From contig CP076040.1 in NCBI GenBank assembly GCA_014529675.2, positions 1,736,001 to 1,800,000 on the forward strand: DNA of 64,000 nt, read 5' to 3'. Under the pieces are notes generated by a model. That model did no database searches. It was not told the DNA's origin and saw nothing but the letters and a program-made list of their open reading frames with translations. The stretch comes from Opitutia bacterium ISCC 52. Its GTDB lineage: Bacteria > Verrucomicrobiota > Verrucomicrobiia > Opitutales > UBA2995. The position numbers and the translations under genes are program-made. Below are positions 1 through 64,000 of the stretch, one piece after another; positions within the stretch are counted from its first letter, which is position 1, and each line of letters begins with the position of its first letter.

Positions 1-2326
1 TGGAAAACAGAAGGACCGAACCAAGAACACCATCAGCGCCCTGGTGGGCAACGATTCCTGCCATGCAACCGGGTTCAAGAAGATCCTCCACGATCTGAGG
101 CTCCGACCAGTTCGTAGCGCCATCGTCGCTATAGCTGGCAAGACGGCGGTTGCGTTCGTGTGAATTCCGCACGGTCATGATCACCCGCCCATCGGCCAAC
201 TGGGCTACGTTGGGTTCTCCGCCTTCACGGATTGCAAGGTCTCCGGCCTGCCAGCTGGCTCCGTTGTCATCGCTGAAAATTACGCTTGTTGCTTTTCGCA
301 GCGGAGCATTTTCTTCGTAGGTGGCCAGCCAAAAGGGTACTATTAATCGGCCATTCGCTAACTGAATTGCGTGTCCCGGGCCGGAAGCAATTGCCTGCCA
401 ATCTAGTTCATCCCGAAACTGATCCATGGCATAGGTAATCTCGACCGGTTTACTCCAGCTGAGTCCGTCATCTTTGCTTACCATGTAAAATGCACGGGCA
501 TATTCGACGCAGTAAACCATATGCACCAAACCGTCCTTACCGGCGATGACCATTGGGTTGTTGACGGTCTGCTCATCCGGACCTCCCATGTCCTTGCCTC
601 GTTTGCTTTCAGGCATATGAGGATTGCGCGGAAGCCTGGGACCCATATGAGCTACCTGCTTGGCCGGTGAAAACGTCTTTCCACCATCCGTGCTGCGCCG
701 CATATGTATTTCAATTTCACCCCGGTCAGCTTCCCTTAATTTCCTGGCTTCGCAGTAGGCGAGGATGGTTCCTTTGGCGGTGACGACGATGCCTGGAATT
801 CGATAGACGGAATAGCCGTCTGTTTTTTCCTCGAACAGCACTTGTTTGTTGAGGAAGGGTTCTTCGTTTGCTGCTGAGGCGAAGGCCTGCTGCTCATTCA
901 TTTTTGCCCGCAGCTCGTCCAGGACTCTGGAGTTGGCAGGTTCATCGACAACATTGGCGTTTTCGATCCGGTAGTCTCCTCGTGGTGTCACGCTCGATAC
1001 ATCGGTATAGTCGTAAAGTTCTTCCGCGATCACCTCGCGGGAAGAGAAATCAACCCAGCGTCCATAGCGGTGAGTGGGCGTGCGGATGGAATAGCCCATG
1101 ACTTCCGGTTCGCTCTTGCTGAAGGGGCGGGCGAACTGACTGCGGACGATGTCGCGGCCGGGGGCATTAGGGTTGTCCAGGAGATGACGAAAGCTCGTGC
1201 CATCCAGCGGCCAGGGGGTCTCCAATCCGGCCAGATCCGCCAGAGTTGGATAAAGATCAACAAGCTCGACCAAGGAATCCGTTGGTATCCCCGGTTGATC
1301 CATCCCGGGAATCCGGACGATCAAGGGGACCCGCGTGTCCAACTCGAAGTTGGTCCCTTTACACCAGCGTTGTGTTTCCCCCAGGGCAAAGCCATGGTCT
1401 CCCCACAGAACTACGATCGTGTTGTCCGCCTCACCCAACTCTTCCAGCTTCTCGAGCAGTTTCCCCACTTGCGTATCCACATAGCTGACACACGCGTAGT
1501 AACCGTGCCGAAGGATGCGGGTTTGCTCGGCATTGAGTTGCTCGTCCCGGGGCATGTCGACATAGCCTCCCAGTTCGCGGTGAAAATGGTAGGCTGATTC
1601 CGGGGCGTCTTTCACTTCCCTGGGTTCGCCTTCAAGGGCAAACGCCTCGGGGTCATACCAGTCCCAATATTTCTTGGGGGCGTTGAAGGGCAGGTGCGGC
1701 TTGAAGAATCCCACAGCGAGGAAGAAGGGTTTTTCCTGCAGGGATAACTCCTCCAGGGTCTTGATGGCCAGATTGGCCAGCTTGCCGTCCGTATAGCCGT
1801 CGTCCGGCACATCGGCTCTTTCGTAGGACGGGCCCTTGCCGGAATAACCTTGGTTTTCCGGCAGGTAGTAGTTCTTCCAATCTGGCTTATGGAGTATGGC
1901 CGGAGTCGTCCAGGATGCATCGTCCTTCTCCTTGGCATTGCCGCTGATGATCTTGCCCAGGCTGAGTGCGGTATAGCCGTGCCGCATAAAGGCTTGGGGC
2001 AGGGTAACGATGTCCGGCAAGGTGTCGCGAAACTTGTTGCGATTGTGCCAGACGCGGGTCTCATCGGGCAGTCGTCCAGTCAGGATAGAAGCCCGCGAAG
2101 GTCCGCAGACCGCCTGCTGGGTATAGGCCCCGGTGAACACGCGTCCGCTGGCGGCGAGCTGATCGATGTTCGGGGAAATGGCCAGGTCGTCCCCGTAACA
2201 CCCAAGGGCGGTCCGGAGGTCGTCGATGGCGATGAAGAGGACATTGGGGCGGTCGGAGTTGCCCGCGTGGCTGATCGCAGTCAAGCCCAGTAGGAAACCC
2301 AAAGTTATTCGGAGTATAAAGGCCAT
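1..2326 (-). CDS. Sulfatase-sialidase fusion protein, C-terminus beyond left edge
   Basis: Reading down from ATG at 2326, one frame stays open to base 1 (at least 775 residues). A signal peptide is followed by an iduronate-2-sulfatase-like domain: metal-site motif NVLFIAIDD, maturation motif CGPSR with Cys74 as the expected formylglycine, and a late GDHGF motif. After about residue 476 a second domain starts: the sialidase RIP motif at 509-511 and at least four Asp-box motifs (STDGGKTF, SKDDGLSW, SDDNGASW, SDDGATNW). I checked that CGPSR, the linker and an Asp box share one frame. The product should be exported and remove sulfate and perhaps sialic acid or a related sugar from glycans. It starts 2 bp after the preceding sialidase-like gene, so both are probably co-transcribed. 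The true end is not visible. Confidence 0.85.
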   Translation of the reverse strand, partial: MAFILRITLGFLLGLTAISHAGNSDRPNVLFIAIDDLRTALGCYGDDLAISPNIDQLAASGRVFTGAYTQQAVCGPSRASILTGRLPDETRVWHNRNKFRDTLPDIVTLPQAFMRHGYTALSLGKIISGNAKEKDDASWTTPAILHKPDWKNYYLPENQGYSGKGPSYERADVPDDGYTDGKLANLAIKTLEELSLQEKPFFLAVGFFKPHLPFNAPKKYWDWYDPEAFALEGEPREVKDAPESAYHFHRELGGYVDMPRDEQLNAEQTRILRHGYYACVSYVDTQVGKLLEKLEELGEADNTIVVLWGDHGFALGETQRWCKGTNFELDTRVPLIVRIPGMDQPGIPTDSLVELVDLYPTLADLAGLETPWPLDGTSFRHLLDNPNAPGRDIVRSQFARPFSKSEPEVMGYSIRTPTHRYGRWVDFSSREVIAEELYDYTDVSSVTPRGDYRIENANVVDEPANSRVLDELRAKMNEQQAFASAANEEPFLNKQVLFEEKTDGYSVYRIPGIVVTAKGTILAYCEARKLREADRGEIEIHMRRSTDGGKTFSPAKQVAHMGPRLPRNPHMPESKRGKDMGGPDEQTVNNPMVIAGKDGLVHMVYCVEYARAFYMVSKDDGLSWSKPVEITYAMDQFRDELDWQAIASGPGHAIQLANGRLIVPFWLATYEENAPLRKATSVIFSDDNGASWQAGDLAIREGGEPNVAQLADGRVIMTVRNSHERNRRLASYSDDGATNWSEPQIVEDLLEPGCMAGIVAHQGADGVLGSVLLFS

Positions 2327-2328
2327 AT

Positions 2329-3498
2329 CTACTGCAATTTGAGTTTCCCAAACAGAATCCGCGTGCGTGGCTGGGTTGCCGTGCCGCTGTCCCAAACAGC
2401 CCTCCAGTCGCCAGGAGCCACTTCGCAAAGCGTGGGGTATGAATTTTTGACCCCCATGTGGAAGAACGTCTTCTGCTCGCTCCACTCAGATCCCGTATCT
2501 TTTGTTTTGTAGCGAAGTGAGGTCCGACCGCCTTGGGGAAAATCCGGCCAGGTATAATCGCGCTGAGCAGGTCCATCGCTGTATACATATATATGGCCCC
2601 CGTCGGACGCTTGATCGAAAAATCCCTTAGCCTTTGCATTGTGTAGTTCAGGTTCCGCTTTGGCTACGCTCCAGGTATGGCCGCCGTCCGTGCTGACACT
2701 CGAGTAAGCTCTCGGGGGATCCGTAGTTAAACTGGTGTCATCGTAATTAGCGGTGCGCATAACAATCTTAAGCCCGTTCCCCCATGGAGCGAGGTTTCCT
2801 TCGTGTAGGAAAACCCGGGCTTTGGTGGGCTGAGGAATGTAAGCTTCCAATTCCCATTCCAAGAGACTGGTGCTGCTCAGTATGAAGTGATCGCGGCTGC
2901 CGCGCGGATCGGATCCGAGCGTGTTGCGGTGAGCGGGAAGTAAAAAGCGTTTCTTGCCGTCAATGACGGTCTCCACGACGCCTGCATTCGTGATCAGTGG
3001 ACCCGTGTAATGCACGGCCAATTCGACTTGCGTCCATGAGCGGCCGCCATCCGCAGTAAATGCGCCGACGAGATGGGACTCCTCACTGTTCTCTTGCTTA
3101 ATCGAGCAACGCATAGCGAAACACCAAACCACATTCTGATCGCTCGGCTTGAAAAGCACCGGATTCGCGTAGCCAAATTGGATGTCGCCTTGTTTCTCGT
3201 TGTGATCGAATACTGCGATCGGTTCATCCCAGGTATCGCCATCGTTTCTCGACACCATGGCAAAAATATCGCCCATGTCTTTTTTTCCATTGGTCATCGC
3301 ACCAAAGGCCACAATCAGGTGGTTCTTTTTCCATTGGGTGATGAATGGCTGCCAAACCCGCCAGGAATCGGGATGTTGGTCTACATGGCGCAGCTGCTGG
3401 ACATCCGTCACATCGCCCTCGTACTCGGTAAAGTCGGAAGCGATGATCATCGAGGTCGTAAGCAACAGGGGCAACAAGAGAAATACAATGCTTTTCAT
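2329..3498 (-). CDS. Secreted sialidase-like (BNR repeat) protein
   Basis: About 389 residues from ATG 3498, chosen because it opens directly into a signal peptide (MKSIVFLLLPLLLTTSMIIA); an upstream in-frame start at 3573 would add 25 residues without export character. The rest is a six-bladed-propeller-like sequence with Asp-box motifs (RNDGDTW, TADGGRSW, STDGGHTW), typical of exo-sialidases and related BNR proteins. I do not see a complete canonical sialidase catalytic set, so it may act on another sugar or only bind. The stop is 2 bp before the sulfatase-sialidase fusion, suggesting one transcript acting on the same sialylated or sulfated substrate. Confidence 0.8.
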   Translation of the reverse strand: MKSIVFLLLPLLLTTSMIIASDFTEYEGDVTDVQQLRHVDQHPDSWRVWQPFITQWKKNHLIVAFGAMTNGKKDMGDIFAMVSRNDGDTWDEPIAVFDHNEKQGDIQFGYANPVLFKPSDQNVVWCFAMRCSIKQENSEESHLVGAFTADGGRSWTQVELAVHYTGPLITNAGVVETVIDGKKRFLLPAHRNTLGSDPRGSRDHFILSSTSLLEWELEAYIPQPTKARVFLHEGNLAPWGNGLKIVMRTANYDDTSLTTDPPRAYSSVSTDGGHTWSVAKAEPELHNAKAKGFFDQASDGGHIYVYSDGPAQRDYTWPDFPQGGRTSLRYKTKDTGSEWSEQKTFFHMGVKNSYPTLCEVAPGDWRAVWDSGTATQPRTRILFGKLKLQ

Positions 3499-3801
3499 TT
3501 CACAGATCATTGGCTTCACAAGCAAAATGGACAAACGGATATTAACTGGTCTATTAAGCATACAAATGAGCACTCAGATCCTCATATAGGGATCATGGCT
3601 GGGCTCTTTTTTTTTACTTCTTCACTTCGTCGATGGAGTCAGGGGCTTGGGATAGCGGCCCAGCTCATCGACTTGGCTGCCATATTCCTGCCAAAAACGG
3701 TGCAGAAATATGCAATTCAGTGCAAGGTTTTGACGAACCCAAAAAATACCTTATCTGATGATATAATTTGCTAGCTGTGGATGAATCGCAGTGTGAGGAT
3801 T

Positions 3802-3830
3802 AATTGGGCGATTTTTAATCGCACCCAATT
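3802..3830. repeat. Hairpin-forming palindrome
   Basis: AATTGGG-CGATT pairs with AATCG-CA-CCCAATT: 12 base pairs with a 2-nt bulge and a TTT loop. No U-tract follows on either strand, so it is not an obvious intrinsic terminator. It could be an operator or a structured RNA end. Confidence 0.55.
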
Positions 3831-3953
3831 ACTGAATGTTACTACCCACTTCGTTCTAAACGACTTTCATTACTCCAAGAGCCAATTAATCAGAGTTATC
3901 AAACAAGGGTAGGGAAGATGTTGAGGGAGTCCTGCTTCCGACTTTCTATATGC

Positions 3954-3979
3954 AATTTGCTAATTCAAATTAGCAAATT
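3954..3979. repeat. Perfect 10-bp AT-rich inverted repeat
   Basis: AATTTGCTAA and its exact reverse complement TTAGCAAATT are separated by the 6-nt loop TTCAAA. It lies in gene-free DNA between the sialidase operon and the tRNA. A dimeric regulator site is possible; no regulator gene is adjacent. Confidence 0.55.
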
Positions 3980-4159
3980 ACCCGCAATGATTTAGAGAGG
4001 GAAAAAATTGAGGATTTATAATTACTTATGAACCAGTTGTTTAGAGCAGTAGTTATCTTTGATCGAGGTAGCCGTACAGTTGGGATCGATAAGCCTCCTT
4101 TTCATTTAGAGTGAGAGGTAAATGGCGTGCCATGCATAGCCGATCGGGAGTAACATTGG

Positions 4160-4220
4160 CCCTACTTCGCTAAAGCTTCGAAGGGCATCCATCGCCTAGG
4201 TGGTACTACGGCGACGGATG
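4160..4220 (-). repeat. Compound hairpin element directly after tRNA-Leu
   Basis: On the minus strand, immediately downstream of the tRNA, CATCCGTCGCC pairs with GGCGATGGATG (10 of 11 positions) around a 13-nt loop. A second inverted arrangement follows, with GCCCT and AGGGC bracketing a CTTCG-rich core. The first arm overlaps the encoded CCA tail. It may end tRNA transcription or guide 3' processing, or be a REP-like element inserted at the tRNA end. There is no U-tract. Confidence 0.5.
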
Positions 4221-4303
4221 GTGCTCAGAGCGGGAGTTGAACCCGCACGCCTTGCGGCACACGCCCCTCAAGCGTGCGTGTCTACCAATTCCACCACCTG
4301 AGC
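4219..4303 (-). tRNA. tRNA-Leu (anticodon GAG)
   Basis: The minus strand folds as a class II tRNA. The acceptor arm GCTCAGG pairs with TCTGAGC (one G-T wobble), followed by discriminator A and an encoded CCA at 4219-4221. The D-arm holds TGGTAGA. The anticodon stem CACGC/GCGTG encloses loop TTGAGGG, giving anticodon GAG. A long variable arm and the T-loop GTTCAACTC complete it. It reads leucine CUC/CUU codons. Confidence 0.95.
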
Positions 4304-4524
4304 ATACTAAAAAAAGGAACGGGAAATAAGTAAGATTCGTTCAGCTCATGCAACCAAATTGTCACAAAAGTTTTTTCTTTTTAATCTCGAACCTGGGAGA
4401 GGACCCGCTTTTCATGGGTGCCTTCTTTTAACGACTACAAACAAACGACTGATTCTGGCCTTATATTTGCGTTGTACGAGTAGGCAGATCCCCCTTTTGG
4501 TTACTCTACAATTTCCTCATTCCT

Positions 4525-6678
4525 ATGGACAAGGACCCCACATCTTCTGACGAACTCCCACCCGAAACTGATTCAACGGCCGCCGCTGAAGAACCTAAGC
4601 AGGAACCTGAGGTTCCATCTTCACCGCCTGAGAAGCCGGTGAAAGCTGAAGAGAGTGAAGAGGAAACTGCCCCAAAGAAGCCCGTTGCGAAACAAGCGGA
4701 GGCTGAGGCTGAGCCGAAAGTTGAGGAAAAGACTGAAGAGCCAGCCTTTGTTTCGGAAGGCGACTCAGGTATCGATCTGAGTGCACTGCAGGGATTTGAT
4801 TTTGGAACCAGTTGGAGTGAATCTAAACCTTTAGGAGGCGGAGGAAAATCTTTCGACCGGCGTCCCGGCCGTGGGAGTCGTCCTCCTCGAGGAGATCGTT
4901 CTGACCGTAAAGACAGACGTTCTTTTAAGCCCGGTGGATTTCGGAAGGGACCACGGAGAGATGATCGTGATCAGGGAGGTCGACCTGACAGACAGGGCCA
5001 AGGTAGTAGGCACCAGGGACGTCCGGATATTCCAAAGAAGGTGGTCGAGGTATCCTTTTATCCTGAGGAAAATGGGTTCAAAGCACTCTGTAAGGCTCTT
5101 AGGATTTCTACAATCACCTACGAACTATTTGATATTGCCCGCACGATTCTGGAGAAAGACGAACGATTCTACATGATCATTCGTCCTGTTGATGCCAAAG
5201 GTGCTCCAGATGAAGAAGCATGCCTCTACGTGAGCGAAGCAGATGGAATTCCATTCCAATTTAAAGATGCGGCTTTGCAGCATGCACTCGCAAATTGCCT
5301 GGATCACTTTTTTACCTCTGAAATGAAGGAAGTAGAGCCGCCGTCCGGTTCGTTTAGTGCTATTCGCAAATGCGGGTTTACGGGCGAGTTGTTAGGCCCT
5401 CCTAATTTTCATAGAATCCAGAAGATCATGGCTGACCACCATGCATCGCGTCTTTCCAATATGCCATACGCCAAATTCGAATCGCGGATCGAGTCTGTGA
5501 CTGAGGAGGAGGTTATTGCTGAGTGGCTGGAAAAAATGAAGACCCAAACCTCTTACACCTTGAAGGAGGAGTTCGGGGAAGCACGAGGTTTTGAAGACGG
5601 CGAAACAGCCAGAGCTTTCATCAAAGCAAACCTTGCTGATAAGCTGGTACTTGAATTGAAAAGCGCTAGAGTTGAGGGTTCTCAGATTTTCAAAGTCAAA
5701 GATGGCTTACTCAGGGCCAATCTTGAGTTTTCCTGGGAACGACAAAAGCGATTTCCTTTGGATACCGCGAATCTCTTAAGAGGTCGCCTTCGTCGTAAGA
5801 AGTTTGCTCTCTATAAGAAGGGCTCCAAGGGTGTATCCTATGTCTGTGCGGTGAAGCGTAGATTTCGTGAACCCAATGAATCATTCTCAGATGCGATCCA
5901 AGAATTGCTTACATTCCTGGATGCGAATGGTGGCATGGCTGTGAAAGACCTGTCTGAAAAATATTTGAGATTTACCACGGTGGCTGCAGAAGGAGAGGAG
6001 CCTGTTGTATTGACGGATGAACAGCAGGCGAAGCACAAGGCCATGACGATGGATTTTCAGTGGCTTCTAAAGGAGGGGTACATTGCTGAATATTCTAATG
6101 GAACTATTTTTGCACATCCTCCTGCTGCTCCAGGAGAAGGTGTGGTGCCTCCAAAGGCCGGTAAACCTGCAGCAAAGGAATCGAAACCCAAAGAACCTTC
6201 GAAAGCCGAAGCATCTCCCGAAGCCGCTGTAATAGAATCTCCTGCTGAGGTGGCTACCCCTGATGAGTCCCCATCAAAGGATTCTGACTCAGCTCCCAAA
6301 GAGGATGCAGAGCCAGTTGATGAGGTATCCAAGGAACCGGCTCCATCTGCTGAACCGGATGAAGCCAAGGAATCGGACACAGAGAATGCGGAAGAAGTAG
6401 CTGTTGCTGAGGCTCCAGAACCAGACGTTGTTGAGGTGCCTGCAGAATCTGAAGCTCCAGCTGAAGAGGTTGTTCCTGAGACTGTTACTGAAACAGTCGA
6501 AAGTGATGAAGAAACTGAAGCGCCTAGCGAAAGTTCTGACGCTCCTGAAGTGGTTGAGGACAAAAGTTCGAAAGAGCCAGAAGCAAATTCAGAAGGCGAT
6601 ACTGAGAGTGAAGACAACTCTGAAGAAGATAAGTCTTCCGAAGAACCTGAAGGTGAGTCTAAGTCTGCAAAGAGTTAG
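4525..6678 (+). CDS. Large protein with disordered charged ends, possible nucleic-acid binder
   Basis: 717 residues, not matched to a named family. Residues 1-75 are acidic and Pro/Ala/Glu-rich. Residues about 100-170 are an Arg/Gly/Asp-rich tract (RRPGRGSRPPRGDRSDRKD and similar) like RGG boxes. Residues about 170-535 look folded, with alternating helix and strand patterns. Residues 540-717 are again a long Glu/Ser/Pro/Ala-rich acidic tail. No signal peptide or membrane segment is visible, so it is probably cytosolic. The RGG-like tract suggests RNA or DNA binding; this is inference. No purine-rich ribosome site precedes ATG 4525. Its end overlaps the end of convergent tsaE by 4 bp. Confidence 0.75.
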   Translation: MDKDPTSSDELPPETDSTAAAEEPKQEPEVPSSPPEKPVKAEESEEETAPKKPVAKQAEAEAEPKVEEKTEEPAFVSEGDSGIDLSALQGFDFGTSWSESKPLGGGGKSFDRRPGRGSRPPRGDRSDRKDRRSFKPGGFRKGPRRDDRDQGGRPDRQGQGSRHQGRPDIPKKVVEVSFYPEENGFKALCKALRISTITYELFDIARTILEKDERFYMIIRPVDAKGAPDEEACLYVSEADGIPFQFKDAALQHALANCLDHFFTSEMKEVEPPSGSFSAIRKCGFTGELLGPPNFHRIQKIMADHHASRLSNMPYAKFESRIESVTEEEVIAEWLEKMKTQTSYTLKEEFGEARGFEDGETARAFIKANLADKLVLELKSARVEGSQIFKVKDGLLRANLEFSWERQKRFPLDTANLLRGRLRRKKFALYKKGSKGVSYVCAVKRRFREPNESFSDAIQELLTFLDANGGMAVKDLSEKYLRFTTVAAEGEEPVVLTDEQQAKHKAMTMDFQWLLKEGYIAEYSNGTIFAHPPAAPGEGVVPPKAGKPAAKESKPKEPSKAEASPEAAVIESPAEVATPDESPSKDSDSAPKEDAEPVDEVSKEPAPSAEPDEAKESDTENAEEVAVAEAPEPDVVEVPAESEAPAEEVVPETVTETVESDEETEAPSESSDAPEVVEDKSSKEPEANSEGDTESEDNSEEDKSSEEPEGESKSAKS

Positions 6679-7121
6679 AGCGATTCTGGTGTTCTCAGTT
6701 TTATAGTGTGCGAATGGTCATCCTCTATATCGAACTCGAGTAACCAGGTATTTTCATCCATCCAGCCATCGACTTTCTCTGGCCATTCAATAGCCAGGCA
6801 AAAAGGTGGTTTTAAGAATTCGTCGATAAGTAGGTCTTCTGCCTGGGAGGGATGATTGAGTCGATAGGCGTCCAAGTGGACTAGCTGCCGATTGCCTTGG
6901 TAGATTGAATACAGATTAAAGGTGGGGGATTTTACAGACTCCTGGATGCCCCATGCTTTTGCCAATCCTTGCACAAAGGTTGTTTTTCCCGTACCCAAAG
7001 TTCCTGACAGTTTGAGTGCGAGATTAATGGGCAATACAGAGGCAAGCTCAGCTGCGTAAGACTGCGTCTGTTCTGGAGACTGGGTCGTAATGCCCGATTT
7101 GAATTTATCTAAAATGCTCAT
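6675..7121 (-). CDS. tsaE: tRNA threonylcarbamoyladenosine biosynthesis ATPase TsaE
   Basis: 148 residues, the usual TsaE length. It has the P-loop GTLGTGKT at residues 40-47, the following TTFVQGLA helix, SPTFNLYSIYQG in the switch region, and the conserved HLDAYRL and AIEWPEK segments. In other bacteria TsaE works with TsaB and TsaD to make t6A37 in ANN-decoding tRNAs. It overlaps the 3' end of thiL by 17 bp, and a GGGGA-rich stretch precedes its ATG, so translation is probably coupled in a thiL-tsaE operon. Confidence 0.93.
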   Translation of the reverse strand: MSILDKFKSGITTQSPEQTQSYAAELASVLPINLALKLSGTLGTGKTTFVQGLAKAWGIQESVKSPTFNLYSIYQGNRQLVHLDAYRLNHPSQAEDLLIDEFLKPPFCLAIEWPEKVDGWMDENTWLLEFDIEDDHSHTIKLRTPESL

Positions 7122-8073
7122 GCCCTGGTCCCCTTGTGGGAGAATAAGAACCTATGTATCGGATAGGATGATTTTCTTCCGTTTCTGGAGTCATTACTTT
7201 TCCAATACAGGTGATTTTCGTGTTAAACTGATCACTCCAATCCCTTATAAAATCACTCGGGTTTACCGCAGAGTTCAGCGTGAAGAGTAGTTCGTAATCC
7301 TCTCCGTCTGTAAGTGCATGATCAATGGCTTCTTTTTCTGATTCTTTGGCTAAAGCGATGCCATCGTCACTTATCGGGATAGTGTCCGTATCAACTTCAA
7401 AGATACAGTTCGGTGGACACAGGTGAAGCAGGTCGGTTGCTAGTCCGTCTGATAGATCCATCCCGGAACTGACACTCGCCTGCTTTATGAGCCATGCTCC
7501 TTCCTTCAGTCGAGGTGTAAATTGTAAATGCTTTTTCAGTATGCTGCCTCCGAGGGAACCCGTTACCCATAAAGTATCATCGCTCTTTGCTGATTTCCGA
7601 GTTAGGTTTCTCTCCGCACTGTTACCGAGAAGAGTTAAGGTAAATGCAAGGTCCTGGAATGTAGAAGTAATATCGCCACCCACTATCTTTACTTCGAATT
7701 GCTCAGCGCAATTTCTGAGCCCGTTATAGAAACCATTCAACCAATGCAGGGAAGTCGTAGGTGGCAGCAGGCAGGCGAGGACAGCCTGACCGGGCAAAGC
7801 TCCCATTGCAGCTAAGTCGCTCAGATTTCTTTTTAATAACTTCGCGCCCACTGCCTCAGCTGATGCAGTCTTATCGAAATGTTTGCCGTAGACTAAGGAA
7901 TCTTTGGTTAGGATTCGTTGACCGACATGTGCGGGGACGATGGCTGCATCATCTCCCATTCCTTCTGGGGAGGGTGGGTTGCTATCTCCCAGCCATTCCT
8001 CAATGTGGCGGATCAGCGCTTGCTCGCCTACGTGTTGAACTTGTTGATCTGCTTGATCTGTGAATGGATTCAT
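7105..8073 (-). CDS. thiL: Thiamine-monophosphate kinase
   Basis: 322 residues with the AIR-synthase-related fold. It shows GMGDDAAIV near the N-terminus, TKDSLVYGKHF, NLSDLAAMGA, the GGDITS metal-binding motif, SSGMDLSDGLATDL, and the late DGEDYELLF motif. ThiL phosphorylates thiamine monophosphate to thiamine diphosphate using ATP. Its start overlaps the end of the CPBP protease gene (ATGA overlap), and its end overlaps tsaE, so the three form an operon. No other thiamine genes are present. Confidence 0.94.
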   Translation of the reverse strand: MNPFTDQADQQVQHVGEQALIRHIEEWLGDSNPPSPEGMGDDAAIVPAHVGQRILTKDSLVYGKHFDKTASAEAVGAKLLKRNLSDLAAMGALPGQAVLACLLPPTTSLHWLNGFYNGLRNCAEQFEVKIVGGDITSTFQDLAFTLTLLGNSAERNLTRKSAKSDDTLWVTGSLGGSILKKHLQFTPRLKEGAWLIKQASVSSGMDLSDGLATDLLHLCPPNCIFEVDTDTIPISDDGIALAKESEKEAIDHALTDGEDYELLFTLNSAVNPSDFIRDWSDQFNTKITCIGKVMTPETEENHPIRYIGSYSPTRGPGHEHFR

Positions 8074-8906
8074 GATTCCAGTAACATCAAAGTCACCAAG
8101 GTGTTTCCGTTAAAGAAAGCATGAAGAATAATGGGGACGCAGAGGTTGCCCGTCTTTTGGTAGGTCCGGCATAACCAGAATCCCAATACAAAAAGAGGGA
8201 GAAAGCTGTGCCAATTGAAGTGCATTCCAGCAAATAAAAGGCTGGATACTAAAGCCGCCATAGTCGGGCTCAAATAGCCTTTGAGACTGCGGTATAGGAA
8301 GGCTCGAAAGAATAACTCTTCCGAGAGTGGTGCCAATACAACGGCAAGGAATGCAATCGCCAAAAACATGGGAGATATCGACATGCCTGCTACTTGGTTG
8401 ACGAGATCCTGTGGTTCTTGGGGCAAATTAAAAAATTCCAATAGAAGCGGCCACACATAACCTACTCCTAGTAGTATTGGAATAACTGCCATGAAGTAGA
8501 ACAGGGACTTTCCGATCAGAGGAATAGGGCCGTAATTAATCGAATTTATCGGAACATTACTATCTAGATTAAAGTATCTATAAAACCCAAACAGACTAGC
8601 CAGGATGGTTAGATGCATGGGGAAACCGAAAATGAAGAAATGGGCGTCTGCGATTTCTTCGGTGCCCAATAGGAGTTTGTAGGCTTCTACTGTTAGTGCC
8701 CCGGTACCAAATACTAAGAGGTATATGAAGGTTGGTATGAGGGCTATGTCCAATCCCTTGATATTCCATGGTTCAAGAGAAACATCAGGATGAAGAGAGG
8801 GTGTCTTGGATTTGAAAAACAAGTCTTTGCCCAGGCAAAAGAATCCCAACACCACAATAATGGAGTAGTAAGTGGCTAGTGATGGGTTAATCTCTTCGAT
8901 GTTCAT
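8070..8906 (-). CDS. CPBP-family intramembrane metalloprotease
   Basis: 278 residues with about eight hydrophobic segments. The CPBP (CAAX protease/Abi) signature is present: EELFFR with Glu196, Glu197 and Arg201, followed by the second motif FAGMHFNW with His229. Such inner-membrane proteins act as proteases in bacteriocin tolerance, protein maturation or signalling; the substrate here is unknown. It overlaps thiL by 4 bp and seems to be the first gene of the CPBP-thiL-tsaE operon. Confidence 0.88.
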   Translation of the reverse strand: MNIEEINPSLATYYSIIVVLGFFCLGKDLFFKSKTPSLHPDVSLEPWNIKGLDIALIPTFIYLLVFGTGALTVEAYKLLLGTEEIADAHFFIFGFPMHLTILASLFGFYRYFNLDSNVPINSINYGPIPLIGKSLFYFMAVIPILLGVGYVWPLLLEFFNLPQEPQDLVNQVAGMSISPMFLAIAFLAVVLAPLSEELFFRAFLYRSLKGYLSPTMAALVSSLLFAGMHFNWHSFLPLFVLGFWLCRTYQKTGNLCVPIILHAFFNGNTLVTLMLLES

Positions 8907-8996
8907 TGGGAATCAGGAAAAGTGATCATTGTCTCTTCGAATGCAAATCAAATGGCTAGCAAGAACTCGGATTTAATGGGATTATATTCCAAGACT

Positions 8997-9601
8997 TTAC
9001 TGAGAGTTTTCGTCGATTATTGAAATGCGATTCTTGATTCGCTCAAACGTTTTGGGGCCGATGCCTTTTATAGTCTGGATGTCTTCTATGAGATTGAAGG
9101 GGCGGGCTTCAATGATTCGGATGGAATAGGTGGGCCCGATGCCTGGAAGCAGTATGAGTTCTTCCTTGGTTGCGGTATTGATATTTAGCTTTCCTTCCAG
9201 GTCTGGGAGTTCAGCCAGTTTCTTTTGATAGTCGAAGGATTCCCAGACTTCGATGTTGGAGCGCCAGGCACCCACACCTCTTTGTTTCGCCTCCTTTTCC
9301 AAACGCCAAAGCCGACGGCGAAAGGTATCCAAGCCTGGCTCTTCCGGCCACGCTTTCGAATAACCGTAGATACGCGCCAACCCATTCCGAACTAGGGCCT
9401 CTACCTCTACCAGGCTGCCTTGCGGGGAGTTAACCATAGCGAAATATCGCTGGCCTGTGCCTTGTCCGTCTTCCCACTGCGTGTAAAGTGTGAGGCTTTG
9501 TCCTTTGAGGAATTCGCGAGTGAATAGTTTGGCCTTACGACCAATTTGCATCACCTCCTCGGTTGAGATTCCAAAGTATTCAGCTTGTTCTCTTTCTCCG
9601 T
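8997..9601 (-). pseudogene. Thermonuclease-like/HhH protein, N-terminus deleted
   Basis: The frame encodes the C-terminal half of an SNase-like domain (EYFGIST, IGRKAKLFTREFL, ALVRNGLARIYG) and then a ComEA-type helix-hairpin-helix pair (LNINTATKEELILLPGIG, IQTIKGIGPKTFERIKNRI). SNase proteins normally carry an N-terminal strand block with a DGDT-type motif and catalytic Arg and Glu; these are absent. The SNase reading frame continues upstream of the GTG at 9554 to about 9600 (NGEREQAEYF), where it runs into nitrilase-derived sequence. The N-terminal part was therefore probably removed by the deletion that also removed the nitrilase C-terminus. Confidence 0.75.
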
Positions 9602-9865
9602 TAATCCTCCGCAGACATAAACCTGGTGCTCCTTTGCGGCTGCCGCCAGAACGGTGCAGGGATGTCCATCAGGAATGGCTTCTGCCATCACCTGACTACT
9701 CGGGTGGGTCCAACCCAGGTCCAGGCATTCAGGCAATAGAATTACCTGAGCTCCTTCAGATGCTGCCTCACTGATCTGCTCTCTTGCACGTGCCAGGTTC
9801 CACTTTGGATCTCCGCCACGCACCTCCATTTGAATCATGGCTAATTTGAACGGTTTGGGAGTCAT
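9551..9865 (-). pseudogene. Nitrilase/amidohydrolase, 3'-truncated
   Basis: 104 residues matching the start of a carbon-nitrogen hydrolase: KLAMIQMEV, then ILLPECLDLGW with the catalytic Glu in LPE, and VCGGLTEKE. Family members are about 260-300 residues and need a downstream Lys and Cys, both missing here. After GGLTEKE the sequence stops resembling the family and ends in the frame overlapping the nuclease remnant. It is not expected to be catalytic. It is the upstream partner of the deletion junction described in the findings. Confidence 0.75.
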
Positions 9866-9952
9866 GAGTATCCAATCTAAATATGTGGAGCAGAATGTGA
9901 ATGCTAAATCACCCGGTTCTTGGGCTTATTTCATTTGAATGGCAATAAAGGT

Positions 9953-11149
9953 CTATGGATGGAAGGGGGTCCGTCGTTTACCTCCACCGCGACTATTCAT
10001 GCCGATTCTGTAGGCTCTCTGCACCGTGTATTTCCCGTAGGCCTCGTTGACTTGGTCGATGGTGTGGCTGAGTTGGCGAAGGCGTTGACGTTTGCGGTCG
10101 AAAAATTCCAATTGCTCGAAAGCGTCATAGATGCGGGAGAATCGCACGCCAACCAGCCGTAAGTGAACACGTCGTTGCCAGAGCTTCTTGAGCATGGGCG
10201 AAACAAAGGGGTAGAAGTCGTTCTCCAGACTGCTGGGTTCGTTGAGGCTTCGTGAGGTTTCGCATTCTTCCATGTCGGTGTAGCGAATCCGGACACTGAA
10301 AGTGCGCGCCTGTTTGCCTTCATCGCGCAGGCGTATCATCTCGTCGTCGATCATGGTCATGAGATGACTGATTACCTTGTCTTCTTCGCCCATGTCCTGA
10401 GCGAAAGTGTTTTGTTGAGAGTAGGACTTTGCGGGCTCACGCTCTAGCACGATTCGTCGATCGTCGATGCCCTGAGCCAGTTGAAGGAAAGAATCTGTCA
10501 TTTTTCCAAGAAAAGGATGTAGTCGTTCCGCTCCAAGTGTAAGGAGATCTTCGATACGCTGGGCTCCGATCGATCTTAAGGCTTCTACTGACTTAGGTCC
10601 AATACCAGGCATGCGGCTAAGGGGGAGGGCACCCATGAACTCTGCCTCGGATCCCTCAGGTACAACCAGAAATCCGTTTGGTTTGTGGAGCTTGCTGGCC
10701 ACGGCAGAGACAATCTTGTTCGTGGCCATTCCCTCGGAGATGGTTATCTTCAACCACCCGTGGATTTCTTTGTCCAGTTTCTGGACTTTGGTGATCAGTC
10801 CATCCTGCGACAAATTCCAGGTGCCTGAGAAATCCATATAGCCTTCGTCAATGGAGCTACGTTCGACGAGCGGAGTGAGCTCTTCGCACATACCGAAGAT
10901 CCAATCGGAAAATTGCTCATACATCTCAAAGTTGCCGGATACTACGACCAGCTCTGGGCAGACTTGTAGGGCTCGTTGTGTGGGCATCGGAGTGTAGACA
11001 CCCAGTTGTCTGGCTTCATAGGAAGCGGCGGCAATGATCCCTCGCTTGCGTCCTCCTACAGCCATAGGAATACCTCGCAAGCGAGGATCAGCTGCTTGCT
11101 CAACGGATGCAAAGAAAGCATCGGCATCTATGTGGACGAAGGGAGTCAT
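9953..11149 (-). CDS. dinB: DNA polymerase IV (Y-family)
   Basis: 398 residues. The Y-family catalytic blocks are present: FVHIDADAFFASVEQ at the N-terminus (metal-binding Asp8 and Asp10), AASYEARQLGV, and SSIDEGYMDF with Asp101-Glu102. These are followed by the thumb HhH motif MPGIGPKSVEAL and a little-finger domain. It performs error-prone translesion synthesis. The C-terminus is basic and ends in GGGKRRTPFHP, without an obvious beta-clamp motif by eye. It appears monocistronic, and I did not find a LexA box upstream. Confidence 0.94.
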   Translation of the reverse strand: MTPFVHIDADAFFASVEQAADPRLRGIPMAVGGRKRGIIAAASYEARQLGVYTPMPTQRALQVCPELVVVSGNFEMYEQFSDWIFGMCEELTPLVERSSIDEGYMDFSGTWNLSQDGLITKVQKLDKEIHGWLKITISEGMATNKIVSAVASKLHKPNGFLVVPEGSEAEFMGALPLSRMPGIGPKSVEALRSIGAQRIEDLLTLGAERLHPFLGKMTDSFLQLAQGIDDRRIVLEREPAKSYSQQNTFAQDMGEEDKVISHLMTMIDDEMIRLRDEGKQARTFSVRIRYTDMEECETSRSLNEPSSLENDFYPFVSPMLKKLWQRRVHLRLVGVRFSRIYDAFEQLEFFDRKRQRLRQLSHTIDQVNEAYGKYTVQRAYRIGMNSRGGGKRRTPFHP

Positions 11150-11296
11150 TGTGGGAATCTGCGATCCGTTTACCCGAAAGCCATTGATCGCGAGGCACCC
11201 TAAAATGTCCCTGCGTTGAGTTGGCCGCCAGCTCAGGCAGTAAATTGCAGTAGGATCTAATAAGTGAACGTATGATCACTTTATCAAGCAATCTTT

Positions 11297-12037
11297 TTAC
11301 GGATCTTCCTGGGCACGTCCTGTCATAGGGACAAAACGGACGGGGATAATCCGTTTTCTGGACACCTTTCCGTTGGAGCGCTTGGTGTAGACAACGAGAT
11401 CCTGATTGTTGCGGCCAACAGGAACGACAATTTGGCCACCCGTTTTCAATTGTTCGACCAAAGGTTGGGGAAGTTGCGGTGGCGCGGCTGTTATGATGAT
11501 GCCGTCAAAGGGGGCTTCTTCGGGCCAGCCTTGGTAGCCATCGCCGTGCCTCACCTCAACATCGAAGTAACCAATGCGCTTAAGATCGGTGGTGGCACGC
11601 TTGGCGAGGGGTTCGATGATTTCGATGGAGTGGACCTGCAGCCCCATTTCCGCCAAAACCGCTGCCTGATAGCCGGAGCCCGTTCCGATTTCGAGAATCT
11701 TGTCACCTGGTTTGGCCTGCAATAACTCAGACATGAGACCTACGATGTAAGGTTGCGAGATCGTCTGATTCTCCCCAATGGGCAGGGGGCGGTCTTCGTA
11801 AGCGGACAAACGATAAATGATAGGAACCAATTCGTGGCGCGGGACCGTACGTAAGGCTTTTATGACTGCGGGGTTTTTAATGCCGCGGTCCTTGATTTGG
11901 AATTCAACCATCTTCATACGCAGGTTTTTCCAGTCGGGTTCTTTTTTTGGTTTTTGAGCAACCGCATGATTGGACGCCTGCACGCACAGGAGCAGAAACA
12001 GCCCAGTGAAAAGGGTGTGCCTCAAAAACACATTCAT
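11297..12037 (-). CDS. pcm: Protein-L-isoaspartate O-methyltransferase, exported
   Basis: 246 residues from ATG 12037, chosen because it opens a signal peptide (MNVFLRHTLFTGLFLLLCVQ); a start at 12190 would overlap the divergent protease gene. Family motifs are visible: RHELVP, ISQPYIVGLM, the SAM-binding LEIGTGSGYQAAVLA, and GIIITAAPPQLP. The enzyme methylates isoaspartyl residues so that damaged proteins can be repaired. Most bacterial Pcm proteins are cytosolic; the leader places this one in the periplasm. It is divergent from the subtilisin gene, with about 110 bp between them. Confidence 0.9.
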   Translation of the reverse strand: MNVFLRHTLFTGLFLLLCVQASNHAVAQKPKKEPDWKNLRMKMVEFQIKDRGIKNPAVIKALRTVPRHELVPIIYRLSAYEDRPLPIGENQTISQPYIVGLMSELLQAKPGDKILEIGTGSGYQAAVLAEMGLQVHSIEIIEPLAKRATTDLKRIGYFDVEVRHGDGYQGWPEEAPFDGIIITAAPPQLPQPLVEQLKTGGQIVVPVGRNNQDLVVYTKRSNGKVSRKRIIPVRFVPMTGRAQEDP

Positions 12038-12146
12038 GACCACAGTATGGGCCAAAATTTGATTCAGGCCCATCTTAAACTGAGAAAAATAACGGATCGG
12101 TCGAAACCGATTGAAATACGACCTTAGACTCGACAGCCTTCGCATA

Positions 12147-14051
12147 ATGATTGTCCGCAATTGTTTTCTCATCCGCAAATTCCTTATCATCTGTTCGGCG
12201 TGCTTGTTTACCCTGGGGTTACAGGCTCAGTCGAAAGACAGAATCGTCATAACTGAAGCCGATCAGCTTCCGCGTGTATCGTATCCCTTCGAGGGGAAGG
12301 CCGTCGATTTAGTCAACGACTCGAATCAACTGTCTCCTTATCTGGAGAAGTTGGGAAAGGAGATCACGGACCAGCTCCTAAAATACGACATCCAAGATGA
12401 TAGTACTTTGAAGGCTTACATGCAAACGCTCCGTACTTTGGATTTTCTCAATGCAAACCTGGATGGAGCTTTGGAAAAAATCATGTCCATTCGAGAAATG
12501 CAGGATAAGCCAGCGGATAAGCTGACCTTTGGGTTAATCGTGGAAGCGCTTATCTCTGTTTTGGCAGAGGCGGAGGAAAGAACTTCGGAGGAGACAAGCG
12601 CTCGATTTGAGCAAGTGTTTGGAGAATTGTTGAATCCTCTTCCCTGGGAGCTGGTTCAAGACTCGATTGAGCAGATGAACGGCACCTTCCAGTTCTTAAC
12701 CCGGAATCTCTATCTGGGGAGCCTGGAGAATCAAATGCAGGTCACCATCGATGAGAACAAGGAGTTGACCTTGGGGGATGTGCAGAGTTTGGCCAGCATA
12801 GTCCTCATGATGGATCATGTGCTTCCTTATGCTCCGCAAATCGTGAGTGTTTCAGGGAATTACATTGAAGCGAATCGTGTGGTAAAGGAAGACATCTGGG
12901 AACGTCGGAATATCGATTTATCAGGTGAAGAGAATTTGAGTCCGGTGGTCATTGCCATCTGGGATAGCGGAGTGGATATGGAGATTTTCAAGACGACTGG
13001 CCAAGCATGGATAAATACCGGTGAGAGCTTGGACGGTCAGGACAATGATGAGAATGGGTGGGTCGATGATCTTCATGGCATCGCCTGGGACAAATATGCG
13101 AATCCTGAAAGGTCCTTGTTATATCCACTGACGCGAGACGAAGAGGAGATTTACCCCAAGAATAGAGCTTACTCAAAGGGGTTGAGTGACTTGCAGGCGG
13201 CGATTGATTCGGACGAAGCAAAGGAGATTAAAAACATAATCTCCAACTTGAGTCAGGATGATTATAAACCGTTTTTCGAATCACTCAGCTTGTTTGGTAA
13301 TTATATGCATGGTACTCATGTTGCCGGGATTGCAGCTGAGGGAAATCCAGCAGCGCGCATATTATCAGCTCGACTTACATTCGGGCATGAAATGATCCCT
13401 GACAAACCAACTCTGGAACTGGCTATACGAGAGTCAGAGAGCATGCTTTCGACGGTTCAGTATTTTCGAGAATCCGGGGTGCGCGTGGTTAATATGAGTT
13501 GGGGAGGAAACCAATCGGCCATTGAGGCAGCCTTGGAGGCAAATGGAGTCGGGGACAATCCGGAGCAGCGTGCCAAGATTGCCCGTATCTTATTTGAAAT
13601 TGGTTATGACAGCCTGGTAGAGGCGATGGCTGGCGCACCGGAGATTTTGTTTATAGCCGCCGCTGGAAATTCGGATGTAGATGTTGATTTTACCAAGGAC
13701 ATCCCAGCCTCGATCGATTTACCCAATGTTATGGTGGCTGGAGCTGTCGATCAGGCGGGAGATGAAACCAGCTTCACGAGCTATGGGAAGAATGTGAAGT
13801 CCCATGCGAGTGGCTTTGAAGTTGATAGCTATGTGCCCGGGGGAACGCGGATGAAATCTTCGGGTACGTCTATGGCTGCTCCGAACGTGGCCAACTTAGC
13901 AGGCAAATTACTAGCGATCAAACCGGACTTAAGTCCTTTGGAGGTGAAGCAACTGATTGAGCTAAGTGTGGATAAAAGTGAGGATGGACGACGATTTCTG
14001 ATCAACCCTCAACGGGCGATCTCTATGTTACGCCTAAAGCCTGAGAAATAA
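12147..14051 (+). CDS. Secreted subtilisin-like (S8) serine protease
   Basis: 634 residues from ATG 12147, which opens a leader ending LFTLGLQAQ; an earlier in-frame ATG at 12111 is possible. A long N-terminal region of about 240 residues, probably a propeptide or accessory domain, precedes the S8 domain. Counted from ATG 12111, the catalytic triad is Asp285 (IWDSGVD), His403 (HGTHVAGIA) and Ser587 (SSGTSMAAPN), with the oxyanion Asn520 (AAAGNS). All key residues are intact. It should be exported and may process surface proteins or scavenge peptides. It is divergent from pcm. Confidence 0.92.
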   Translation: MIVRNCFLIRKFLIICSACLFTLGLQAQSKDRIVITEADQLPRVSYPFEGKAVDLVNDSNQLSPYLEKLGKEITDQLLKYDIQDDSTLKAYMQTLRTLDFLNANLDGALEKIMSIREMQDKPADKLTFGLIVEALISVLAEAEERTSEETSARFEQVFGELLNPLPWELVQDSIEQMNGTFQFLTRNLYLGSLENQMQVTIDENKELTLGDVQSLASIVLMMDHVLPYAPQIVSVSGNYIEANRVVKEDIWERRNIDLSGEENLSPVVIAIWDSGVDMEIFKTTGQAWINTGESLDGQDNDENGWVDDLHGIAWDKYANPERSLLYPLTRDEEEIYPKNRAYSKGLSDLQAAIDSDEAKEIKNIISNLSQDDYKPFFESLSLFGNYMHGTHVAGIAAEGNPAARILSARLTFGHEMIPDKPTLELAIRESESMLSTVQYFRESGVRVVNMSWGGNQSAIEAALEANGVGDNPEQRAKIARILFEIGYDSLVEAMAGAPEILFIAAAGNSDVDVDFTKDIPASIDLPNVMVAGAVDQAGDETSFTSYGKNVKSHASGFEVDSYVPGGTRMKSSGTSMAAPNVANLAGKLLAIKPDLSPLEVKQLIELSVDKSEDGRRFLINPQRAISMLRLKPEK

Positions 14052-14153
14052 GGAAATCTCATAAAAAAGATGGAATTCGGGTTTCATTTGAAACTTCCTC
14101 TGATTTCGGCCGATTAACGGATATTCAGATTATAACCCTCAATCCGTAGAATT

Positions 14154-14882
14154 ATGAAAGCACCTGTCCTGAAAACCGTAGTTTTAATCGCTGGCTTGCT
14201 GATCCCAATGAGTTTGTTTACCTCAAATGCGTCAGCTTCTCGTAGTCATTGGAGTGTGAGTTATTCCTCTCATGGAAATCGAAGTAGCTCACACTACGGT
14301 CATCGAAGCCATAGCTACCGATCTCACAGCTATTACAGGCCAAGTTACTCCAGGTATTCGAATTATCATCGGTATCCATCCTATAGCTATTCGAGGCACC
14401 GCTATTCCTCCCGACCTAGGATTAGTGTAAGTATCGGTAGTGGGCATTACGTCGGTTACTATAGCTCCTTACCTATTGGGTACTCCGGCTGTGTCGTCGG
14501 GGGGCTGACTTACTACACGCACGGCGGAAGGTATTATAGTCCCCGGAATACGGGATATGTCGTTGTTTCAAATCCTTATGTGGTGGCACCTAGAACCAGG
14601 ACTGTTACGACGCATCGAGTAAGCAGCAAGTACGACGCTTACCCCAGAATATGGGTGTCTGGTAAGGAATACCTTATCGATGAAGGAGAGCTGTTTTGTA
14701 TTACAAGCAGCGGTTTAGTCTGGGCAGAATTACCGGTTGGATCTATTACTGCATCTCTTCCGGCTCAGGCATCGAGTGTATGGTACAAAGAAATTGAGTA
14801 CTACGAAGCTGGAGGTATCTATTTTAAAAGGGTGCCGGAAGGTTACCGCTTGGTTTTTCCTCCCTGGGAACAAGCGCTTTAA
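14154..14882 (+). CDS. Secreted Ser/Tyr/His-rich protein, DUF6515-like
   Basis: 242 residues. The signal peptide is MKAPVLKTVVLIAGLLIPMS, ending near SNASA. Residues about 30-90 are a low-complexity Ser/Tyr/His/Arg tract. Two similar modules follow: LPIGYSGCVVGGLTYYTHGGRYY, shortened here to its Gly/Tyr core, and near the C-terminus IYFKRVPEGYRLVFPPW. They resemble DUF6515-type envelope proteins, which is a tentative match. The product is probably periplasmic or outer-membrane associated; function is unknown. The low-complexity part could bind metal or polysaccharide, but nothing proves it. Confidence 0.7.
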   Translation: MKAPVLKTVVLIAGLLIPMSLFTSNASASRSHWSVSYSSHGNRSSSHYGHRSHSYRSHSYYRPSYSRYSNYHRYPSYSYSRHRYSSRPRISVSIGSGHYVGYYSSLPIGYSGCVVGGLTYYTHGGRYYSPRNTGYVVVSNPYVVAPRTRTVTTHRVSSKYDAYPRIWVSGKEYLIDEGELFCITSSGLVWAELPVGSITASLPAQASSVWYKEIEYYEAGGIYFKRVPEGYRLVFPPWEQAL

Positions 14883-14947
14883 TACCAAATATTTTTTTAA
14901 AGAACCAGGATAGACGAGATTGGAAGATCCCTGCATGCTTGGTTATT

Positions 14948-15197
14948 TTAGGGATTAAGATCCTTTTCTTCGAGCCGCTCTTGTTCTTTTATTATTCGTT
15001 CGGCTAGCCAACTGTACCAATTAAGCCCCAGGAAAACTACAATACTCAAGGGCCATGCAGCTTTCTCGTTTTCGAGAAAATAGTGAATAACCAGGACTAT
15101 TGATAGCGCTAGTAGGAGAATTAAGCATGCCCGCCAGTTTTTTTTTAAATTCCAGACAGAGGTCTACTATCCATTCAAGTATTGTGAGAGGGCTCAT
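14948..15197 (-). pseudogene. Small two-helix membrane protein, frameshifted at an A9 run
   Basis: From ATG 15197 the frame reads MSPLTILEWIVDLCLEFKKK, then meets nine A residues (T9 on the plus strand, about 15138-15146). Shifting by one base there (8 or 11 A) continues as NWRACLILLLALSIVLVI, followed by a second hydrophobic helix (PLSIVVFLGLNWYSWLAERI) and a charged tail RLEEKDLNP ending at TAA 14948. The span is 250 nt, one more than a multiple of three. The joined product would be 82 residues with two membrane helices. It may be a decayed gene, a sequencing error in a homopolymer, or a gene read by slippage. Function unknown. Confidence 0.6.
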
Positions 15198-15258
15198 ATG
15201 AGAAAGAGTTGAAAGAAATCTTTCGCTCTTATAGTTAGGTATGTAAATATGATTGATT

Positions 15259-16230
15259 ATGAGTTCTGAACCTTCTTCAAAATCTGACCGTCGCAGTTTC
15301 CTAAAAGGCGTTGGTGGCTTGGCCGCCGGAATGGCGTTAGCGGGAACGAGTCAAAATGTGAGCGCAGCAAGTCACAAAAATATGGATACAAAACATCCTC
15401 TTTCCACTAATACTTATCCTTGGATGACTTTCTACCGCCGTGAAGGCGGTGAGTTTGAGTCTGATTTATCACGAGCTATTTCAGAAGTGAAGAAGAGTGG
15501 TGCGGATCACTTTGAGCCGAACCTCAAGTCTTTGGAGTTTGTGGATGAGCTTTCCGATGAACTGCAGAAGCAGGGGATTGGAATGCAGTCCGTTTATGTG
15601 AACAGTGATCTCTGGGATAAGGAGAAATCGAAAGCATCTATGGATTGGGCGATGTCGGTGGTTCAGAAGGCCAAGAAACGAATGGGCACCAAGGTCGTTG
15701 TGACCAATCCGAGTCCCATTCAATGGGGAAGCCCTAAAAACAAAAACGACGAACAATTGGCGGTTCAGCGGGATGCTCTAGAAGAACTAGGAAAAGCCAT
15801 CGATTCCGAAGGCATGCACCTCGCTTATCATTTTCACGATCCGGAGTTCCGGGAGGGTGCTCGTGAGGTGCATCACATGTTGGCGGCAACCGACCCACGG
15901 TATGTCAAACTGTGTTTGGATTCTCATTGGGCTTATCGAGGTGCGGGTGATTCGAACGTTGCCCTATATGACATCGTTAGACTTTACGGCGATCGCATCG
16001 TTGAACTCCATATTCGGCAATCCAAGGGCGGAGTTTGGACTGAGGCTTTCGGTGACGGGGATATTGATCACGAGCGACTGACAAAAGAGCTAGTCGAGCT
16101 AGGATTGTCACCCATGGTTACGATGGAGCAGGCTGTGGAAGCAAAGACGCCTCACACTATGAATGGTTTGGAAGCCCACAAGATTTCCCACGCCAGAGCG
16201 CGCAAGGTATTTGCACCGTTTATCGCCTGA
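15259..16230 (+). CDS. Tat-exported TIM-barrel sugar isomerase/epimerase-like protein
   Basis: About 323 residues from ATG 15259; a TTG at 15253 is an alternative start. The N-terminus carries a Tat signal (SDRRSFLKGVGGLAAGMALA). The body has the xylose-isomerase-like TIM-barrel pattern: SGADHFEPN, LAYHFHDPEF, KLCLDSHWAYRGAG, IVELHIRQSKGG. The His, Asp and Glu residues are those used for metal binding in this superfamily. It probably isomerises or epimerises a sugar or keto-sugar in the periplasm; the substrate is unknown. It is divergent from the frameshifted membrane protein. Confidence 0.82.
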   Translation: MSSEPSSKSDRRSFLKGVGGLAAGMALAGTSQNVSAASHKNMDTKHPLSTNTYPWMTFYRREGGEFESDLSRAISEVKKSGADHFEPNLKSLEFVDELSDELQKQGIGMQSVYVNSDLWDKEKSKASMDWAMSVVQKAKKRMGTKVVVTNPSPIQWGSPKNKNDEQLAVQRDALEELGKAIDSEGMHLAYHFHDPEFREGAREVHHMLAATDPRYVKLCLDSHWAYRGAGDSNVALYDIVRLYGDRIVELHIRQSKGGVWTEAFGDGDIDHERLTKELVELGLSPMVTMEQAVEAKTPHTMNGLEAHKISHARARKVFAPFIA

Positions 16231-16255
16231 GAGCACGGAGCAAAGAGCGGGAAAA

Positions 16256-16283
16256 GGTAGGGCAACTGCGTCCTCGCAGTGCC
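16256..16283. repeat. Hairpin between convergent genes, GGTAGGGC-type end
   Basis: GGTAGGGC is followed by a strong hairpin, GGC-A-ACTGCG with loop TCCT and arm CGCAGT-GCC. It sits between the ends of the isomerase and TSUP genes and could terminate transcription in both directions, although no U-tract follows. The GGTAGGGC start matches the end of the larger repeat at 25674. Confidence 0.5.
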
Positions 16284-16286
16284 GCT

Positions 16287-17015
16287 TCAGCTTACCACCA
16301 ACTTTAAGGTCGCCAGTACCAATACCGCCGCCAATACCGGCCGCAGATGTTTCGGATTGGCAAGACTGCTTCCCCAGCGTGCTCCGATAAATCCGCCAAC
16401 AACCACGGTCCCTGCAAACCACGGCCATTGTGCGATTAAATTGCCACTGACCTGAGGATGACCCAGTAAGCCTGCCGCCGAGTTCACGAAAATGAAAGGT
16501 GCGGAAACGGCCGCTGCCGTCTTAATGTTAGCCCATCCGCAAATAAGAAGGAGCGGGGTCAGGAAAATCCCACCTCCAACACCGATGAGGCCAGAGAAAA
16601 GCCCAATGATGGCGCCGGAAACGATGATGGCCCAAAGGGGTGGATCTTTTGTCTTTTGCTGGTCTTGAACTATGATAAACAAACGCACGGTAGCAAAAAC
16701 CAGGGCCGCTGCTACCAGAAGCTTGAACATACCGGGAGACAGGCTTGTTCGTCCTCCCAGGTAGGCGAACGGAATCGATACAATCGAAAACATCCAGAAT
16801 AGTCTCCAGGCAAAGTGTCCGGCTCTGAGAAACAATATGGTTCCCATCAATGAAACTACCAGGTTCAAAGTAAGCGCAGTTGGCTTCATCACTAACACAG
16901 GAACGCTCGCCAAAGCCATGATGGCCAGGTAGCCGGATGCACCTCCATGCCCGACCGAAGCGTACATGGCCGATACGACTAGAAATATCGGTATAAGGAT
17001 GAGCATTTCGTTCAT
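16287..17015 (-). CDS. TauE/SafE (TSUP) family permease
   Basis: 242 residues with about seven to eight hydrophobic segments and the TSUP pattern: an N-terminal VSAMYASVGHGGASGYLA and the repeated central motif LFSGLIGVGGGIFLTPLLL. Members export sulfite, sulfoacetate or related organosulfur anions or take them up; specificity cannot be told from sequence. Given the many sulfatases around it, transport of a sulfur oxyanion is plausible, but that is inference. It is convergent with the isomerase gene. Confidence 0.85.
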   Translation of the reverse strand: MNEMLILIPIFLVVSAMYASVGHGGASGYLAIMALASVPVLVMKPTALTLNLVVSLMGTILFLRAGHFAWRLFWMFSIVSIPFAYLGGRTSLSPGMFKLLVAAALVFATVRLFIIVQDQQKTKDPPLWAIIVSGAIIGLFSGLIGVGGGIFLTPLLLICGWANIKTAAAVSAPFIFVNSAAGLLGHPQVSGNLIAQWPWFAGTVVVGGFIGARWGSSLANPKHLRPVLAAVLVLATLKLVVS

Positions 17016-17128
17016 TTATTGGATGATTGCTTGTCTATGCCGCAGGTAGCTTTCAGTGCAATGGAAATAGGTCGGATATCCCATTCTTTTAGGGTTCAAT
17101 TTTGTGTGAAAATGGGTATTTGGACTCG

Positions 17129-18624
17129 ATGAATATGATTTTGACTGCCAATACCTTGCTGAATTTTAAACACGGAAACTTGTCCCGACCTATTTATACA
17201 AGAAAACTCATCCTCGCACTTCTACCTTTATTGGTTGCAGGAGCCCTCTCTGCTAAGTTGACCATGCCCGCAATATTTGGGGACAATATGGTGCTTCAGC
17301 GAAATGCTACTGTGGCAATCTTTGGTACCACTGAACCTGACGAACGAGTCACCGTCCGTGTGACTTGGACAAAGGATACATTCCGGACCCGCGCCGATAG
17401 CGCTGGCAAGTGGCGTGTCAATGTGCCCACCGGTGATGCCTCCACAGGGGAGTGGGTTCGCGTCGAAGCTGACGAAACCAAGGAATTTAAAAATGTCTGT
17501 CTCGGAGAAGTCTGGATTTGTTCTGGTCAGTCCAATATGCAGCGCTCTCTCAGGGGCCAAGCTCGAGGGCCTGTCGAAAATGGATTTTCAGTAATTAAAC
17601 AAGCTAAGCGACCTGACATTAGCCTTTATCAGCTGCCTCGTGTTTCGGCGTCTTTACCAGCGAAAGATAATCCTTCCAAGTGGCTCACCAGCGATCATGA
17701 AACAGCAGCTGCCTTCTCGGCGGTGGGGTATGTGTTCGGTAAGGAATTAAACGATTATTTAGATGTGCCCATCGGGCTCATACAAAATGCCTGGGGTGGC
17801 TCCAATGTAGAGTCCTGGATCTCCAAATCAAAATTTGCGACGATGGGAATCACAAAGGAGAACAATTATTAGATGAAACAATCGTCTGAGATTTCGGTTG
17901 AGACACGTGAAAACCACGAACCGTCCAACCTGTTCAACGGTATGTTGCACCCATTAATCCCTCATACCATTCGTGGGGCGATCTGGTATCAAGGTGAAGC
18001 CAATACCGTGAACTTTGCCGAATACGCAAATCTCTTCTCTGGAATGATTGAAGATTGGCGTGCTTATTGGGGCATTGGAATTTCCCATTCTATTTTGTGC
18101 AAATCGCACCCTATGATTATCCTGCGGGACGCGATAACTCAGCCTTGGTTCGTGAGGCTCAGTCACAGGTCTCTGATAAGATGCCCAATGTGGAAATGAT
18201 TTTCGCGCTGGATATCGGATTAGAAAACGATATCCACCCTCCATACAAATTACCTGTGGGGGAACGTTTAGCTGTTGTTGCTTTGGCCAATACTTATGGG
18301 GTTTAAGGTTTCCCAAAAGGTAATCCAAGTCTTGAGGCCATGACGATCGAACGAGGACGTGTCCGCCTTCAGTTTAAGAATGTAGGAAATGGTCTCTACG
18401 TTGAGGGCGATTCCATTAACGGTCTTGAAATCGCTGGAGAGGACAAAGTCTTTTATCCTGCGAAAGGGCAACCTTCGCCCAACGGGCAAATGATCGTGTC
18501 CTCCGACAAGGTCGCCAATCCAGTGGCCGTACGTTACGGATTCACTGATTGGGTCCAAGGCAACGTGTTTAACACCTTTGGATTTCCTCTTTCTTCGTTC
18601 CGCACGGATGACTGGGATGGGTAA
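17129..18624 (+). pseudogene. Sialate O-acetylesterase, broken by two stops and a frameshift
   Basis: The joined frames spell a complete secreted SGNH sialate O-acetylesterase: leader (LILALLPLLVAGALSA), WICSGQSNMQ with the catalytic Ser, GAIWYQGEAN, and NDIHPPYKLPVGERLA with Asp and His. Three lesions break it: an in-frame TAG at 17870-17872, a one-base deletion near 18076-18080 (GIG then NFPFYFVQIAPYDY resumes in another frame), and an in-frame TAA at 18304-18306. Homology resumes immediately after each, ending SFRTDDWDG. The family removes acetyl esters from sialic acids or hemicellulose. Decay appears recent because all motifs survive. Confidence 0.85.
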
Positions 18625-18641
18625 GTGATAATTTAAAATGA

Positions 18642-18725
18642 AACCACGAATGGACACAAATGAACACGAATACTAAAAACAATTAGTAAGGAAAAATTCG
18701 TGTCTATTTGTGTCCATTCGTGGTT
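18642..18725. repeat. 30-bp inverted repeat, ACCACGAATGG family
   Basis: Left arm 18642-18671 begins AACCACGAATGGACACAAAT. Right arm 18696-18725 is its reverse complement at 28 of 30 positions. The 24-nt centre is AT-rich. It fills the gap between the esterase pseudogene and the next sulfatase. The arm resembles the repeat at 35984-36015 (AACCACGGATTGACGCAGAT), so these look like members of one dispersed family. Confidence 0.8.
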
Positions 18726-18779
18726 AATTCCTTTATATTCTCTTGAACGGGCTGTAGTATCATTTTTTTAATAGATACT

Positions 18780-20312
18780 ATGATAAAGCCCAAGACCTTT
18801 TGCATCCCTTCCATCTTATTTGTTATTCTGGTCGGTTGTTCTGATCAGGATGAGGCTGCAAAACCTCAACTCCCTAATGTCGTTATAATCTATGCTGACG
18901 ACATGGGGCATGGTGATTTAGGAGTCCAAAATCCTGATTCAAAGATTCCCACACCCCATCTCGATCGATTGGCGAGTCAAGGCATGCGATTTACCGATGG
19001 GCACAGCTCTTCGGGGATTTGTACTCCCAGTCGCTACGCGCTGCTGACCGGACGTTACCACTGGCGACGTATGCACGGCATTGTCCAGTCGTTCGGACCT
19101 CCCTCCTTTGAGGCAGGTGAATTTACTATGGCACGCATGTTTAAGGCTCAGGGCTACAAGACCGCCTGTTTCGGAAAATGGCATTTGGGTTGGAATTGGG
19201 AAGACGCGATCAAACCGGATGCCAACCCGAAGATCTATGAACGCAAGCGTAAGCTTTATAACCCGTCAGATATTGACTGGGATAAATCTGTCTCAGGAGG
19301 TCCCCTAAGTCAGGGCTTTGATACTTACTTCGGCGATGGAACCATTAACTTCCCACCCTATGCATGGGTCCAGGACGATAAGATCGTCGAGGCTCCGACC
19401 ACGCTAATGGAAATGGGTGGTCGGCAAACGGCTGAAGGAAGTTGGGAGTTTCGTCCAGGACCGATGGTGGATGGCTGGGATCCCAAAGATGTGCTTCCCA
19501 CTATCACTGAAAAAACGGTCGAGTATATCAGTCATCAAAAAGCGGATACCCCGTTCTTTGTCTACTTTCCACTGACAGCTCCGCATGCTCCTATTATTCC
19601 GAACGACGAGTTTGTTGGGAAATCCGAGGCCGGGGGTTATGGCGACTTTGTTTATCAAGTTGATTGGATTGCAGGGCAAGTGATGAAAGCACTTGAGGAA
19701 AATGGATTAGCTGAGAACACAATAGTAATTTTCACGGCCGACAACGGCCCCGAGAGATATGCCCATGCTCGGCTGGAAAAGTATGACCACTGGAGTAGTG
19801 GTGAACTACGTGGATTAAAGCGCGACATTTGGGAGGGAGGCCATCGCGTGCCCTTTATCGTTCGTTGGCCTGGTAAAGTAGAAGCGGGTGCCGTTACCGA
19901 TTCTCTGATTCATCAGGTGGATCTATTGGCCACCTTGGCCGAAGTTACAGGATTTGAACTTTCCAACGAAGTAGCGCATGACAGCTTGAACCAATTGCCT
20001 CTGTGGACTGGTGTTGCCAGTGGTCCGATCCGCGATCACGCGGTCCACAACACGAATGCCAATGGATATGCTTTCCGGAAAGATGATTGGCTTTTGGTGG
20101 ACGCAAAAACTGGAGAAATCAGTGAACCTACCACATGGTACAATGAGCACACTGGCTATGTGAGAGAAGCGCCTCAAGGTGCTTGGCTTTTTAACCTAAG
20201 TGACGATCTGGCCCAAAAAACAAACTTGATTTCCAAATATCCGGAACAGGTGGCTGCTATGCGCGCTGAATTAAATGCTATCCGCGAGAATGGACGAAGC
20301 GTAACTCGATAA
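18780..20312 (+). CDS. Lipoprotein arylsulfatase
   Basis: 510 residues. The N-terminus has a lipobox (ILVGC, Cys20), so the protein is probably membrane-anchored. Sulfatase motifs: [14 protein letters not shown] (metal Asp pair), [14 protein letters not shown] with Cys81 as the formylglycine site, GKWHLG, and TADNGPE. It hydrolyses sulfate esters, probably on a carbohydrate. The large size and late motifs resemble the subfamily of the 61304 sulfatase. The next gene, a ThuA lipoprotein, starts 5 bp after the stop, so the two form an operon. Confidence 0.92.
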
Positions 20313-20316
20313 ATTT

Positions 20317-21207
20317 ATGAAACTAAGACTAATACTAATCGGAGTTTTGTTATTCCTGATAGCTGGTTGCTCCAGTAAAGAATCAATTGAGGAGGTAACT
20401 CGGGTACTTATTGTTGTCGGCCCTAGTAACCATAAGCCCGGCACTCATGAAGTGGCTGCTGGTGGACGTCTTATGGCATACTGCCTGGAAAATATGGAAA
20501 ATGTCCCCGGGTTTAAAGCGGATGTCGTTTACGCCTGGTCCGAGATTCCTCAACCGCTGGATGCTTATTCCTCAACCGTGTTCATCGGAGATAACTTTCC
20601 TGGGGAGCTACTAGAGGGATCTCATCAAGCGATGGATGACATTGCTGGTATGATGGCTCGAGGTTGTGGGATCGTTTGTGTTCACTATGGCGTTGGATTG
20701 CAGAATGAGCATATGGGGCTGGATGGCGATCATCCGCTGTTGCATTGGATGGGTGGCTACTTCGCTGCCAAGTGCGATCATCACCAATCGATTGCACGCC
20801 ACTACGATGCCTCGATCGAAGCGCCGAACTCATCCCATCCGACCGCCCGTGGTTGGGACACCTTCACGCTGCGAGAAGAACCTTATATCAATATATACTT
20901 TGGGCCTGAGGATAATCAGATGCTGAAGGGTGCATTTCCTTTGGCTACTTCGATGCTCCCTCCCGAGGAGCCTAAGAATGAAACTATTGCCTGGGGTATC
21001 GAACGATCGGATACCGGTCGCGGTGCAGGAATTACCATGCCCCATTTTTATAAAAACTGGCTGAACGAAGATCTCCGGCGCTTTATTCTTAACACCGTTG
21101 TATGGAGCACAAAGAGAGAAGTGCCTTCTGAAGGCGTTAAGACGACCTTGCCGGATCTTGAGACGTTCCAGCCTGAGTCAGTCGAATTTGTGCCGACAAA
21201 GAAGTAG
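20317..21207 (+). CDS. ThuA-domain lipoprotein
   Basis: 296 residues. It has a lipoprotein leader (LIGVLLFLIAGC, Cys18) and a ThuA/trehalose-utilisation fold: VLIVVGPSNHKPGTHEVAAGG, DAYSSTVFIGDN, GCGIVCVHYG, and a C-terminal RRFILNTVVWST helix. ThuA-like proteins are glutamine-amidotransferase-like and are linked to sugar oxidation (3-keto sugar pathways) in several bacteria; the exact reaction is not settled. It directly follows the arylsulfatase, pointing to use of the desulfated sugar. Stop TAG is at 21205. Confidence 0.85.
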   Translation: MKLRLILIGVLLFLIAGCSSKESIEEVTRVLIVVGPSNHKPGTHEVAAGGRLMAYCLENMENVPGFKADVVYAWSEIPQPLDAYSSTVFIGDNFPGELLEGSHQAMDDIAGMMARGCGIVCVHYGVGLQNEHMGLDGDHPLLHWMGGYFAAKCDHHQSIARHYDASIEAPNSSHPTARGWDTFTLREEPYINIYFGPEDNQMLKGAFPLATSMLPPEEPKNETIAWGIERSDTGRGAGITMPHFYKNWLNEDLRRFILNTVVWSTKREVPSEGVKTTLPDLETFQPESVEFVPTKK

Positions 21208-21301
21208 TTGGTGGTTTTTTATTAAGGAAAATTCGAAAATATTCCCGTCATGGATTTGTCATGAAAGCGAGTATGTAAAGCTGCGCTTTGTAGGGAGGGC
21301 G

Positions 21302-22714
21302 TTACCTTGCTTCCAGTCGTTCCAGGTCGGCCATGACGCTCTGGTGCCAGGGCTCGAACTCCGCCTTCATGCGGTGGAATACGTTTGGTAGCTTTTCCGC
21401 GAGATCATGCTTCTCCGCTGGATCGGCGATGATATCGTAGAGGCGAAACTCTTCTTCCTTCTTGGAAATGAGTTTGTATTTGTAATCCATCCAGACCTTT
21501 CCGTTGTGAAGAAAGCCAATCGGTTGGGTGCGAGTCCAATTGGGTTCATCAATCAGTGGCCAGATGTTCATGCCATCGTAAGGGCGATCATCGGGAAGAG
21601 GAATGTCGAGGGCAGCCAGAATAGTGGGGAAGTAGTCGGTGGTGACGCAGGGTGTGGTGATGGTTTTTCGTTTGGGGTATTTGGCCGGCCATACGAGGAG
21701 TCCTGGTACTCGGATACCACCTTCCTGGAGAGATAGCTTGAATCCGGTAAGACCACCGACGCTTCCAACGTGCCGGGGTGATCCTTGACGGGCAGCGCCA
21801 TTGTCGGAGCAATACCAGACCATGGTGTCCTCCGCTACGTTCAGCTCATCGAGCTTGCTTCTAAGGCGGCCAATCTGCTCATCCATGGCAGTAATGCAGC
21901 CGTAGTAATGCTTTTCGTTCTCGGAATAGTTGGAATACATCTCCTTGTATTTGGAGCCGGCCACAACCGGCGAGTGAGGTGTATGAAACCAAATGACCGC
22001 AAGGAAGGGTGTTTCGGACTTGACTGCACTCTCGATAAACGGAATCGCCCGATCCATGAGCACGCGCGAATCATCGCCATCGACATTCTCGGTCGCTACC
22101 TGTCCAGGGCCGGTGAAATATTCGTTTCCGTATTTGGTGCCTTTCAGTGCCTTCTCTTCGTCGGAGGAATTCTCCTTGATGCCTCCCGGATGAGCCATGG
22201 GATCCCAGGTAGGTACCTTCGACTCAGTAACAAAGCTCACATCGACGTCCCGTTCCCAGGGTGGGCAGTAATAGCGTTCAGGATCTTCCATGAAAGCACC
22301 CCAACGATTTTGGTCGGGTTTCTTGGGTGACAAGGTTCCCATATGCCATTTGCCAAAGTGTCCGGTCGTGTAGCCTTCTTTCTTCAGCACCTTGGTCAGG
22401 GTGATCTCCTCCGGCTCGAGCATGCCTTTCATGGCAAAGGTAATTCCAGTGCGATAGGGATGCCTGCCCGTATAAACGCTCGCACGAGTAGGTGAGCACA
22501 TCGCATTAGCCGAGTAGAAGCGCGTAAAGGTAATGCCCTCCTTGGACATCTTATCCAAGTGAGGCGTTTTTAGATGGGGATGACCGTTGTAGCCGGTGTC
22601 TCCCCAACCTTGATCGTCCGCCATCATTAGGATGATGTTGGGGCGGTCTGCTGCCTGACTGAAAAGGGAGCTCAGGAGAAGTGATAGTAAAATTAGATAG
22701 GTTTTGGACGTCAT
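21302..22714 (-). CDS. Secreted sulfatase
   Basis: 470 residues. Signal peptide MTSKTYLILLSLLLSSLFSQ is followed by [29 protein letters not shown] with Cys73 as the formylglycine site, GKWHMG, and YCSDNGAARQ. It closely resembles the sulfatases at 25863 and 62836 in its order of motifs. It is expected to cleave sulfate from glycan in the periplasm. It starts by a 4-bp ATGA overlap with the end of the preceding sulfatase gene, so the two are translationally coupled. Confidence 0.92.
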   Translation of the reverse strand: MTSKTYLILLSLLLSSLFSQAADRPNIILMMADDQGWGDTGYNGHPHLKTPHLDKMSKEGITFTRFYSANAMCSPTRASVYTGRHPYRTGITFAMKGMLEPEEITLTKVLKKEGYTTGHFGKWHMGTLSPKKPDQNRWGAFMEDPERYYCPPWERDVDVSFVTESKVPTWDPMAHPGGIKENSSDEEKALKGTKYGNEYFTGPGQVATENVDGDDSRVLMDRAIPFIESAVKSETPFLAVIWFHTPHSPVVAGSKYKEMYSNYSENEKHYYGCITAMDEQIGRLRSKLDELNVAEDTMVWYCSDNGAARQGSPRHVGSVGGLTGFKLSLQEGGIRVPGLLVWPAKYPKRKTITTPCVTTDYFPTILAALDIPLPDDRPYDGMNIWPLIDEPNWTRTQPIGFLHNGKVWMDYKYKLISKKEEEFRLYDIIADPAEKHDLAEKLPNVFHRMKAEFEPWHQSVMADLERLEAR

Positions 22715-24471
22715 AGATTTTTATAGGAAAGGTATTCGATGGTGATATCGCAATTCCAGTCTTTCTTCATCGTATCATCCGCACCCAGGACAAAGTAGAT
22801 GTCGAACCTGCCTTCGCCCGCTTCTAGAGGAATATCTACAAATGCATCACCGATAGTTACGGGAATGGCACGTAGCGCCTCTTTCCACTTTACAATCAAG
22901 GTCGCCGATCGGTTGCGTTGCCAGAAGAGCTCCAACGAAAAAGGGTATTTCTTGCTATCGGTGAAATGGATGCGATAAGTTCCCGCCTTTTTCACGTCGA
23001 GCATCCAGCCTTCGGGTAAGCTATCGTGGTGCCAATGATAACCTTCCTGGTAGCGAGATAGATGGACGGGGTTTTCTTTTTGGGGATCCAGGAAGATGCG
23101 ACCTGGTAGCATATTGCGTGATCCTTTTACGGATTCATACCAGGATTCATAACTGCTTAGTAGCTCTTCCACGATCTCAGGTTTAGGGGTGCTAAGGTTT
23201 GCTGATTCTCCTGCATCCTTACGGATGTCGTAGAGCTCCAAATGATTCTTTGATCGGTCGGCCACAAAACCGCTGTCGAACGCTGAGTCCGGATTGATGA
23301 TCAGTTTGTAATCCTGGCGAATCGCGGTAGCACATTTGTAGAGTGCTTGCTCGATCGATTTTACGAACTGAACGAATAGGGTTCGTTGCTCGAGGTAGTT
23401 GCCATCGCCCGTTTGCCATAGGGGTAGCAGGTTCTTGCCATCGAGTTCCAAGCTCGGTGGAAGATCGGCGCCTGCGACCGCCGCCAAGGTCGGTAGTAAA
23501 TCATAGTGAGCAGCTATGGTATCGATTTTTTCGGTACTTCGGATTCCTGCGGGCCAGCGAACGATGAACGGCGCTCGAATGCCGCCCTCATAAATATCTC
23601 CTTTGTGTCCACGGAATGCTCCCTGGAATCCCGCACGACTTACGCCCCCGTTGTCTGACATGAATATGATCAGGGTGTTCTCGGCCTTACCGGAACGATC
23701 GAGACTGTCCAGCAGTCGCCCCACATTCTCATCCAGGTTTTTAACCATGCCATAGATGCGGGCTGTTTTCTCTTCGATACCTTGGTCCACGAAGGGTTGG
23801 TAATACTCGGGGTCTACATCGAAGGGTGAGTGAGGTACATTGGTCGGCAAATAAATGAAGTAAGGCCGATTATCGTCCTTATTCATATAGTCGATCGCTT
23901 TATCGAAAAAGAGATCGGTGCAGAATCGGTCGTGGACCTCCCGCTTACCGTTGTGATGAACTACCGGCTTCCAATAGGTTCCTTCTTCATCCGGTGGTTG
24001 GCCGATGCCTCCCGATTTGTGATTAAATGTTTCTTCAAATCCCTGATCCTGTGGTCGACTTGGATAATTATCTCCTAAGTGCCATTTTCCAAAAATGCCT
24101 GTTCTATAACCTGTCTCACTCAATAACTCTGCAATGGTCGTTTCGTCATCAGCTAAACGGGTAGCTCCACGAGAAGTATGTAGGATTCCAGTACGCTGGT
24201 GAGATCGGCCGGTTAGCAGACTGGCGCGGGTAGGGGAACAAAGAGGGCTTACATAAAACCGTCCCATCTCAAGAGACTCCGTCGACAATTGATCCAGGTT
24301 CGGGGTGTCTACTTCCGGATTTCCCTGGAAACCAAGGTCATAGTAATCCTGATCGTCCGTGAGGATAAGGATGATGTTAGGCTTGTCCTGAGCTTGTCGA
24401 ATAGGGCTGTTCTGAGCTGCAAGAACGGTGCTAATCAGTAATAGCGTCAGGCTTAGGAGTAATCGATTCAT
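22711..24471 (-). CDS. Secreted sulfatase with C-terminal beta-sandwich-like domain
   Basis: 586 residues from ATG 24471, chosen because it opens a leader (MNRLLLSLTLLLISTVLAAQ); an upstream in-frame start at 24546 adds 25 residues without export features. Motifs: NIILILTDDQDYYDLG, SPLCSPTRASLLTGR with the formylglycine Cys at residue 78, GKWHLGD, and MSDNGGVSRAG. After about residue 480 an extra domain follows (MLDVKKAGTYRIHF and similar), perhaps carbohydrate binding. Just after the leader the sequence SPIRQAQDKP is encoded by a dispersed DNA repeat, listed separately. It overlaps the next sulfatase by 4 bp. Confidence 0.9.
   Translation of the reverse strand: MNRLLLSLTLLLISTVLAAQNSPIRQAQDKPNIILILTDDQDYYDLGFQGNPEVDTPNLDQLSTESLEMGRFYVSPLCSPTRASLLTGRSHQRTGILHTSRGATRLADDETTIAELLSETGYRTGIFGKWHLGDNYPSRPQDQGFEETFNHKSGGIGQPPDEEGTYWKPVVHHNGKREVHDRFCTDLFFDKAIDYMNKDDNRPYFIYLPTNVPHSPFDVDPEYYQPFVDQGIEEKTARIYGMVKNLDENVGRLLDSLDRSGKAENTLIIFMSDNGGVSRAGFQGAFRGHKGDIYEGGIRAPFIVRWPAGIRSTEKIDTIAAHYDLLPTLAAVAGADLPPSLELDGKNLLPLWQTGDGNYLEQRTLFVQFVKSIEQALYKCATAIRQDYKLIINPDSAFDSGFVADRSKNHLELYDIRKDAGESANLSTPKPEIVEELLSSYESWYESVKGSRNMLPGRIFLDPQKENPVHLSRYQEGYHWHHDSLPEGWMLDVKKAGTYRIHFTDSKKYPFSLELFWQRNRSATLIVKWKEALRAIPVTIGDAFVDIPLEAGEGRFDIYFVLGADDTMKKDWNCDITIEYLSYKNL
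24381..24406 (-). repeat. Dispersed repeat core inside sulfatase coding sequence
   Basis: The core is CGACAAGCTCAGGACAAGC, read on the minus strand, and encodes SPIRQAQDK just after the predicted signal peptide of the 22711 sulfatase. I recognise this core as a short palindromic element found between genes in many environmental bacteria; that is recollection, not a search. Here it was apparently captured in frame and tolerated in a linker. Confidence 0.5.
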
Positions 24472-24738
24472 TGCTAGGGTAATGACCGAAGCATTTATCA
24501 TCCATGGTGGGACGTCCAATCTCAAATGAAGTGGAAGAGATTTCATTCCTTGCTTTCGTCAGTGAAGCAGATAGCGTGGTGATAAGAAGGAGACTAATTA
24601 AACGCATAATTGAAGAATGGGGGTAAAGCGAAGCATTCCACGGATATCCCGATTGTGAGTCAAGGAGACGGGACAAAACAATGAGGTTGGCATTGCATCT
24701 TTCCTTGGTCAGAGTTTTTGATTCTACTCCCATCAGTT

Positions 24739-25638
24739 ATGAAACGATTATTACCCATTCTTCTTTCTTTAATTGTATTCACCTCACTCCAGGCACAGCG
24801 GAGCCGTGGGCCGGCAATCCCGGAAGGGGTCAAGGTAACCAAAGACAATGTTTACCAGACGGTGAATGGTCGTGAACTGCCATTGGACCTCTATGTCCCG
24901 GAAGGGGCGACTGAACCGCTGCCTCTGATTATCTGGATTCATGGTGGAGGCTGGAGAGGTGGAAGTAAGAACGGCATTCAACGGTGTGCTGAGGTTCTCA
25001 AGCACGGTTACGCATTGGCCTCGGTCGAGTACCGTCTCAGTGGTGAGGCAATCTTCCCGGCGGCAATTGAGGATTGCAAAGCGGCTATCAGCTACCTGCG
25101 TTGGAAAGCTCCCAAACTGGGGATTGATCCGGATCGTTTCGGTGTGTGGGGATCATCAGCAGGAGGGCACTTGGTCGCACTGCTTGGCACCACCAACGAT
25201 GTATTGGAATTTGATACCCATTCAGTAACCAAGATGGCTTCACCCACCGTGCAGGCTGTTTGCAATTGGTTTGGTCCCACTGACTTTCTCAGAATGAATG
25301 ATGTGACAGGTGGCATCGATCACGACGCCGCAGATTCACCGGAGTCGTTGTTTATGGGATTCCCCATCCAGGATCATCCGGAAAAAGTGCAACGAGCGAA
25401 TCCCATTACCTACGTATCCCCATCAGATCCGCCCATGCTCCTGATGCATGGTGATAATGATCAGTCGGTGATCTATAACCAAAGTGAATTACTTTACCGA
25501 GCCCTACAAAAGGCGGGCGTAGACTCTGAATTGTATAAAGTCAAAAATGGCGGCCACGGATTTCGTGGTGCGGATGAAAGTCCTGAATCGTTAGCCGCGC
25601 GCGCCATCGACTTCTTTGATAAGCAGCTGAAGGATTAG
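24739..25638 (+). CDS. Secreted alpha/beta hydrolase (acetyl-esterase-like)
   Basis: 299 residues from ATG 24739, which opens a leader (MKRLLPILLSLIVFTSLQA); an upstream start at 24718 is less likely. It has the BD-FAE/esterase-lipase pattern: IIWIHGGGWRGGSK oxyanion loop, VWGSSAGGHL nucleophile elbow (GxSxG-like), HGDNDQSV with the catalytic Asp, and GGHGFRG with the His. It probably removes acyl groups such as acetyl or feruloyl from polysaccharide. It is divergent from the sulfatase pair and upstream of another sulfatase on the same strand. Confidence 0.88.
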   Translation: MKRLLPILLSLIVFTSLQAQRSRGPAIPEGVKVTKDNVYQTVNGRELPLDLYVPEGATEPLPLIIWIHGGGWRGGSKNGIQRCAEVLKHGYALASVEYRLSGEAIFPAAIEDCKAAISYLRWKAPKLGIDPDRFGVWGSSAGGHLVALLGTTNDVLEFDTHSVTKMASPTVQAVCNWFGPTDFLRMNDVTGGIDHDAADSPESLFMGFPIQDHPEKVQRANPITYVSPSDPPMLLMHGDNDQSVIYNQSELLYRALQKAGVDSELYKVKNGGHGFRGADESPESLAARAIDFFDKQLKD

Positions 25639-25673
25639 TGGATAGCGTTTGAGGGAGGCGAATTTTCGAAGGA

Positions 25674-25775
25674 GGTAGGGCTCGATCGCCGTTTCGAGCG
25701 CAGCGACACCAACACGAGCCGATTTAGTAGCATAGGCAAACTCTCAGACAGCGCCCTCGGCGAGGTCGCCCTACC
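25674..25775. repeat. 102-bp element with GGTAGGGC terminal inverted repeats
   Basis: The ends GGTAGGGCTCGATCGCCG (25674-25691) and CGGCGAGGTCGCCCTACC (25758-25775) are reverse complements at 14 of 18 positions; the outer 8 bp match exactly. The interior encodes no protein. The size and structure resemble a MITE or REP-derived element. It lies between the esterase and sulfatase genes. No target duplication was identified by eye. Confidence 0.65.
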
Positions 25776-25862
25776 ACTGAGGTGAATGCACGATCTTGGT
25801 TTACGGTCACTTCTCTCCAAATGGCAGTTGAATTTATAATCGATCCTGCCATTTAATAGGCT

Positions 25863-27326
25863 ATGTTTCGTCTACTCTGCCTATTACTCACTCTATTTCT
25901 CATTGGTTGCGGATCATCCGCTCAAAACGCCGCAGATGGCCTGGAAAAGGCTTCAAAGCCCGCTGGTAAGCCCAATGTCATTCTGGTCATGGCCGATGAT
26001 CTGGGGTGGGGCGATGTTGCCTACAACGGACATCCGGTTATTAAAACGCCCCATCTCGATGCCATGGCCGCGAACGGTCTTAAGATGAATCGCTTCTATG
26101 CCGGCGCGCCCGTGTGTAGCCCTACACGGGGTTCTGTCCTTAGTGGACGTCATCCTAGCCGCTACGGTATCGCAACGGCGAATCAGGGGCACTTAAAGGA
26201 TGCTGAAGTCTCCTTGGCTGAGGTCATGAAGTCCCAAGGGTATGCCACCGGTCATTTCGGTAAATGGCATTTGGGAACGATGACCAAGGACTACTCCGGA
26301 AAGAAAAACCGTAAGCCCGAGGAAAATTACTCCACGCCTGGTACATCCGGCTCAGACGAATGGTTTGCCACGGAATATGCGGTATCCACTTGGGATCCTT
26401 ACGATCCGGCCAATGCCCATGGTGGGGTGGTTGATTCGCGTGTCCTTTACTATGAGAATGGGAAAAACATCGTCGATGGCGTTGCTGAAGGCCTGGTCGG
26501 TTGTGACAGCCGTATCATCATGGACAAGGCGCTTCCGTTTATTGAAAAACAGGTGAAGGCCGATACCCCGTTTTTTACCGTCATCTGGTTCCATGCTCCC
26601 CATACGCCTGTTGTGGCAGGTCCGGAGTATCTGGCCATGTATCCGAATGAAGAAGAAGGGGAACAACACTACTATGGCGTGGTAACTGCACTCGACGATC
26701 AAATGGGTCGATTGCGGGCTTCATTGAAAGAGTGGGGCGTTGCCGACAATACCATGGTGTGGTTTTGCTCCGACAATGGCCCCGAAGGAAACCCGGAAGC
26801 CAAGGGTCGCAATCAAGGGAGTGCCGGTCCTTTCCGTGGACGCAAACGCTCACTCTATGAAGGCGGTGTTCGTGTAGCTGGTATTCTTGAATGGCCAGCC
26901 AAAGTCTCGGCCGGTCGTGAAACGGATTTTCCGGCGGTTACCAGTGATTACTTTCCTACTGTGCTGGACGTACTCGGATTCCGGATACCTGAAATGGATG
27001 CCCGCCCCTACGATGGTGTTTCGCTCGTGCCACTTATTGAAGACGATATCCAAGAGCGCCCACGCCCCATCGCTTTTCAAGGACATGGCCTGGCTTCCCT
27101 AAGCGACAACCGTTTCAAGCTCGTTCATAACCCCAATGAAAAACGTCTACGGTCAGACAACGGTACTGCCCCCATGGTGGAATGGGAACTCTACGATCTA
27201 TTGGCCGACCCTGCTGAATCAAACAACCTCGCGGACCAACACCCTGAAGTCGTCAAGAAGATGAAGTCTCAGCTCATTGCTTGGCAGATCTCCTGTGAGG
27301 CGAGTAATGAGGAGCTGGATTATTGA
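25863..27326 (+). CDS. Lipoprotein sulfatase
   Basis: 487 residues. The leader ends in a lipobox (LFLIGC, Cys16). Motifs: NVILVMADDLGWGDVAYNG, GAPVCSPTRGSVLSGR with Cys85 as the formylglycine site, GHFGKWHLG, and WFCSDNGPEG. The order and spacing are very like the sulfatases at 21302 and 62836, suggesting paralogues. It is expected at the outer or inner membrane surface, removing sulfate from a glycan. No purine-rich ribosome site precedes ATG 25863. It is convergent with the ceramidase-like remnant. Confidence 0.92.
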   Translation: MFRLLCLLLTLFLIGCGSSAQNAADGLEKASKPAGKPNVILVMADDLGWGDVAYNGHPVIKTPHLDAMAANGLKMNRFYAGAPVCSPTRGSVLSGRHPSRYGIATANQGHLKDAEVSLAEVMKSQGYATGHFGKWHLGTMTKDYSGKKNRKPEENYSTPGTSGSDEWFATEYAVSTWDPYDPANAHGGVVDSRVLYYENGKNIVDGVAEGLVGCDSRIIMDKALPFIEKQVKADTPFFTVIWFHAPHTPVVAGPEYLAMYPNEEEGEQHYYGVVTALDDQMGRLRASLKEWGVADNTMVWFCSDNGPEGNPEAKGRNQGSAGPFRGRKRSLYEGGVRVAGILEWPAKVSAGRETDFPAVTSDYFPTVLDVLGFRIPEMDARPYDGVSLVPLIEDDIQERPRPIAFQGHGLASLSDNRFKLVHNPNEKRLRSDNGTAPMVEWELYDLLADPAESNNLADQHPEVVKKMKSQLIAWQISCEASNEELDY

Positions 27327-27384
27327 GTCTACCAATCCTTACCCTCTATATGTAGGACCAGTTACTCGCAACTCGGCTTCCCTA

Positions 27385-28326
27385 TTAGCCCAGCATATCT
27401 AATGGACTCGGTACTATTTCATTGCCAATGATTCGGTCTACTTCATCGGCCAGAGATTTTCCGTGTTGGAGAACTTCGTTCATGCTTCCTCGTGGGTTGG
27501 GATTGGCATCCGCTCCACAACCGATGGCGATCATTGCCGTTGTTCCTGGGTGACGTTCTTCCAATAGGCGCTGTACTTCGCCGGCCCAATCCCCATGATA
27601 CTGATTCATGTCTCCTCCCAGGGTGGTGCAATGGCATGCGTAGTTGGTCAGCAGAGCCAATAGCTCGTCCTCCTGGTTACTTACTTTTAAAACCGGAAGG
27701 GAATGGCCGACGGGGCCATCGGCCTGAATTCCAAACCCGGTCCAGGTCCCGTTTTCAAGAACTCTTCGGTTGCCTGCAAAGCCGGCTTCTCCTTGAGCCC
27801 AGTGAAGTTGGCCTTTCTCGCGATTGGCCAAAGCATCTCGACAAGCACGAACCACTTTGGCTCCGAGGGCCGCTGAGTAACGTTCGATCCCAGCCCAATC
27901 GTCGGGTGGAATGTCGGCCATGAAAATGGGGCCCAATACATTTTTTAAATGGGGACCGGAGTGCGTGTGTTTAGCGCACATAGCGATTTGAGCCTCCGGC
28001 ATGTCCAGCTTTTCAATGACCTCCTTCTTTAACCAAGCTGGAACGCCAATCAGGTCGAGCGTGACAAACAAAACGGTTTCCTCTCCTTGACCTATGGCGA
28101 TTGCTTTGGCCCAGAGCTGACCTGCTGCTCCTGTAGGAAGACTGGTTCGTCCTCCATAACCACTGAGACGAATCGATTCATCAGGAGTTATATTTACTCG
28201 ACCCACACCGACTTGGATGCTGCCTGATTCCAATGTATGGGCGTGGTGCTCTGCCTTCAAGGGGCCTAAAAATCCACTCAGGCCTATCAGGAGAAAAGCA
28301 ATAACGCCTGGAAGATGGGTGTACGT
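27385..28326 (-). pseudogene. Ceramidase-N-terminal-domain-like gene, start codon and C-terminus missing
   Basis: The best-supported frame gives VGVGRVNITPDESIRLSGYGGR, shortened here in its later parts, then CAKHTHSGPH, TNYACHCTTLGGD and AIGCGADANP, as in the neutral/alkaline non-lysosomal ceramidase N-terminal family found in PVC bacteria. The frame extends upstream through a signal-like stretch (VIAFLLIGLSGFLG) to ACG at 28326, directly after an in-frame stop. No ATG is available; only TTG 28260 inside the leader could start. ATG-to-ACG mutation would explain this. The protein ends at 291-313 residues, well short of the roughly 450 usual, so it is probably non-functional. Confidence 0.55.
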
Positions 28327-28438
28327 CTAGAGCCTGTTCATAGGGTGATTGGAAGTGAAACAAGGAGCGTGTTGAATTCCAAGCTCGGAAGTTGCCAGAG
28401 ACTGACAAACATACTGGACGGATCGAATTCGGTTTGCC

Positions 28439-28444
28439 TATAAT
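28439..28444 (+). promoter_or_regulatory. Candidate -10 box very close to the Gfo/Idh start
   Basis: TATAAT lies 6 nt before ATG 28451. If used, transcription would begin at or next to the start codon, giving a leaderless mRNA. The best -35 is weak (CTGGAC, 19-bp spacing). There is no ribosome-binding sequence between it and the ATG. Confidence 0.3.
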
Positions 28445-28450
28445 ACGATC

Positions 28451-29773
28451 ATGTCAGAATCCCTAAGTTCATCCTCTTCAGTAGCCCCTAAATCCATTTC
28501 TAGACGAGCCTTCCTCGCAAGTGCTGCTGTTGCTCCCATGATACTTCCAAGTGGAGTGTTGGCAGCCAACGGAAAACCTGGCGCGAATGATCGAATCGTA
28601 ACCGGTCATATCGGTGTTGGTGGAAAAGGCAATGGGCATATCCGCAGCATTCCTGGACACGTAGGTGCCATCTGTGATGTGGATTCGCTTCAAGCCGAGA
28701 AAGCGGCCAAGCTCGTTGGAAGGGATGATATCTACATCTATTCCGACTATCGCCATATGCTGGAACGAAAGGACATTGATGCGGTGGTGATTGCTTCCCC
28801 CGATCATTGGCATGCCTTGCAAATGATTCACGCCTGTGAAGCTGGCAAAGATGTTTACGTTGAAAAACCGGCCTGCAAATACATCCAGGAAGGCCGAGCC
28901 ATGGTGGATGCGGCTAAAAAGACCAAGCGTATTGTAATGGTTGGATCCCAAGGACGTTGCCATCCGGTGGCTGGAACGCTGCGTGCATTTTTACAATCCG
29001 GGGAGATCGGTCGTATCGCTCACGTCGAGTGTTGGCATAATGATAATCCGGTCGGGGGTGACAGTTCTAAGACGGGAAGTCCTCCTCCGAATATCGATTG
29101 GGATATGTGGTTGGGGCCGGCTACAAGCCGTTCTTACAATACGGATATTTGTCATCGGACTTTCCGATGGGTTCTGGATCTTGGCGGAGGCCAGATTCGG
29201 GATCGGGGCGCTCATGTATTTAATCTGATTTCCTGGTTTATGGGTTTGGATCGCACAGGTCCCAGTAGGATTGAAGCGACCGGTAAACGTCCGACCGAAG
29301 GTATCTGGGATTGCCCCACGAACTTCGAAGTTGCCTATACGTTTGAAAAACCCGACGTCACGATCACTTGGAAGCAACCCGGTATACGGGCGGCCGATTT
29401 TGAGTTTGGTGCGGTCTACCATGGTACGCGTGGAAAGACGATTGTGCGTGGTGGTGATGGACGTGTATTTCCGGATGAACAGGTCACCGCTTTTGCTCAG
29501 GATAACGGGATGCCCTTTGAGATCGATCGCGGTGTTCGTGCCCATGAAATCAATCTTGAAAACTGGTTCGATTGTATCCGCTCACGCAAAACACCGATTA
29601 TGGACATCGAGTCCGGCCATCGTGTGGCCAGTATGTGTATACTCGCGAATATGGCTTACAAGTTGGAGCGGCCCATTGAGTGGAATGCACGCCGCGAGCG
29701 TTTTGATAATGATCCAGCGGCGAATCTATTGCTGGCCAGTCCCGGTCGTGGAAAATATAGTTTGTACGCGTAA
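28451..29773 (+). CDS. Tat-exported Gfo/Idh/MocA-family oxidoreductase
   Basis: 440 residues. A Tat signal (SISRRAFLASAAVAPM) precedes a Rossmann domain with HIGVGGKGNGH, the conserved DVYVEKPACKYIQEG (EKP motif), and the Gfo/Idh/MocA C-terminal domain (GGGQIRDRGAHVFNLISWF, GTRGKTIVRGG). It probably oxidises or reduces a sugar or sugar acid with bound NAD(P); Tat export of such enzymes is common in this phylum. It lies divergently from the ceramidase-like remnant. Its start codon has a TATAAT box 6 nt upstream. Confidence 0.9.
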   Translation: MSESLSSSSSVAPKSISRRAFLASAAVAPMILPSGVLAANGKPGANDRIVTGHIGVGGKGNGHIRSIPGHVGAICDVDSLQAEKAAKLVGRDDIYIYSDYRHMLERKDIDAVVIASPDHWHALQMIHACEAGKDVYVEKPACKYIQEGRAMVDAAKKTKRIVMVGSQGRCHPVAGTLRAFLQSGEIGRIAHVECWHNDNPVGGDSSKTGSPPPNIDWDMWLGPATSRSYNTDICHRTFRWVLDLGGGQIRDRGAHVFNLISWFMGLDRTGPSRIEATGKRPTEGIWDCPTNFEVAYTFEKPDVTITWKQPGIRAADFEFGAVYHGTRGKTIVRGGDGRVFPDEQVTAFAQDNGMPFEIDRGVRAHEINLENWFDCIRSRKTPIMDIESGHRVASMCILANMAYKLERPIEWNARRERFDNDPAANLLLASPGRGKYSLYA

Positions 29774-30012
29774 TCGAAGGACTTTATAAAGTAGCACAGG
29801 CATCTTGCCTGTGTATCTCCCACTAGCTCTAGGGTCCGATCGCCGAGCGGACTGTTCAGGTATTTTAGGAGAGAATGTAGCTGTAGCGCTGGAAGCGCAG
29901 CTGGCAAGTGCTTAGAGTAAGAGGAAGAGGAAGATTGAAGTAAGAGGAAGAGTAGGAGCATGAGGACGAAGCTTTAAATCTTCGCTCTAAGCTCCAAACT
30001 CTTTGCTGATAG
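29774..30012. repeat. Repeat-rich intergenic stretch with AGGCATCTTGCCT hairpin
   Basis: GTAGCACAGGCATCTTGCCTGTG (shortened core GGCATCTTGCC) at 29791-29813 forms an 8-bp hairpin and recurs at 32284 and 32323. A second hairpin at about 29880-29905 pairs AGCTG-TA-GCGCT with AGCGC-AGCT. A purine-rich stretch of AAGAGGAAGAG direct repeats follows at about 29919-29955. No gene is supported. Confidence 0.65.
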
Positions 30013-31002
30013 TTACTTCCTTTGCCAACGATCCTTTTCTTCCAGAACAGATCGAGCCTCATCACTTTTCAGCCACGCGAGCGCTTCTTTGTCGTTCTTG
30101 AGATAGGCATCCCAAAATGCAGTGCTAAGAGCGAGGATGGCCTGGTGGTGATTCGGGTTTCGTTTTTCCTTATCTCCTGGAAGGCGACGCTCACTAAAGG
30201 CACTGTGTTCCGCATTAAAGAGAACGAGTTCGTATTTATCGCCTTTAGGAAGTGCCGGAAATACAGCGAGTCGGGACTCAACAGTGCTGTTGCCTATGGG
30301 AGAGTGATCCTCGGTGCCGGTCATGAGCATCCAGGGGACTTTAACCTTTTCAAAGGCTCCTTTGATATTACGACCGCGTGGGCTGCTGGGACTAAAAGCG
30401 ACTGCAGCCTTAATGCGTTCGTCTGTGTAATTGACCCGGCCGCCCCATGCAGTTTGGCCACTTACCGCTTGAGTGGTTACAGCACCGTATGAGTGCCCGG
30501 ACATACCCAGGTGTTTTAAATCGAGTTTGGCGTGAAGTGAATGATCTTTGTTTTCGTTCCAATTTTCAAGAGCATCGATAACGACGGGTACATCTTCAAA
30601 CCGTAACTTGCTGTTTTTGAGACTGGCGGCCTGTCGCATGGCTTTCATTCGATTGCGCAGCTTCTCATCTTTCCAAACTGATTCGTCGCTGCCTTTGTGT
30701 TGCATAAAAACAGCTACATAACCTCGCTTGGCCCAATGGTTGCCAAGGTAAGAATTGTTGTTTTTGGAACCGCCAAGACCGTGACTAAACAGAACCACAG
30801 TAGAGGCTTCATCGCTGTTGGGTAAGTAGATCTTTATGGGGATATCGCGATCGCGATCCTGGTCATTGATTACGAAGTCCAGCGTCTCAATCGATATGTC
30901 ATTATCTGTATGTAACGGGTCGTAACTATTCTCTTCAGCTATGGAAAGGGGGGAGGCAGCTAATAAACTAAAGAGGCAGGCGGTGCGAAGCAACGTATTC
31001 AT
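30013..31002 (-). CDS. Secreted alpha/beta hydrolase, PAF-acetylhydrolase-like
   Basis: 329 residues from ATG 31002, which begins a leader (MNTLLRTACLFSLLAASPLS); the upstream start at 31059 lacks export features. The hydrolase signature is VLFSHGLGGSKNN, then GMSGHSYGAVTT with the nucleophile Ser in GHSYG, then MTGTEDHSP with a likely acid residue and AEHSAF with a likely His. It resembles platelet-activating-factor acetylhydrolase or dienelactone hydrolase proteins. Its substrate is unknown, probably a short acyl ester. It follows the rhodanese and nitroreductase genes on the same strand. Confidence 0.85.
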   Translation of the reverse strand: MNTLLRTACLFSLLAASPLSIAEENSYDPLHTDNDISIETLDFVINDQDRDRDIPIKIYLPNSDEASTVVLFSHGLGGSKNNNSYLGNHWAKRGYVAVFMQHKGSDESVWKDEKLRNRMKAMRQAASLKNSKLRFEDVPVVIDALENWNENKDHSLHAKLDLKHLGMSGHSYGAVTTQAVSGQTAWGGRVNYTDERIKAAVAFSPSSPRGRNIKGAFEKVKVPWMLMTGTEDHSPIGNSTVESRLAVFPALPKGDKYELVLFNAEHSAFSERRLPGDKEKRNPNHHQAILALSTAFWDAYLKNDKEALAWLKSDEARSVLEEKDRWQRK

Positions 31003-31122
31003 GATCGAAATTGTGTTACATGAATAACTCCGCAGGCGCCGCAAAAGTTGCAGAGGCATTTCTAATTGTGTAATTCCAGGGTATTGGGGGCCAAGAGGAA
31101 GACCAAGAGGAAGAAGTGAAAC

Positions 31123-31770
31123 CTATAACTCCACCCACTTGGACCAGCTTCTGAGATCTCCGCGTTGATCGCGCAGTTTACCGGGTGAGATTTTGCTGAA
31201 CTTTGTGGTGGGGCCATACAGGAAAATGGAACCCAGCAATATCTCACCTTCAGGTATGCCGAGTAATTCCATCGTCTCGGGTTTTCTAAGTCCACCACCG
31301 CTTGACCAATAGGTTTGAATTTCTCGTGCGGTGGCTGCGACTAAAAGATTTTGAATGGCGGAAGATGCAGCTGCGATGTGCTCCATGTTTTCCAATGTAG
31401 GATCGAAGAGTTGATCGCTTGGTTCCTTCTTTGGATTGGGAAGCCAGGTCACCTGTATCAAATTGGTGGCCGACAATAGCATTGCGGGAATCTTGGTGGT
31501 GTCACCCTTGTCGATCAGCTTTTGCCGAAGGTTTCGGCAATTGTCTCGGTCCAAAACATAGAAACGCCAAGGTACTTTTGAACACAGGTCGGATTCGCAA
31601 TGTTCTTTGGCGGCAGGACGGTGGAAGGGTGCCCAGCTTGCTGCTTCGAGTAAGGCCTCGACCACTTCCTCTGCTAATGCGAATGGGTATTGTTTTTCAG
31701 ATAAGACCTTTAAGGTTTTGCGTTCGCGGATGGCCTGTTCGACGAGATTTACGGTAGGAGAATCACTCAT
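31123..31770 (-). CDS. Nitroreductase-family flavoprotein
   Basis: 215 residues from ATG 31770. A longer in-frame start exists at 32043 but would overlap the rhodanese gene completely. Features: VNLVEQAIRERKT near the start, ALLEAASWAPFHRPAAKEHC, WRFYVLDRD, and the C-terminal LLGIPEGEILLGSIFLYG. These fit the FMN-dependent nitroreductase fold. It would reduce nitro, quinone or enone compounds with NAD(P)H. It starts 11 bp after the rhodanese stop, so they share a transcript. Confidence 0.85.
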   Translation of the reverse strand: MSDSPTVNLVEQAIRERKTLKVLSEKQYPFALAEEVVEALLEAASWAPFHRPAAKEHCESDLCSKVPWRFYVLDRDNCRNLRQKLIDKGDTTKIPAMLLSATNLIQVTWLPNPKKEPSDQLFDPTLENMEHIAAASSAIQNLLVAATAREIQTYWSSGGGLRKPETMELLGIPEGEILLGSIFLYGPTTKFSKISPGKLRDQRGDLRSWSKWVEL

Positions 31771-31780
31771 TGAAAATGTA

Positions 31781-32206
31781 TTACTTGGTTGCGACTTCAT
31801 TGCCTGCATTTGACCAGCCCATAAAACCTCCTTCGAGGTGATATACTTTGCCAACGCCGAGTGTTTCCAGCGCTTCCAGTGACTGGCGACTTCTTCCGCC
31901 TGGAGAGCCGGCTTGACAATGAACCATGTAGGTCTTGCTCGAATCGAGTTTTGCGACTTGGGCTGCGAATTCTGGATCGGCAATATTGATATTGATGGAT
32001 CCGGGAATGTGTCCGGCAGCCGCTTCTTCGGGACTTCGGACATCGAGTGCGACTATCGATTTACTTTCGAGTTTTTGGGCCGCTTCGCTGGCTTGAACAT
32101 CGATGACTTCAAATGCGACAACTTCTGTCTTCGTGCAGGCTGATTGGAAAGTGAGGAAGGCCACGCAGGCAAGGGCGGTGGCGCAGAGATTGAATTTGTT
32201 TTTCAT
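31781..32206 (-). CDS. Exported rhodanese-like protein with enlarged active loop
   Basis: 141 residues with a signal peptide (LCATALACVAFLTFQSA) and a single rhodanese domain: VALDVRSPEE, GHIPGSININI, and the active-site loop VHCQAGSPGGRSRQSL with Cys97. Usual single-domain rhodaneses have C-x-x-G-x-R; here the Arg is eight residues after the Cys, three more than usual. This may change substrate from thiosulfate or cyanide. It could handle sulfane sulfur in the periplasm. It is upstream of the nitroreductase gene on the same strand. Confidence 0.88.
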   Translation of the reverse strand: MKNKFNLCATALACVAFLTFQSACTKTEVVAFEVIDVQASEAAQKLESKSIVALDVRSPEEAAAGHIPGSININIADPEFAAQVAKLDSSKTYMVHCQAGSPGGRSRQSLEALETLGVGKVYHLEGGFMGWSNAGNEVATK

Positions 32207-32283
32207 GAAGTCATTCCGGCGGAATTGAGTTTAGCAGGCAAGTTTATCTGTTATTATACTTACGATCGGGTAAGAGAATTATA

Positions 32284-32346
32284 GTAGGGCAGGCATCTTG
32301 CCTGTTTTCGTTTCAAAGGCATGCACAGGCAAGATGCCTGTGCTAC
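32284..32346. repeat. Inverted pair of AGGCATCTTGCCT repeat units
   Basis: The left unit GTAGGGCAGGCATCTTGCCT (32284 onward) and the right unit ACAGGCAAGATGCCTGTGCT (from 32325) are opposite-orientation copies of the unit seen at 29791. Each unit is itself a hairpin and the pair forms a larger one. The right-hand copy is the exact reverse complement of the 29791 copy over 23 bp. It lies between the rhodanese and phosphatase genes. Confidence 0.85.
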
Positions 32347-32351
32347 TCTAT

Positions 32352-32933
32352 CTAACAGCTTTCAATCGACTGCCAGCCATGAACGAGACGATGAGAATCC
32401 TTCTCAAAGCAAAACACGTTTCCGCCTCCACCTCCTGGCTGATCCATCGATCTGTTTATGGGGGCGCCTGTAAGTCGACAGAGTAGGAGGGTGCCCACTC
32501 CGCCATGAGACACGATGGCGATATCTCCATTCGACTGGTCTCCTTCTATGAGGTTTTCGACAGCGTTGAATATCCTGGATTGTGCATCCGCGGCTGGTTC
32601 CCAGCCTTCGATCGATTCATTTGGGTTATTAAAGAAGCGGGTTGCCATGGCTTCAAATGCCTCTTTGGCGAGGAAGCCTGTTGAGGAACGATCGTTTTCA
32701 CCGAGGGCTTCGAGTTGAATGGGTTCTAGGGATAAAGCTGTGCCCAGAATTTCAGCGCCATCGATGGCTTTTTTTTCTGAACTAGAATAGATCGAGGTTA
32801 TGGCCGGTATCCATGGCTTGGTGACGAGGAGCTGCATTCTTATGCGACCTTTTTCTGACAATGGCCATTGGGGGACGGGGACCTCGGGATCGATAACAAC
32901 TTCCGGATGGGTGATGAAGTAGACGAGCTGCAT
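32352..32933 (-). CDS. Histidine-phosphatase-superfamily protein, variant RHG motif
   Basis: 193 residues. It begins VYFITHPEVVIDPEVPVPQW, then PLSEKGRIRM, IYSSSEKKAIDGAEI, and late AIVSHGGVG. The nucleophile His is retained but the usual Arg-His-Gly is Thr-His-Pro, so catalysis may be weak or altered. The second His (SHGG) is present. The product is probably cytosolic. It starts 26 bp after the Gfo/Idh oxidoreductase stop on the same strand. Substrate unknown; a role in sugar-phosphate or nucleotide clean-up is possible. Confidence 0.75.
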   Translation of the reverse strand: MQLVYFITHPEVVIDPEVPVPQWPLSEKGRIRMQLLVTKPWIPAITSIYSSSEKKAIDGAEILGTALSLEPIQLEALGENDRSSTGFLAKEAFEAMATRFFNNPNESIEGWEPAADAQSRIFNAVENLIEGDQSNGDIAIVSHGGVGTLLLCRLTGAPINRSMDQPGGGGGNVFCFEKDSHRLVHGWQSIESC

Positions 32934-32958
32934 AGGGTTTCAGTCTTTTTGTTCTGTA

Positions 32959-33939
32959 TTACCTCTTGGTTACGAAGGCATCTATCATCTCCATCACTTG
33001 CACGCCTGTTTTTGCACTGCATGGATTCTCACCCTTACCAAGGAAATAGTCATTCACGGCTTCGATCATCGGTTGTTGGATGTGTGGTGGTGGATCGTAG
33101 TTTGAGGTTTCAATTCCATGGTTGCTTTTTACGACCAGGGTGGGGCTGCGAAAGAAACTAAAATCGATGCTTCCATTGTCGCACATAATTTTGCAGCTGT
33201 CTTTGATCGTGCCATCGACGGATGCAAAATCCCAGTGTCCCTGGAAAAGTACGTCATCTTTGAACCGCATCTGGCCACTTACACAATCGTCGCAACTGCC
33301 GTCGGTATTTCGCATCAAAGAGAAACCTTGAATGACTTCAGCTGGACCGAAGTATTGTAGGATGAGGTCCAGTTGGTGCGGCGCCAGGTCGTGAAATATG
33401 CCTCCGCCGGAAATTTCAGGCTGCATTCTCCAATTGACCTCACTGAGTGCAATGAGTGGGTCTAGCTCCGGTTGGATCGTTTGTAAGGAAACGTGGCGTG
33501 GTTTGCCTAGCTCGCCTGATATGAGCAGTTCATCGACACGCACAAACAAAGGCAAACGTCGCCGGTAGTGGGCCACGACCACTTTCTGTTTTGAGCCTTC
33601 TGTCAGGTCGAGTATCTGCTGTGCCTCGGCACCACTGCGGGCCATTGGTTTTTCCACGTAGATGTTTTTGCCGGCTGCTAAAGCGCGTTGAGTATACTCC
33701 AAATGATAATCGGGTGGAGTAGCGATATAGATGGCGGTGATCTCAGGGTCATTTAACAAAACATCGGCATCGTCGGACCATCGCGGAACACCATGCCGTT
33801 CTGCGAAATCTTTGGCTTTTTCTCCGTTGCGGCGCATAACAGAGCGTAGTTCCGAATTGGATGCCTTCTGAAACGCGGGTCCACTCTTAACTTCGCATAC
33901 GTCACCAACGCCAATGATTCCCCAAATGATTTTTTCCAT
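32959..33939 (-). CDS. Gfo/Idh/MocA-family oxidoreductase (cytosolic)
   Basis: 326 residues from ATG 33939; a longer start at 33975 is less likely because the Rossmann strand begins right after the chosen Met (EKIIWGIIGVGDV). Motifs: ATPPDYHLEYTQRAL, KNIYVEKPMARSGAEA (EKP motif) and GGGIFHDLAPHQLDLILQYF. Unlike the 28451 oxidoreductase it has no Tat signal. It likely acts on a sugar or inositol-type substrate with NAD(P). It lies directly upstream of the phosphatase gene. Confidence 0.88.
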   Translation of the reverse strand: MEKIIWGIIGVGDVCEVKSGPAFQKASNSELRSVMRRNGEKAKDFAERHGVPRWSDDADVLLNDPEITAIYIATPPDYHLEYTQRALAAGKNIYVEKPMARSGAEAQQILDLTEGSKQKVVVAHYRRRLPLFVRVDELLISGELGKPRHVSLQTIQPELDPLIALSEVNWRMQPEISGGGIFHDLAPHQLDLILQYFGPAEVIQGFSLMRNTDGSCDDCVSGQMRFKDDVLFQGHWDFASVDGTIKDSCKIMCDNGSIDFSFFRSPTLVVKSNHGIETSNYDPPPHIQQPMIEAVNDYFLGKGENPCSAKTGVQVMEMIDAFVTKR

Positions 33940-34050
33940 TGATGTAATAGTGGAGAGTTGAATGGGGACTGGCAACGACTCATCTCTTCGAATTAAGTGC
34001 GTGCAATTTGCTGGCCTAACGAACGAAAAGCTAAATACCTTTTATCTCAT

Positions 34051-34599
34051 ATGATTGCTGAGGATTTTAAACAAGCGTTCCAGGTATTTCTTAAAGAGGA
34101 GTCAACGGTGGAGGAGGCTTATGCCGCTTATGCAAACCTTGTTGAGGAAAAGTTTAATTCGACACACGTGGAGGATGCGACTCACGAGGTTGTTTGGACG
34201 GTGAAATCTTCAAGAGGTCGTGGCATTGAGAAAATGCTACTCTCCCTCGCCAGGGCTTTTACCAAGGCTCCAAAGCCTACCCTCAAGCCATTCAGTTTTA
34301 AGTCTCTTCACACGTTGAATACCAGGCAGGTGCAAGAGTTGGATTCAGAAAGAGAACGCACTGTAGAGCTTGAGAATCTGTCCACTATTTTTGCCGGTGT
34401 TGCCATGTGGATGTTTGGACTGAGCTCTGCAATGATTCCCCTGGTTGGCATAACTGGAGTGGCGCTGGCTATAATGAGTGCTTTTATATTCATTGGATCT
34501 GTTATCGGGATGTCGAAGGCACATTTCAGGTTCTTGCCTGGTGAGTTTCGAAGTATCTCAGCCGACCATTGGAGTATAAAGTCGTTTGCCGAAAAGTGA
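34051..34599 (+). CDS. Uncharacterised protein with two membrane helices
   Basis: 182 residues from ATG 34051 (an earlier in-frame start lies at 33997). The N-terminal half is soluble and helical (MIAEDFKQAFQVFLKEES). Two membrane segments follow, roughly NLSTIFAGVAMWMFGLSSAM and IPLVGITGVALAIMSAFIFI, and a basic C-terminal tail. I do not recognise a family. Divergent from the Gfo/Idh gene and followed by a sigma-factor fragment. Confidence 0.6.
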   Translation: MIAEDFKQAFQVFLKEESTVEEAYAAYANLVEEKFNSTHVEDATHEVVWTVKSSRGRGIEKMLLSLARAFTKAPKPTLKPFSFKSLHTLNTRQVQELDSERERTVELENLSTIFAGVAMWMFGLSSAMIPLVGITGVALAIMSAFIFIGSVIGMSKAHFRFLPGEFRSISADHWSIKSFAEK

Positions 34600-34660
34600 T
34601 TATTAAGTGAATTCGAAGGATATGTTGTCACATTTCTTTCTCTCATGACCACTAGGGAGT

Positions 34661-34834
34661 ATGGGTGAAGTCGGATACATATCTAAAATGGTGGATGCAG
34701 ACCTCGTTGAACGGTCTATAGATGGGCAGAGAGAGGCGTTTACAGAATTGGTTAATCGTCACAAATCTGCCGCCTGTGGTGTAGCTTATTCTATTTGTGG
34801 AGATATGGGCCTGAGTGAGGAAGTTGTTCGATAA
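34661..34834 (+). pseudogene. ECF sigma factor fragment, region 2 only
   Basis: 57 residues. LVERSIDGQREAFTELVNRH and YSICGDMGLSEEVVR match the start and region 2.1-2.2 of ECF sigma factors of the PVC type, where the usual continuation is AQEAFV. Here CGA is followed by TAA, then in frame DFVSACVNWMC and another stop. The sigma gene therefore lost Gln by CAA-to-TAA and everything after region 2.2. Region 4 is absent. A GGGAG stretch lies just before the ATG. Not functional as a sigma factor. Confidence 0.6.
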
Positions 34835-34848
34835 GATTTTGTTTCTGC

Positions 34849-35040
34849 ATGCGTCAACTGGATGTGCTGACTCCTGTGGTGCTCGATTATGTGAAAGCAG
34901 TAGTCCAGTCCAAGTCCCTTCAATGGCTGGTTGAAATGGGTCCGGATTTGGGGTGGCTGCTTTCGTTCTTAATCCCGGTGATGGTGTATGCGTCCCGGAT
35001 GATTGACCGGGGGATTTTTGAATACGAATCTGCTAAATAA
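34849..35040 (+). CDS. Short membrane-helix protein or gene remnant
   Basis: 63 residues: a short soluble part, one strong membrane segment (LGWLLSFLIPVMVYASRMI), and a charged end FEYESAK. It begins 15 bp after the sigma fragment's stop. It may be the tail of a membrane protein whose 5' part was deleted together with the sigma C-terminus. I do not recognise a family. Its coding status is uncertain. Confidence 0.4.
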   Translation: MRQLDVLTPVVLDYVKAVVQSKSLQWLVEMGPDLGWLLSFLIPVMVYASRMIDRGIFEYESAK

Positions 35041-35049
35041 ACCCCTCGA

Positions 35050-35414
35050 TTAGTACTGGCCGGTATTCAACAAGACCAGGGTGCATCCTTCGAGGGCTTC
35101 AATGCCGGCCTTACTTACTTTTTCCTGGATACCAGCATCCTTGGTTCCTGGATTAAATAAAATGCGCTTGGGTTTAAGAGCGATGATCTCGTCCAGGATC
35201 GGTTCGTGTCGTTCGGGGCGAACGTAAAGAGTGACGGTGTCGAGCTCGCCTTGATAGTCGGATGGAGATTTTAAAACAAGATCTCCAAGGATTTCTTCCT
35301 GTATCGGGTTTATGGGCACCGTTGTGTGGCCGTGCTCCTTGAGGAGTTGTTGCGCTTTGTTGGCATAGCGATCCGCTTGGGGCTCGCTCCAATAATCATG
35401 GTTGGTTTGTTCAT
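35050..35414 (-). pseudogene. CoA-binding (YccU-like) protein, one-base frameshift
   Basis: From ATG 35414 the frame reads MNKPTMIIGASPK, the nucleotide-binding start of CoA_binding domains. At about 35370-35375 a base is missing (AAGC-GGATCGC where AAG-CCG-GAT-CGC is expected). The other frame then continues DRYANKAQQLLKEHGHTTVP, INPIQEEILG and TVTLYVRPERH to the end LLNTGQY. Total span is one base short of 122 codons, giving 121 residues when repaired, the normal family length. Such proteins bind CoA; function unclear. It begins 23 bp after the acetyltransferase stop, so they shared an operon. Confidence 0.75.
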
Positions 35415-35437
35415 CGTTTAAAATTAGTCGTTTGCAC

Positions 35438-35905
35438 CTAAGAATCCTTTCTTGGGACCTGCTTTGAAGAACTCTGGGAGTCCTCTTCGAGACGTTTTCC
35501 CAGACTAACGACCGGATCGATTGAATAGCCGATGCTCTTGTAAAACTCGATGACCGTCGAATTGTTTTAACGGACTTGTAAGTTGATTTTTGGGCAACCA
35601 GCTTGTTTGAGGAGATGTTCCGCGTGTTCCATCATGGTGCGCGCCCACCCTTGTCTTTGATGGTGGGGCGAAGCCGCCAGGTAATTGATCCATCCACGGT
35701 GTCCTTCATAACCAGCCATGCAGCTAGCGACGATGGATCCGTCGTATTCACCCACCAGAAACCACTCTGGGTTGACTGCGCATTTTCGGGTTATGTCTTT
35801 GAGGGGATCGTTTTGAGGTACTACCAATCCGCAGGAATCCCATAAGGCGATGAGTTGTTCTTCGTCCTCAGATTGATTGGGGCGGATAGAGAGGCTATGA
35901 TTCAC
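35438..35905 (-). pseudogene. GNAT acetyltransferase (YpeA-like), in-frame stop
   Basis: The first 112 residues are a GNAT domain (IRPNQSEDEEQLIALWDSCG, GWINYLAASPHHQRQGWART, INLQVR). A TAA at 35567-35569 follows INLQVR, and the same frame continues NNSTVIEFYKSIGYSIDPVV and SLGKRLEE to a TAG at 35438. The continuation is the expected end of YpeA-type acetyltransferases (VIEFYKSIGY). A single nonsense change breaks the gene; read-through would give 155 residues. It sits in a cluster of broken genes. Confidence 0.75.
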
Positions 35906-35932
35906 GAGAAGCTTATTTTAATTATTCAATTA

Positions 35933-36015
35933 TATCTGTGTTAGTTTGTTTTCATCTGCGTTTTCGAAAAAAGAACTTAAACCTAACCACGGATTGACGC
36001 AGATGAACACAGATA
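35933..36015. repeat. Inverted repeat, ACCACGGATTGACGCAGATG family
   Basis: TATCTGTGTT...CATCTGCG (35933-35960, with a 10-nt insertion) is the reverse complement of CGCAGATGAACACAGATA at 35998-36015. The right arm with its flank (AACCACGGATTGACGCAGAT) matches the arm of the repeat at 18642 in layout. It lies between the lipoprotein and acetyltransferase genes. Confidence 0.7.
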
Positions 36016-36035
36016 CAAAGTTTTATAAGTGTAAA

Positions 36036-36886
36036 TCAGTGATTTAGGAACTGATCTGTAAAATCTTTTTGGTATCGCTCGAGGAGAGTATTTAGGTCGT
36101 TTTCAACGAAGTAGAGTTTTCCTTTTATTTCCAATGTTTCTCCCGCCTCAATGCCGCCTAGTCGGAAGTCACTGTGCAGGCAACGGATGACGCCTTGGAA
36201 GAGCTCTTGGTAGGGCTTAAAGGCAATGGCAAAGATCATGGATTCATCGGAACTAAAACAGCCGATCAAGCCATTGTTGGGTACATCAGGGTGGAGGGGA
36301 CGTGGATTTACATCTTCTCTGGGGACTCCGGGGCCAGCCCATACTTGGCCAGGAGTGTAGCGTGCCTCAGTTGCCCAATCTCGCGTGGGCATGCGAGATA
36401 ACTGCCCATCGAGAAATACAAAGCTCTTGGCCAGATAAGCATATTTGTCTTCGGTTTGGTCTGGGCCGGTTCCGGTAAATTCTCCCACACGAACACAAGG
36501 CTGAACCCAGTGAGCTTCCGAACGTTGGTTGGATTGTGTGCTGTGATGCGAATGTCCACTTCGTCATGAGTGGGCGTAATGACATGATCTACAATGAGCC
36601 CATCGGCCACCTTGCATTGAAGTCGAATCTCAGTGCCTGCTTCGTTGCTTGAGATCAGATAAGTCTCATGATCAATAACGGTGTGTTCACCCCAGTGGGT
36701 TGTTCGAGAATTGTCACGGCAGTAAGCCTCAAGATACCAGATTTTCATTTCCTGTCCAGGAAGCTGGTCGCCACTGATGGTCAGTATCTCTTCCTCCCAA
36801 TGAAGCTTGAGTGGTGGAGAGGACTGAGTGCAGCCGAATAAGAATACTAACGGACTAAAAATTACGATGAACCATTTTGTATTCAT
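36036..36886 (-). pseudogene. Uncharacterised lipoprotein, one-base frameshift
   Basis: ATG 36886 opens a lipoprotein leader (IVIFSPLVFLFGC) and a beta-rich domain (LHWEEEILTISGDQ, VDIRITAHNPT). Near 36527-36535 the frame shifts by one base: the other frame then reads QRSEAHWVQPCVRVGEFTG and TGPDQTEDKYAYLAKSFVFL to LTDQFLNH-like end at 36036. The span is one base short of 284 codons. The joined protein would have about 283 residues. No named family is recognised. Its ATG overlaps the end of the Nramp-like gene by 4 bp, so it is the last gene of that operon. Confidence 0.75.
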
Positions 36887-38154
36887 GACATCCATCTCGA
36901 CCATGCCATATAGCCGAAGAATGCGAGTATGGACAAAAGGACTACGACCGTGACGGGATGATTGGTGTGTTTGCCCATCCACTTTTTTCGGCCATTAAGA
37001 ATAAGTAATACAAGCGTGAGTAGTGGTAGGAAAGCTGCACCAACGACACCGTAGGCTTTTTGGACTTCACGGAATTCGAACAAGAGACCGAAGATGGGAA
37101 TGATGGCTATCGAATATTGGTAAATGACATAGGGTTTAGAATTCGTGTCGATAAGAACGCCATCTGTAAGGGATGCCTTGTCGGTGTCCTTTTGCACAAA
37201 CAACCGCCATAGGTCGGCAAATAAGTAGGGGGCCGATTGCCATACGCCGAGTACGCTGCTGAAGGTGGCTCCCAGTGCTCCAATAAGGAACGCCCATCTG
37301 CCTATCTTGCCTAATGAAGTTTCCAAGGAATCTGCGATTTCTATAATCAACCGTGCGCCAGTGCCAGTGACTTCAACGGTGCTTCCGATAATGATCATGG
37401 CTAAGCCAAAAATGGTGATGACCAGGTAACCGGCACCCAAGTCCCATCGGCATAGTCGAAGTTGGTTTATCCCATGGCGCTTTTCTTCCGCTATCCAGTA
37501 ACCGTAACTCAGTATGGTTACTGTCCCGCCTACACCTCCGATGAGAGCCATGGTCCAGGCAATTCCGCCATCCTTGGCATCCGGAATGCTCGGAACAAAG
37601 AGGCCTTTAAAAATTTCACCTAAATCAGGGGCGAGCATGATTGCGCTCACGACGACGGTGACGAACATGAGAAGGACGCAAACGCCCATCACTTTCTCAA
37701 AGAGTTTGAATCCCCCACGACGCACGAGGATTAAGCCGACGATACTAGCGATGATTCCAAATACCACCTTGCCCTGGGACGCATCTTCGAAAAACGGAAA
37801 GATGGCGTGCAAGGTGACGCCCGTTCCACCCATAAGATTGGCGCAGACAAAAAATGACCAGAGTAAGAAATAGGGGAGGAAAATTCTGCCTGGCCATTTA
37901 CCGAGGCATCTGGCCATTCCTTCCAATAGAGTTTGTCCAGTGACCAGTTGCCAACGAGTCAGTCCTTCATTGAGCACGAACTTAAAGAACGCGCCGATAA
38001 TGACCGCCCAAAGAATGGCGGTACCTAATTTTCCTCCCGCAAAGCCTGCCGCGGTAAGATCACCTGCGCCTACTCCGATCGCAGCCACAAGAATTCCTGG
38101 GCCGATGAAGCTTAGCCAGCCACGATCCTGATTGTTATTTTGGTTGGAAGGCAT
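36883..38154 (-). CDS. Nramp-related transporter
   Basis: 423 residues with about eleven membrane segments and an Nramp-like layout: WLSFIGPGILVAAIGVGAGDL at the start, LIGGVGGTVTILSYGYWIAEE in the middle. The DPGN metal-binding motif of classical Nramp TM1 is not present; GVGAGDL occupies that place, so manganese or iron transport is not assured. PVC genomes often carry such divergent Nramp relatives. It lies 46 bp downstream of the arylsulfotransferase-like gene and overlaps the frameshifted lipoprotein by 4 bp. Confidence 0.82.
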   Translation of the reverse strand: MPSNQNNNQDRGWLSFIGPGILVAAIGVGAGDLTAAGFAGGKLGTAILWAVIIGAFFKFVLNEGLTRWQLVTGQTLLEGMARCLGKWPGRIFLPYFLLWSFFVCANLMGGTGVTLHAIFPFFEDASQGKVVFGIIASIVGLILVRRGGFKLFEKVMGVCVLLMFVTVVVSAIMLAPDLGEIFKGLFVPSIPDAKDGGIAWTMALIGGVGGTVTILSYGYWIAEEKRHGINQLRLCRWDLGAGYLVITIFGLAMIIIGSTVEVTGTGARLIIEIADSLETSLGKIGRWAFLIGALGATFSSVLGVWQSAPYLFADLWRLFVQKDTDKASLTDGVLIDTNSKPYVIYQYSIAIIPIFGLLFEFREVQKAYGVVGAAFLPLLTLVLLILNGRKKWMGKHTNHPVTVVVLLSILAFFGYMAWSRWMS

Positions 38155-38200
38155 GAGCAGGATGTGGAGGTAGATTTTTTGGGATCTAAGAGGCGGATGA

Positions 38201-39511
38201 CTATCTAAGCTTCACTCCCGGATATCCTAAGCGATAGCGCACGACTCGGAAGGTACTGTGGGGTCCCTCAGGTCCAACTGGTGGCAGGGTGACCGGGTTG
38301 TGGTATTCCCATACCGTTTTGCCTTCTGGCGTCACTTCGAAGAAGATGCCCTCAGCGCCTGAACAGATTAAGGTGTTGCCGTTGGGAAGGCGTTCGGCTC
38401 CGGAGATAAATGAGGAGTAGAAATCGGTGGCTGGGTTAGCGATGTAGGTCCATTCCGGTGACTTGGGACCGAATGGTTTTCCTTTTTGAATCTGGTAGCT
38501 TCCTGATCGCTGAACAGGCGGTTTGATTTCGTCGATGGCGGAGTAATCACCTGTGGATTGTCCCCTCTGGTTGTTGAATATGGTGATGTTGCCAGCGCCT
38601 GGTTGTCCCGGTTGAACCCAACGTGGATCATGTTGCTGGAAGAGCTGTTGGTCCGCTTTGGTTCCTGCTCCGTAGTTCATCGGGTTACCCCAGCGATAGA
38701 GTATGTCGCCTCCTTTACCGGCGTTCCCGCCTGTGTGCCCTCGGGCCTCCTCGGTTGTTGTGCTGTGGTCAATGACAAGGAGTTCGTTGAAGCTGCGTGG
38801 GCTAATCACGATCTGATCAAGGACTGGGTTGTAATCAACGCTGTTGGTGTGCATCCAGTCGGTTCTTGGTCGACTGTTTAGATTGACGTTTATCAATTCA
38901 GGGTGATCGGCCACGGTCCCGTAGTTGTCCTTTGAAGGATCAATGTCCTGGACGAGGTGATCCCAGGCGCTCCATCGCCAGACGATTTCCCCAGTAGTTC
39001 TTCCGGTGCGTTTTACCTCGACGACGGTATCGGGATGAATCCCAGCGTCGGAGATTGTTTGGGGATCCCTACCGGCAGCTATGGCTTCTTCTTTGGAGAT
39101 GTGTTCCCAGGCTAAGATCAGCACATTGCCATTGGGCAATGGTTCGATATCGTGGTGTTGATGGTGATGATCATTGGAGTAGACGTAGTCCCAGATGAGA
39201 TTTCCGCTCCAATCAAATAACTCTACACGGCCTCCACTGGGACCTCGGTCACCAAACACCGGGTTGCCTTTTACTTTAGCTGATCGGAGAAGATTTCCAT
39301 TGGCCAATAAATAGGCAGAATTGGACGGCCAGTGTTTACTCGTCCACTTGTGAACCACTTCGCCTTCCATGTTTAACAGGATGGTCTCAGTCGATCTGAG
39401 CGGGGTATAGAGCGTATACCCTTGAAATGCTTCTGGCTCGTTTACGATGAGGCCACGGGCACCAAAAATTGTTGAACTGGCTAAGAGGTAAAAAATTACT
39501 AGGCGAATCAT
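38201..39511 (-). CDS. Secreted arylsulfotransferase-like beta-propeller protein
   Basis: 436 residues. Signal peptide (MIRLVIFYLLASSTIFGARG) and a propeller with repeated strand motifs: GYTLYTPLRSTETILLNMEG, WDYVYSNDHHHQHHDIEPLP, and the family motif RTDWMHTNSVDYNPVLDQIV containing the His region used by aryl-sulfate sulfotransferases. Classical ASST transfers sulfate between phenols without PAPS. Whether this branch has that activity is unknown; in this sulfatase-rich region sulfate handling is plausible. Upstream of the Nramp-like gene on the same strand. Confidence 0.8.
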   Translation of the reverse strand: MIRLVIFYLLASSTIFGARGLIVNEPEAFQGYTLYTPLRSTETILLNMEGEVVHKWTSKHWPSNSAYLLANGNLLRSAKVKGNPVFGDRGPSGGRVELFDWSGNLIWDYVYSNDHHHQHHDIEPLPNGNVLILAWEHISKEEAIAAGRDPQTISDAGIHPDTVVEVKRTGRTTGEIVWRWSAWDHLVQDIDPSKDNYGTVADHPELINVNLNSRPRTDWMHTNSVDYNPVLDQIVISPRSFNELLVIDHSTTTEEARGHTGGNAGKGGDILYRWGNPMNYGAGTKADQQLFQQHDPRWVQPGQPGAGNITIFNNQRGQSTGDYSAIDEIKPPVQRSGSYQIQKGKPFGPKSPEWTYIANPATDFYSSFISGAERLPNGNTLICSGAEGIFFEVTPEGKTVWEYHNPVTLPPVGPEGPHSTFRVVRYRLGYPGVKLR

Positions 39512-39587
39512 TGTTTGAGTCCGATTTTTCTTCGATTTAGAATTCTTGTTTCACGGGATTGAGATGTTGAGCTTGATGACTGATAGA

Positions 39588-39639
39588 CGAGGGAGCGCAC
39601 TTGTGTGCGTGACTGAGTTTTGAAGGAGGAACACTCAGC
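39588..39639. repeat. Structured intergenic element with two hairpins
   Basis: CGCAC-TTGT-GTGCG at 39596-39609 is a perfect hairpin. It is followed by CTGAGT (39613) and its reverse complement ACTCAG (39633). Both lie in the gap between the MBL hydrolase end and the arylsulfotransferase-like start. No gene is supported in this gap of about 240 bp. Confidence 0.4.
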
Positions 39640-39753
39640 ATGTCGATCCGAGGATGTATCAAAACGTAGTTCCATGATGATCGAATACTACTGGTTGTTT
39701 TCGTGCTTTTAGTAAATTTAAGAATATATTGATACATCCGTTGAAAGAGAATT

Positions 39754-40653
39754 CTATTGGCTTAATTCAGTATAGATCGTCGTCATAAACGTCCTCGTCG
39801 AAGCCCAGCCTTGCTCCGCAGCCCAGCGGTCGTTGAACTCAAGCCCTGGATTTCTGGCGAGTGCTTCTTCCAATTTGTCGCCGGTATCTACGCTTTGTTG
39901 AATGCGACTAGCGATGGTCATGAGCATTTTGCGCCATTTGATGATGTCTGCCTTGGAGGATGGTACTCCGTGCCCAGGTATGATGATCGTATCGTCATCA
40001 GCGATATCGATTATATAAGCGAGCGTAGAAAGGGTTCCGCGAAAGGTTCCGCCGTGATTTAAATCAACCACAGGGTAGGTGGTGGTGCGAAATACGTCTC
40101 CTGCATGAATGACGTTGGAACCTGTAAAATGAACAATGCTATCCCCATCGGTATGAGCAGGGTACATTTTAATGATGTGTATCTCCTCGCCATTGTAGTG
40201 GAAGGTGAGCTTTCGATCGTAAGTAATATGGGGAAGGGCTGCATCCGGAGCTCCTCGTCCCAGTTCTCCTGTTTGCCGATTAACAGTCCGGTGTTTCAAG
40301 CGATCCCGAACCAGATCATGGGCAATTATTTTCACTCCCATGGCTGCCAGATTTTCGTTCCCTCCTACATGGTCACCGTGCAAATGCGTATTGACGACAA
40401 ACTCTATCGGTTTTCCTGAAATGCCTCGGATGGCCGTAACGACTTTCTCTGTGAGTGTAGAAAATTGGTCGTCGACCATAAATACGCCATCTTCTCCTAT
40501 GCAAATCCCGATATTCCCACCTCGACCTTCAAGCATATGAACAGAGCCGGCGATATGCGTGGTCTTGATGTTTACTTGGTTTGCGCCATTGCTCTGGGCA
40601 ATTATTTGAACGCTGATAATAAGAGCAAGGAGGGTGGGGTAGATGAATTTCAT
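39754..40653 (-). CDS. Secreted MBL-fold metallo-hydrolase
   Basis: 299 residues. Signal peptide MKFIYPTLLALIISVQIIAQ. The metallo-beta-lactamase motif NTHLHGDHVGG supplies His90, His92, Asp94 and His95, with further metal ligands at AHTDGDS and PGHG. The closest layout is the group of periplasmic MBL hydrolases of the quinoprotein-relay/SoxH-like type (NIGICIGEDGVFMVDDQF). Antibiotic hydrolysis is unlikely. The substrate is unknown. It is divergent from the SGNH hydrolase. Confidence 0.88.
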   Translation of the reverse strand: MKFIYPTLLALIISVQIIAQSNGANQVNIKTTHIAGSVHMLEGRGGNIGICIGEDGVFMVDDQFSTLTEKVVTAIRGISGKPIEFVVNTHLHGDHVGGNENLAAMGVKIIAHDLVRDRLKHRTVNRQTGELGRGAPDAALPHITYDRKLTFHYNGEEIHIIKMYPAHTDGDSIVHFTGSNVIHAGDVFRTTTYPVVDLNHGGTFRGTLSTLAYIIDIADDDTIIIPGHGVPSSKADIIKWRKMLMTIASRIQQSVDTGDKLEEALARNPGLEFNDRWAAEQGWASTRTFMTTIYTELSQ

Positions 40654-40771
40654 TGAAGGTCCTTAGTGTAGCTTAGATCACTATTTAGTGGCCGCGATGG
40701 CACCGCAATCTTCAAATATTTGAACAAGTTTTGCTTGGGCTGGTCTCCAGACATCTCTAATAAATTAAATC

Positions 40772-41509
40772 ATGAGAATCTTCACCCTTCTTTTGTTTGT
40801 GTCTACCCTTGGAGTATCTGCTGAAACGGCTGAAGAAGCCTGGAATAGTCTCCTGAGTGAAAACTTTAAAAAGCGTGGGGCGTTTGCATTCGTCGAAAAT
40901 GACCCAAGTTTGCCGAATGTTTTTATTTATGGGGATTCGATCTCCATTGCTTACACGCCTACGGTGCGGTCTGAATTAGCAGGTGAGGCCAATGTCTATC
41001 GCTTGCATGTGAATGGGGGCGACTCATCTTCGATAATCCAAAAAGTGGATACGCTTCGAAGGACGATGAAGGATCATTGGGGTTTTGAGTGGGACGTGAT
41101 TCAGTTTAATGTGGGATTGCACGATTTGAAATATGTAGAGGGGAATAAGCTGGATAAGGCAAAAGGGGAGCAGGTTACCTCGATGGTCGAGTATGAAGCT
41201 AATCTTCGAAATGCCATTGGTTACTTCGTGCGGATCGCTCCCGATGCAAAGCTGATTTTCGCAACCACGACTCCTGTTCCAAAGGGAGAGCCGGGTCGTC
41301 ACGTGATCGATGCTGGTCGCTACAACCGGGTAGCATTACGAGTATTGAAAGACTACCCGGAAATTGAAGTGAATGACCTTTACGCGTTTACTCTACCTAA
41401 CCAACCAGAGTGGTGGACCAAGCCCGGCAATGTGCACTTCAATGAAGTAGGCTACACCGCTCAGGGGAAAGAAGTCGCTCGGTATGTTAGAGCGGCGCTG
41501 GGTAAATAG
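40772..41509 (+). CDS. Secreted SGNH/GDSL hydrolase
   Basis: 245 residues. Leader MRIFTLLLFVSTLGVSAE. SGNH blocks: FIYGDSISIAY with catalytic Ser56, NVGLHDLKY where the Asn block is expected, and NVHFNEVGYTAQG supplying the His. It probably removes acetyl or another small acyl group from carbohydrate. No clear ribosome-binding site precedes the ATG. A long inverted repeat follows the stop. Confidence 0.88.
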   Translation: MRIFTLLLFVSTLGVSAETAEEAWNSLLSENFKKRGAFAFVENDPSLPNVFIYGDSISIAYTPTVRSELAGEANVYRLHVNGGDSSSIIQKVDTLRRTMKDHWGFEWDVIQFNVGLHDLKYVEGNKLDKAKGEQVTSMVEYEANLRNAIGYFVRIAPDAKLIFATTTPVPKGEPGRHVIDAGRYNRVALRVLKDYPEIEVNDLYAFTLPNQPEWWTKPGNVHFNEVGYTAQGKEVARYVRAALGK

Positions 41510-41640
41510 AGGTCAGTGTTCAGGTGTCGGGAGTCAGGATGTAAAGACATATTTCACCGATCCCAATTACACCGGTGAGACGCCTGTGATACTCTAAGTC
41601 GCAACTATTACTGACACCTGACCGCTGAAACCTGACCTCT
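41508..41640. repeat. Long inverted repeat between convergent genes
   Basis: AGAGGTCAG-type left arm (41508-41537) and the arm ending CCTGACCTCT (41611-41640) are reverse complements at 24 of 30 positions. The interior contains ACCGGTGAGACGCCTGTG. It shares the CAGGTGTC/CACCTGAC core with the repeat at 60640. It lies between the SGNH hydrolase and the isomerase and may terminate both. Confidence 0.7.
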
Positions 41641-41648
41641 GCGGCTGC

Positions 41649-42602
41649 TTACTCCACCAACGCCACAGCCTTCTTCAAGGCCTTGATAGTCGCCTTGCTT
41701 GCGTCGTCGTCATCCAGGTCGCGAAGGGGTTGATTGAAAGGCTCGGCACGAGCCGGGCCTTCGTAGCCAATGTGGATAAGAGCTTCCATAAAGGGTTTGA
41801 GGTCGATGACTCCAGTCGCCATGGGCAACTCGCGTTGTCCATCTTGTTGCTGCTGTTTCTCAACTCCTTTGGGAGCGTCGTTCAGGTCGACGAGCGTTAT
41901 ACTGGCTGGGTCGAGCTTTTTGATCGCATCGGCGCTATCACCTGCTTGCCACCAGTGCCATGAATCCAAGACATAACCGACATTGGTGGTGCCGATGGCG
42001 GCGCAAAGTTCTTGGGTTTCCGCCAGAGTATGGACGAATGGATACTTGGCCCGGATGAGCAGGGTAGTGGTTCCGACGTATTCAAAGCCGAGGCGAAGAT
42101 CGTTGTCTTGAAGGATCTTAGCCACTTCCCAAAGGCGACGTGTATGCTGTTTAAAGTTTTCATTGTAGGTAAGGTCGGTATGACTGGGCATAAGCCAGGT
42201 GTTTACCCGAGTTAGACCTGCACGCTTCAATCCTGCTGCCAGCCGTGGTAGCTCCTTTAATCCCTCTTCGAATTTGGCTCGGTCTTTGCGGAAATCAACC
42301 GGTAGACCTGAGCTGCCCCAAACCAGATTCTTGTCCTTCATGTCGCCCTTCAGGTCGCTGAGCTGACCTTTACTCAATCCAGCGAGGTAACTCGACTGTG
42401 CTTCCACGGATTCGAATCCGTATTTTGAAGCTAATTCAATTGAGCGCTTTTGGTCGGCTTTGATGCCCAGGGCGCCTCCGACGAAGTTAATCGTGAATTT
42501 GCGCTTCGACTTGTGATGAGCGGCCATGAGTTGTGGGTCGAGTGAAGTGGAGGCAGCGAGTCCAGTGATTGCTGAGGTGCGAATAAAATCTCTTCGGTTC
42601 AT
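41649..42602 (-). CDS. Tat-exported TIM-barrel sugar isomerase/epimerase-like protein
   Basis: 317 residues. A Tat-like signal (MNRRDFIRTSAITGLAAST) precedes an AP-endonuclease-2/xylose-isomerase TIM barrel: KYGFESVEAQSSYLAG, LRLGFEYVGTT, NVGYVLDSWHWWQAGD, ITLVDLNDAP and GPARAEPFNQPL. The Glu, Asp, His and Glu positions fit metal binding in this superfamily. It should act on a sugar in the periplasm. It is divergent from the 42719 sulfatase, with about 115 bp between starts, suggesting shared control. Confidence 0.85.
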   Translation of the reverse strand: MNRRDFIRTSAITGLAASTSLDPQLMAAHHKSKRKFTINFVGGALGIKADQKRSIELASKYGFESVEAQSSYLAGLSKGQLSDLKGDMKDKNLVWGSSGLPVDFRKDRAKFEEGLKELPRLAAGLKRAGLTRVNTWLMPSHTDLTYNENFKQHTRRLWEVAKILQDNDLRLGFEYVGTTTLLIRAKYPFVHTLAETQELCAAIGTTNVGYVLDSWHWWQAGDSADAIKKLDPASITLVDLNDAPKGVEKQQQQDGQRELPMATGVIDLKPFMEALIHIGYEGPARAEPFNQPLRDLDDDDASKATIKALKKAVALVE

Positions 42603-42718
42603 AGGGTGGTTCTGATTGATGAAGCTTATACAAATGAAATATCTTCAGGTAAGCGTCAATGCTTCAGCAATAAGAGATTCGTTATCGACAATTTGTTATC
42701 CAAATTCGAGGTTTGGGT

Positions 42719-44596
42719 ATGAAGTTCTCACTCTACCCTAAGCTCTTCGTTCTTCTCTTCGGTTTTATAGTAGGCCTTCAGGCGCAAGATAAACCCAATA
42801 TTCTGTGGCTTTTTGCCGAGGATACATCGCCTTGGATGGGCTGTTATGGTCACGAGGTGAATAAAGGCCACACCCCGCATATCGATTCGTTGGCGAATCA
42901 GGGCGTATTGTTCAAGCGGGCTTATGTACCTGCTCCGGTTTGTTCGGCTTGTCGCTCGGCGCTTATGGGCGGGATGAACCAGATCCGATTCAATGCACAT
43001 GAGCACCGGAGTTCTCGCGGAAAGGCACCCCTGTTCCTGCCAGATGGAATGAAGCTGTTGCCTCAAATCATGAATGAGAACGGCTATTCAACCTTCAATC
43101 TGGGTAAAACCGACTACAACTTCGTGTTGGCTACTGAAGAGATCTTTACCTTCGACGAAAAACGTCGTGAACCGATTCCTTGGGACAAAATCAAAGCGAG
43201 CCAACCGTTTTATGGACAGATTCAAACCGCAGGTGGAAAACAGAATACAAGGAATTGGCCGGCGGACCGCAGAACTGATCGCGACTCGGTGGTTGTTCCT
43301 GCTGATTATCCAGATACGCCCGCGCAGCGCGAAGTGGTTGCGGAGCACTACGATTCCATTCGGAAGGATGATGATTTTATCGGAGGCGTGATAAAAGGCC
43401 TCAAAGAGAATGGTCTTTGGGAGAATACCATTGTGGTTTATTTTGGTGACCACGGAGCCAATCAACTGCTTAGACACAAGCAGATGCCAACAGAGGGAGG
43501 ACTACACGTTCCGTTTGCCGTCTATGGTCCTGAAAAATACGTACCCAGGAAAAAGATACGAAATGATTTAGTGGACATGCTGGACCTCTCTGCCACGACC
43601 TTGGCCTGGGCAGGTATTCCGATACCTGGAAATTGGGAAGGGCAGCATCTTTTTTGCAAGGGGTTCAAGGCGCGCGAATTCGTGGCCTCCGCAAAAGATC
43701 GCTTGGACCATACTATTGATCGGGTTCGTACTATCCGAACAGAGCGCTATCGTTATACGCGAAATTACAAAACCGATCGAATCTTTCTACAACCTCAGTA
43801 TCGGGATGGTCAGCCATACAATCAGGATTTTCATGACCTCTATCAGGCAGGTAAGCTTTCAGAGCGTCACGCTGAGATCTATTTTGGAGAGCGACCAGCG
43901 GAAGAACTCTATGACGTGGAAAAGGATCCCGCTCAAATGGTGAACCTAATAAACGATCCAAAGCTTGCGGATGAAGTTCAACGTCACCGCGAGTTACTCG
44001 ATTCCTGGATTGCTAAAGGTGATCATGGTGAAGGTGAAGAGAAGCTTCAGGAGTTGCTTGAACAGTCGACGAGCAGGTGGGCAGCCGTAAATCCCGAGTA
44101 TGAGTTAGTGCGCACCGACCACGATGGTGATGGGCTATCGAGTGAATGGGAAGAGGCAGTTGGACGTGACCCTAACGATGGTAAGCTTCAGTTCCTTTTT
44201 GATAATGGTGGTTGGCAGACTGAAGGTTGGAAAGGCGAAGGCAATGTGCCAAACATAGCCGGTTACCTCGGCTATCTTGATTTTAATCTGCCCGATGGGG
44301 AGGGCTCTATTGTTCGCGGGGGACTCAATGTAGATGCTGCCAAGAATAGTGGTCAGCTTGAAATTAAAGCAAAAGCTTCTTTCCCTGTACTGGCATGGTT
44401 ATCGGCTGAGAACGAGGCTGGGGAAGTTAATCGTATCGCAGGCCCTATAACCCTTAAAAAGAGCAAGGGATTTAAAGACTATGGCATCGACCTCACTGGC
44501 AATCCAAATTGGAAAGGATCGATCCAATCACTGAAATTATCTTTTCAGGGTGAGCCGGGTGTGTTGGTTGAGATAGATTCCATCAAAGCACTGTAA
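42719..44596 (+). CDS. Secreted sulfatase with CSACR motif and Ca-binding-like tail
   Basis: About 625 residues from ATG 42719; a TTG 6 bp earlier is in frame. Leader LFVLLFGFIVGLQAQ, then NILWLFAEDTSPWMGCYG and VCSACRSALMGG. The maturation motif has Ala in place of the usual Pro (C-S-A-C-R), with Cys75 as the formylglycine site; a late YFGDHGANQL motif follows. This is the heparan N-sulfatase-like (sulfamidase) group. Near residue 465 DHDGDGLSSEWEEAVGRDPN resembles a thrombospondin-3-type calcium site, followed by a C-terminal beta-rich domain of about 130 residues. It might bind polysaccharide. Confidence 0.88.
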   Translation: MKFSLYPKLFVLLFGFIVGLQAQDKPNILWLFAEDTSPWMGCYGHEVNKGHTPHIDSLANQGVLFKRAYVPAPVCSACRSALMGGMNQIRFNAHEHRSSRGKAPLFLPDGMKLLPQIMNENGYSTFNLGKTDYNFVLATEEIFTFDEKRREPIPWDKIKASQPFYGQIQTAGGKQNTRNWPADRRTDRDSVVVPADYPDTPAQREVVAEHYDSIRKDDDFIGGVIKGLKENGLWENTIVVYFGDHGANQLLRHKQMPTEGGLHVPFAVYGPEKYVPRKKIRNDLVDMLDLSATTLAWAGIPIPGNWEGQHLFCKGFKAREFVASAKDRLDHTIDRVRTIRTERYRYTRNYKTDRIFLQPQYRDGQPYNQDFHDLYQAGKLSERHAEIYFGERPAEELYDVEKDPAQMVNLINDPKLADEVQRHRELLDSWIAKGDHGEGEEKLQELLEQSTSRWAAVNPEYELVRTDHDGDGLSSEWEEAVGRDPNDGKLQFLFDNGGWQTEGWKGEGNVPNIAGYLGYLDFNLPDGEGSIVRGGLNVDAAKNSGQLEIKAKASFPVLAWLSAENEAGEVNRIAGPITLKKSKGFKDYGIDLTGNPNWKGSIQSLKLSFQGEPGVLVEIDSIKAL

Positions 44597-44808
44597 TAGA
44601 CTTCAGAAATTCAGTGGCCCCATCGTTTTCAATTCGAAGCGGGAGTGCCTTTCTTTACGCTTTGTTACCAATCCGGAGGCTCATCTTTGCGGTCGTTCTC
44701 TGAAACTAAGGGTATTTGTTAAGCGGTTGCTAATTCTTAAAGAGATCTTACTTCGAAATTCCGGATGGTATAGAATTCATCTACACCGGTTTGAAAATTA
44801 GTAATTGT

Positions 44809-45183
44809 ATGTTTGTTACCTTTAGAAAACTTAATCTCTCCAACTTCGATCTTCGGCATCTGGATTATAGAGAAACCGCGATTAGTGCAGCTGTTGGACT
44901 TGTCGGCCTATCCATTGTTTTACTTTCCTTGTTTGGAACTACTTACCTAATGGATCTGGTAGATTCTGAGAATCAACTGTCCTATCTAAAGATCCTGATG
45001 TGTTCTTTAGGTATATTTACCATCGGACTGGCCTTGATCATTTTCTCCATTCATTTGGTGAAGAAGATCATATGGGGAGCCCTGGCTGCTCTACTACTGG
45101 TCTCTTTCGGACTGGGCTGCTTTGCTTTTGGAATATTCGTGAAATGTTTTCTGATCGGTTTCTTTAATCTCTATCATCGGTAG
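44809..45183 (+). CDS. Small protein with three membrane helices
   Basis: About 124 residues from ATG 44809; an in-frame TTG at 44791 is an alternative. A short N-terminal soluble part (LNLSNFDLRHLDYRETA) is followed by three hydrophobic stretches: AAVGLVGLSIVLLSLFGTTY, ILMCSLGIFTIGLALIIFSI, and a Gly/Phe-rich third segment (LLVSFGLGCFAFGIFVKC). I do not recognise a family. It stands alone between the sulfatase and the convergent ThuA-ankyrin gene. Confidence 0.6.
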   Translation: MFVTFRKLNLSNFDLRHLDYRETAISAAVGLVGLSIVLLSLFGTTYLMDLVDSENQLSYLKILMCSLGIFTIGLALIIFSIHLVKKIIWGALAALLLVSFGLGCFAFGIFVKCFLIGFFNLYHR

Positions 45184-45218
45184 GTTTAATCTCTCACTTA
45201 AACCGGTGGCCCGTAGTA

Positions 45219-46634
45219 CTATTCAGAAATTTCACTGAGAATTTTAACGGCTACTTCGTTCTCGTATTCTTTGGCGATGTCCAGCGCGGTTGTTTTGTGA
45301 TCTGAAACCACAGAGGGGTCGACTCCTGCATCGAGAAGCATGTTGATGAGTTCAGCATCTCCTCCGACTGCTGCTTCGTGCAAGGGCGTGCCTCCAGCTG
45401 CGCTTAGTCGCTTCACATCGGCACCTCCATCGATGAGTAATTTGGTAATCGTATTTCGATTTTTCGCCCCTGCCAAATGGAGGGTTGTCCAACCTTGGCT
45501 ATCGCGCACTCCGTAATCGACGCCTACCTTGATGATGGCGGCTGCGACCACGGGTAAGTCGCGATCGATAGCCAGGTGCATTGCTGTTTGGCTACGGGAA
45601 GTCAGAACGTTGGGATCACCACCTGCTTTCAGAAGCATCAAAGCCGCTTCGGGACGCTTGCGCATGATGGCCTCGTGAAGAGGTGTCATTTTGGAACGAC
45701 CCGGTGTATTCACAATATCCGGTGTTTTTTCCAGATGGCGTTTTACATCCTCGATGTCGTTCCGAGCGATAGCTTCGCTAATGGCTTTATAGCGAATGAG
45801 CCCTGAGACAGAGGAGGACACGCCCTCAGTTGGAATCTTAACTCCGGCAGCCCAGCTTATGCCATTCAGCACCTGTTTTCTGAAATCATCTTGTGACCAA
45901 TTATGATGAAAGTTCCCACCTGTGAGGGCAAAGCCTCTTCCTTTACCTCGGTTTTCCGATACCCAAGCCAGATGCTGAGGAACTTGATCTTGAAGTGCTT
46001 TGCGCAAGGCAGCGTTGCCGGAACGAGGGCCATCCTGACCCAGTTCATTTTCGGTAGCTTGAGTGGAAAGCACGGGTGTGATTCCCTTCATGCCCTTGCG
46101 GAATCGCATGTTAAAATACCATTCGTCTTCAGTCAGGTAGGGGCTCACTCCATTATTCACTGGATGATCCCCTAGTGTTACTTCTCGAAGTTCCCATTGT
46201 GGGTTAACGGACCAATCGACTTCAAAATAGCCACCTATTGAATCCAGGTAGAATTCGTTCATCTCTTGATCGGCTCCTTCCAGAGCGTAATGAAGCACGA
46301 CAATGCCGGTGCCAGCTTTATGCAGCTTTTCCAGCTCTTCGGTCTGGCCTTTGGCTACGTGAAGATCTTCACCATCTGTATAAATTACGATGGCATCTAC
46401 ATCTTCTAGTAGGGTTGAATCTGTAGGCCATCCTTGGCTCACTGTTGCCTGAACTCCGATGTCGGCCTCGTTGAGGCATGAAGCTAGTAATTCGCTACCT
46501 GCGACAAATTCGTGGGCATTCCAACCATGACTGGGTTCACCGGCGAGGAAGAGAACTGTTTTGTCTTTTCCGTAAGCGATGGCCGTGGCAAGGGAAAGGA
46601 ATAGGGCCAGGAACCTGCAGATCTTTAAACTCAT
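45219..46634 (-). CDS. Secreted ThuA domain fused to ankyrin repeats
   Basis: 471 residues. Signal peptide (ICRFLALFLSLATAIAYG), then a ThuA domain (TVLFLAGEPSHGWNAHEFVAG, DAIVIYTDGED, GTGIVVLHYA, NFHHNWSQDDFRKQVLNGI) to about residue 265. A C-terminal block of about five ankyrin repeats follows from residue 290 (MTPLHEAIMRKRPEAALMLL, TAMHLAIDRDL, TTLHLAGAKN, TPLHEAAVGG). ThuA is tied to sugar oxidation; ankyrins mediate protein contact, perhaps with the neighbouring dehydrogenase. The gene starts by a 4-bp overlap with the end of the dehydrogenase gene. Confidence 0.88.
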   Translation of the reverse strand: MSLKICRFLALFLSLATAIAYGKDKTVLFLAGEPSHGWNAHEFVAGSELLASCLNEADIGVQATVSQGWPTDSTLLEDVDAIVIYTDGEDLHVAKGQTEELEKLHKAGTGIVVLHYALEGADQEMNEFYLDSIGGYFEVDWSVNPQWELREVTLGDHPVNNGVSPYLTEDEWYFNMRFRKGMKGITPVLSTQATENELGQDGPRSGNAALRKALQDQVPQHLAWVSENRGKGRGFALTGGNFHHNWSQDDFRKQVLNGISWAAGVKIPTEGVSSSVSGLIRYKAISEAIARNDIEDVKRHLEKTPDIVNTPGRSKMTPLHEAIMRKRPEAALMLLKAGGDPNVLTSRSQTAMHLAIDRDLPVVAAAIIKVGVDYGVRDSQGWTTLHLAGAKNRNTITKLLIDGGADVKRLSAAGGTPLHEAAVGGDAELINMLLDAGVDPSVVSDHKTTALDIAKEYENEVAVKILSEISE

Positions 46635-48709
46635 TCTGCGCCGGTCGATGTATTTTCAGCGTCCATGGCTACTGCTGGAATCTCAATTCCTTGAATTCCA
46701 TTTCCGGCATCTTCGGATACAATTCTCGCATTCCGAATGTACACTGCGCCTCCGCCTCCAGATTTTGAAAGTTTGTGTATTTGAAAAGCAATAACACCTT
46801 CGGCTGTTTTTCCATCAATCATGTTGAGTGTAGGCACCCCATTGACCCAGGTGCGAAAATGATCTCCGATAGCTTCTATCCGGTAGTGGTTCCACTCTGA
46901 TTTGCGGTACGCCTTTTGAGCGTCTACTTTTCCTTCAAGTGAGTAGAGCCAACCTCTGCCGCCTTCTTCGTAGATCCCACCCGTCCATTGTCGTTCGGAC
47001 TGGTCGATTTCCATTTGGTAACCGTGCAGATTTCCTCCTTTGAAATTAGGATTACTTTGACCACGCAGCATAATGCCGGAGTTCAAATCACCTATGACTT
47101 TCACATCCACTTCGAGGATGAAGTCGGAGTAGGTTTTCTTGGTCGCCAGGTAGGTGAATGCTTCGGTGTCTTGTTGGAGAGCAACGATTGCTCCGTCGTC
47201 CACCAGGACTGTGGAGTTGCCATCGCGAGCTTCCCAGCCACTAAGATCACGTCCATTGAACAGGCTGGTCCATTGTGGCTCTGGCAATGGCACCATACGC
47301 CAAAGTGCGCCGGTATTGGGGGTGCGAGTATTGAGAGCGATATAGATGGAGCCATCTGGGGCTGAAGTAACTTCACGAACGCGGCCTTGTTTTTTGAGCA
47401 GTGTTTCGATGTGCGTTACCTTGCCATCTTCGATCACGATGCGTTGCAACTCTTCTGCAGACATTCCGGTTGCCAGTATGTTGTTTTTCCAGCCAGGGAA
47501 TTTGTCTCCTTCGTAAAAATCAATTCCGCAAGTGGCGATAGAGGGGAGCCAGTAGTGCACGGGTTGTTCCATGCCTTCCATGTGTGTCTTGTCGGTCCAT
47601 GGGGTGCCGTCGTAGTTCATGCCGTAAGTGATGACTGGCCAACCGTAGTTTACTCCCGGTTTTATTAGATTGAGTTCATCGCCTCCCCGCGGGCCATGTT
47701 CGGTTTCCCAAATCTCTCCTGTGAGCGGATGAAGGTCCAAGCCCTGCGGATTACGATTTCCATAGGTCCAAATTGTTTTGTAAGCGCCCTTGTCATTGTA
47801 GAAAGGATTTCCTTCAGGCACACGGCCGTCGTCATGAATACGATGGATTTTTCCATGAGGCACTGTGAGGTCTTGTGCTGGATCTCCTTCTTGTCTGTCT
47901 CCAATGCCAAAGAAAAGGTATCCGTCCTTGAATACAAATCGAGAGCCGTAGTGACCTCCCTTAATCGTATGAAATTGTGGAGGAGCTCTAAAAATCTCTT
48001 CTTCATCTACCCACTTGTTGTTTTTGATGCGTCCTCGAACGACCGCGGTCATGGAAGCGTCCTTGTCGTTAATTTTAGCACCTACGTGTTCGCTGAATGA
48101 GAGGTAGATCCATCCGTTGTTTTCGTAGTCAGGGTGGGGGGTAACTTCCAGTAGACCTCCCTGGCCGACCGCATGTACCTTGGGAGTTCCTTTGACCTCA
48201 GTTTTTACACCATCATTCAGGTGCCACAGAATACCGCTTCTTTGAGTTAACAAAGTGGAGTTGTCCGGGAGGAAGTTGATAGACCAAAGGATGCCTTCAA
48301 GTTCCAGGATCTTCTCCATCTTAAAGTTGTGAAGTTCTGTCGAGTAGACACCTCCCAGGGGTTTTACCTTTTCGAGTAAACCGGTGGTTTCAGCGAGCAA
48401 TTTTTGTTCTCGTATAAGAATGATGAGTCCTCGAATCTGCTCTTCGTCTAGGACGTCCTTCCAGGGAATCATGCCCATTTCTGGAACGCCGTTGCGAATG
48501 ATTTTGGCGATGTCGGCATCTGATCCACCGTATTTCCACACACCATCGATCAGAGAGCTTCCTTGACCTCCCTCCATGTTCTGTCCGTGGCAAGTAGCAC
48601 AGTATTGTTTGTAGAGATCCATCATCTCACCCGTGCCGATACGGCTTTGTGCGTGGGCGAGGGCAGGGATGAGACATGCGGTTATTAGGTAAGAAACGAG
48701 TTTGTTCAT
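46631..48709 (-). CDS. Cytochrome c - PQQ-type sugar dehydrogenase - DUF1080 fusion
   Basis: 692 residues. Leader MNKLVSYLITACLIPALAHA, then a c-type cytochrome domain with heme motif CATCH (Cys37, Cys40, His41). From about residue 120 comes a soluble glucose-dehydrogenase-like propeller (GILWSINFLPDNSTLLTQRS, GQGGLLEVTPHPDYENNGWI, GNRNPQGLDLHP, EHGPRGGDELN). From about residue 490 is a DUF1080 (3-keto-disaccharide hydrolase) domain (WTSLFNGRDLSGWEARDGN). It suggests sugar oxidation with electrons passed to heme, then cleavage of the 3-keto sugar. It overlaps the ThuA-ankyrin gene by 4 bp, so both are coupled. Confidence 0.9.
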   Translation of the reverse strand: MNKLVSYLITACLIPALAHAQSRIGTGEMMDLYKQYCATCHGQNMEGGQGSSLIDGVWKYGGSDADIAKIIRNGVPEMGMIPWKDVLDEEQIRGLIILIREQKLLAETTGLLEKVKPLGGVYSTELHNFKMEKILELEGILWSINFLPDNSTLLTQRSGILWHLNDGVKTEVKGTPKVHAVGQGGLLEVTPHPDYENNGWIYLSFSEHVGAKINDKDASMTAVVRGRIKNNKWVDEEEIFRAPPQFHTIKGGHYGSRFVFKDGYLFFGIGDRQEGDPAQDLTVPHGKIHRIHDDGRVPEGNPFYNDKGAYKTIWTYGNRNPQGLDLHPLTGEIWETEHGPRGGDELNLIKPGVNYGWPVITYGMNYDGTPWTDKTHMEGMEQPVHYWLPSIATCGIDFYEGDKFPGWKNNILATGMSAEELQRIVIEDGKVTHIETLLKKQGRVREVTSAPDGSIYIALNTRTPNTGALWRMVPLPEPQWTSLFNGRDLSGWEARDGNSTVLVDDGAIVALQQDTEAFTYLATKKTYSDFILEVDVKVIGDLNSGIMLRGQSNPNFKGGNLHGYQMEIDQSERQWTGGIYEEGGRGWLYSLEGKVDAQKAYRKSEWNHYRIEAIGDHFRTWVNGVPTLNMIDGKTAEGVIAFQIHKLSKSGGGGAVYIRNARIVSEDAGNGIQGIEIPAVAMDAENTSTGAE

Positions 48710-48809
48710 AATAAATAGGATTTAGGGTAAACCAATTTGTAAGAGCTATTCAGTTGGCGACTGACAAAAAAGTCCAGCCGACAAACAGGATGCGGAGATT
48801 TATCGTGAT

Positions 48810-49697
48810 CTATTTTAAGCGAACCGTTGCTTCCACAGGGTAGTGATCTGAAGGGTATCGGCCATTTTCCTGGGTATAATTGATGGTGGCGTTGAGTGTG
48901 ACAAAACCCTGACTGGTCAGGATCCAATCGATCCTATTACGGGCACGTTCTCCCGTAAAAGCACTGAAAGTTCCCTCCAGATCTCGCACTTGAGGATGAA
49001 TGACTCGGTAAGTATCGATCAGTGGAGCCCCGCTGTCTCCGTTTGAGGTAACGAGCGCTGCGTAAGGATCGAGTTGCTCATCGGTATTGAAATCTCCGGT
49101 TACGATAACGGGAATATCGGGTAGCACGCTGTCAATGCGTTTGCGGATCAGCTTGGCTGATTCCAGTCTGGCCTCTGTGCCACGGTGGTCGAAGTGCGTG
49201 TTTCCGAATATCATGCTGTTGCCTCCGCTTTTTCGATCCTTGATCATAATCCAGGTTGCAAGTCGAGGCAGCGCCGAGTCCCAACTCTTGCTGCCCGGTA
49301 CTTCCGGAGTCTCGCTGAGCCAAAAGTACCCTTCGTCTACTGGTTCGAATCGATCGCGTTTATACATGACAGGGACATACTCTCCCGATGTTAAGTCGGC
49401 TTCCCGAGCAACGCCAAAGTAGCCGTATTCAGGGAGTTGTTCTCTCAAAAAATCAGCTTGAAAGCCATGAACTTCCTGCAGGCCGAGCAGGTCGGGATCG
49501 AACATACGGATAGTTTCGACAACAAAGTCCTGCCTGAGTGGCCAGGCATTCTCACCGTCCTTGGCCACGCCGTTTCGTATGTTGAAACTCATGACTTTGA
49601 TGGAAGGATTTTTCGCCTCAGCCATGAACGGAGCAATTAATAGTAAGCAAACAAGGCTAATAACAGTGCGAATAGAGGCAGCTTTATTGGGGAACAT
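48810..49697 (-). CDS. Secreted endonuclease/exonuclease/phosphatase-family protein
   Basis: 295 residues with a signal peptide (VISLVCLLLIAPFMAEA). Motifs of the EEP superfamily: KVMSFNIRNG, LGLQEVHGFQADFL with the metal-binding Glu, FGNTHFDHRG, VIVTGDFNTDEQ, and SDHYPVEATV with the terminal Asp-His pair. Activity could be on phosphodiesters, inositol phosphates or nucleic acid; the sequence does not decide. It stands between the dehydrogenase operon and a methyltransferase gene on the same strand. Confidence 0.88.
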   Translation of the reverse strand: MFPNKAASIRTVISLVCLLLIAPFMAEAKNPSIKVMSFNIRNGVAKDGENAWPLRQDFVVETIRMFDPDLLGLQEVHGFQADFLREQLPEYGYFGVAREADLTSGEYVPVMYKRDRFEPVDEGYFWLSETPEVPGSKSWDSALPRLATWIMIKDRKSGGNSMIFGNTHFDHRGTEARLESAKLIRKRIDSVLPDIPVIVTGDFNTDEQLDPYAALVTSNGDSGAPLIDTYRVIHPQVRDLEGTFSAFTGERARNRIDWILTSQGFVTLNATINYTQENGRYPSDHYPVEATVRLK

Positions 49698-49724
49698 GAC
49701 GGTGTGGATGGTAGCGTTTATGGA

Positions 49725-50495
49725 TTAGGTTTTTCTGCGAGCCCAATACCAGGTCCTCAGATTGCCACTCTTTCTTCGAGTATAGGGCGTGTCGGTCTCG
49801 TTGTGCAAGATTTCACCTCCGGCATCCGTCACGAATTTCTCAATGTTTTGTTTGGAGATGGGATGGATTTGTACTGGGGGTTTACCTCTCAGTTGTTTGA
49901 AAAAGGGACGCACTTTTTCCCGGTGCCATTTGACCAGGTTGAAGCCAGGGGAGCCTTCCTCATGGTGGTAGCAATCGTGCACTAGAAACACGGTTAAACC
50001 GCCTGGTTTTAGAAGACGAAAGAAATCTTTGATGTAATTCTTGGAGGCTGGGTAGGGGATGTGCTGTATTGTTTTATTGCTGTAAAAAAAGTCGAATGTG
50101 GCCTCCTCGAGCTGAGCTAGATCCTCTCGCTTGTTCAGGACGAACTCAGCGTTGGCTTGTCGTTTGATTTTGTTAGCTCGGTCGATCATGGTTGAAGACA
50201 CATCGACTCCAACGGCTGAATCAAAGTGTTCTGCTAAGGCATTGGTTAGTCGACCCACTCCACAGCCGAAATCAAGGCACCGACCTTTTTGAATCTGAAA
50301 GTCCAGTTTTGCCAGACGATTGATCTGGGCCTGTACTTCTTCCTTTCCTGAATCGAAGAAGGCATCCTCGTTTTTATCGTCCAAGTATTCGGGATAGGTC
50401 ATGACTGTCCAAAAGGCCTGGTTTTTTCCGAGATCCTCGTAGAGGGATTCAACAGCCTTGAATGCGGCTGATTGATTATCTTCCTGTTCGGTCAT
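49725..50495 (-). CDS. Class I SAM-dependent methyltransferase
   Basis: 256 residues. The SAM-binding motif CLDFGCGVGRLTNALAEHF is followed by VGVDVSSTMIDRA and the LKPGGLTVFLVHDCYHHEE strand. N-terminal 80 residues are helical. The target (small molecule, lipid or tRNA) is not clear. It has no leader, so cytosolic. It is upstream of the exported nuclease-like gene on the same strand and divergent from the MFS gene. Confidence 0.87.
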   Translation of the reverse strand: MTEQEDNQSAAFKAVESLYEDLGKNQAFWTVMTYPEYLDDKNEDAFFDSGKEEVQAQINRLAKLDFQIQKGRCLDFGCGVGRLTNALAEHFDSAVGVDVSSTMIDRANKIKRQANAEFVLNKREDLAQLEEATFDFFYSNKTIQHIPYPASKNYIKDFFRLLKPGGLTVFLVHDCYHHEEGSPGFNLVKWHREKVRPFFKQLRGKPPVQIHPISKQNIEKFVTDAGGEILHNETDTPYTRRKSGNLRTWYWARRKT

Positions 50496-50659
50496 TTGGT
50501 AAACGTAGGTCTCGATGACGTGTTATCGTGCTTCAAGGTTCCCTTTGAGCCTTTCAAAGTTTTCTTAAACCTCCGGGGAGGAAAAGGATAATCTGTGAGG
50601 TCATGATCTTTTTGAACCCGGGCTTGTGCAGGAATAAGCTTTGGTTCCTAATTCCCCGA

Positions 50660-51820
50660 ATGTTCGATTTTAGGACAGCCATAGCTGGATGGAATAGCGA
50701 CTTTAAGCGACTCGCAGTAGCGACTGCTTCGTTGGGTGTCTTTTTTGGCGTGCTCATGACCTTGCAGCACAACTTCATGGTTGAGGAATTGGGCATTGAG
50801 GTGCACGAGCTGGGAATCGTTGAAGCGTTCCGCGAAATGCCGGGTTTTTTCAACTTTGTGTTCCTGGCTATCATGATTGCGCTGTCACCTCCTCTTGCCG
50901 CAGCTATCTGTCTGGTGCTGATGGGGCTGGGAATAGCTATGTTCTCGCAAGTGGAAACCGTGGTTGCGTTTACCCTGTTTTCGGTGGTGTGGAGTATTGG
51001 TTTTCATGCCTGGGCTCCATTGAGCCAGAGTATGGGGATTCTGTATTCCCCTGAAGATGGAAAAGGAAAAGCGTTGGGACAATTGCGTGCGGTTGAAGGC
51101 CTGGCTTGGTTGCTCATCATTGTCGTGTGTAAGTTTGCTTTCGATTACATTAACTACGCAGGCTTGTTTGTCTTGGCGGGCGTAGCTTGCTTGATCGGTA
51201 GCTATGTGATTTCTGGGGCTACTCGAAAGAAAGTCTCTGTAGTCGACCGCAGCTTCCTTTTAAGGAAAAAATATTGGCTCTACTACACCTTGCAATTTCT
51301 GCAGGGCTGTCGGAAACAGATTTTTATTACTTTTGCTGTCTTTGCGTTGGTCAAAGTGCATGGCATGCCCATTCACTCGACCATTATTCTAATGTTCATC
51401 AATCAGCTCCTGATTTTTCTGACGGGCTCCTGGTTCGGCCGCTTAATTGATGTCCATGGTGAACGAAGGATGCTCAGTATCAGCTATGTCGTTTTGACTT
51501 TGGTCTTCCTCGGATACGGATTCATCGAACACCGCCCGACGCTCTATGTCCTCTACTGTGTGGATAATTTGGTCTTCTTTGGTGGGATTGCATTGACGAC
51601 TTACTTGAATCGTATTGCTCCGCCCGAAGACTTGAAGCCAAGTCTCTCAATGGGGGTGACCTTTAATCACATATCCTCCGTTGCTGCACCTTTAATGGGT
51701 GGCTTTGCCTGGCACTATTTCGGATATCAAGCGATCTTCTTTGCGGGAGCATTCTTTGCCTTAGTATCGCTCGTGTTTGCACAGTTTATTCCGAAGAGGT
51801 CGGCTGTGAGTTCAGGTTAG
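50660..51820 (+). CDS. Major facilitator superfamily transporter
   Basis: About 386 residues from ATG 50660; a start at 50603 would add 19 residues. Around twelve membrane segments with an internal repeat, and a short loop WFGRLIDVHGERRML in the middle, similar to the G-x-x-x-D-R-x-G-R-R signature of MFS. The substrate is unknown. The end overlaps the convergent cupin gene by 4 bp. Confidence 0.85.
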   Translation: MFDFRTAIAGWNSDFKRLAVATASLGVFFGVLMTLQHNFMVEELGIEVHELGIVEAFREMPGFFNFVFLAIMIALSPPLAAAICLVLMGLGIAMFSQVETVVAFTLFSVVWSIGFHAWAPLSQSMGILYSPEDGKGKALGQLRAVEGLAWLLIIVVCKFAFDYINYAGLFVLAGVACLIGSYVISGATRKKVSVVDRSFLLRKKYWLYYTLQFLQGCRKQIFITFAVFALVKVHGMPIHSTIILMFINQLLIFLTGSWFGRLIDVHGERRMLSISYVVLTLVFLGYGFIEHRPTLYVLYCVDNLVFFGGIALTTYLNRIAPPEDLKPSLSMGVTFNHISSVAAPLMGGFAWHYFGYQAIFFAGAFFALVSLVFAQFIPKRSAVSSG

Positions 51821-52356
51821 GAATCCGCTTTCCAGTTGGGGCCTATAAGCGATCGCAAGTGATCACGGGTGGCCCATTCAGCTTTACCAGCGTATTTATC
51901 TATAAATGCCTGACCACCTCCAAGACGAACTCGCTCCGGTTTCCACGCGGGAGTTACTACCGACCCAACGAGAAGGAAATCCGCTGGGTCGTGCAGGCGT
52001 AGTGCTTTCCCACAAGCCCCGGGTGCGACGATTATGGGGCGTTGTCCTGCTTTCAGGTCCAAACCTAGAGTTTTCTTTTCAACAGAGCCATCCTCGTGGA
52101 ATAGATAGTAGTCTGCCGGTCCTCCTGAGATGAGAATGTGGTGATCGTCTGGCTCTAACCAATGAAGGTGGTTTTGGGGATGATCGCGAGTCAGTGCATA
52201 GTAGATGCAATTACTCGCCGCTGAAGAACCGAGTTTGGAATCGACCTGGATATGTGAGGTCTTTTCCACCACATAAAGACCTGACTCATGGTCCAAATGC
52301 TGTAATCCCAGTTCTTCAATCCAGTCCTTCATCTCTGTTAATGTATTTCGGGCCAA
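51817..52356 (-). CDS. DUF985 (cupin_5) family protein
   Basis: 179 residues. The beginning (MKDWIEELGLQHLDHESGLY) and the cupin strands (SNCIYYALTRDHPQNHLHWL, YYLFHEDGSV, VAPGACGKALRLHDPADF, VGSVVTPAW) match the DUF985 cupin family of about 150-180 residues. His and Glu residues of the cupin barrel could bind a metal. Enzyme function is not established. Cytosolic, with no leader. Confidence 0.85.
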   Translation of the reverse strand: MARNTLTEMKDWIEELGLQHLDHESGLYVVEKTSHIQVDSKLGSSAASNCIYYALTRDHPQNHLHWLEPDDHHILISGGPADYYLFHEDGSVEKKTLGLDLKAGQRPIIVAPGACGKALRLHDPADFLLVGSVVTPAWKPERVRLGGGQAFIDKYAGKAEWATRDHLRSLIGPNWKADS

Positions 52357-52450
52357 GGTATCACTGTCAATGAGTCCTTGGGCAGGTCCTGTTGAACCAG
52401 TCGATTTTTCTATTGGAATACGTAACCGGATCTTCTAGACCTCGGTCACA

Positions 52451-53170
52451 ATGAAAATGTCTATACTTCTACCTCTTATTACCCTAACGCTGGCGGGAGC
52501 CACTTTGGCTTTTGGCGCCGGTCATAAAAATGACGAAGGCTGGAAATCTGTCTTCAACGGCAAAAACCTGGAAGGATGGACTGCCAGTAAAGAGAATCCC
52601 AATTCCTATACCGTAAAGAATGGCAACCTGATCCTGAAAGGCGGACGCTCACACCTGTTTTATTCGGGATCAGTCGGTGGATCCAATTTTAAGAATTTCG
52701 AGTTGAAGCTTCAGGCCAAGACGATGGCGAATGCCAACTCTGGCGTTTATTTTCATACTAAATATCAGGATGCTGGATGGCCCGACCAAGGCTTTGAGGC
52801 TCAGGTTAATACCTCCCACAAAGATCCCAAGAAAACCGGAAGCCTTTACGCAGTCGCCAATATCTATGTAGCGATGAAGCCAGAACCCGAATTTACAGTG
52901 CGCGTCGACAAGTCAGGTGCCCAAATCTGGCAGGACCAAGCACCCTCTACGGATGGGGAATGGTTCGATTACCATATCATCGTTGTTGACGACACCGTAA
53001 CGCTCAAAATTAACGGAGAGACCATGGTTCAGTGGACACAGCCAGAAGGCTGGGAAGGTCCAAAGAATATGCCTGGTCGCGTACTTGGAAGTGGAACGAT
53101 TGCTCTTCAAGCTCACGATCCAGATAGCGAAGTTCACTACCGCAATATTAAGCTGAAGATTCTAGACTGA
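52451..53170 (+). CDS. Secreted DUF1080 (3-keto-disaccharide hydrolase) protein
   Basis: 239 residues. A leader (LLPLITLTLAGATLAFGAG) is followed by a single DUF1080 domain: WKSVFNGKNLEGWTASKENP, NFKNFELKLQAKTMANANSG, VYFHTKYQ, GEWFDYHIIVVDD and the end SEVHYRNIKLKILD. The fold is a concanavalin-type beta-sandwich; characterised members cleave 3-keto-glycosides. It matches the C-terminal domain of the 46631 fusion. It is convergent with the DUF2231-LRR gene. Confidence 0.9.
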   Translation: MKMSILLPLITLTLAGATLAFGAGHKNDEGWKSVFNGKNLEGWTASKENPNSYTVKNGNLILKGGRSHLFYSGSVGGSNFKNFELKLQAKTMANANSGVYFHTKYQDAGWPDQGFEAQVNTSHKDPKKTGSLYAVANIYVAMKPEPEFTVRVDKSGAQIWQDQAPSTDGEWFDYHIIVVDDTVTLKINGETMVQWTQPEGWEGPKNMPGRVLGSGTIALQAHDPDSEVHYRNIKLKILD

Positions 53171-53181
53171 TTTAGCAGTAA

Positions 53182-54639
53182 TCAGTTCAGGACAAAGTTA
53201 CAGTTGGGGAGTGATTCCTTTAGCTGGGCCAAGACGGATTCTTCGTAGAGTTCTGTCTGGAACAGATACAGGTTCTTAAGCTGCGTCAGTTGAGATAGCT
53301 CACTCACTCGCTCAGAACTGAGCTCCGTGCCGTAAAGGTTGAGCGACTCCAGGTTTTTAAGAGCTACCAGTTTGTTAAGCTGCTGCCCTTGGATCTTTGT
53401 CTTGCTAAGGTTTAGGCTACGCAGGTTCTCAAACTTCAAGATGGAATCCAGCGCCTCGTCGGTTAACTGCGTGCTCGAGAAATTCGCTTCTACTACTTTG
53501 TCCGCATACGGCACCAGTTTGGCCAACGTCGAATCGTCGAACGTTTTTTGAATGGCGAAGGTTTCAATGGAGAATTCGGAGGCTTTCGATTCAATGGGTA
53601 TGACGATGAGTCCAATCTCTTCATGTAGTTGGGTTAGACCCAGGTACAGGTCCTCTCGTTCGATGCGTCGTCTTTCTAACTCTTCTTCTGATACCATGGA
53701 GTCGAAGATGGATTGGAAATAGGCATAAATATTGGCAGGGACATCGTCGTGGGCTCCTACCGTTTTTAAAGGATCAGCACCTTCTTGTATCCACCAGCCA
53801 ATGACTTCGACTTCTGTGTCGCTTAGCGGTGGCTTTCCGTCCGTAGGCATGAAGTCCTCATCATCATGTGGCAGGGTAATGCGGAAATAGAGTTCACTGT
53901 CTTCTAAATCTCCCGCTGCTATCGAGTATCCCATCTCGCCACCTTTCAAAAGCCCTTCATAGCTTTCCATGTCCAAGTCGCCTTTTTTCTTATTTGGATT
54001 GTGGCAGGTGTTGCAGTTTTGCTCGAAAATGGTGTGAACGACATCCGTGTAAACCTCCAGGTCATCTACTGAGGCAACCACTTTGACTTCCTCTATCTCT
54101 AATCCGAACATCGTGCGAAGGGAGTTCGGCATGTGTTTGGTTAGGTAGTCTTCGCCGTGGGTGATAGAGCCTCCATTGTGGCTGGAAACGAATAGCATGA
54201 GAAGGCATGCTGCCAAGGTTAGCTTATAGGCCAAAGTCGTAATAGCTTTCCCGCCGTACAGCTTCAATACTCCTAATCCCAGGGTTAGAATCCCAAGGAT
54301 CAAACTCACCCGCATGTGGTATACTACCAGTGGTTCGTTGGCTCCACCTGCGTAGGCGAGTAGGATGCCAGTGGAAACGGCTAGAATGGTGACTCCAATG
54401 GTGAGGATGAGGATGAATGTGGCGGCCTCTTTGAACTTTCCGTAAACGGGGGTTATCGACTCAAATATGGCTAAGAGCACAAAAAATCCAATGGGCAGAT
54501 GCAACACAACTGGATGAAAGCGTCCTATGAAAGTAAGCATGCCGGCATGCTCTTCGCCTGTTAGAGGGTTGGATATCAGGAAGGCAAAGAATACGATAGC
54601 AAGAAATGCACTCGCGACTGTGAGGATCTTTTTAGTCAT
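53182..54639 (-). CDS. DUF2231 membrane - cytochrome-like - leucine-rich-repeat protein
   Basis: 485 residues. Residues 1-155 have about five hydrophobic segments of the DUF2231 type (GRFHPVVLHLPIGFFVLLAI). Then a planctomycete-type cytochrome segment with NCNTCHNP (Cys209, Cys212, His213) and DDEDFMPTDGKPPLSDTEV. Residues about 370-485 hold four to five leucine-rich repeats (LTDEALDSILKFENLRSLNL, LKNLESLNLYG, LTQLKNLYLF). The C-terminal part is probably periplasmic. It is the last gene of the DUF1553-DUF1501-DUF2231 series and could dock the partner proteins. Confidence 0.85.
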   Translation of the reverse strand: MTKKILTVASAFLAIVFFAFLISNPLTGEEHAGMLTFIGRFHPVVLHLPIGFFVLLAIFESITPVYGKFKEAATFILILTIGVTILAVSTGILLAYAGGANEPLVVYHMRVSLILGILTLGLGVLKLYGGKAITTLAYKLTLAACLLMLFVSSHNGGSITHGEDYLTKHMPNSLRTMFGLEIEEVKVVASVDDLEVYTDVVHTIFEQNCNTCHNPNKKKGDLDMESYEGLLKGGEMGYSIAAGDLEDSELYFRITLPHDDEDFMPTDGKPPLSDTEVEVIGWWIQEGADPLKTVGAHDDVPANIYAYFQSIFDSMVSEEELERRRIEREDLYLGLTQLHEEIGLIVIPIESKASEFSIETFAIQKTFDDSTLAKLVPYADKVVEANFSSTQLTDEALDSILKFENLRSLNLSKTKIQGQQLNKLVALKNLESLNLYGTELSSERVSELSQLTQLKNLYLFQTELYEESVLAQLKESLPNCNFVLN

Positions 54640-54690
54640 TTAGTGTTTAGAGGCAGCTGATTCTGAGTGGTCGGCAGATATACTTATGGA

Positions 54691-56157
54691 TCAGGTTAGT
54701 ATTTCCTTCACCACTCGGGCTTCTTCAACTCCGGTCAATCGCAGGTCGAGACCCTGATGACGGAAGTTTAGCGTCTCGTGGTTGATGCCAAACTGGTTGA
54801 GTATGGTCGCATTCAAGTCCCGGATATGAACAGGGTTTTCTGTAATATTATAGCTGAATTCATCGGTGTCTCCGTAGACGGTTCCTCCTTTGATGCCAGC
54901 TCCAGCAATCCACTTCGTGAAACAACGTGGGTGGTGGTCACGACCGTAGTTTGTTTCCGTCAAGGTTCCCTGGCAGTAAATAGTTCTTCCGAATTCTCCG
55001 CCCCATACAACGAGTGTATCGTCAAACATTCCACGCTGCTTTAGATCGGTAATGAGTGCATAGGTCGCTTGGTCGATATCCTTACACTGGTTGGGTAAAT
55101 CCTTGGGTAATACGCCATGTTGATCCCAGCCACGGTGAAAGATCTGAGAAAAACGAACGCCTTTCTCAGCCAATCGGCGAGCCATCAGGCAGTTGTAAGC
55201 AAAGGTCCCTGGTATTTTAGCATCGGGACCGTATAGATCAAAAATGTAATCTGGTTCATCTGAGAGATCCGTGAGTTCTGGAACGGAGCTCTGCATACGA
55301 AATGCCATTTCGTATTGTGAGATTCGAGCATGTGTCTCCGGGTCCCCAAATTCATGGTACAGGTCCTCGTTGATCTCGTTTACTCCGTCCAGCATCTTTC
55401 TGCGCAGATCTCGACTGACTCCATGGGGATCAGTCAAATAGAGTACTGGATCTCCTTTGGAACGCATGGCTACTCCTTGGTGCTCCGAAGGAAGTGGTCC
55501 CGCTCCCCACAGTCTGGAATAGAGCGCCTGAGCTTCCTTGCGACCTGTCCAGGTGGAATTGAGAATGACAAAGGTGGGTAAGTTTTCGTTTAAACTCCCC
55601 AATCCATAACTCAACCAGGCTCCCATGCTCGGACGGCCTGGGATTTGATTGCCGGTTTGAATGTAGGTGATAGCTGGGTCGTGATTAATCGCCTCGGTGT
55701 ACATCGATTTGATGATCGCGATATCGTCTGCAACTTTTTTGGTGTAAGGTAGGAGTTCACTCATCCAGGCACCTCCCTTTCCCACCTGTTCAAACTCGTA
55801 AATAGAGGGTGCTACTGGAAAGCGGACTTGCCCTGAGGTCATCGTGGTTAGGCGTTGTCCGCGTCGAATAGAATCTGGAAGATCCTTGTCGAACATCGCC
55901 TTCATCTCAGGCTTGTAGTCATACATGTCTAGCTGGGAAGGCGCTCCCGACATAAACAGGTAAATGCCTCGTTTGGCTTTCGCTGGAAAATGGGGTGATC
56001 CCAGGAACCCGGTTCCCAGGGCCGGCTGGCCGGTTGAGGCTCCTTGGGCTTGCGGTCCTAGAATCGATGACAGGGCAGCAATGCCGAGTCCCTTGGCGGC
56101 CTTACCAAGGAATTGCCGGCGTGTTTCGTAGGTGACATATTGATCGAGTGGGTTCAT
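54691..56157 (-). CDS. DUF1501-family secreted protein
   Basis: 488 residues. An N-terminal twin-arginine-like leader ([20 protein letters not shown]) precedes a sulfatase/alkaline-phosphatase-like fold typical of DUF1501 ([53 protein letters not shown]). No sulfatase maturation motif is present, as usual for this family. DUF1501 genes nearly always lie next to DUF1549/DUF1553 genes in PVC bacteria, as here. The biochemical role is not established; it may serve glycan use or sulfate chemistry. Confidence 0.92.
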
Positions 56158-56167
56158 TGGAAAAGAA

Positions 56168-56312
56168 TTGTAGGAGGGGCTTTATGCCCCGATTGCTTAT
56201 AGATGAGTGAAGAACTGAAATATGGATTCGTATTATAATGTGACTCTTGTTTGGGATAATTTTCCTTGCCGTGATGTTTATCTAAGGATCGGGCCGTAAA
56301 GCTCCTCCTACA
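56168..56312. repeat. Inverted repeat, TGTAGGAGG family
   Basis: The left arm TGTAGGAGGGGCTTTATGCC (56169 onward) and the right arm 56288-56312 (ATCGGGCCGTAAAGCTCC...) are reverse complements at 22 of 25 positions, 94 nt apart. The left arm also holds a local hairpin GGGGC-TTTAT-GCCCC. It lies between the DUF1501 and DUF1553 genes and could separate or attenuate them. Confidence 0.75.
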
Positions 56313-56371
56313 GTTAGGCTAAGCTTTGGTTGTTTTGTGTCTGCGAGTTCATTGCTGCTGAAACGCTCAAT

Positions 56372-59300
56372 TTAGTATTTATTAATGAAGGAATCCAGGT
56401 TCATGATTTGATTGGCCACCATGGTTAAGGAAGCCAGTTCCACGGGATCGAGATCTTGATTCGGGAAGGAGTCTCCCGTTTCAATTAAGCTGCGTGCATC
56501 CTTCGGGCTGTCCTTGAATGAATCGTGAAAGGTTTCGTAGGACCGTTTTAAGATTTCATGGTGTTTTTCGATCGGGGCGCTTCCAAAGGCATAGGTATAT
56601 ATTTGGCGGATCTTTTCTGAAGCGGACCCTGTGTGCTCGGTCAAAGTACGTTCTGCTAGCTGTCGGGCCGCTTCCACGAATTGAGGATCGTTCATCAGAG
56701 TGAGGGCCTGCAGGGGTGTGTTGGTTCTTTCGCGACGTACGTTGCAGTTTTCGCGAGACGGCACATCGAACACCACCATGTTTGGCGGAGGCGCCGTACG
56801 TTTCCAGAAAGTGTATAAGCTTCTGCGATACAGGGCTTCTCCATGGTCCTGACTAAAGTGAGCCGTGTTGGAGTCGGAGTAGGCCACTGCGTTCCAGATG
56901 CCTTCAGGCTGATAGGGTTTTACTGGAGGTCCACCGACTCTGGGGTTGAGGCTTCCGCTGACAAACAGCGCCTTGTCGCGTAAGACTTCGCCGTCCAGAC
57001 GGTAGCGGGGCCCGCGAGCAAGGTAGCGGTTATTGCGGTCAATCGCCAGTTCATCGGGTTCTACCTTCGAGTTTTGTCTGTAGGTAGCTGACATGACCAG
57101 GGTCTTGATCAGGCCTTTTACGTTCCAGCCTGTTTCCTGGAAGTTGATGGCCAACCAGTCCAGCAACTCTGGGTGGGTTGGGTTTTCTCCCATGAGACCG
57201 AAGTCCTCTGAAGTGGCTACAATTCCAATACCGAAATAATTTTGCCAGAATCGATTAACCGTGACGCGTGCGGTAAGTGGATTGTCGGGATCTATGAGCC
57301 AGTTTGCTAAGCCCAAGCGATTTTTGGGCGCATCTTCCGGAAGTTGGCCCAAAGATTCTGGTATGTTTGCAAAGACTTCTTCGCCTGGTTTGTCATACTC
57401 TCCTCGTGCCAGCATGTGAGCGGATGGAAGCGCATCTTTTTCCTCCATGACAAGAGAGACTATAGCCTGGTCATAAATGTGGTTGTAGCGAACATCGTTG
57501 ATTGCCTGTTGCTCTTTCAGGTCGAGATACCCCGGAACCTTGATGGTGTAATAGTAATCCTCGACTTGGGATTCATTGCTTGGACGCCTGCGTTCAGAAG
57601 GTACTTTCAATAGTTCCTCTAGCCGTTTGGCAGTCATGTTTGTCAGCTCGTAACTGTAAATCTGGCGCTCGTAGAATTTGACGGACTTTATAAAACCGGT
57701 TTTGGGTTCATCATTCGATTTGTCATAGTATCCGGTCTTATAATTTGAAGATGCATGATCACCCGGTATCAGGCCGTCGGTATAGCTTCCTGCTCGGAGA
57801 GGGGCAACGGTCGCGACTGAACCACTCAAGTTATCGATAACTTTGGAGTAGTCATAGGGTTGACGTGAGCCACTGCTCACGGTGAGCCCGGCAATCGTTC
57901 CTGAACCATCGTAAGTAATATTGATCGTCGGCGTACTAAACTCTCTGGGATTTACGCGCTCACTTTTGGTCGTAACCGAAATGAGGTCATTGTTCTTAAG
58001 AGAGTGGATGAGTTGGAAGATGATTTGATAACGGTTCGGGAATGTGGGATCAGAATTCGCGACAGACAGTCTCCAACCACGATCTCCGTCGAATTGCTCC
58101 AGAATTGGGATTCGTACCAACTTCTCTGATCCCTCGGCTGGCAGCTTTATTTCAGCGGTTATGGTAAACGGCTTGCTGGCATCAAAATCTAATCCGGCTT
58201 CTGAGAGGTCGATCGTGTCGCCCATAGAAGCTTCTTTGACGGGATTATTAGCAATCTTCCGTTCCGTGTTGTCCTGGTTGTCTTCCTTTTGGAATTTCAA
58301 TTCTAGTGCGAGCTGCAAGTCGTGCTCAAATTTTTCAAAAGGAACTTCCTCCTGCGACTGCCAAGCTTGGTAAGCCTCTTTGTTCTCTTTTTTAAGCGCA
58401 GCCATGGCGTCGTTTAGCTCATCGCGTTTTGCTTTAACCACTTCCCATTCTGATTTTTGGTCTGGCTTGGGAATGGCAACGATGGGGCGTGTGTCATAAG
58501 CGTTTCCATCCATGACGGGACCATCGAAGTTATTAAAGAAGGCGGAGAACTTGTAGAAGTCCTTCATGGTAAACGGGTCGAACTTGTGATCGTGGCATGA
58601 AGCACAACCCATGGTGAGTCCCATGAATACGGTGGCTGTTGTTTCCACGCGGTCTTTGGCATAAATGGCCCGGTATTCAGCGTCGATGGCGCCGCCTTCG
58701 CTGGTGGTCGGATTGCAACGATTGAATCCGGTGGCCAGTCGTTGATCGAGTGAGGGTTGAGGAAGTAGGTCACCTGCAATCTGTTCGACGGTGAATTCAT
58801 CGAATGGCTTGTTATCATTAAAGGCTTTTACCACCCAATCACGATAGGGCCAAATCTCACGGTAGTTGTCCAGATGAAGTCCATGCGTGTCGGCATAACG
58901 AGCGGCATCCAGCCAGAATCGCGCTTGGTGTTCCCCATAAGTTGAGGAGGCTAAAAGTTTGTCCACCAGGTTTTCGTAGGCATTGTCAGAACGATCGTTT
59001 ACAAAGCCGCTTACCAATTCTGGGGTGGGCGGCAATCCGGTCAGATCCAGCGACAAACGCCGAGCCAGGGTGGGGCGATCCGCTTCTTCATTCGGGCTCA
59101 AGCCTTGTTCCTGCATCCTGGCGAAAGTGAACTTGTCGATCTTGTTGCTGCCCCAGGACACTTCGGGTGGCTCGGGTTTGGTGGGTTTTATAAATGCCCA
59201 ATGACCTTCCCATTCGGCACCTTCAGAAATCCATTGGCCAATGAGCTGCTTTTGCTCGGCAGTAAGCACTTTATGAGAATCTTCAGGGGGCATGATCTCG

Positions 59301-59983
59301 CTTTTCAGCGGATTCATGATCCGTTGGTAAACCGGGCTTCCATCGGGATCTCCCTTAATAATAGCGGGAGGGCCATCTTCCCGCTTGCGGAAGGCCCATT
59401 CTTCTACATCCAATCTCAAATCGGCTTCCCGAGCCTCAGCATCGGGGCCATGACAGGCATAGCAATTTTCAGAAAGAATGGGGCGGATATCCTGGTTGAA
59501 GCTAATGGGACCTTTTCCATGCTCGGCACTCACATTGATAAACGGAGTGGGTGGACGCTGCTGTGAGCCGACTCCTTTAAATTCGGTTTGGTCGTAAACC
59601 TCCTGAGGAGTGGCGGTTTCGGTGGAGCCCAATGTCTCAGACCCCACGACTTGAGGTGGTGAGTCTTTCAATGATTGATAGGCAATGACTGCCGATAAAG
59701 TAATCACGACCGAGGCAGCCACCATGGCAACAAACGGTAGCCATCTGGGTTTGCTTTCTGAAGGTGTTGTTAATTCATGTACCTCCTCATCAATAGGTGG
59801 TTCCGCGGGAAGGGAGGTACGCAGTTCTTCGTTGAGTAGAAGTTCAGCATGGATCTGGCATTGCTGAGCGTAGTAGGCCTGGCCTTCAGGATTGTCCTTT
59901 AAAAGGGACGAAAGTTGGGTGTGCTCGCTCGGGCTAAGTTCGCCGTCGAGCATGCGTTGAATAAGGATTTCCAGTTCGTTCAT
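56372..59983 (-). CDS. DUF1549/DUF1553 cytochrome-type protein with anti-sigma-like N-terminus
   Basis: 1203 residues. Residues 1-60 (MNELEILIQRMLDGELSPSE, SSLLKDNPEGQAYYAQQ) resemble the cytosolic end of FecR-type anti-sigma factors. Residues 82-105 are a membrane segment. A planctomycete cytochrome motif follows (SENCYACHGP: Cys174, Cys177, His178) with DLRLDVEEWAF, then DUF1549 (about 255-470), a LamG-like concanavalin domain (about 590-800) and DUF1553 (about 900-1180, NRFWQNYFGIGIVATSEDFG). It is thought to be an exported redox or glycan-active protein. An ECF sigma gene lies 25 bp upstream, suggesting sigma control. Confidence 0.92.
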   Translation of the reverse strand: MNELEILIQRMLDGELSPSEHTQLSSLLKDNPEGQAYYAQQCQIHAELLLNEELRTSLPAEPPIDEEVHELTTPSESKPRWLPFVAMVAASVVITLSAVIAYQSLKDSPPQVVGSETLGSTETATPQEVYDQTEFKGVGSQQRPPTPFINVSAEHGKGPISFNQDIRPILSENCYACHGPDAEAREADLRLDVEEWAFRKREDGPPAIIKGDPDGSPVYQRIMNPLKSEIMPPEDSHKVLTAEQKQLIGQWISEGAEWEGHWAFIKPTKPEPPEVSWGSNKIDKFTFARMQEQGLSPNEEADRPTLARRLSLDLTGLPPTPELVSGFVNDRSDNAYENLVDKLLASSTYGEHQARFWLDAARYADTHGLHLDNYREIWPYRDWVVKAFNDNKPFDEFTVEQIAGDLLPQPSLDQRLATGFNRCNPTTSEGGAIDAEYRAIYAKDRVETTATVFMGLTMGCASCHDHKFDPFTMKDFYKFSAFFNNFDGPVMDGNAYDTRPIVAIPKPDQKSEWEVVKAKRDELNDAMAALKKENKEAYQAWQSQEEVPFEKFEHDLQLALELKFQKEDNQDNTERKIANNPVKEASMGDTIDLSEAGLDFDASKPFTITAEIKLPAEGSEKLVRIPILEQFDGDRGWRLSVANSDPTFPNRYQIIFQLIHSLKNNDLISVTTKSERVNPREFSTPTINITYDGSGTIAGLTVSSGSRQPYDYSKVIDNLSGSVATVAPLRAGSYTDGLIPGDHASSNYKTGYYDKSNDEPKTGFIKSVKFYERQIYSYELTNMTAKRLEELLKVPSERRRPSNESQVEDYYYTIKVPGYLDLKEQQAINDVRYNHIYDQAIVSLVMEEKDALPSAHMLARGEYDKPGEEVFANIPESLGQLPEDAPKNRLGLANWLIDPDNPLTARVTVNRFWQNYFGIGIVATSEDFGLMGENPTHPELLDWLAINFQETGWNVKGLIKTLVMSATYRQNSKVEPDELAIDRNNRYLARGPRYRLDGEVLRDKALFVSGSLNPRVGGPPVKPYQPEGIWNAVAYSDSNTAHFSQDHGEALYRRSLYTFWKRTAPPPNMVVFDVPSRENCNVRRERTNTPLQALTLMNDPQFVEAARQLAERTLTEHTGSASEKIRQIYTYAFGSAPIEKHHEILKRSYETFHDSFKDSPKDARSLIETGDSFPNQDLDPVELASLTMVANQIMNLDSFINKY

Positions 59984-60008
59984 GACTAAAGATTATGGGC
60001 CGTTTGTC

Positions 60009-60548
60009 TTAGGGAGTTGTAGGGGGATGATGGGCGGTGGCTTCTTTTTGAATACATTCAAACAGCGCCTTGCGGGCGCGAAATAGAATTTGGGCAACGT
60101 GGTTGGTCTTCAAATTTCTATCTGCAGCAATCTCCTTAATGGATAGGCTATCGTAGTAATAGTCGGCAACAATAGAGCGGGACTTGGGTTGCAGTCGCTC
60201 GAGACAGGCTGAGAGTAACGGAAGGTTTTTCTCTGCCATCTCATCGACGGGTTTGGCTACCTCGGCCAGCTCCTCGATCAATTCCGTCTCGAAATTCAGT
60301 TTGTTGCGTTGGTTCTGCTTTCGGAATGCGAGGCATTGAAAGTATGCAAATTTGTGAGCCCAGGCACTGAAGCTGCCGGGCTGCTGGAAGTTGTCGAGCT
60401 TCGCGAGGATAGCTTTATTAGTCTCCTGTAGCACATCTTGGGCATCCCTCGGGCTTGCCAGAAGGCCAATTATGTAGCCGTGCAAGCGTGGCTGCAGCTG
60501 CACGAGCAACTCTTTGTGAAACGGGATAGCTTGTTCGTTTTCGTTCAA
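60009..60548 (-). CDS. ECF-type RNA polymerase sigma factor, PVC family
   Basis: 179 residues from TTG 60548; no ATG or GTG is available in frame before an upstream stop. Region 2 (ASPRDAQDVLQETNKAILAK, FSAWAHKFAYFQCLAFRKQN) and region 4 (RLQPKSRSIVADYYYDSLSI, KEIAADRNLKTNHVAQILFR) match the Rhodopirellula/Verrucomicrobium-type ECF group. It should direct polymerase to genes for the neighbouring secreted proteins. The gene precedes the anti-sigma-like fusion by 25 bp on the same strand, which is the expected sigma/anti-sigma order. Confidence 0.92.
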   Translation of the reverse strand: MNENEQAIPFHKELLVQLQPRLHGYIIGLLASPRDAQDVLQETNKAILAKLDNFQQPGSFSAWAHKFAYFQCLAFRKQNQRNKLNFETELIEELAEVAKPVDEMAEKNLPLLSACLERLQPKSRSIVADYYYDSLSIKEIAADRNLKTNHVAQILFRARKALFECIQKEATAHHPPTTP

Positions 60549-60639
60549 AAGGTAACAGATCTATAAAGGGTATATAGCCAGAAGATGAGAAATATTACAC
60601 CGTTTGGCAAAAAAAGAATATATTGCCCGAATTCTGATT

Positions 60640-60754
60640 GGGCAGGTGTCAGAGATTTTAGTCTTCCTCGCCCTCCTACTCATCCTCGTCCTTGAAAAAT
60701 GAAAAGTGGGACGACGAGTAGGAGGACAAAAAGCAATTCTGGCACCTGACACCC
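60640..60754. repeat. Long imperfect inverted repeat with CAGGTGTC ends
   Basis: GGCAGGTGTCAG at 60641 and CACCTGACAC near 60743-60752 bracket an inner pair CCCTCCTACTCATCCTCGTCC and GGACGACGAGTAGGAGG in inverted orientation (shortened: CCTCCTACTC matches its partner exactly). The ends share the CAGGTGTC core with the element at 41508. It lies upstream of the sigma factor gene, downstream of rpiB. Confidence 0.65.
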
Positions 60755-60782
60755 GAAATCTGGTTCCACCCGGCACTTTGTG

Positions 60783-61211
60783 CTACTCAATCTTATCCAG
60801 CCGTGCCTGATGGCGTCCTCCTTCGTAAACGGCACTCAACCAGCTATCTACAATACATAACGCCAGCTCAGGGGTTACCATCCTGGCTCCGATGGAAATG
60901 ACATTGGCATTGTTATGCTCCTTGGTCAGCCGAGCACTGACCTCGTTCCAGCAAAGGCCGCATCGAATGCCAGCGACCTTGTTTGCCACAATCGCCTCCC
61001 CATTACCGCTACCACCGAGGACGATGCCTACGTCATTCTCGCCAGCAGCCACGCTTTTGGCTGCTGGTCGAATGAAGTCCGGATAATCGACCGACTCAGG
61101 GCTGCTCGTACCAAAATCATCAAGTTCATAGCCTTTTTCAATCAGGTGAGCCTTCAATATTTCTTTAAGCTCATATCCGGCGTGGTCGGTTCCGATGGCA
61201 ATTCTAAGCAT
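60783..61211 (-). CDS. rpiB: Ribose-5-phosphate isomerase B
   Basis: 142 residues, the normal RpiB length. Motifs: IAIGTDHAGYELKEIL (phosphate binding), DYPDFI, and VLGGSGNGEAIVANKV, where Glu72 takes the base role used in the actinobacterial-type RpiB group rather than the Cys of the E. coli type. It interconverts ribose 5-phosphate and ribulose 5-phosphate in the pentose phosphate pathway. It is divergent from the 61304 sulfatase and may also act on other aldose phosphates from glycan breakdown. Confidence 0.92.
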   Translation of the reverse strand: MLRIAIGTDHAGYELKEILKAHLIEKGYELDDFGTSSPESVDYPDFIRPAAKSVAAGENDVGIVLGGSGNGEAIVANKVAGIRCGLCWNEVSARLTKEHNNANVISIGARMVTPELALCIVDSWLSAVYEGGRHQARLDKIE

Positions 61212-61303
61212 GCTTTCTTTGAAATAGACTTCTCTAAGAATGACGAATGGAATCTTTAATTGCTTCTGTTCAAAAATCAGTGTCAGCTTTCCGATCTACT
61301 CCT

Positions 61304-62821
61304 ATGAATTCATTCTTACGTATATTACTCGTCCTGGGATTGCTCTCTCAGGTCTTGCTACAAGCAGACTCGCATCCGAATATCATCCTCATCTACACCG
61401 ATGACCAAGGCTATGGTGATGCGAGCAATCTCAATCCGGATGCCAAATTCAAAACACCGGCCCTCGACCGGCTCGCCGCAGAAGGGCTCACTTTTACCGA
61501 TGGGCATTGTTCGGATACGGTTTGCACTCCTTCCCGCTATGGATTGCTCACGGGACGCTACAGCTGGCGCACGCATTTAAAGCGAGGCGTCTTTGGAGCG
61601 GAACGCGCCTGTCTCATTGAAGACGGACGTATGACCTTGGCATCTTTGCTGCGGGATAATGGTTATGCCACCGCCATGGTCGGTAAGTGGCACCTTGGTA
61701 TGGAGTTTCCGGGTACTTTTGGGAAACGAGATTGGAGCCAACCGGTAACCGATATGCCTCTCGATAAGGGCTTTGATTACTTCTGGGGTATTCCGGCTTC
61801 CTTGAATTATGGAATTCTTGCCTGGTTTGATGGTCGTTATGCCGCCGTACCACCCACACTCTTCACGGCTAAGAAAAACAATGACAGGCATCCGGACTAC
61901 CGGATCATGCCTCCCTATCAGACCTCACCCGACATCGTCCCGGCTCCGCAAAAAACCAAACCGATTGAAATTGCTCCGGACTTTGTCGACAGCGAATGCC
62001 TGACCCGTTTTACAGACAAGGCGATTGATTGGATGGGGCAACAGACTCAGGAAAATCCTGAGAAACCCTTCTTCGTCTACTTACCCTTCACGTCTCCCCA
62101 CTACCCAGTGGCACCGCTTCCTCGTTTCTGGGGTGAAGGTGAAGCCGGCGGTTATGGAGAGTTTATGATCGAAACAGATTTTCACGTTGGGCGCGTGTTG
62201 GACTTTCTTGATCGAAAAGGCATCGCCGAAAATACCTTGGTGATTTTCTCCAGTGACAATGGTCCTGAACGAACCTGGGAGCAACGGATTGAGGAGTTTG
62301 GTCACGACAGCTCTCACATTTATAAAGAAGGAAAACGCTCCATCTACGAAGGCGGTCATCGGGTGCCATTTTTCATGCGTTGGCCGGCGAAAATTCCAGC
62401 TGGTTCTTCCTATGACGGTGTAGCCAGTCAAACTGATCTCCTCGCAACGTTTGCTGATATCGTAGGTGCTCAACTCAAGGACGATGAAGGCGAAGACTCG
62501 GTGAGTTTGTTTTCGGCTTTGAAAAATCCTTCCCAGGACTTGGATCGATCCGCGATTATCAGTCATGCCTCGAATGGGCGGTTTGCTATCAGCGATGGGG
62601 AATGGAAGTTGATTATGCCTCACGGCAAGCTCGACTACGAGCTCTACAACCTGAAACGCGATCCCGGTGAAGATAACAATCTATACGGTAAGCATTCCAA
62701 AATTCAAAACCGCCTCGAGAAACGAATCACCACGATGGTGCAAAACGGTCGCACGACACCAGGATCCAAACAAAAGAATGATGTACCGTGGTGGCAGGAT
62801 CTCACCTGGATCGCTAACTAA
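61304..62821 (+). CDS. Secreted arylsulfatase
   Basis: About 505 residues from ATG 61304, which opens a leader ([20 protein letters not shown]); a start at 61247 adds 19 residues without export features. Motifs: [37 protein letters not shown] with the formylglycine Cys at residue 74, GKWHLGMEF, and [13 protein letters not shown]. It closely follows the layout of the 18780 sulfatase, so the two are likely paralogues. It is followed 15 bp later by another sulfatase on the same strand, which suggests one transcript. Confidence 0.92.
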
Positions 62822-62835
62822 TTTACCAACATACT

Positions 62836-64000
62836 ATGGCTCTCAAAAACACGTTTACTACTTTCCTGATTTTCCTTTTAGCGTGGTCCGTTCTTTCAGC
62901 GGATGACCGCCCTAACATCGTCTTCGTCATGGCCGATGACCAGGGGTGGGGGCAAGTGGGGTATTATAACCATCCATACCTTAAAACGCCGAACCTCGAC
63001 GCCATGGCCGCAGCCGGCCTGCGCTTCGATCGTTTCTATGCCGGTGGACCCGTTTGCTCACCCACGCGCGCATCCGTATTGAGTGGTCGCACGCACAATC
63101 GGACTGGAGTTTGGAATCACGGTGCTCCCTTTCGTCTGCAGGAAACAACCATCGCCCACGCGCTCAAGGAATTGGGCTATGCTACTGGCCATTTCGGCAA
63201 ATGGCATTTGAACGGTATTCGCGGTCCTGGAGTACCTGTGCTGGGTGATGATAGGACCAGTCCCGGTGCACTCGGATTCGAGCATTGGTTAACCGTGACC
63301 AACTTCTTCGATATCGATCCGGTTATGAGTCGCATGGGTAAGTTTGAAGAATTTAAAGGCGACTCTTCTGAGGTCATTGTAGGAGAAGCATTGAATTATA
63401 TGAAGAGACAGAAGGAGGGCCCATTCTTTACGGTGATCTGGTATGGCTCTCCCCACGACCCCATGGTGGCGAGCGACGAGGATCGAGCTCCCTTTGCTCA
63501 CCTTACAGATAAGGAGCAACATCACTATGGAGAGCTAGTCGCGCTCGATCGCAGTATTGGCACTCTAAGGAAGGGGCTTCGTGACATGGGCATCGCTGAC
63601 AATACGCTGATCTGGTACTGCTCGGATAATGGAGGCCTGCCTCCTTTTGGCCCGGCTACGGTAGGAGGACTTCGTGGATTTAAAGGATCCATGTGGGAAG
63701 GCGGTTTACGCGTTCCTGGTATCATCGAATGGCCTGCTGTTATCAAGAAAGGCCGTGTGATTAAGCACCCGGCTGGGGTAGTAGATATGTTTCCCACCGT
63801 ATTGGACATCTTGGGGCATGACTTGACTCCTATGCTTCAGCCCAATGACGGCATGAGTATTTATCATATTATTCAGGGGGATGACACTGAGGTGCGACCG
63901 AGGCCCTTGGGATTTCACTCCGATGGTCGTGCGGCTATTGTAGACAACGACTACAAACTGGTCGTCGAAAATATCGAAGATGGAATTCCTCAGCTCTTTG
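62836..64000 (+). CDS. Secreted sulfatase, C-terminus beyond right edge
   Basis: At least 388 residues, open from ATG 62836 to the window end. Signal peptide ([20 protein letters not shown]), then [35 protein letters not shown] with Cys74 as the formylglycine site, [10 protein letters not shown], and [12 protein letters not shown]. Layout matches the sulfatases at 21302 and 25863. The end of the gene is not visible, so the C-terminal domain is unknown. It lies 15 bp after the previous sulfatase. Confidence 0.9.

Follow-up and report, generated by a model that had tools for sequence, protein, structure and literature searches.

The ThuA protein of the rhizobial thu operon acts on 3-keto sugars. 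Members of the DUF1080 (3-keto-disaccharide hydrolase) family include BT2157, a 3-ketotrehalose hydrolase, and a DUF1080 protein has been proposed as the partner of the periplasmic LacABC 3-dehydrogenase (PMC9007349). In addition, a DUF1080 endo-xanthanase has been described (PMC10881899), and of nine DUF1080 proteins from Thermogutta, five have CBM66 annotations that overlap those of DUF1080 (PMC5673643). With respect to sugar oxidation, His144, Arg228, and Asn229 of sGDH form a C1-oxidizing site (PMC6881810), and CcPDH of Coprinopsis cinerea combines a cytochrome, an AA12, and a CBM1 domain (PMC4332668). Certain ankyrin proteins, for their part, are known to be required by heme catalases, probably because they allow heme to bind (PMC7567364, citing Howell 2000 and Flint 2015).

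Here, we analyzed two genes within a window of 64,000 nucleotides from Opitutia bacterium ISCC 52. Both open reading frames (ORFs) are present on the minus strand, and the ORF coordinates and Pfam matches bear out the architecture given in the original prediction, namely, a cytochrome-dehydrogenase-DUF1080 protein followed by a ThuA-ankyrin protein. The first gene (46631..48709), which we call P, encodes a secreted protein of 692 amino acids. By inspection it begins with a signal peptide (residues 1 to 21, AHA-Q; 48647..48709), followed by a cytochrome c domain at approximately residues 22 to 108 (48386..48646; Cytochrome_CBB3, PF13442, 8e-12) that holds a CxxCH motif, C37 to H41 (48587-48601). 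A GSDH propeller spans residues 142 to 461 (47327..48286; PF07995, 2.4e-116, 389 bits against a family cutoff of 25), and a DUF1080 domain spans residues 479 to 663 (46721..47275; PF06439, 1.8e-40, 139 bits against a cutoff of 26.8). A C-terminal tail, GNGIQGIEIPA..., completes the chain (residues 669 to 692; 46634..46705). P therefore carries a heme motif and a PQQ-type domain on one polypeptide, the arrangement of a quinohemoprotein; the PQQ-type GSDH had been missed in the original prediction. The second gene, T (45219..46634; 471 amino acids), overlaps the first by 4 bases, such that the stop codon of P and the start codon of T share the sequence ATGA (46631..46634).

This arrangement did not arise by chance, because the same architectures occur in relatives from the genus (74 to 93% identity for P, 68 to 75% for T) and dN/dS is low. 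Between the window and G294, dN/dS was 0.04 to 0.08 across the five domains, with the ankyrin value drawn from a partial domain because the G294 copy of T is truncated at residue 382. Five of the six genomes of the genus retain both genes, and all five preserve the gene order and the start/stop overlap. The overlap reads ATGA in G294, G291, and G290 and TAATG in G292, and a frame error at this site was ruled out since the overlap is common to relatives. A scan of the locus for promoters and terminators revealed no clear operon boundary. Could the pair simply be an accident of local synteny, that is, two unrelated secreted sugar genes on one transcript without a shared function? Synteny in several genus members extends to the neighboring EEP, MFS, cupin, and DUF1080_b genes, so the adjacency of P and T in the genus does not represent five independent events, and outside the family the pair was not found in the stretches compared, save one case considered below. 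However, the overlap has been retained in all five genomes despite its differing sequence, and G289, from a sister genus, has the ankyrin domain in frame with P at a place where the window's neighbors are unmatched. We therefore regard a mere accident as unlikely.

What P oxidizes can be predicted from its propeller. The closest solved relatives are 7cdy, a glucose dehydrogenase (3.6e-76), and 2g8s, from the glucose/sorbosone dehydrogenases (4.3e-70). H253, R319, and N320 of P share columns with His144, Arg228, and Asn229 of sGDH in three MAFFT modes, which agree, while a HMMER alignment shifts sGDH His144 by one residue relative to this placement. These three residues are invariant in the six aligned P proteins, as are C37, C40, H41, and M80 of the cytochrome domain, Met80 being the likely axial heme ligand. 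The domain is of the PQQ aldose dehydrogenase type, and because it retains all three residues of the C1-oxidizing site, it is predicted to oxidize C1 rather than to yield a 3-keto product. AlphaFold2 modeled P only poorly (pLDDT of 44). Judged by domain content, the idea that P oxidizes a sugar and passes the electrons to heme is plausible.

The further idea that one protein both makes and cleaves a 3-keto sugar was not supported. On that account, the propeller would oxidize a glycoside at C3, the heme would take the electrons, the DUF1080 domain of the same chain would cleave the 3-keto glycoside, and ThuA would handle the product. The inclusion of BT2157 in the DUF1080 family and the proposed pairing of a DUF1080 protein with LacABC (PMC9007349) lend it some appeal, as does the recurrence of propeller, cytochrome c, and DUF1080 modules in one chain. 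Yet the propeller of P is a GSDH of the C1-oxidizing type with its site residues kept, and a C1 lactone would not be a substrate of a 3-keto-glycoside hydrolase. Moreover, the dehydrogenase of the pair is a GSDH and not one of the LacABC type, whereas a LacAB-like pair (GMC plus Gluconate_2-dh3) lies beside two ThuA genes at approximately 2.022 to 2.025 Mb in the same genome (G000). This second pair is a better candidate for a C3 dehydrogenase than P, and we consider C3 oxidation by P to be quite improbable.

A PQQ enzyme needs its cofactor, and the biosynthetic genes that we searched for did not appear in this single-contig genome. PqqD had no match; PqqB and PqqE reached at best 29.8 and 52.6 bits against cutoffs of 245 and 381, respectively, and none of 14 control genomes passed either cutoff, which leaves the PqqB and PqqE searches with no positive control. 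With PqqB, PqqD, and PqqE not found, PQQ would have to be scavenged, and we infer that the PQQ of P is obtained in this way. Escherichia coli likewise uses PQQ though it does not make it.

The DUF1080 domain has a solved relative (4jqt) and keeps 37 of 43 family-conserved positions, among them the most conserved polar residues (N543, R549, Y580, W606, N607, N623, Q643, and H645). That these residues are retained, and that a DUF1080 endo-xanthanase is on record (PMC10881899), argues against a domain that only binds carbohydrate. Such a jelly roll would make P a glycan-tethered quinohemoprotein resembling CcPDH, with T as a separate, coexpressed enzyme. In favor of this alternative, CcPDH has its parts in the same order (PMC4332668), five of the nine Thermogutta proteins mentioned above show the CBM66 overlap (PMC5673643), four close relatives (G223 and L208 to L210) have the cytochrome-GSDH portion with no DUF1080 part, and P departs from the consensus at 6 of the 43 positions, including Phe518 where Asn is commonest. 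We view binding alone as a doubtful account of the domain.

T begins with what appears by inspection to be a signal peptide, followed by a ThuA domain at residues 36 to 262 (45849..46529; PF06283, 2.5e-21, 77 bits against a cutoff of 33.4) and an ankyrin domain at approximately residues 280 to 469 (45228..45797; Ank_2, PF12796, 5e-34). Across 13 aligned ThuA-ankyrin proteins, H36, H41, D87, H92, H115, D170, E171, and N257 are invariant. The AlphaFold2 model of T (mean pLDDT of 89) places helix pairs at residues 285 to 470. A Foldseek search returned mostly ankyrin or DARPin structures, with no ThuA entries among the 50 matches listed, and no solved structure in the PDB matched the ThuA domain by sequence (E value of 0.01). 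Relatives of the ankyrin domain at an E value of ≤1e-25 occur in 26 of 387 genomes, and the remaining ankyrin matches within its own genome score ≤34 bits. ThuA fusions account for 18 of the 30 rows of the ankyrin tree, from which L126 (truncated by the end of its contig), L164, and L172 were left out. G115 forms a long branch in the ThuA tree, which makes its separate position unsure.

The strongest new evidence linking the two genes, also missed in the original prediction, came from the sister genus. In G289, a single 883-amino-acid chain joins cytochrome, GSDH, DUF1080, and ankyrin in frame, and the ThuA domain is gone; the counterpart of the P tail continues into the ankyrin domain. In G288, the P and ankyrin halves are found at the ends of contigs, and the first residues of the ankyrin half are IEIPA, a sequence also present in the P tail. 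The EEP, MFS, cupin, methyltransferase, and DUF1080_b neighbors of the window were all unmatched in the G289 stretch. In the tree, the fused ankyrin domain is sister to that of T (support, 99/97). Together with the overlap kept in five of five genus members, the ankyrin domain within P bears out the predicted coupling of the two genes. The fusion suggests that the ankyrin domain contacts P and that the two proteins work together; because the sister genus lacks ThuA, the assembly does not depend on it. As to the order of events, the trees suggest that DUF1080 joined the cytochrome-GSDH unit first, that ThuA-ankyrin came next, and that the ankyrin fusion followed.

The fusion could also be read differently, with the ankyrin domain serving as a heme or cofactor helper that matures or protects P, in the manner of AnkB and Cj1386, rather than assembling a pathway. 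An ankyrin domain fused to P without ThuA would fit such a role, as would the requirement of heme catalases for ankyrin proteins noted above (PMC7567364). Against it, just one of the 26 ankyrin loci outside the window matched a P-like cytochrome, genes for ThuA, Gfo/Idh, TIM-barrel, and DUF1080 proteins occur more often at these loci, and ThuA fusions make up most of the ankyrin tree. Heme c, furthermore, is attached by the Ccm system. We set heme delivery aside as the main ankyrin role and retain it only as a rather improbable rival.

Conservation of the pair across PVC genomes had been set beforehand as a test, and the outcome was split, positive within the genus (5 of 6) and negative outside the family among the stretches compared. 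There, 13 of 14 stretches with ThuA-ankyrin genes have no GSDH partner, the exception being L167, in which a cytochrome-GSDH piece lies approximately 6.4 kb from ThuA-ankyrin; a pair widespread in PVC is thus ruled out. Elsewhere, the two kinds of gene are far apart (approximately 160 kb in G223 and 3.6 Mb in G099) or on different contigs (G215). Within the family, P has full-length relatives in G294, G292, G291, G290, and G289, and G288 has a fragment at a contig end. Counting against the explanation favored below, P occurs without an adjacent T gene in L203 and L204, for which approximately 1.4 kb and 6 kb downstream were covered, respectively, and the cytochrome-GSDH genes of G223 and L208 to L210, which have no DUF1080 part, likewise have no T gene beside them. 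A common triple fusion was also ruled out, as only the window's copy covers DUF1080 among 58 places listed (47 of 288 genomes), a count made at a 1e-60 cut that would hide a weaker, separate DUF1080 piece. In these comparisons, the positions of the control stretches were chosen manually at round coordinates instead of being drawn at random, and matches of the seeds MFS_k, AP2_c, GfoIdh_c, GfoIdh_d, GfoIdh_e, and HEATcyt in L159, and of ThuA_c in L165, are circular, the seeds having been taken from those loci. We found no literature on GSDH together with ThuA in this group.

The explanation that we favor, at a probability of about one in two, is that P is a periplasmic, C1-oxidizing quinohemoprotein on which an ankyrin module docks, its cofactor, substrate, and binding all being predicted. 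The P propeller would bind scavenged PQQ and oxidize aldoses or reducing-end oligosaccharides at their anomeric carbon (C1), giving a lactone; the electrons would pass to the N-terminal heme c of P and from there into the respiratory chain. In the same place, the DUF1080 jelly roll would either cut (3-keto)glycosides, with immediate oxidation of the aldose released, or hold the glycan; oxidation would follow the cut and would not create the 3-keto bond. T, presumably produced by coupled translation, may dock on P through its ankyrin face and so bring in a ThuA enzyme of keto-sugar metabolism. More tentatively, the secreted ankyrin subfamily might be a movable docking part of periplasmic sugar-oxidizing systems: some keto-sugar clusters have it as a free-standing protein, it seems to have been fused to ThuA on two occasions, and a single lineage has it fused to a cut-and-oxidize quinohemoprotein.

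If this more tentative reading is true, a single electron-harvesting assembly would unite cleavage and C1 oxidation with ThuA chemistry. PVC bacteria encode numerous ThuA, DUF1080, and cytochrome-propeller proteins, and how these act together is poorly understood; the sister-genus fusion indicates which pieces may belong together. What was a vague operon guess becomes a small, testable system of two soluble proteins, a natural fusion, and a cofactor that the host seemingly cannot make, with opposite product predictions for P (C1 lactone versus C3 ketone).

We know of no partner gene for CcPDH. Its likeness to P, for which the order of parts alone was compared, lies in a heme domain, a PQQ dehydrogenase, and a C-terminal carbohydrate module (PMC4332668), but CcPDH is fungal, has heme b rather than heme c, and carries CBM1 in place of DUF1080. 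AnkB of Pseudomonas aeruginosa and Cj1386 of Campylobacter jejuni resemble T as ankyrin proteins serving a heme enzyme, although their partner is catalase and they have no ThuA (PMC7567364). The route of BT2157, CCNA_01705, and LacABC also sets DUF1080 alongside a periplasmic sugar dehydrogenase (PMC9007349); its dehydrogenase is a separate C3 enzyme, whereas P has a quinoprotein dehydrogenase of the C1 type fused into its chain. The modular PVC- or Bacteroidetes-type proteins of L243 (DUF7133 propeller, HEAT, cytochrome c, and DUF1080 in one chain) and L152 (ThuA, DUF1080, DUF7133, HEAT, and cytochrome c) join the same kinds of module, but their propeller is DUF7133 instead of GSDH and neither has ankyrin. 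Finally, sGDH and E. coli Asd (PF07995; PDB 7cdy, 2g8s, and 1c9u) share with P the propeller and its C1-site His, Arg, and Asn, to which P adds its own cytochrome c, a C-terminal DUF1080 domain, and an overlapping ThuA-ankyrin gene.

The two open reading frames lie on the minus strand and carry the domains that the original prediction assigned to them. P (46631-48709; 692 amino acids) combines an N-terminal signal peptide, recognized by inspection, with a cytochrome c domain (CxxCH at C37-H41), a GSDH domain (Pfam, 2.4e-116), and a DUF1080 domain (1.8e-40). T (45219-46634; 471 amino acids) likewise begins with a signal peptide, seen by inspection, and joins a ThuA domain (Pfam, 2.5e-21) to ankyrin repeats (5e-34). 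As claimed, the genes overlap, the stop codon of P and the T start codon sharing ATGA. AlphaFold2 produced a model of T with a mean pLDDT of 89 and helix pairs across residues 285 to 470, and a poor model of P (pLDDT of 44). Between the window and the congeneric genome G294, dN/dS was 0.08 for the cytochrome, 0.05 for GSDH, 0.06 for DUF1080, 0.08 for ThuA, and 0.04 for the ankyrin repeats, this last value covering part of the domain at a silent distance of about 2; in more distant pairs, silent sites were mostly saturated. A second, single-domain DUF1080 protein (52451-53170; 1.1e-40) is encoded 3.7 kb from P, and its gene is kept nearby in G294, G292, and G290.

The pair proved to be conserved within the genus, and it was not found adjacent outside the family in the stretches compared. 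Full-length P is present in six of the eight genomes of this GTDB family (G000, G294, G292, G291, G290, and G289); in G288 a contig end truncates it, and the search of G293 (88% complete, in about 900 contigs) did not recover it. In all five genus genomes with P, T lies directly behind it (cut by a contig end in G294), the two genes meeting at ATGA in four genomes and at TAATG in the fifth. The cytochrome c-GSDH part itself occurred at 58 places in 47 of the 288 phylum genomes, among which DUF1080 was covered at the window's place only. Outside the window, a piece of it was present in 1 of 14 ThuA-ankyrin stretches, two of which span only about 3.4 kb.

To order these events, we relied on trees. 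The cytochrome c-GSDH tree (19 rows) resolves an 11-row group as a whole, not its inner branching. This group holds the genus, with T behind P; the sister genus, with a fused ankyrin domain; and G223 and L208-L210, from Opitutaceae or that family's kin, whose cytochrome c-GSDH proteins have neither DUF1080 nor T alongside. Three DUF1080-bearing proteins (L203, L204, and L206) fall outside the group (97/98). No ThuA-ankyrin gene lies behind P in L203 (about 1.4 kb) or L204 (about 6 kb), and the L206 stretch terminates inside P. In the ThuA tree (50 rows), 18 of 19 ThuA-ankyrin proteins form one group (100/99). Taken together, the two trees suggest that ThuA-ankyrin is an old unit that was probably recruited behind P. 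The remaining protein, from G115, is placed apart on a long branch, which makes its position unsure; it may reflect a second fusion event, between ankyrin repeats of this type and a different ThuA. G223, a member of another GTDB family, has GDSL, sulfatase, and cytochrome c-GSDH genes in common with the window (L098 1-10742 versus window 40772-48709). Its cytochrome c-GSDH is 77% identical to the window's and is placed within the window's family in trees, and lateral transfer of the common genes is possible. Its ThuA-ankyrin gene lies ~160 kb away, and tblastn detected no remnant of P or T below E 1 in the 747 bases behind its cytochrome c-GSDH.

In the sister genus, G289 encodes a single 883-amino-acid chain of cytochrome c, GSDH, DUF1080, and ankyrin, without ThuA. 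In G288 the P part and the ankyrin part run off the ends of two different contigs, and the ankyrin reading frame starts with IEIPA, matching the P tail. Both are MAG-type assemblies, and an assembly error at the same joint in two species is unlikely. The fused ankyrin domain is sister to that of T (99/97), and neither genome yielded a ThuA-ankyrin gene at E 1e-30. Since the P tail (GIEIP) resembles the ThuA-ankyrin linker (GVKIP), an in-frame deletion between them would yield the fusion.

The ankyrin subfamily occupies 27 places in 26 of 387 genomes (E cutoff of 1e-25, which hides weaker matches). Outside the window, 14 of these are ThuA-ankyrin and the other 12 lack a ThuA fusion. Of the 12, 7 lie in stretches with Gfo/Idh, TIM-barrel, ThuA, or DUF1080 genes, one (L173) counted through a weak 26-bit DUF1080 match alone; the stretches at the other five contain none. 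In G388, G172, G146, and G125 the ankyrin gene is surrounded by a common set of Gfo/Idh, TIM-barrel, ThuA-like, and HEAT genes, whose order is similar in all but G125, where it is rearranged; the ankyrin places of G388, G172, and G210 also include an MFS transporter. Among 20 control stretches placed by hand, Gfo/Idh or DUF1080 appeared in 4 and ThuA or TIM barrel in none, and Gfo/Idh or DUF1080 lay near 4 of 14 ThuA-ankyrin places outside the family, similar to the control. The link between ankyrin and keto-sugar genes therefore holds in a few clusters and is not general. One 436-amino-acid protein (L172 of G373, 7038-8348) ends in a C-terminal ankyrin domain of this kind, and its N-terminal part matched no Pfam family.

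P had been proposed to make and cleave a 3-keto sugar, and its site residues speak against the first step. By sequence, its best matches among solved structures are 7cdy (labeled glucose dehydrogenase; 3.6e-76) and 2g8s (labeled glucose/sorbosone dehydrogenases; 4.3e-70), with sGDH chains such as 1c9u ranking lower. We aligned 44 cytochrome c-GSDH rows with parts of four solved chains, and all three MAFFT modes placed H253, R319, and N320 of P in the columns of sGDH His144, Arg228, and Asn229, with identical letters in 38, 44, and 44 of the 44 rows. This strengthened the residue match; in a HMMER alignment, His144 is shifted by one residue. Because sGDH uses these residues to oxidize C1 by hydride transfer to PQQ (PMC6881810, excerpt), the match points to oxidation at C1, not at C3 as a 3-keto-glycoside hydrolase would require. 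The G000 genome (single contig, 97.8% complete) gave no match to PqqD, a search for which 3 of 14 control genomes passed the cutoff. Scores for PqqB (29.8 bits; cutoff, 245) and PqqE (52.6 bits; cutoff, 381) also fell far short, and as neither passed in any of the 14 controls, both searches lack a positive control. If P is active, its PQQ probably has an external source.

A candidate periplasmic C3-oxidation locus lies elsewhere in G000 (C1, about 2022363-2030387; L097 2463-10487), where a GMC oxidoreductase, a Gluconate_2-dh3 protein, two ThuA proteins, and a DUF7133-HEAT-cytochrome c protein are encoded together. The cluster resembles lactose 3-dehydrogenase, whose LacA and LacB belong to the GMC and Gluconate_2-dh3 families. 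By this likeness the cell may possess a 3-keto route, and P is not likely to be its C3 enzyme. At 2009443-2012183 (L096 9363-12022), the same contig carries an intact cytochrome c-GSDH paralogue and, behind it, a second copy broken by stops and frame breaks.

In a set of 25 nonredundant DUF1080 domains, P among them, 43 positions showed conservation of 60% or more, and P matches 37 of these. The most strongly conserved polar positions are included, and six positions differ (e.g., Phe518 for Asn). Among the domains compared, the nearest outside the family (49%) belongs to a Bacteroidetes DUF7133-HEAT-cytochrome c-DUF1080 chain, and L152 joins ThuA, DUF1080, DUF7133, HEAT, and cytochrome c. Judging from these two chains, fusions among such partners seem to have arisen more than once. 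A full-text literature search, with most subscription journals outside its scope, returned no report of ThuA with ankyrin (also with Verrucomicrobi) or of ThuA with DUF1080 and a dehydrogenase. Every single part is already known. The DUF1080 family includes the 3-ketotrehalose hydrolase BT2157, and lactose 3-dehydrogenase has been proposed as a working partner of DUF1080 proteins (both PMC9007349, excerpt); the family also includes an endo-xanthanase (PMC10881899, excerpt), and CBM66 annotation overlaps it (PMC5673643, excerpt). CcPDH, as described in an excerpt of PMC4332668, is built on a three-part plan, the same plan as P.
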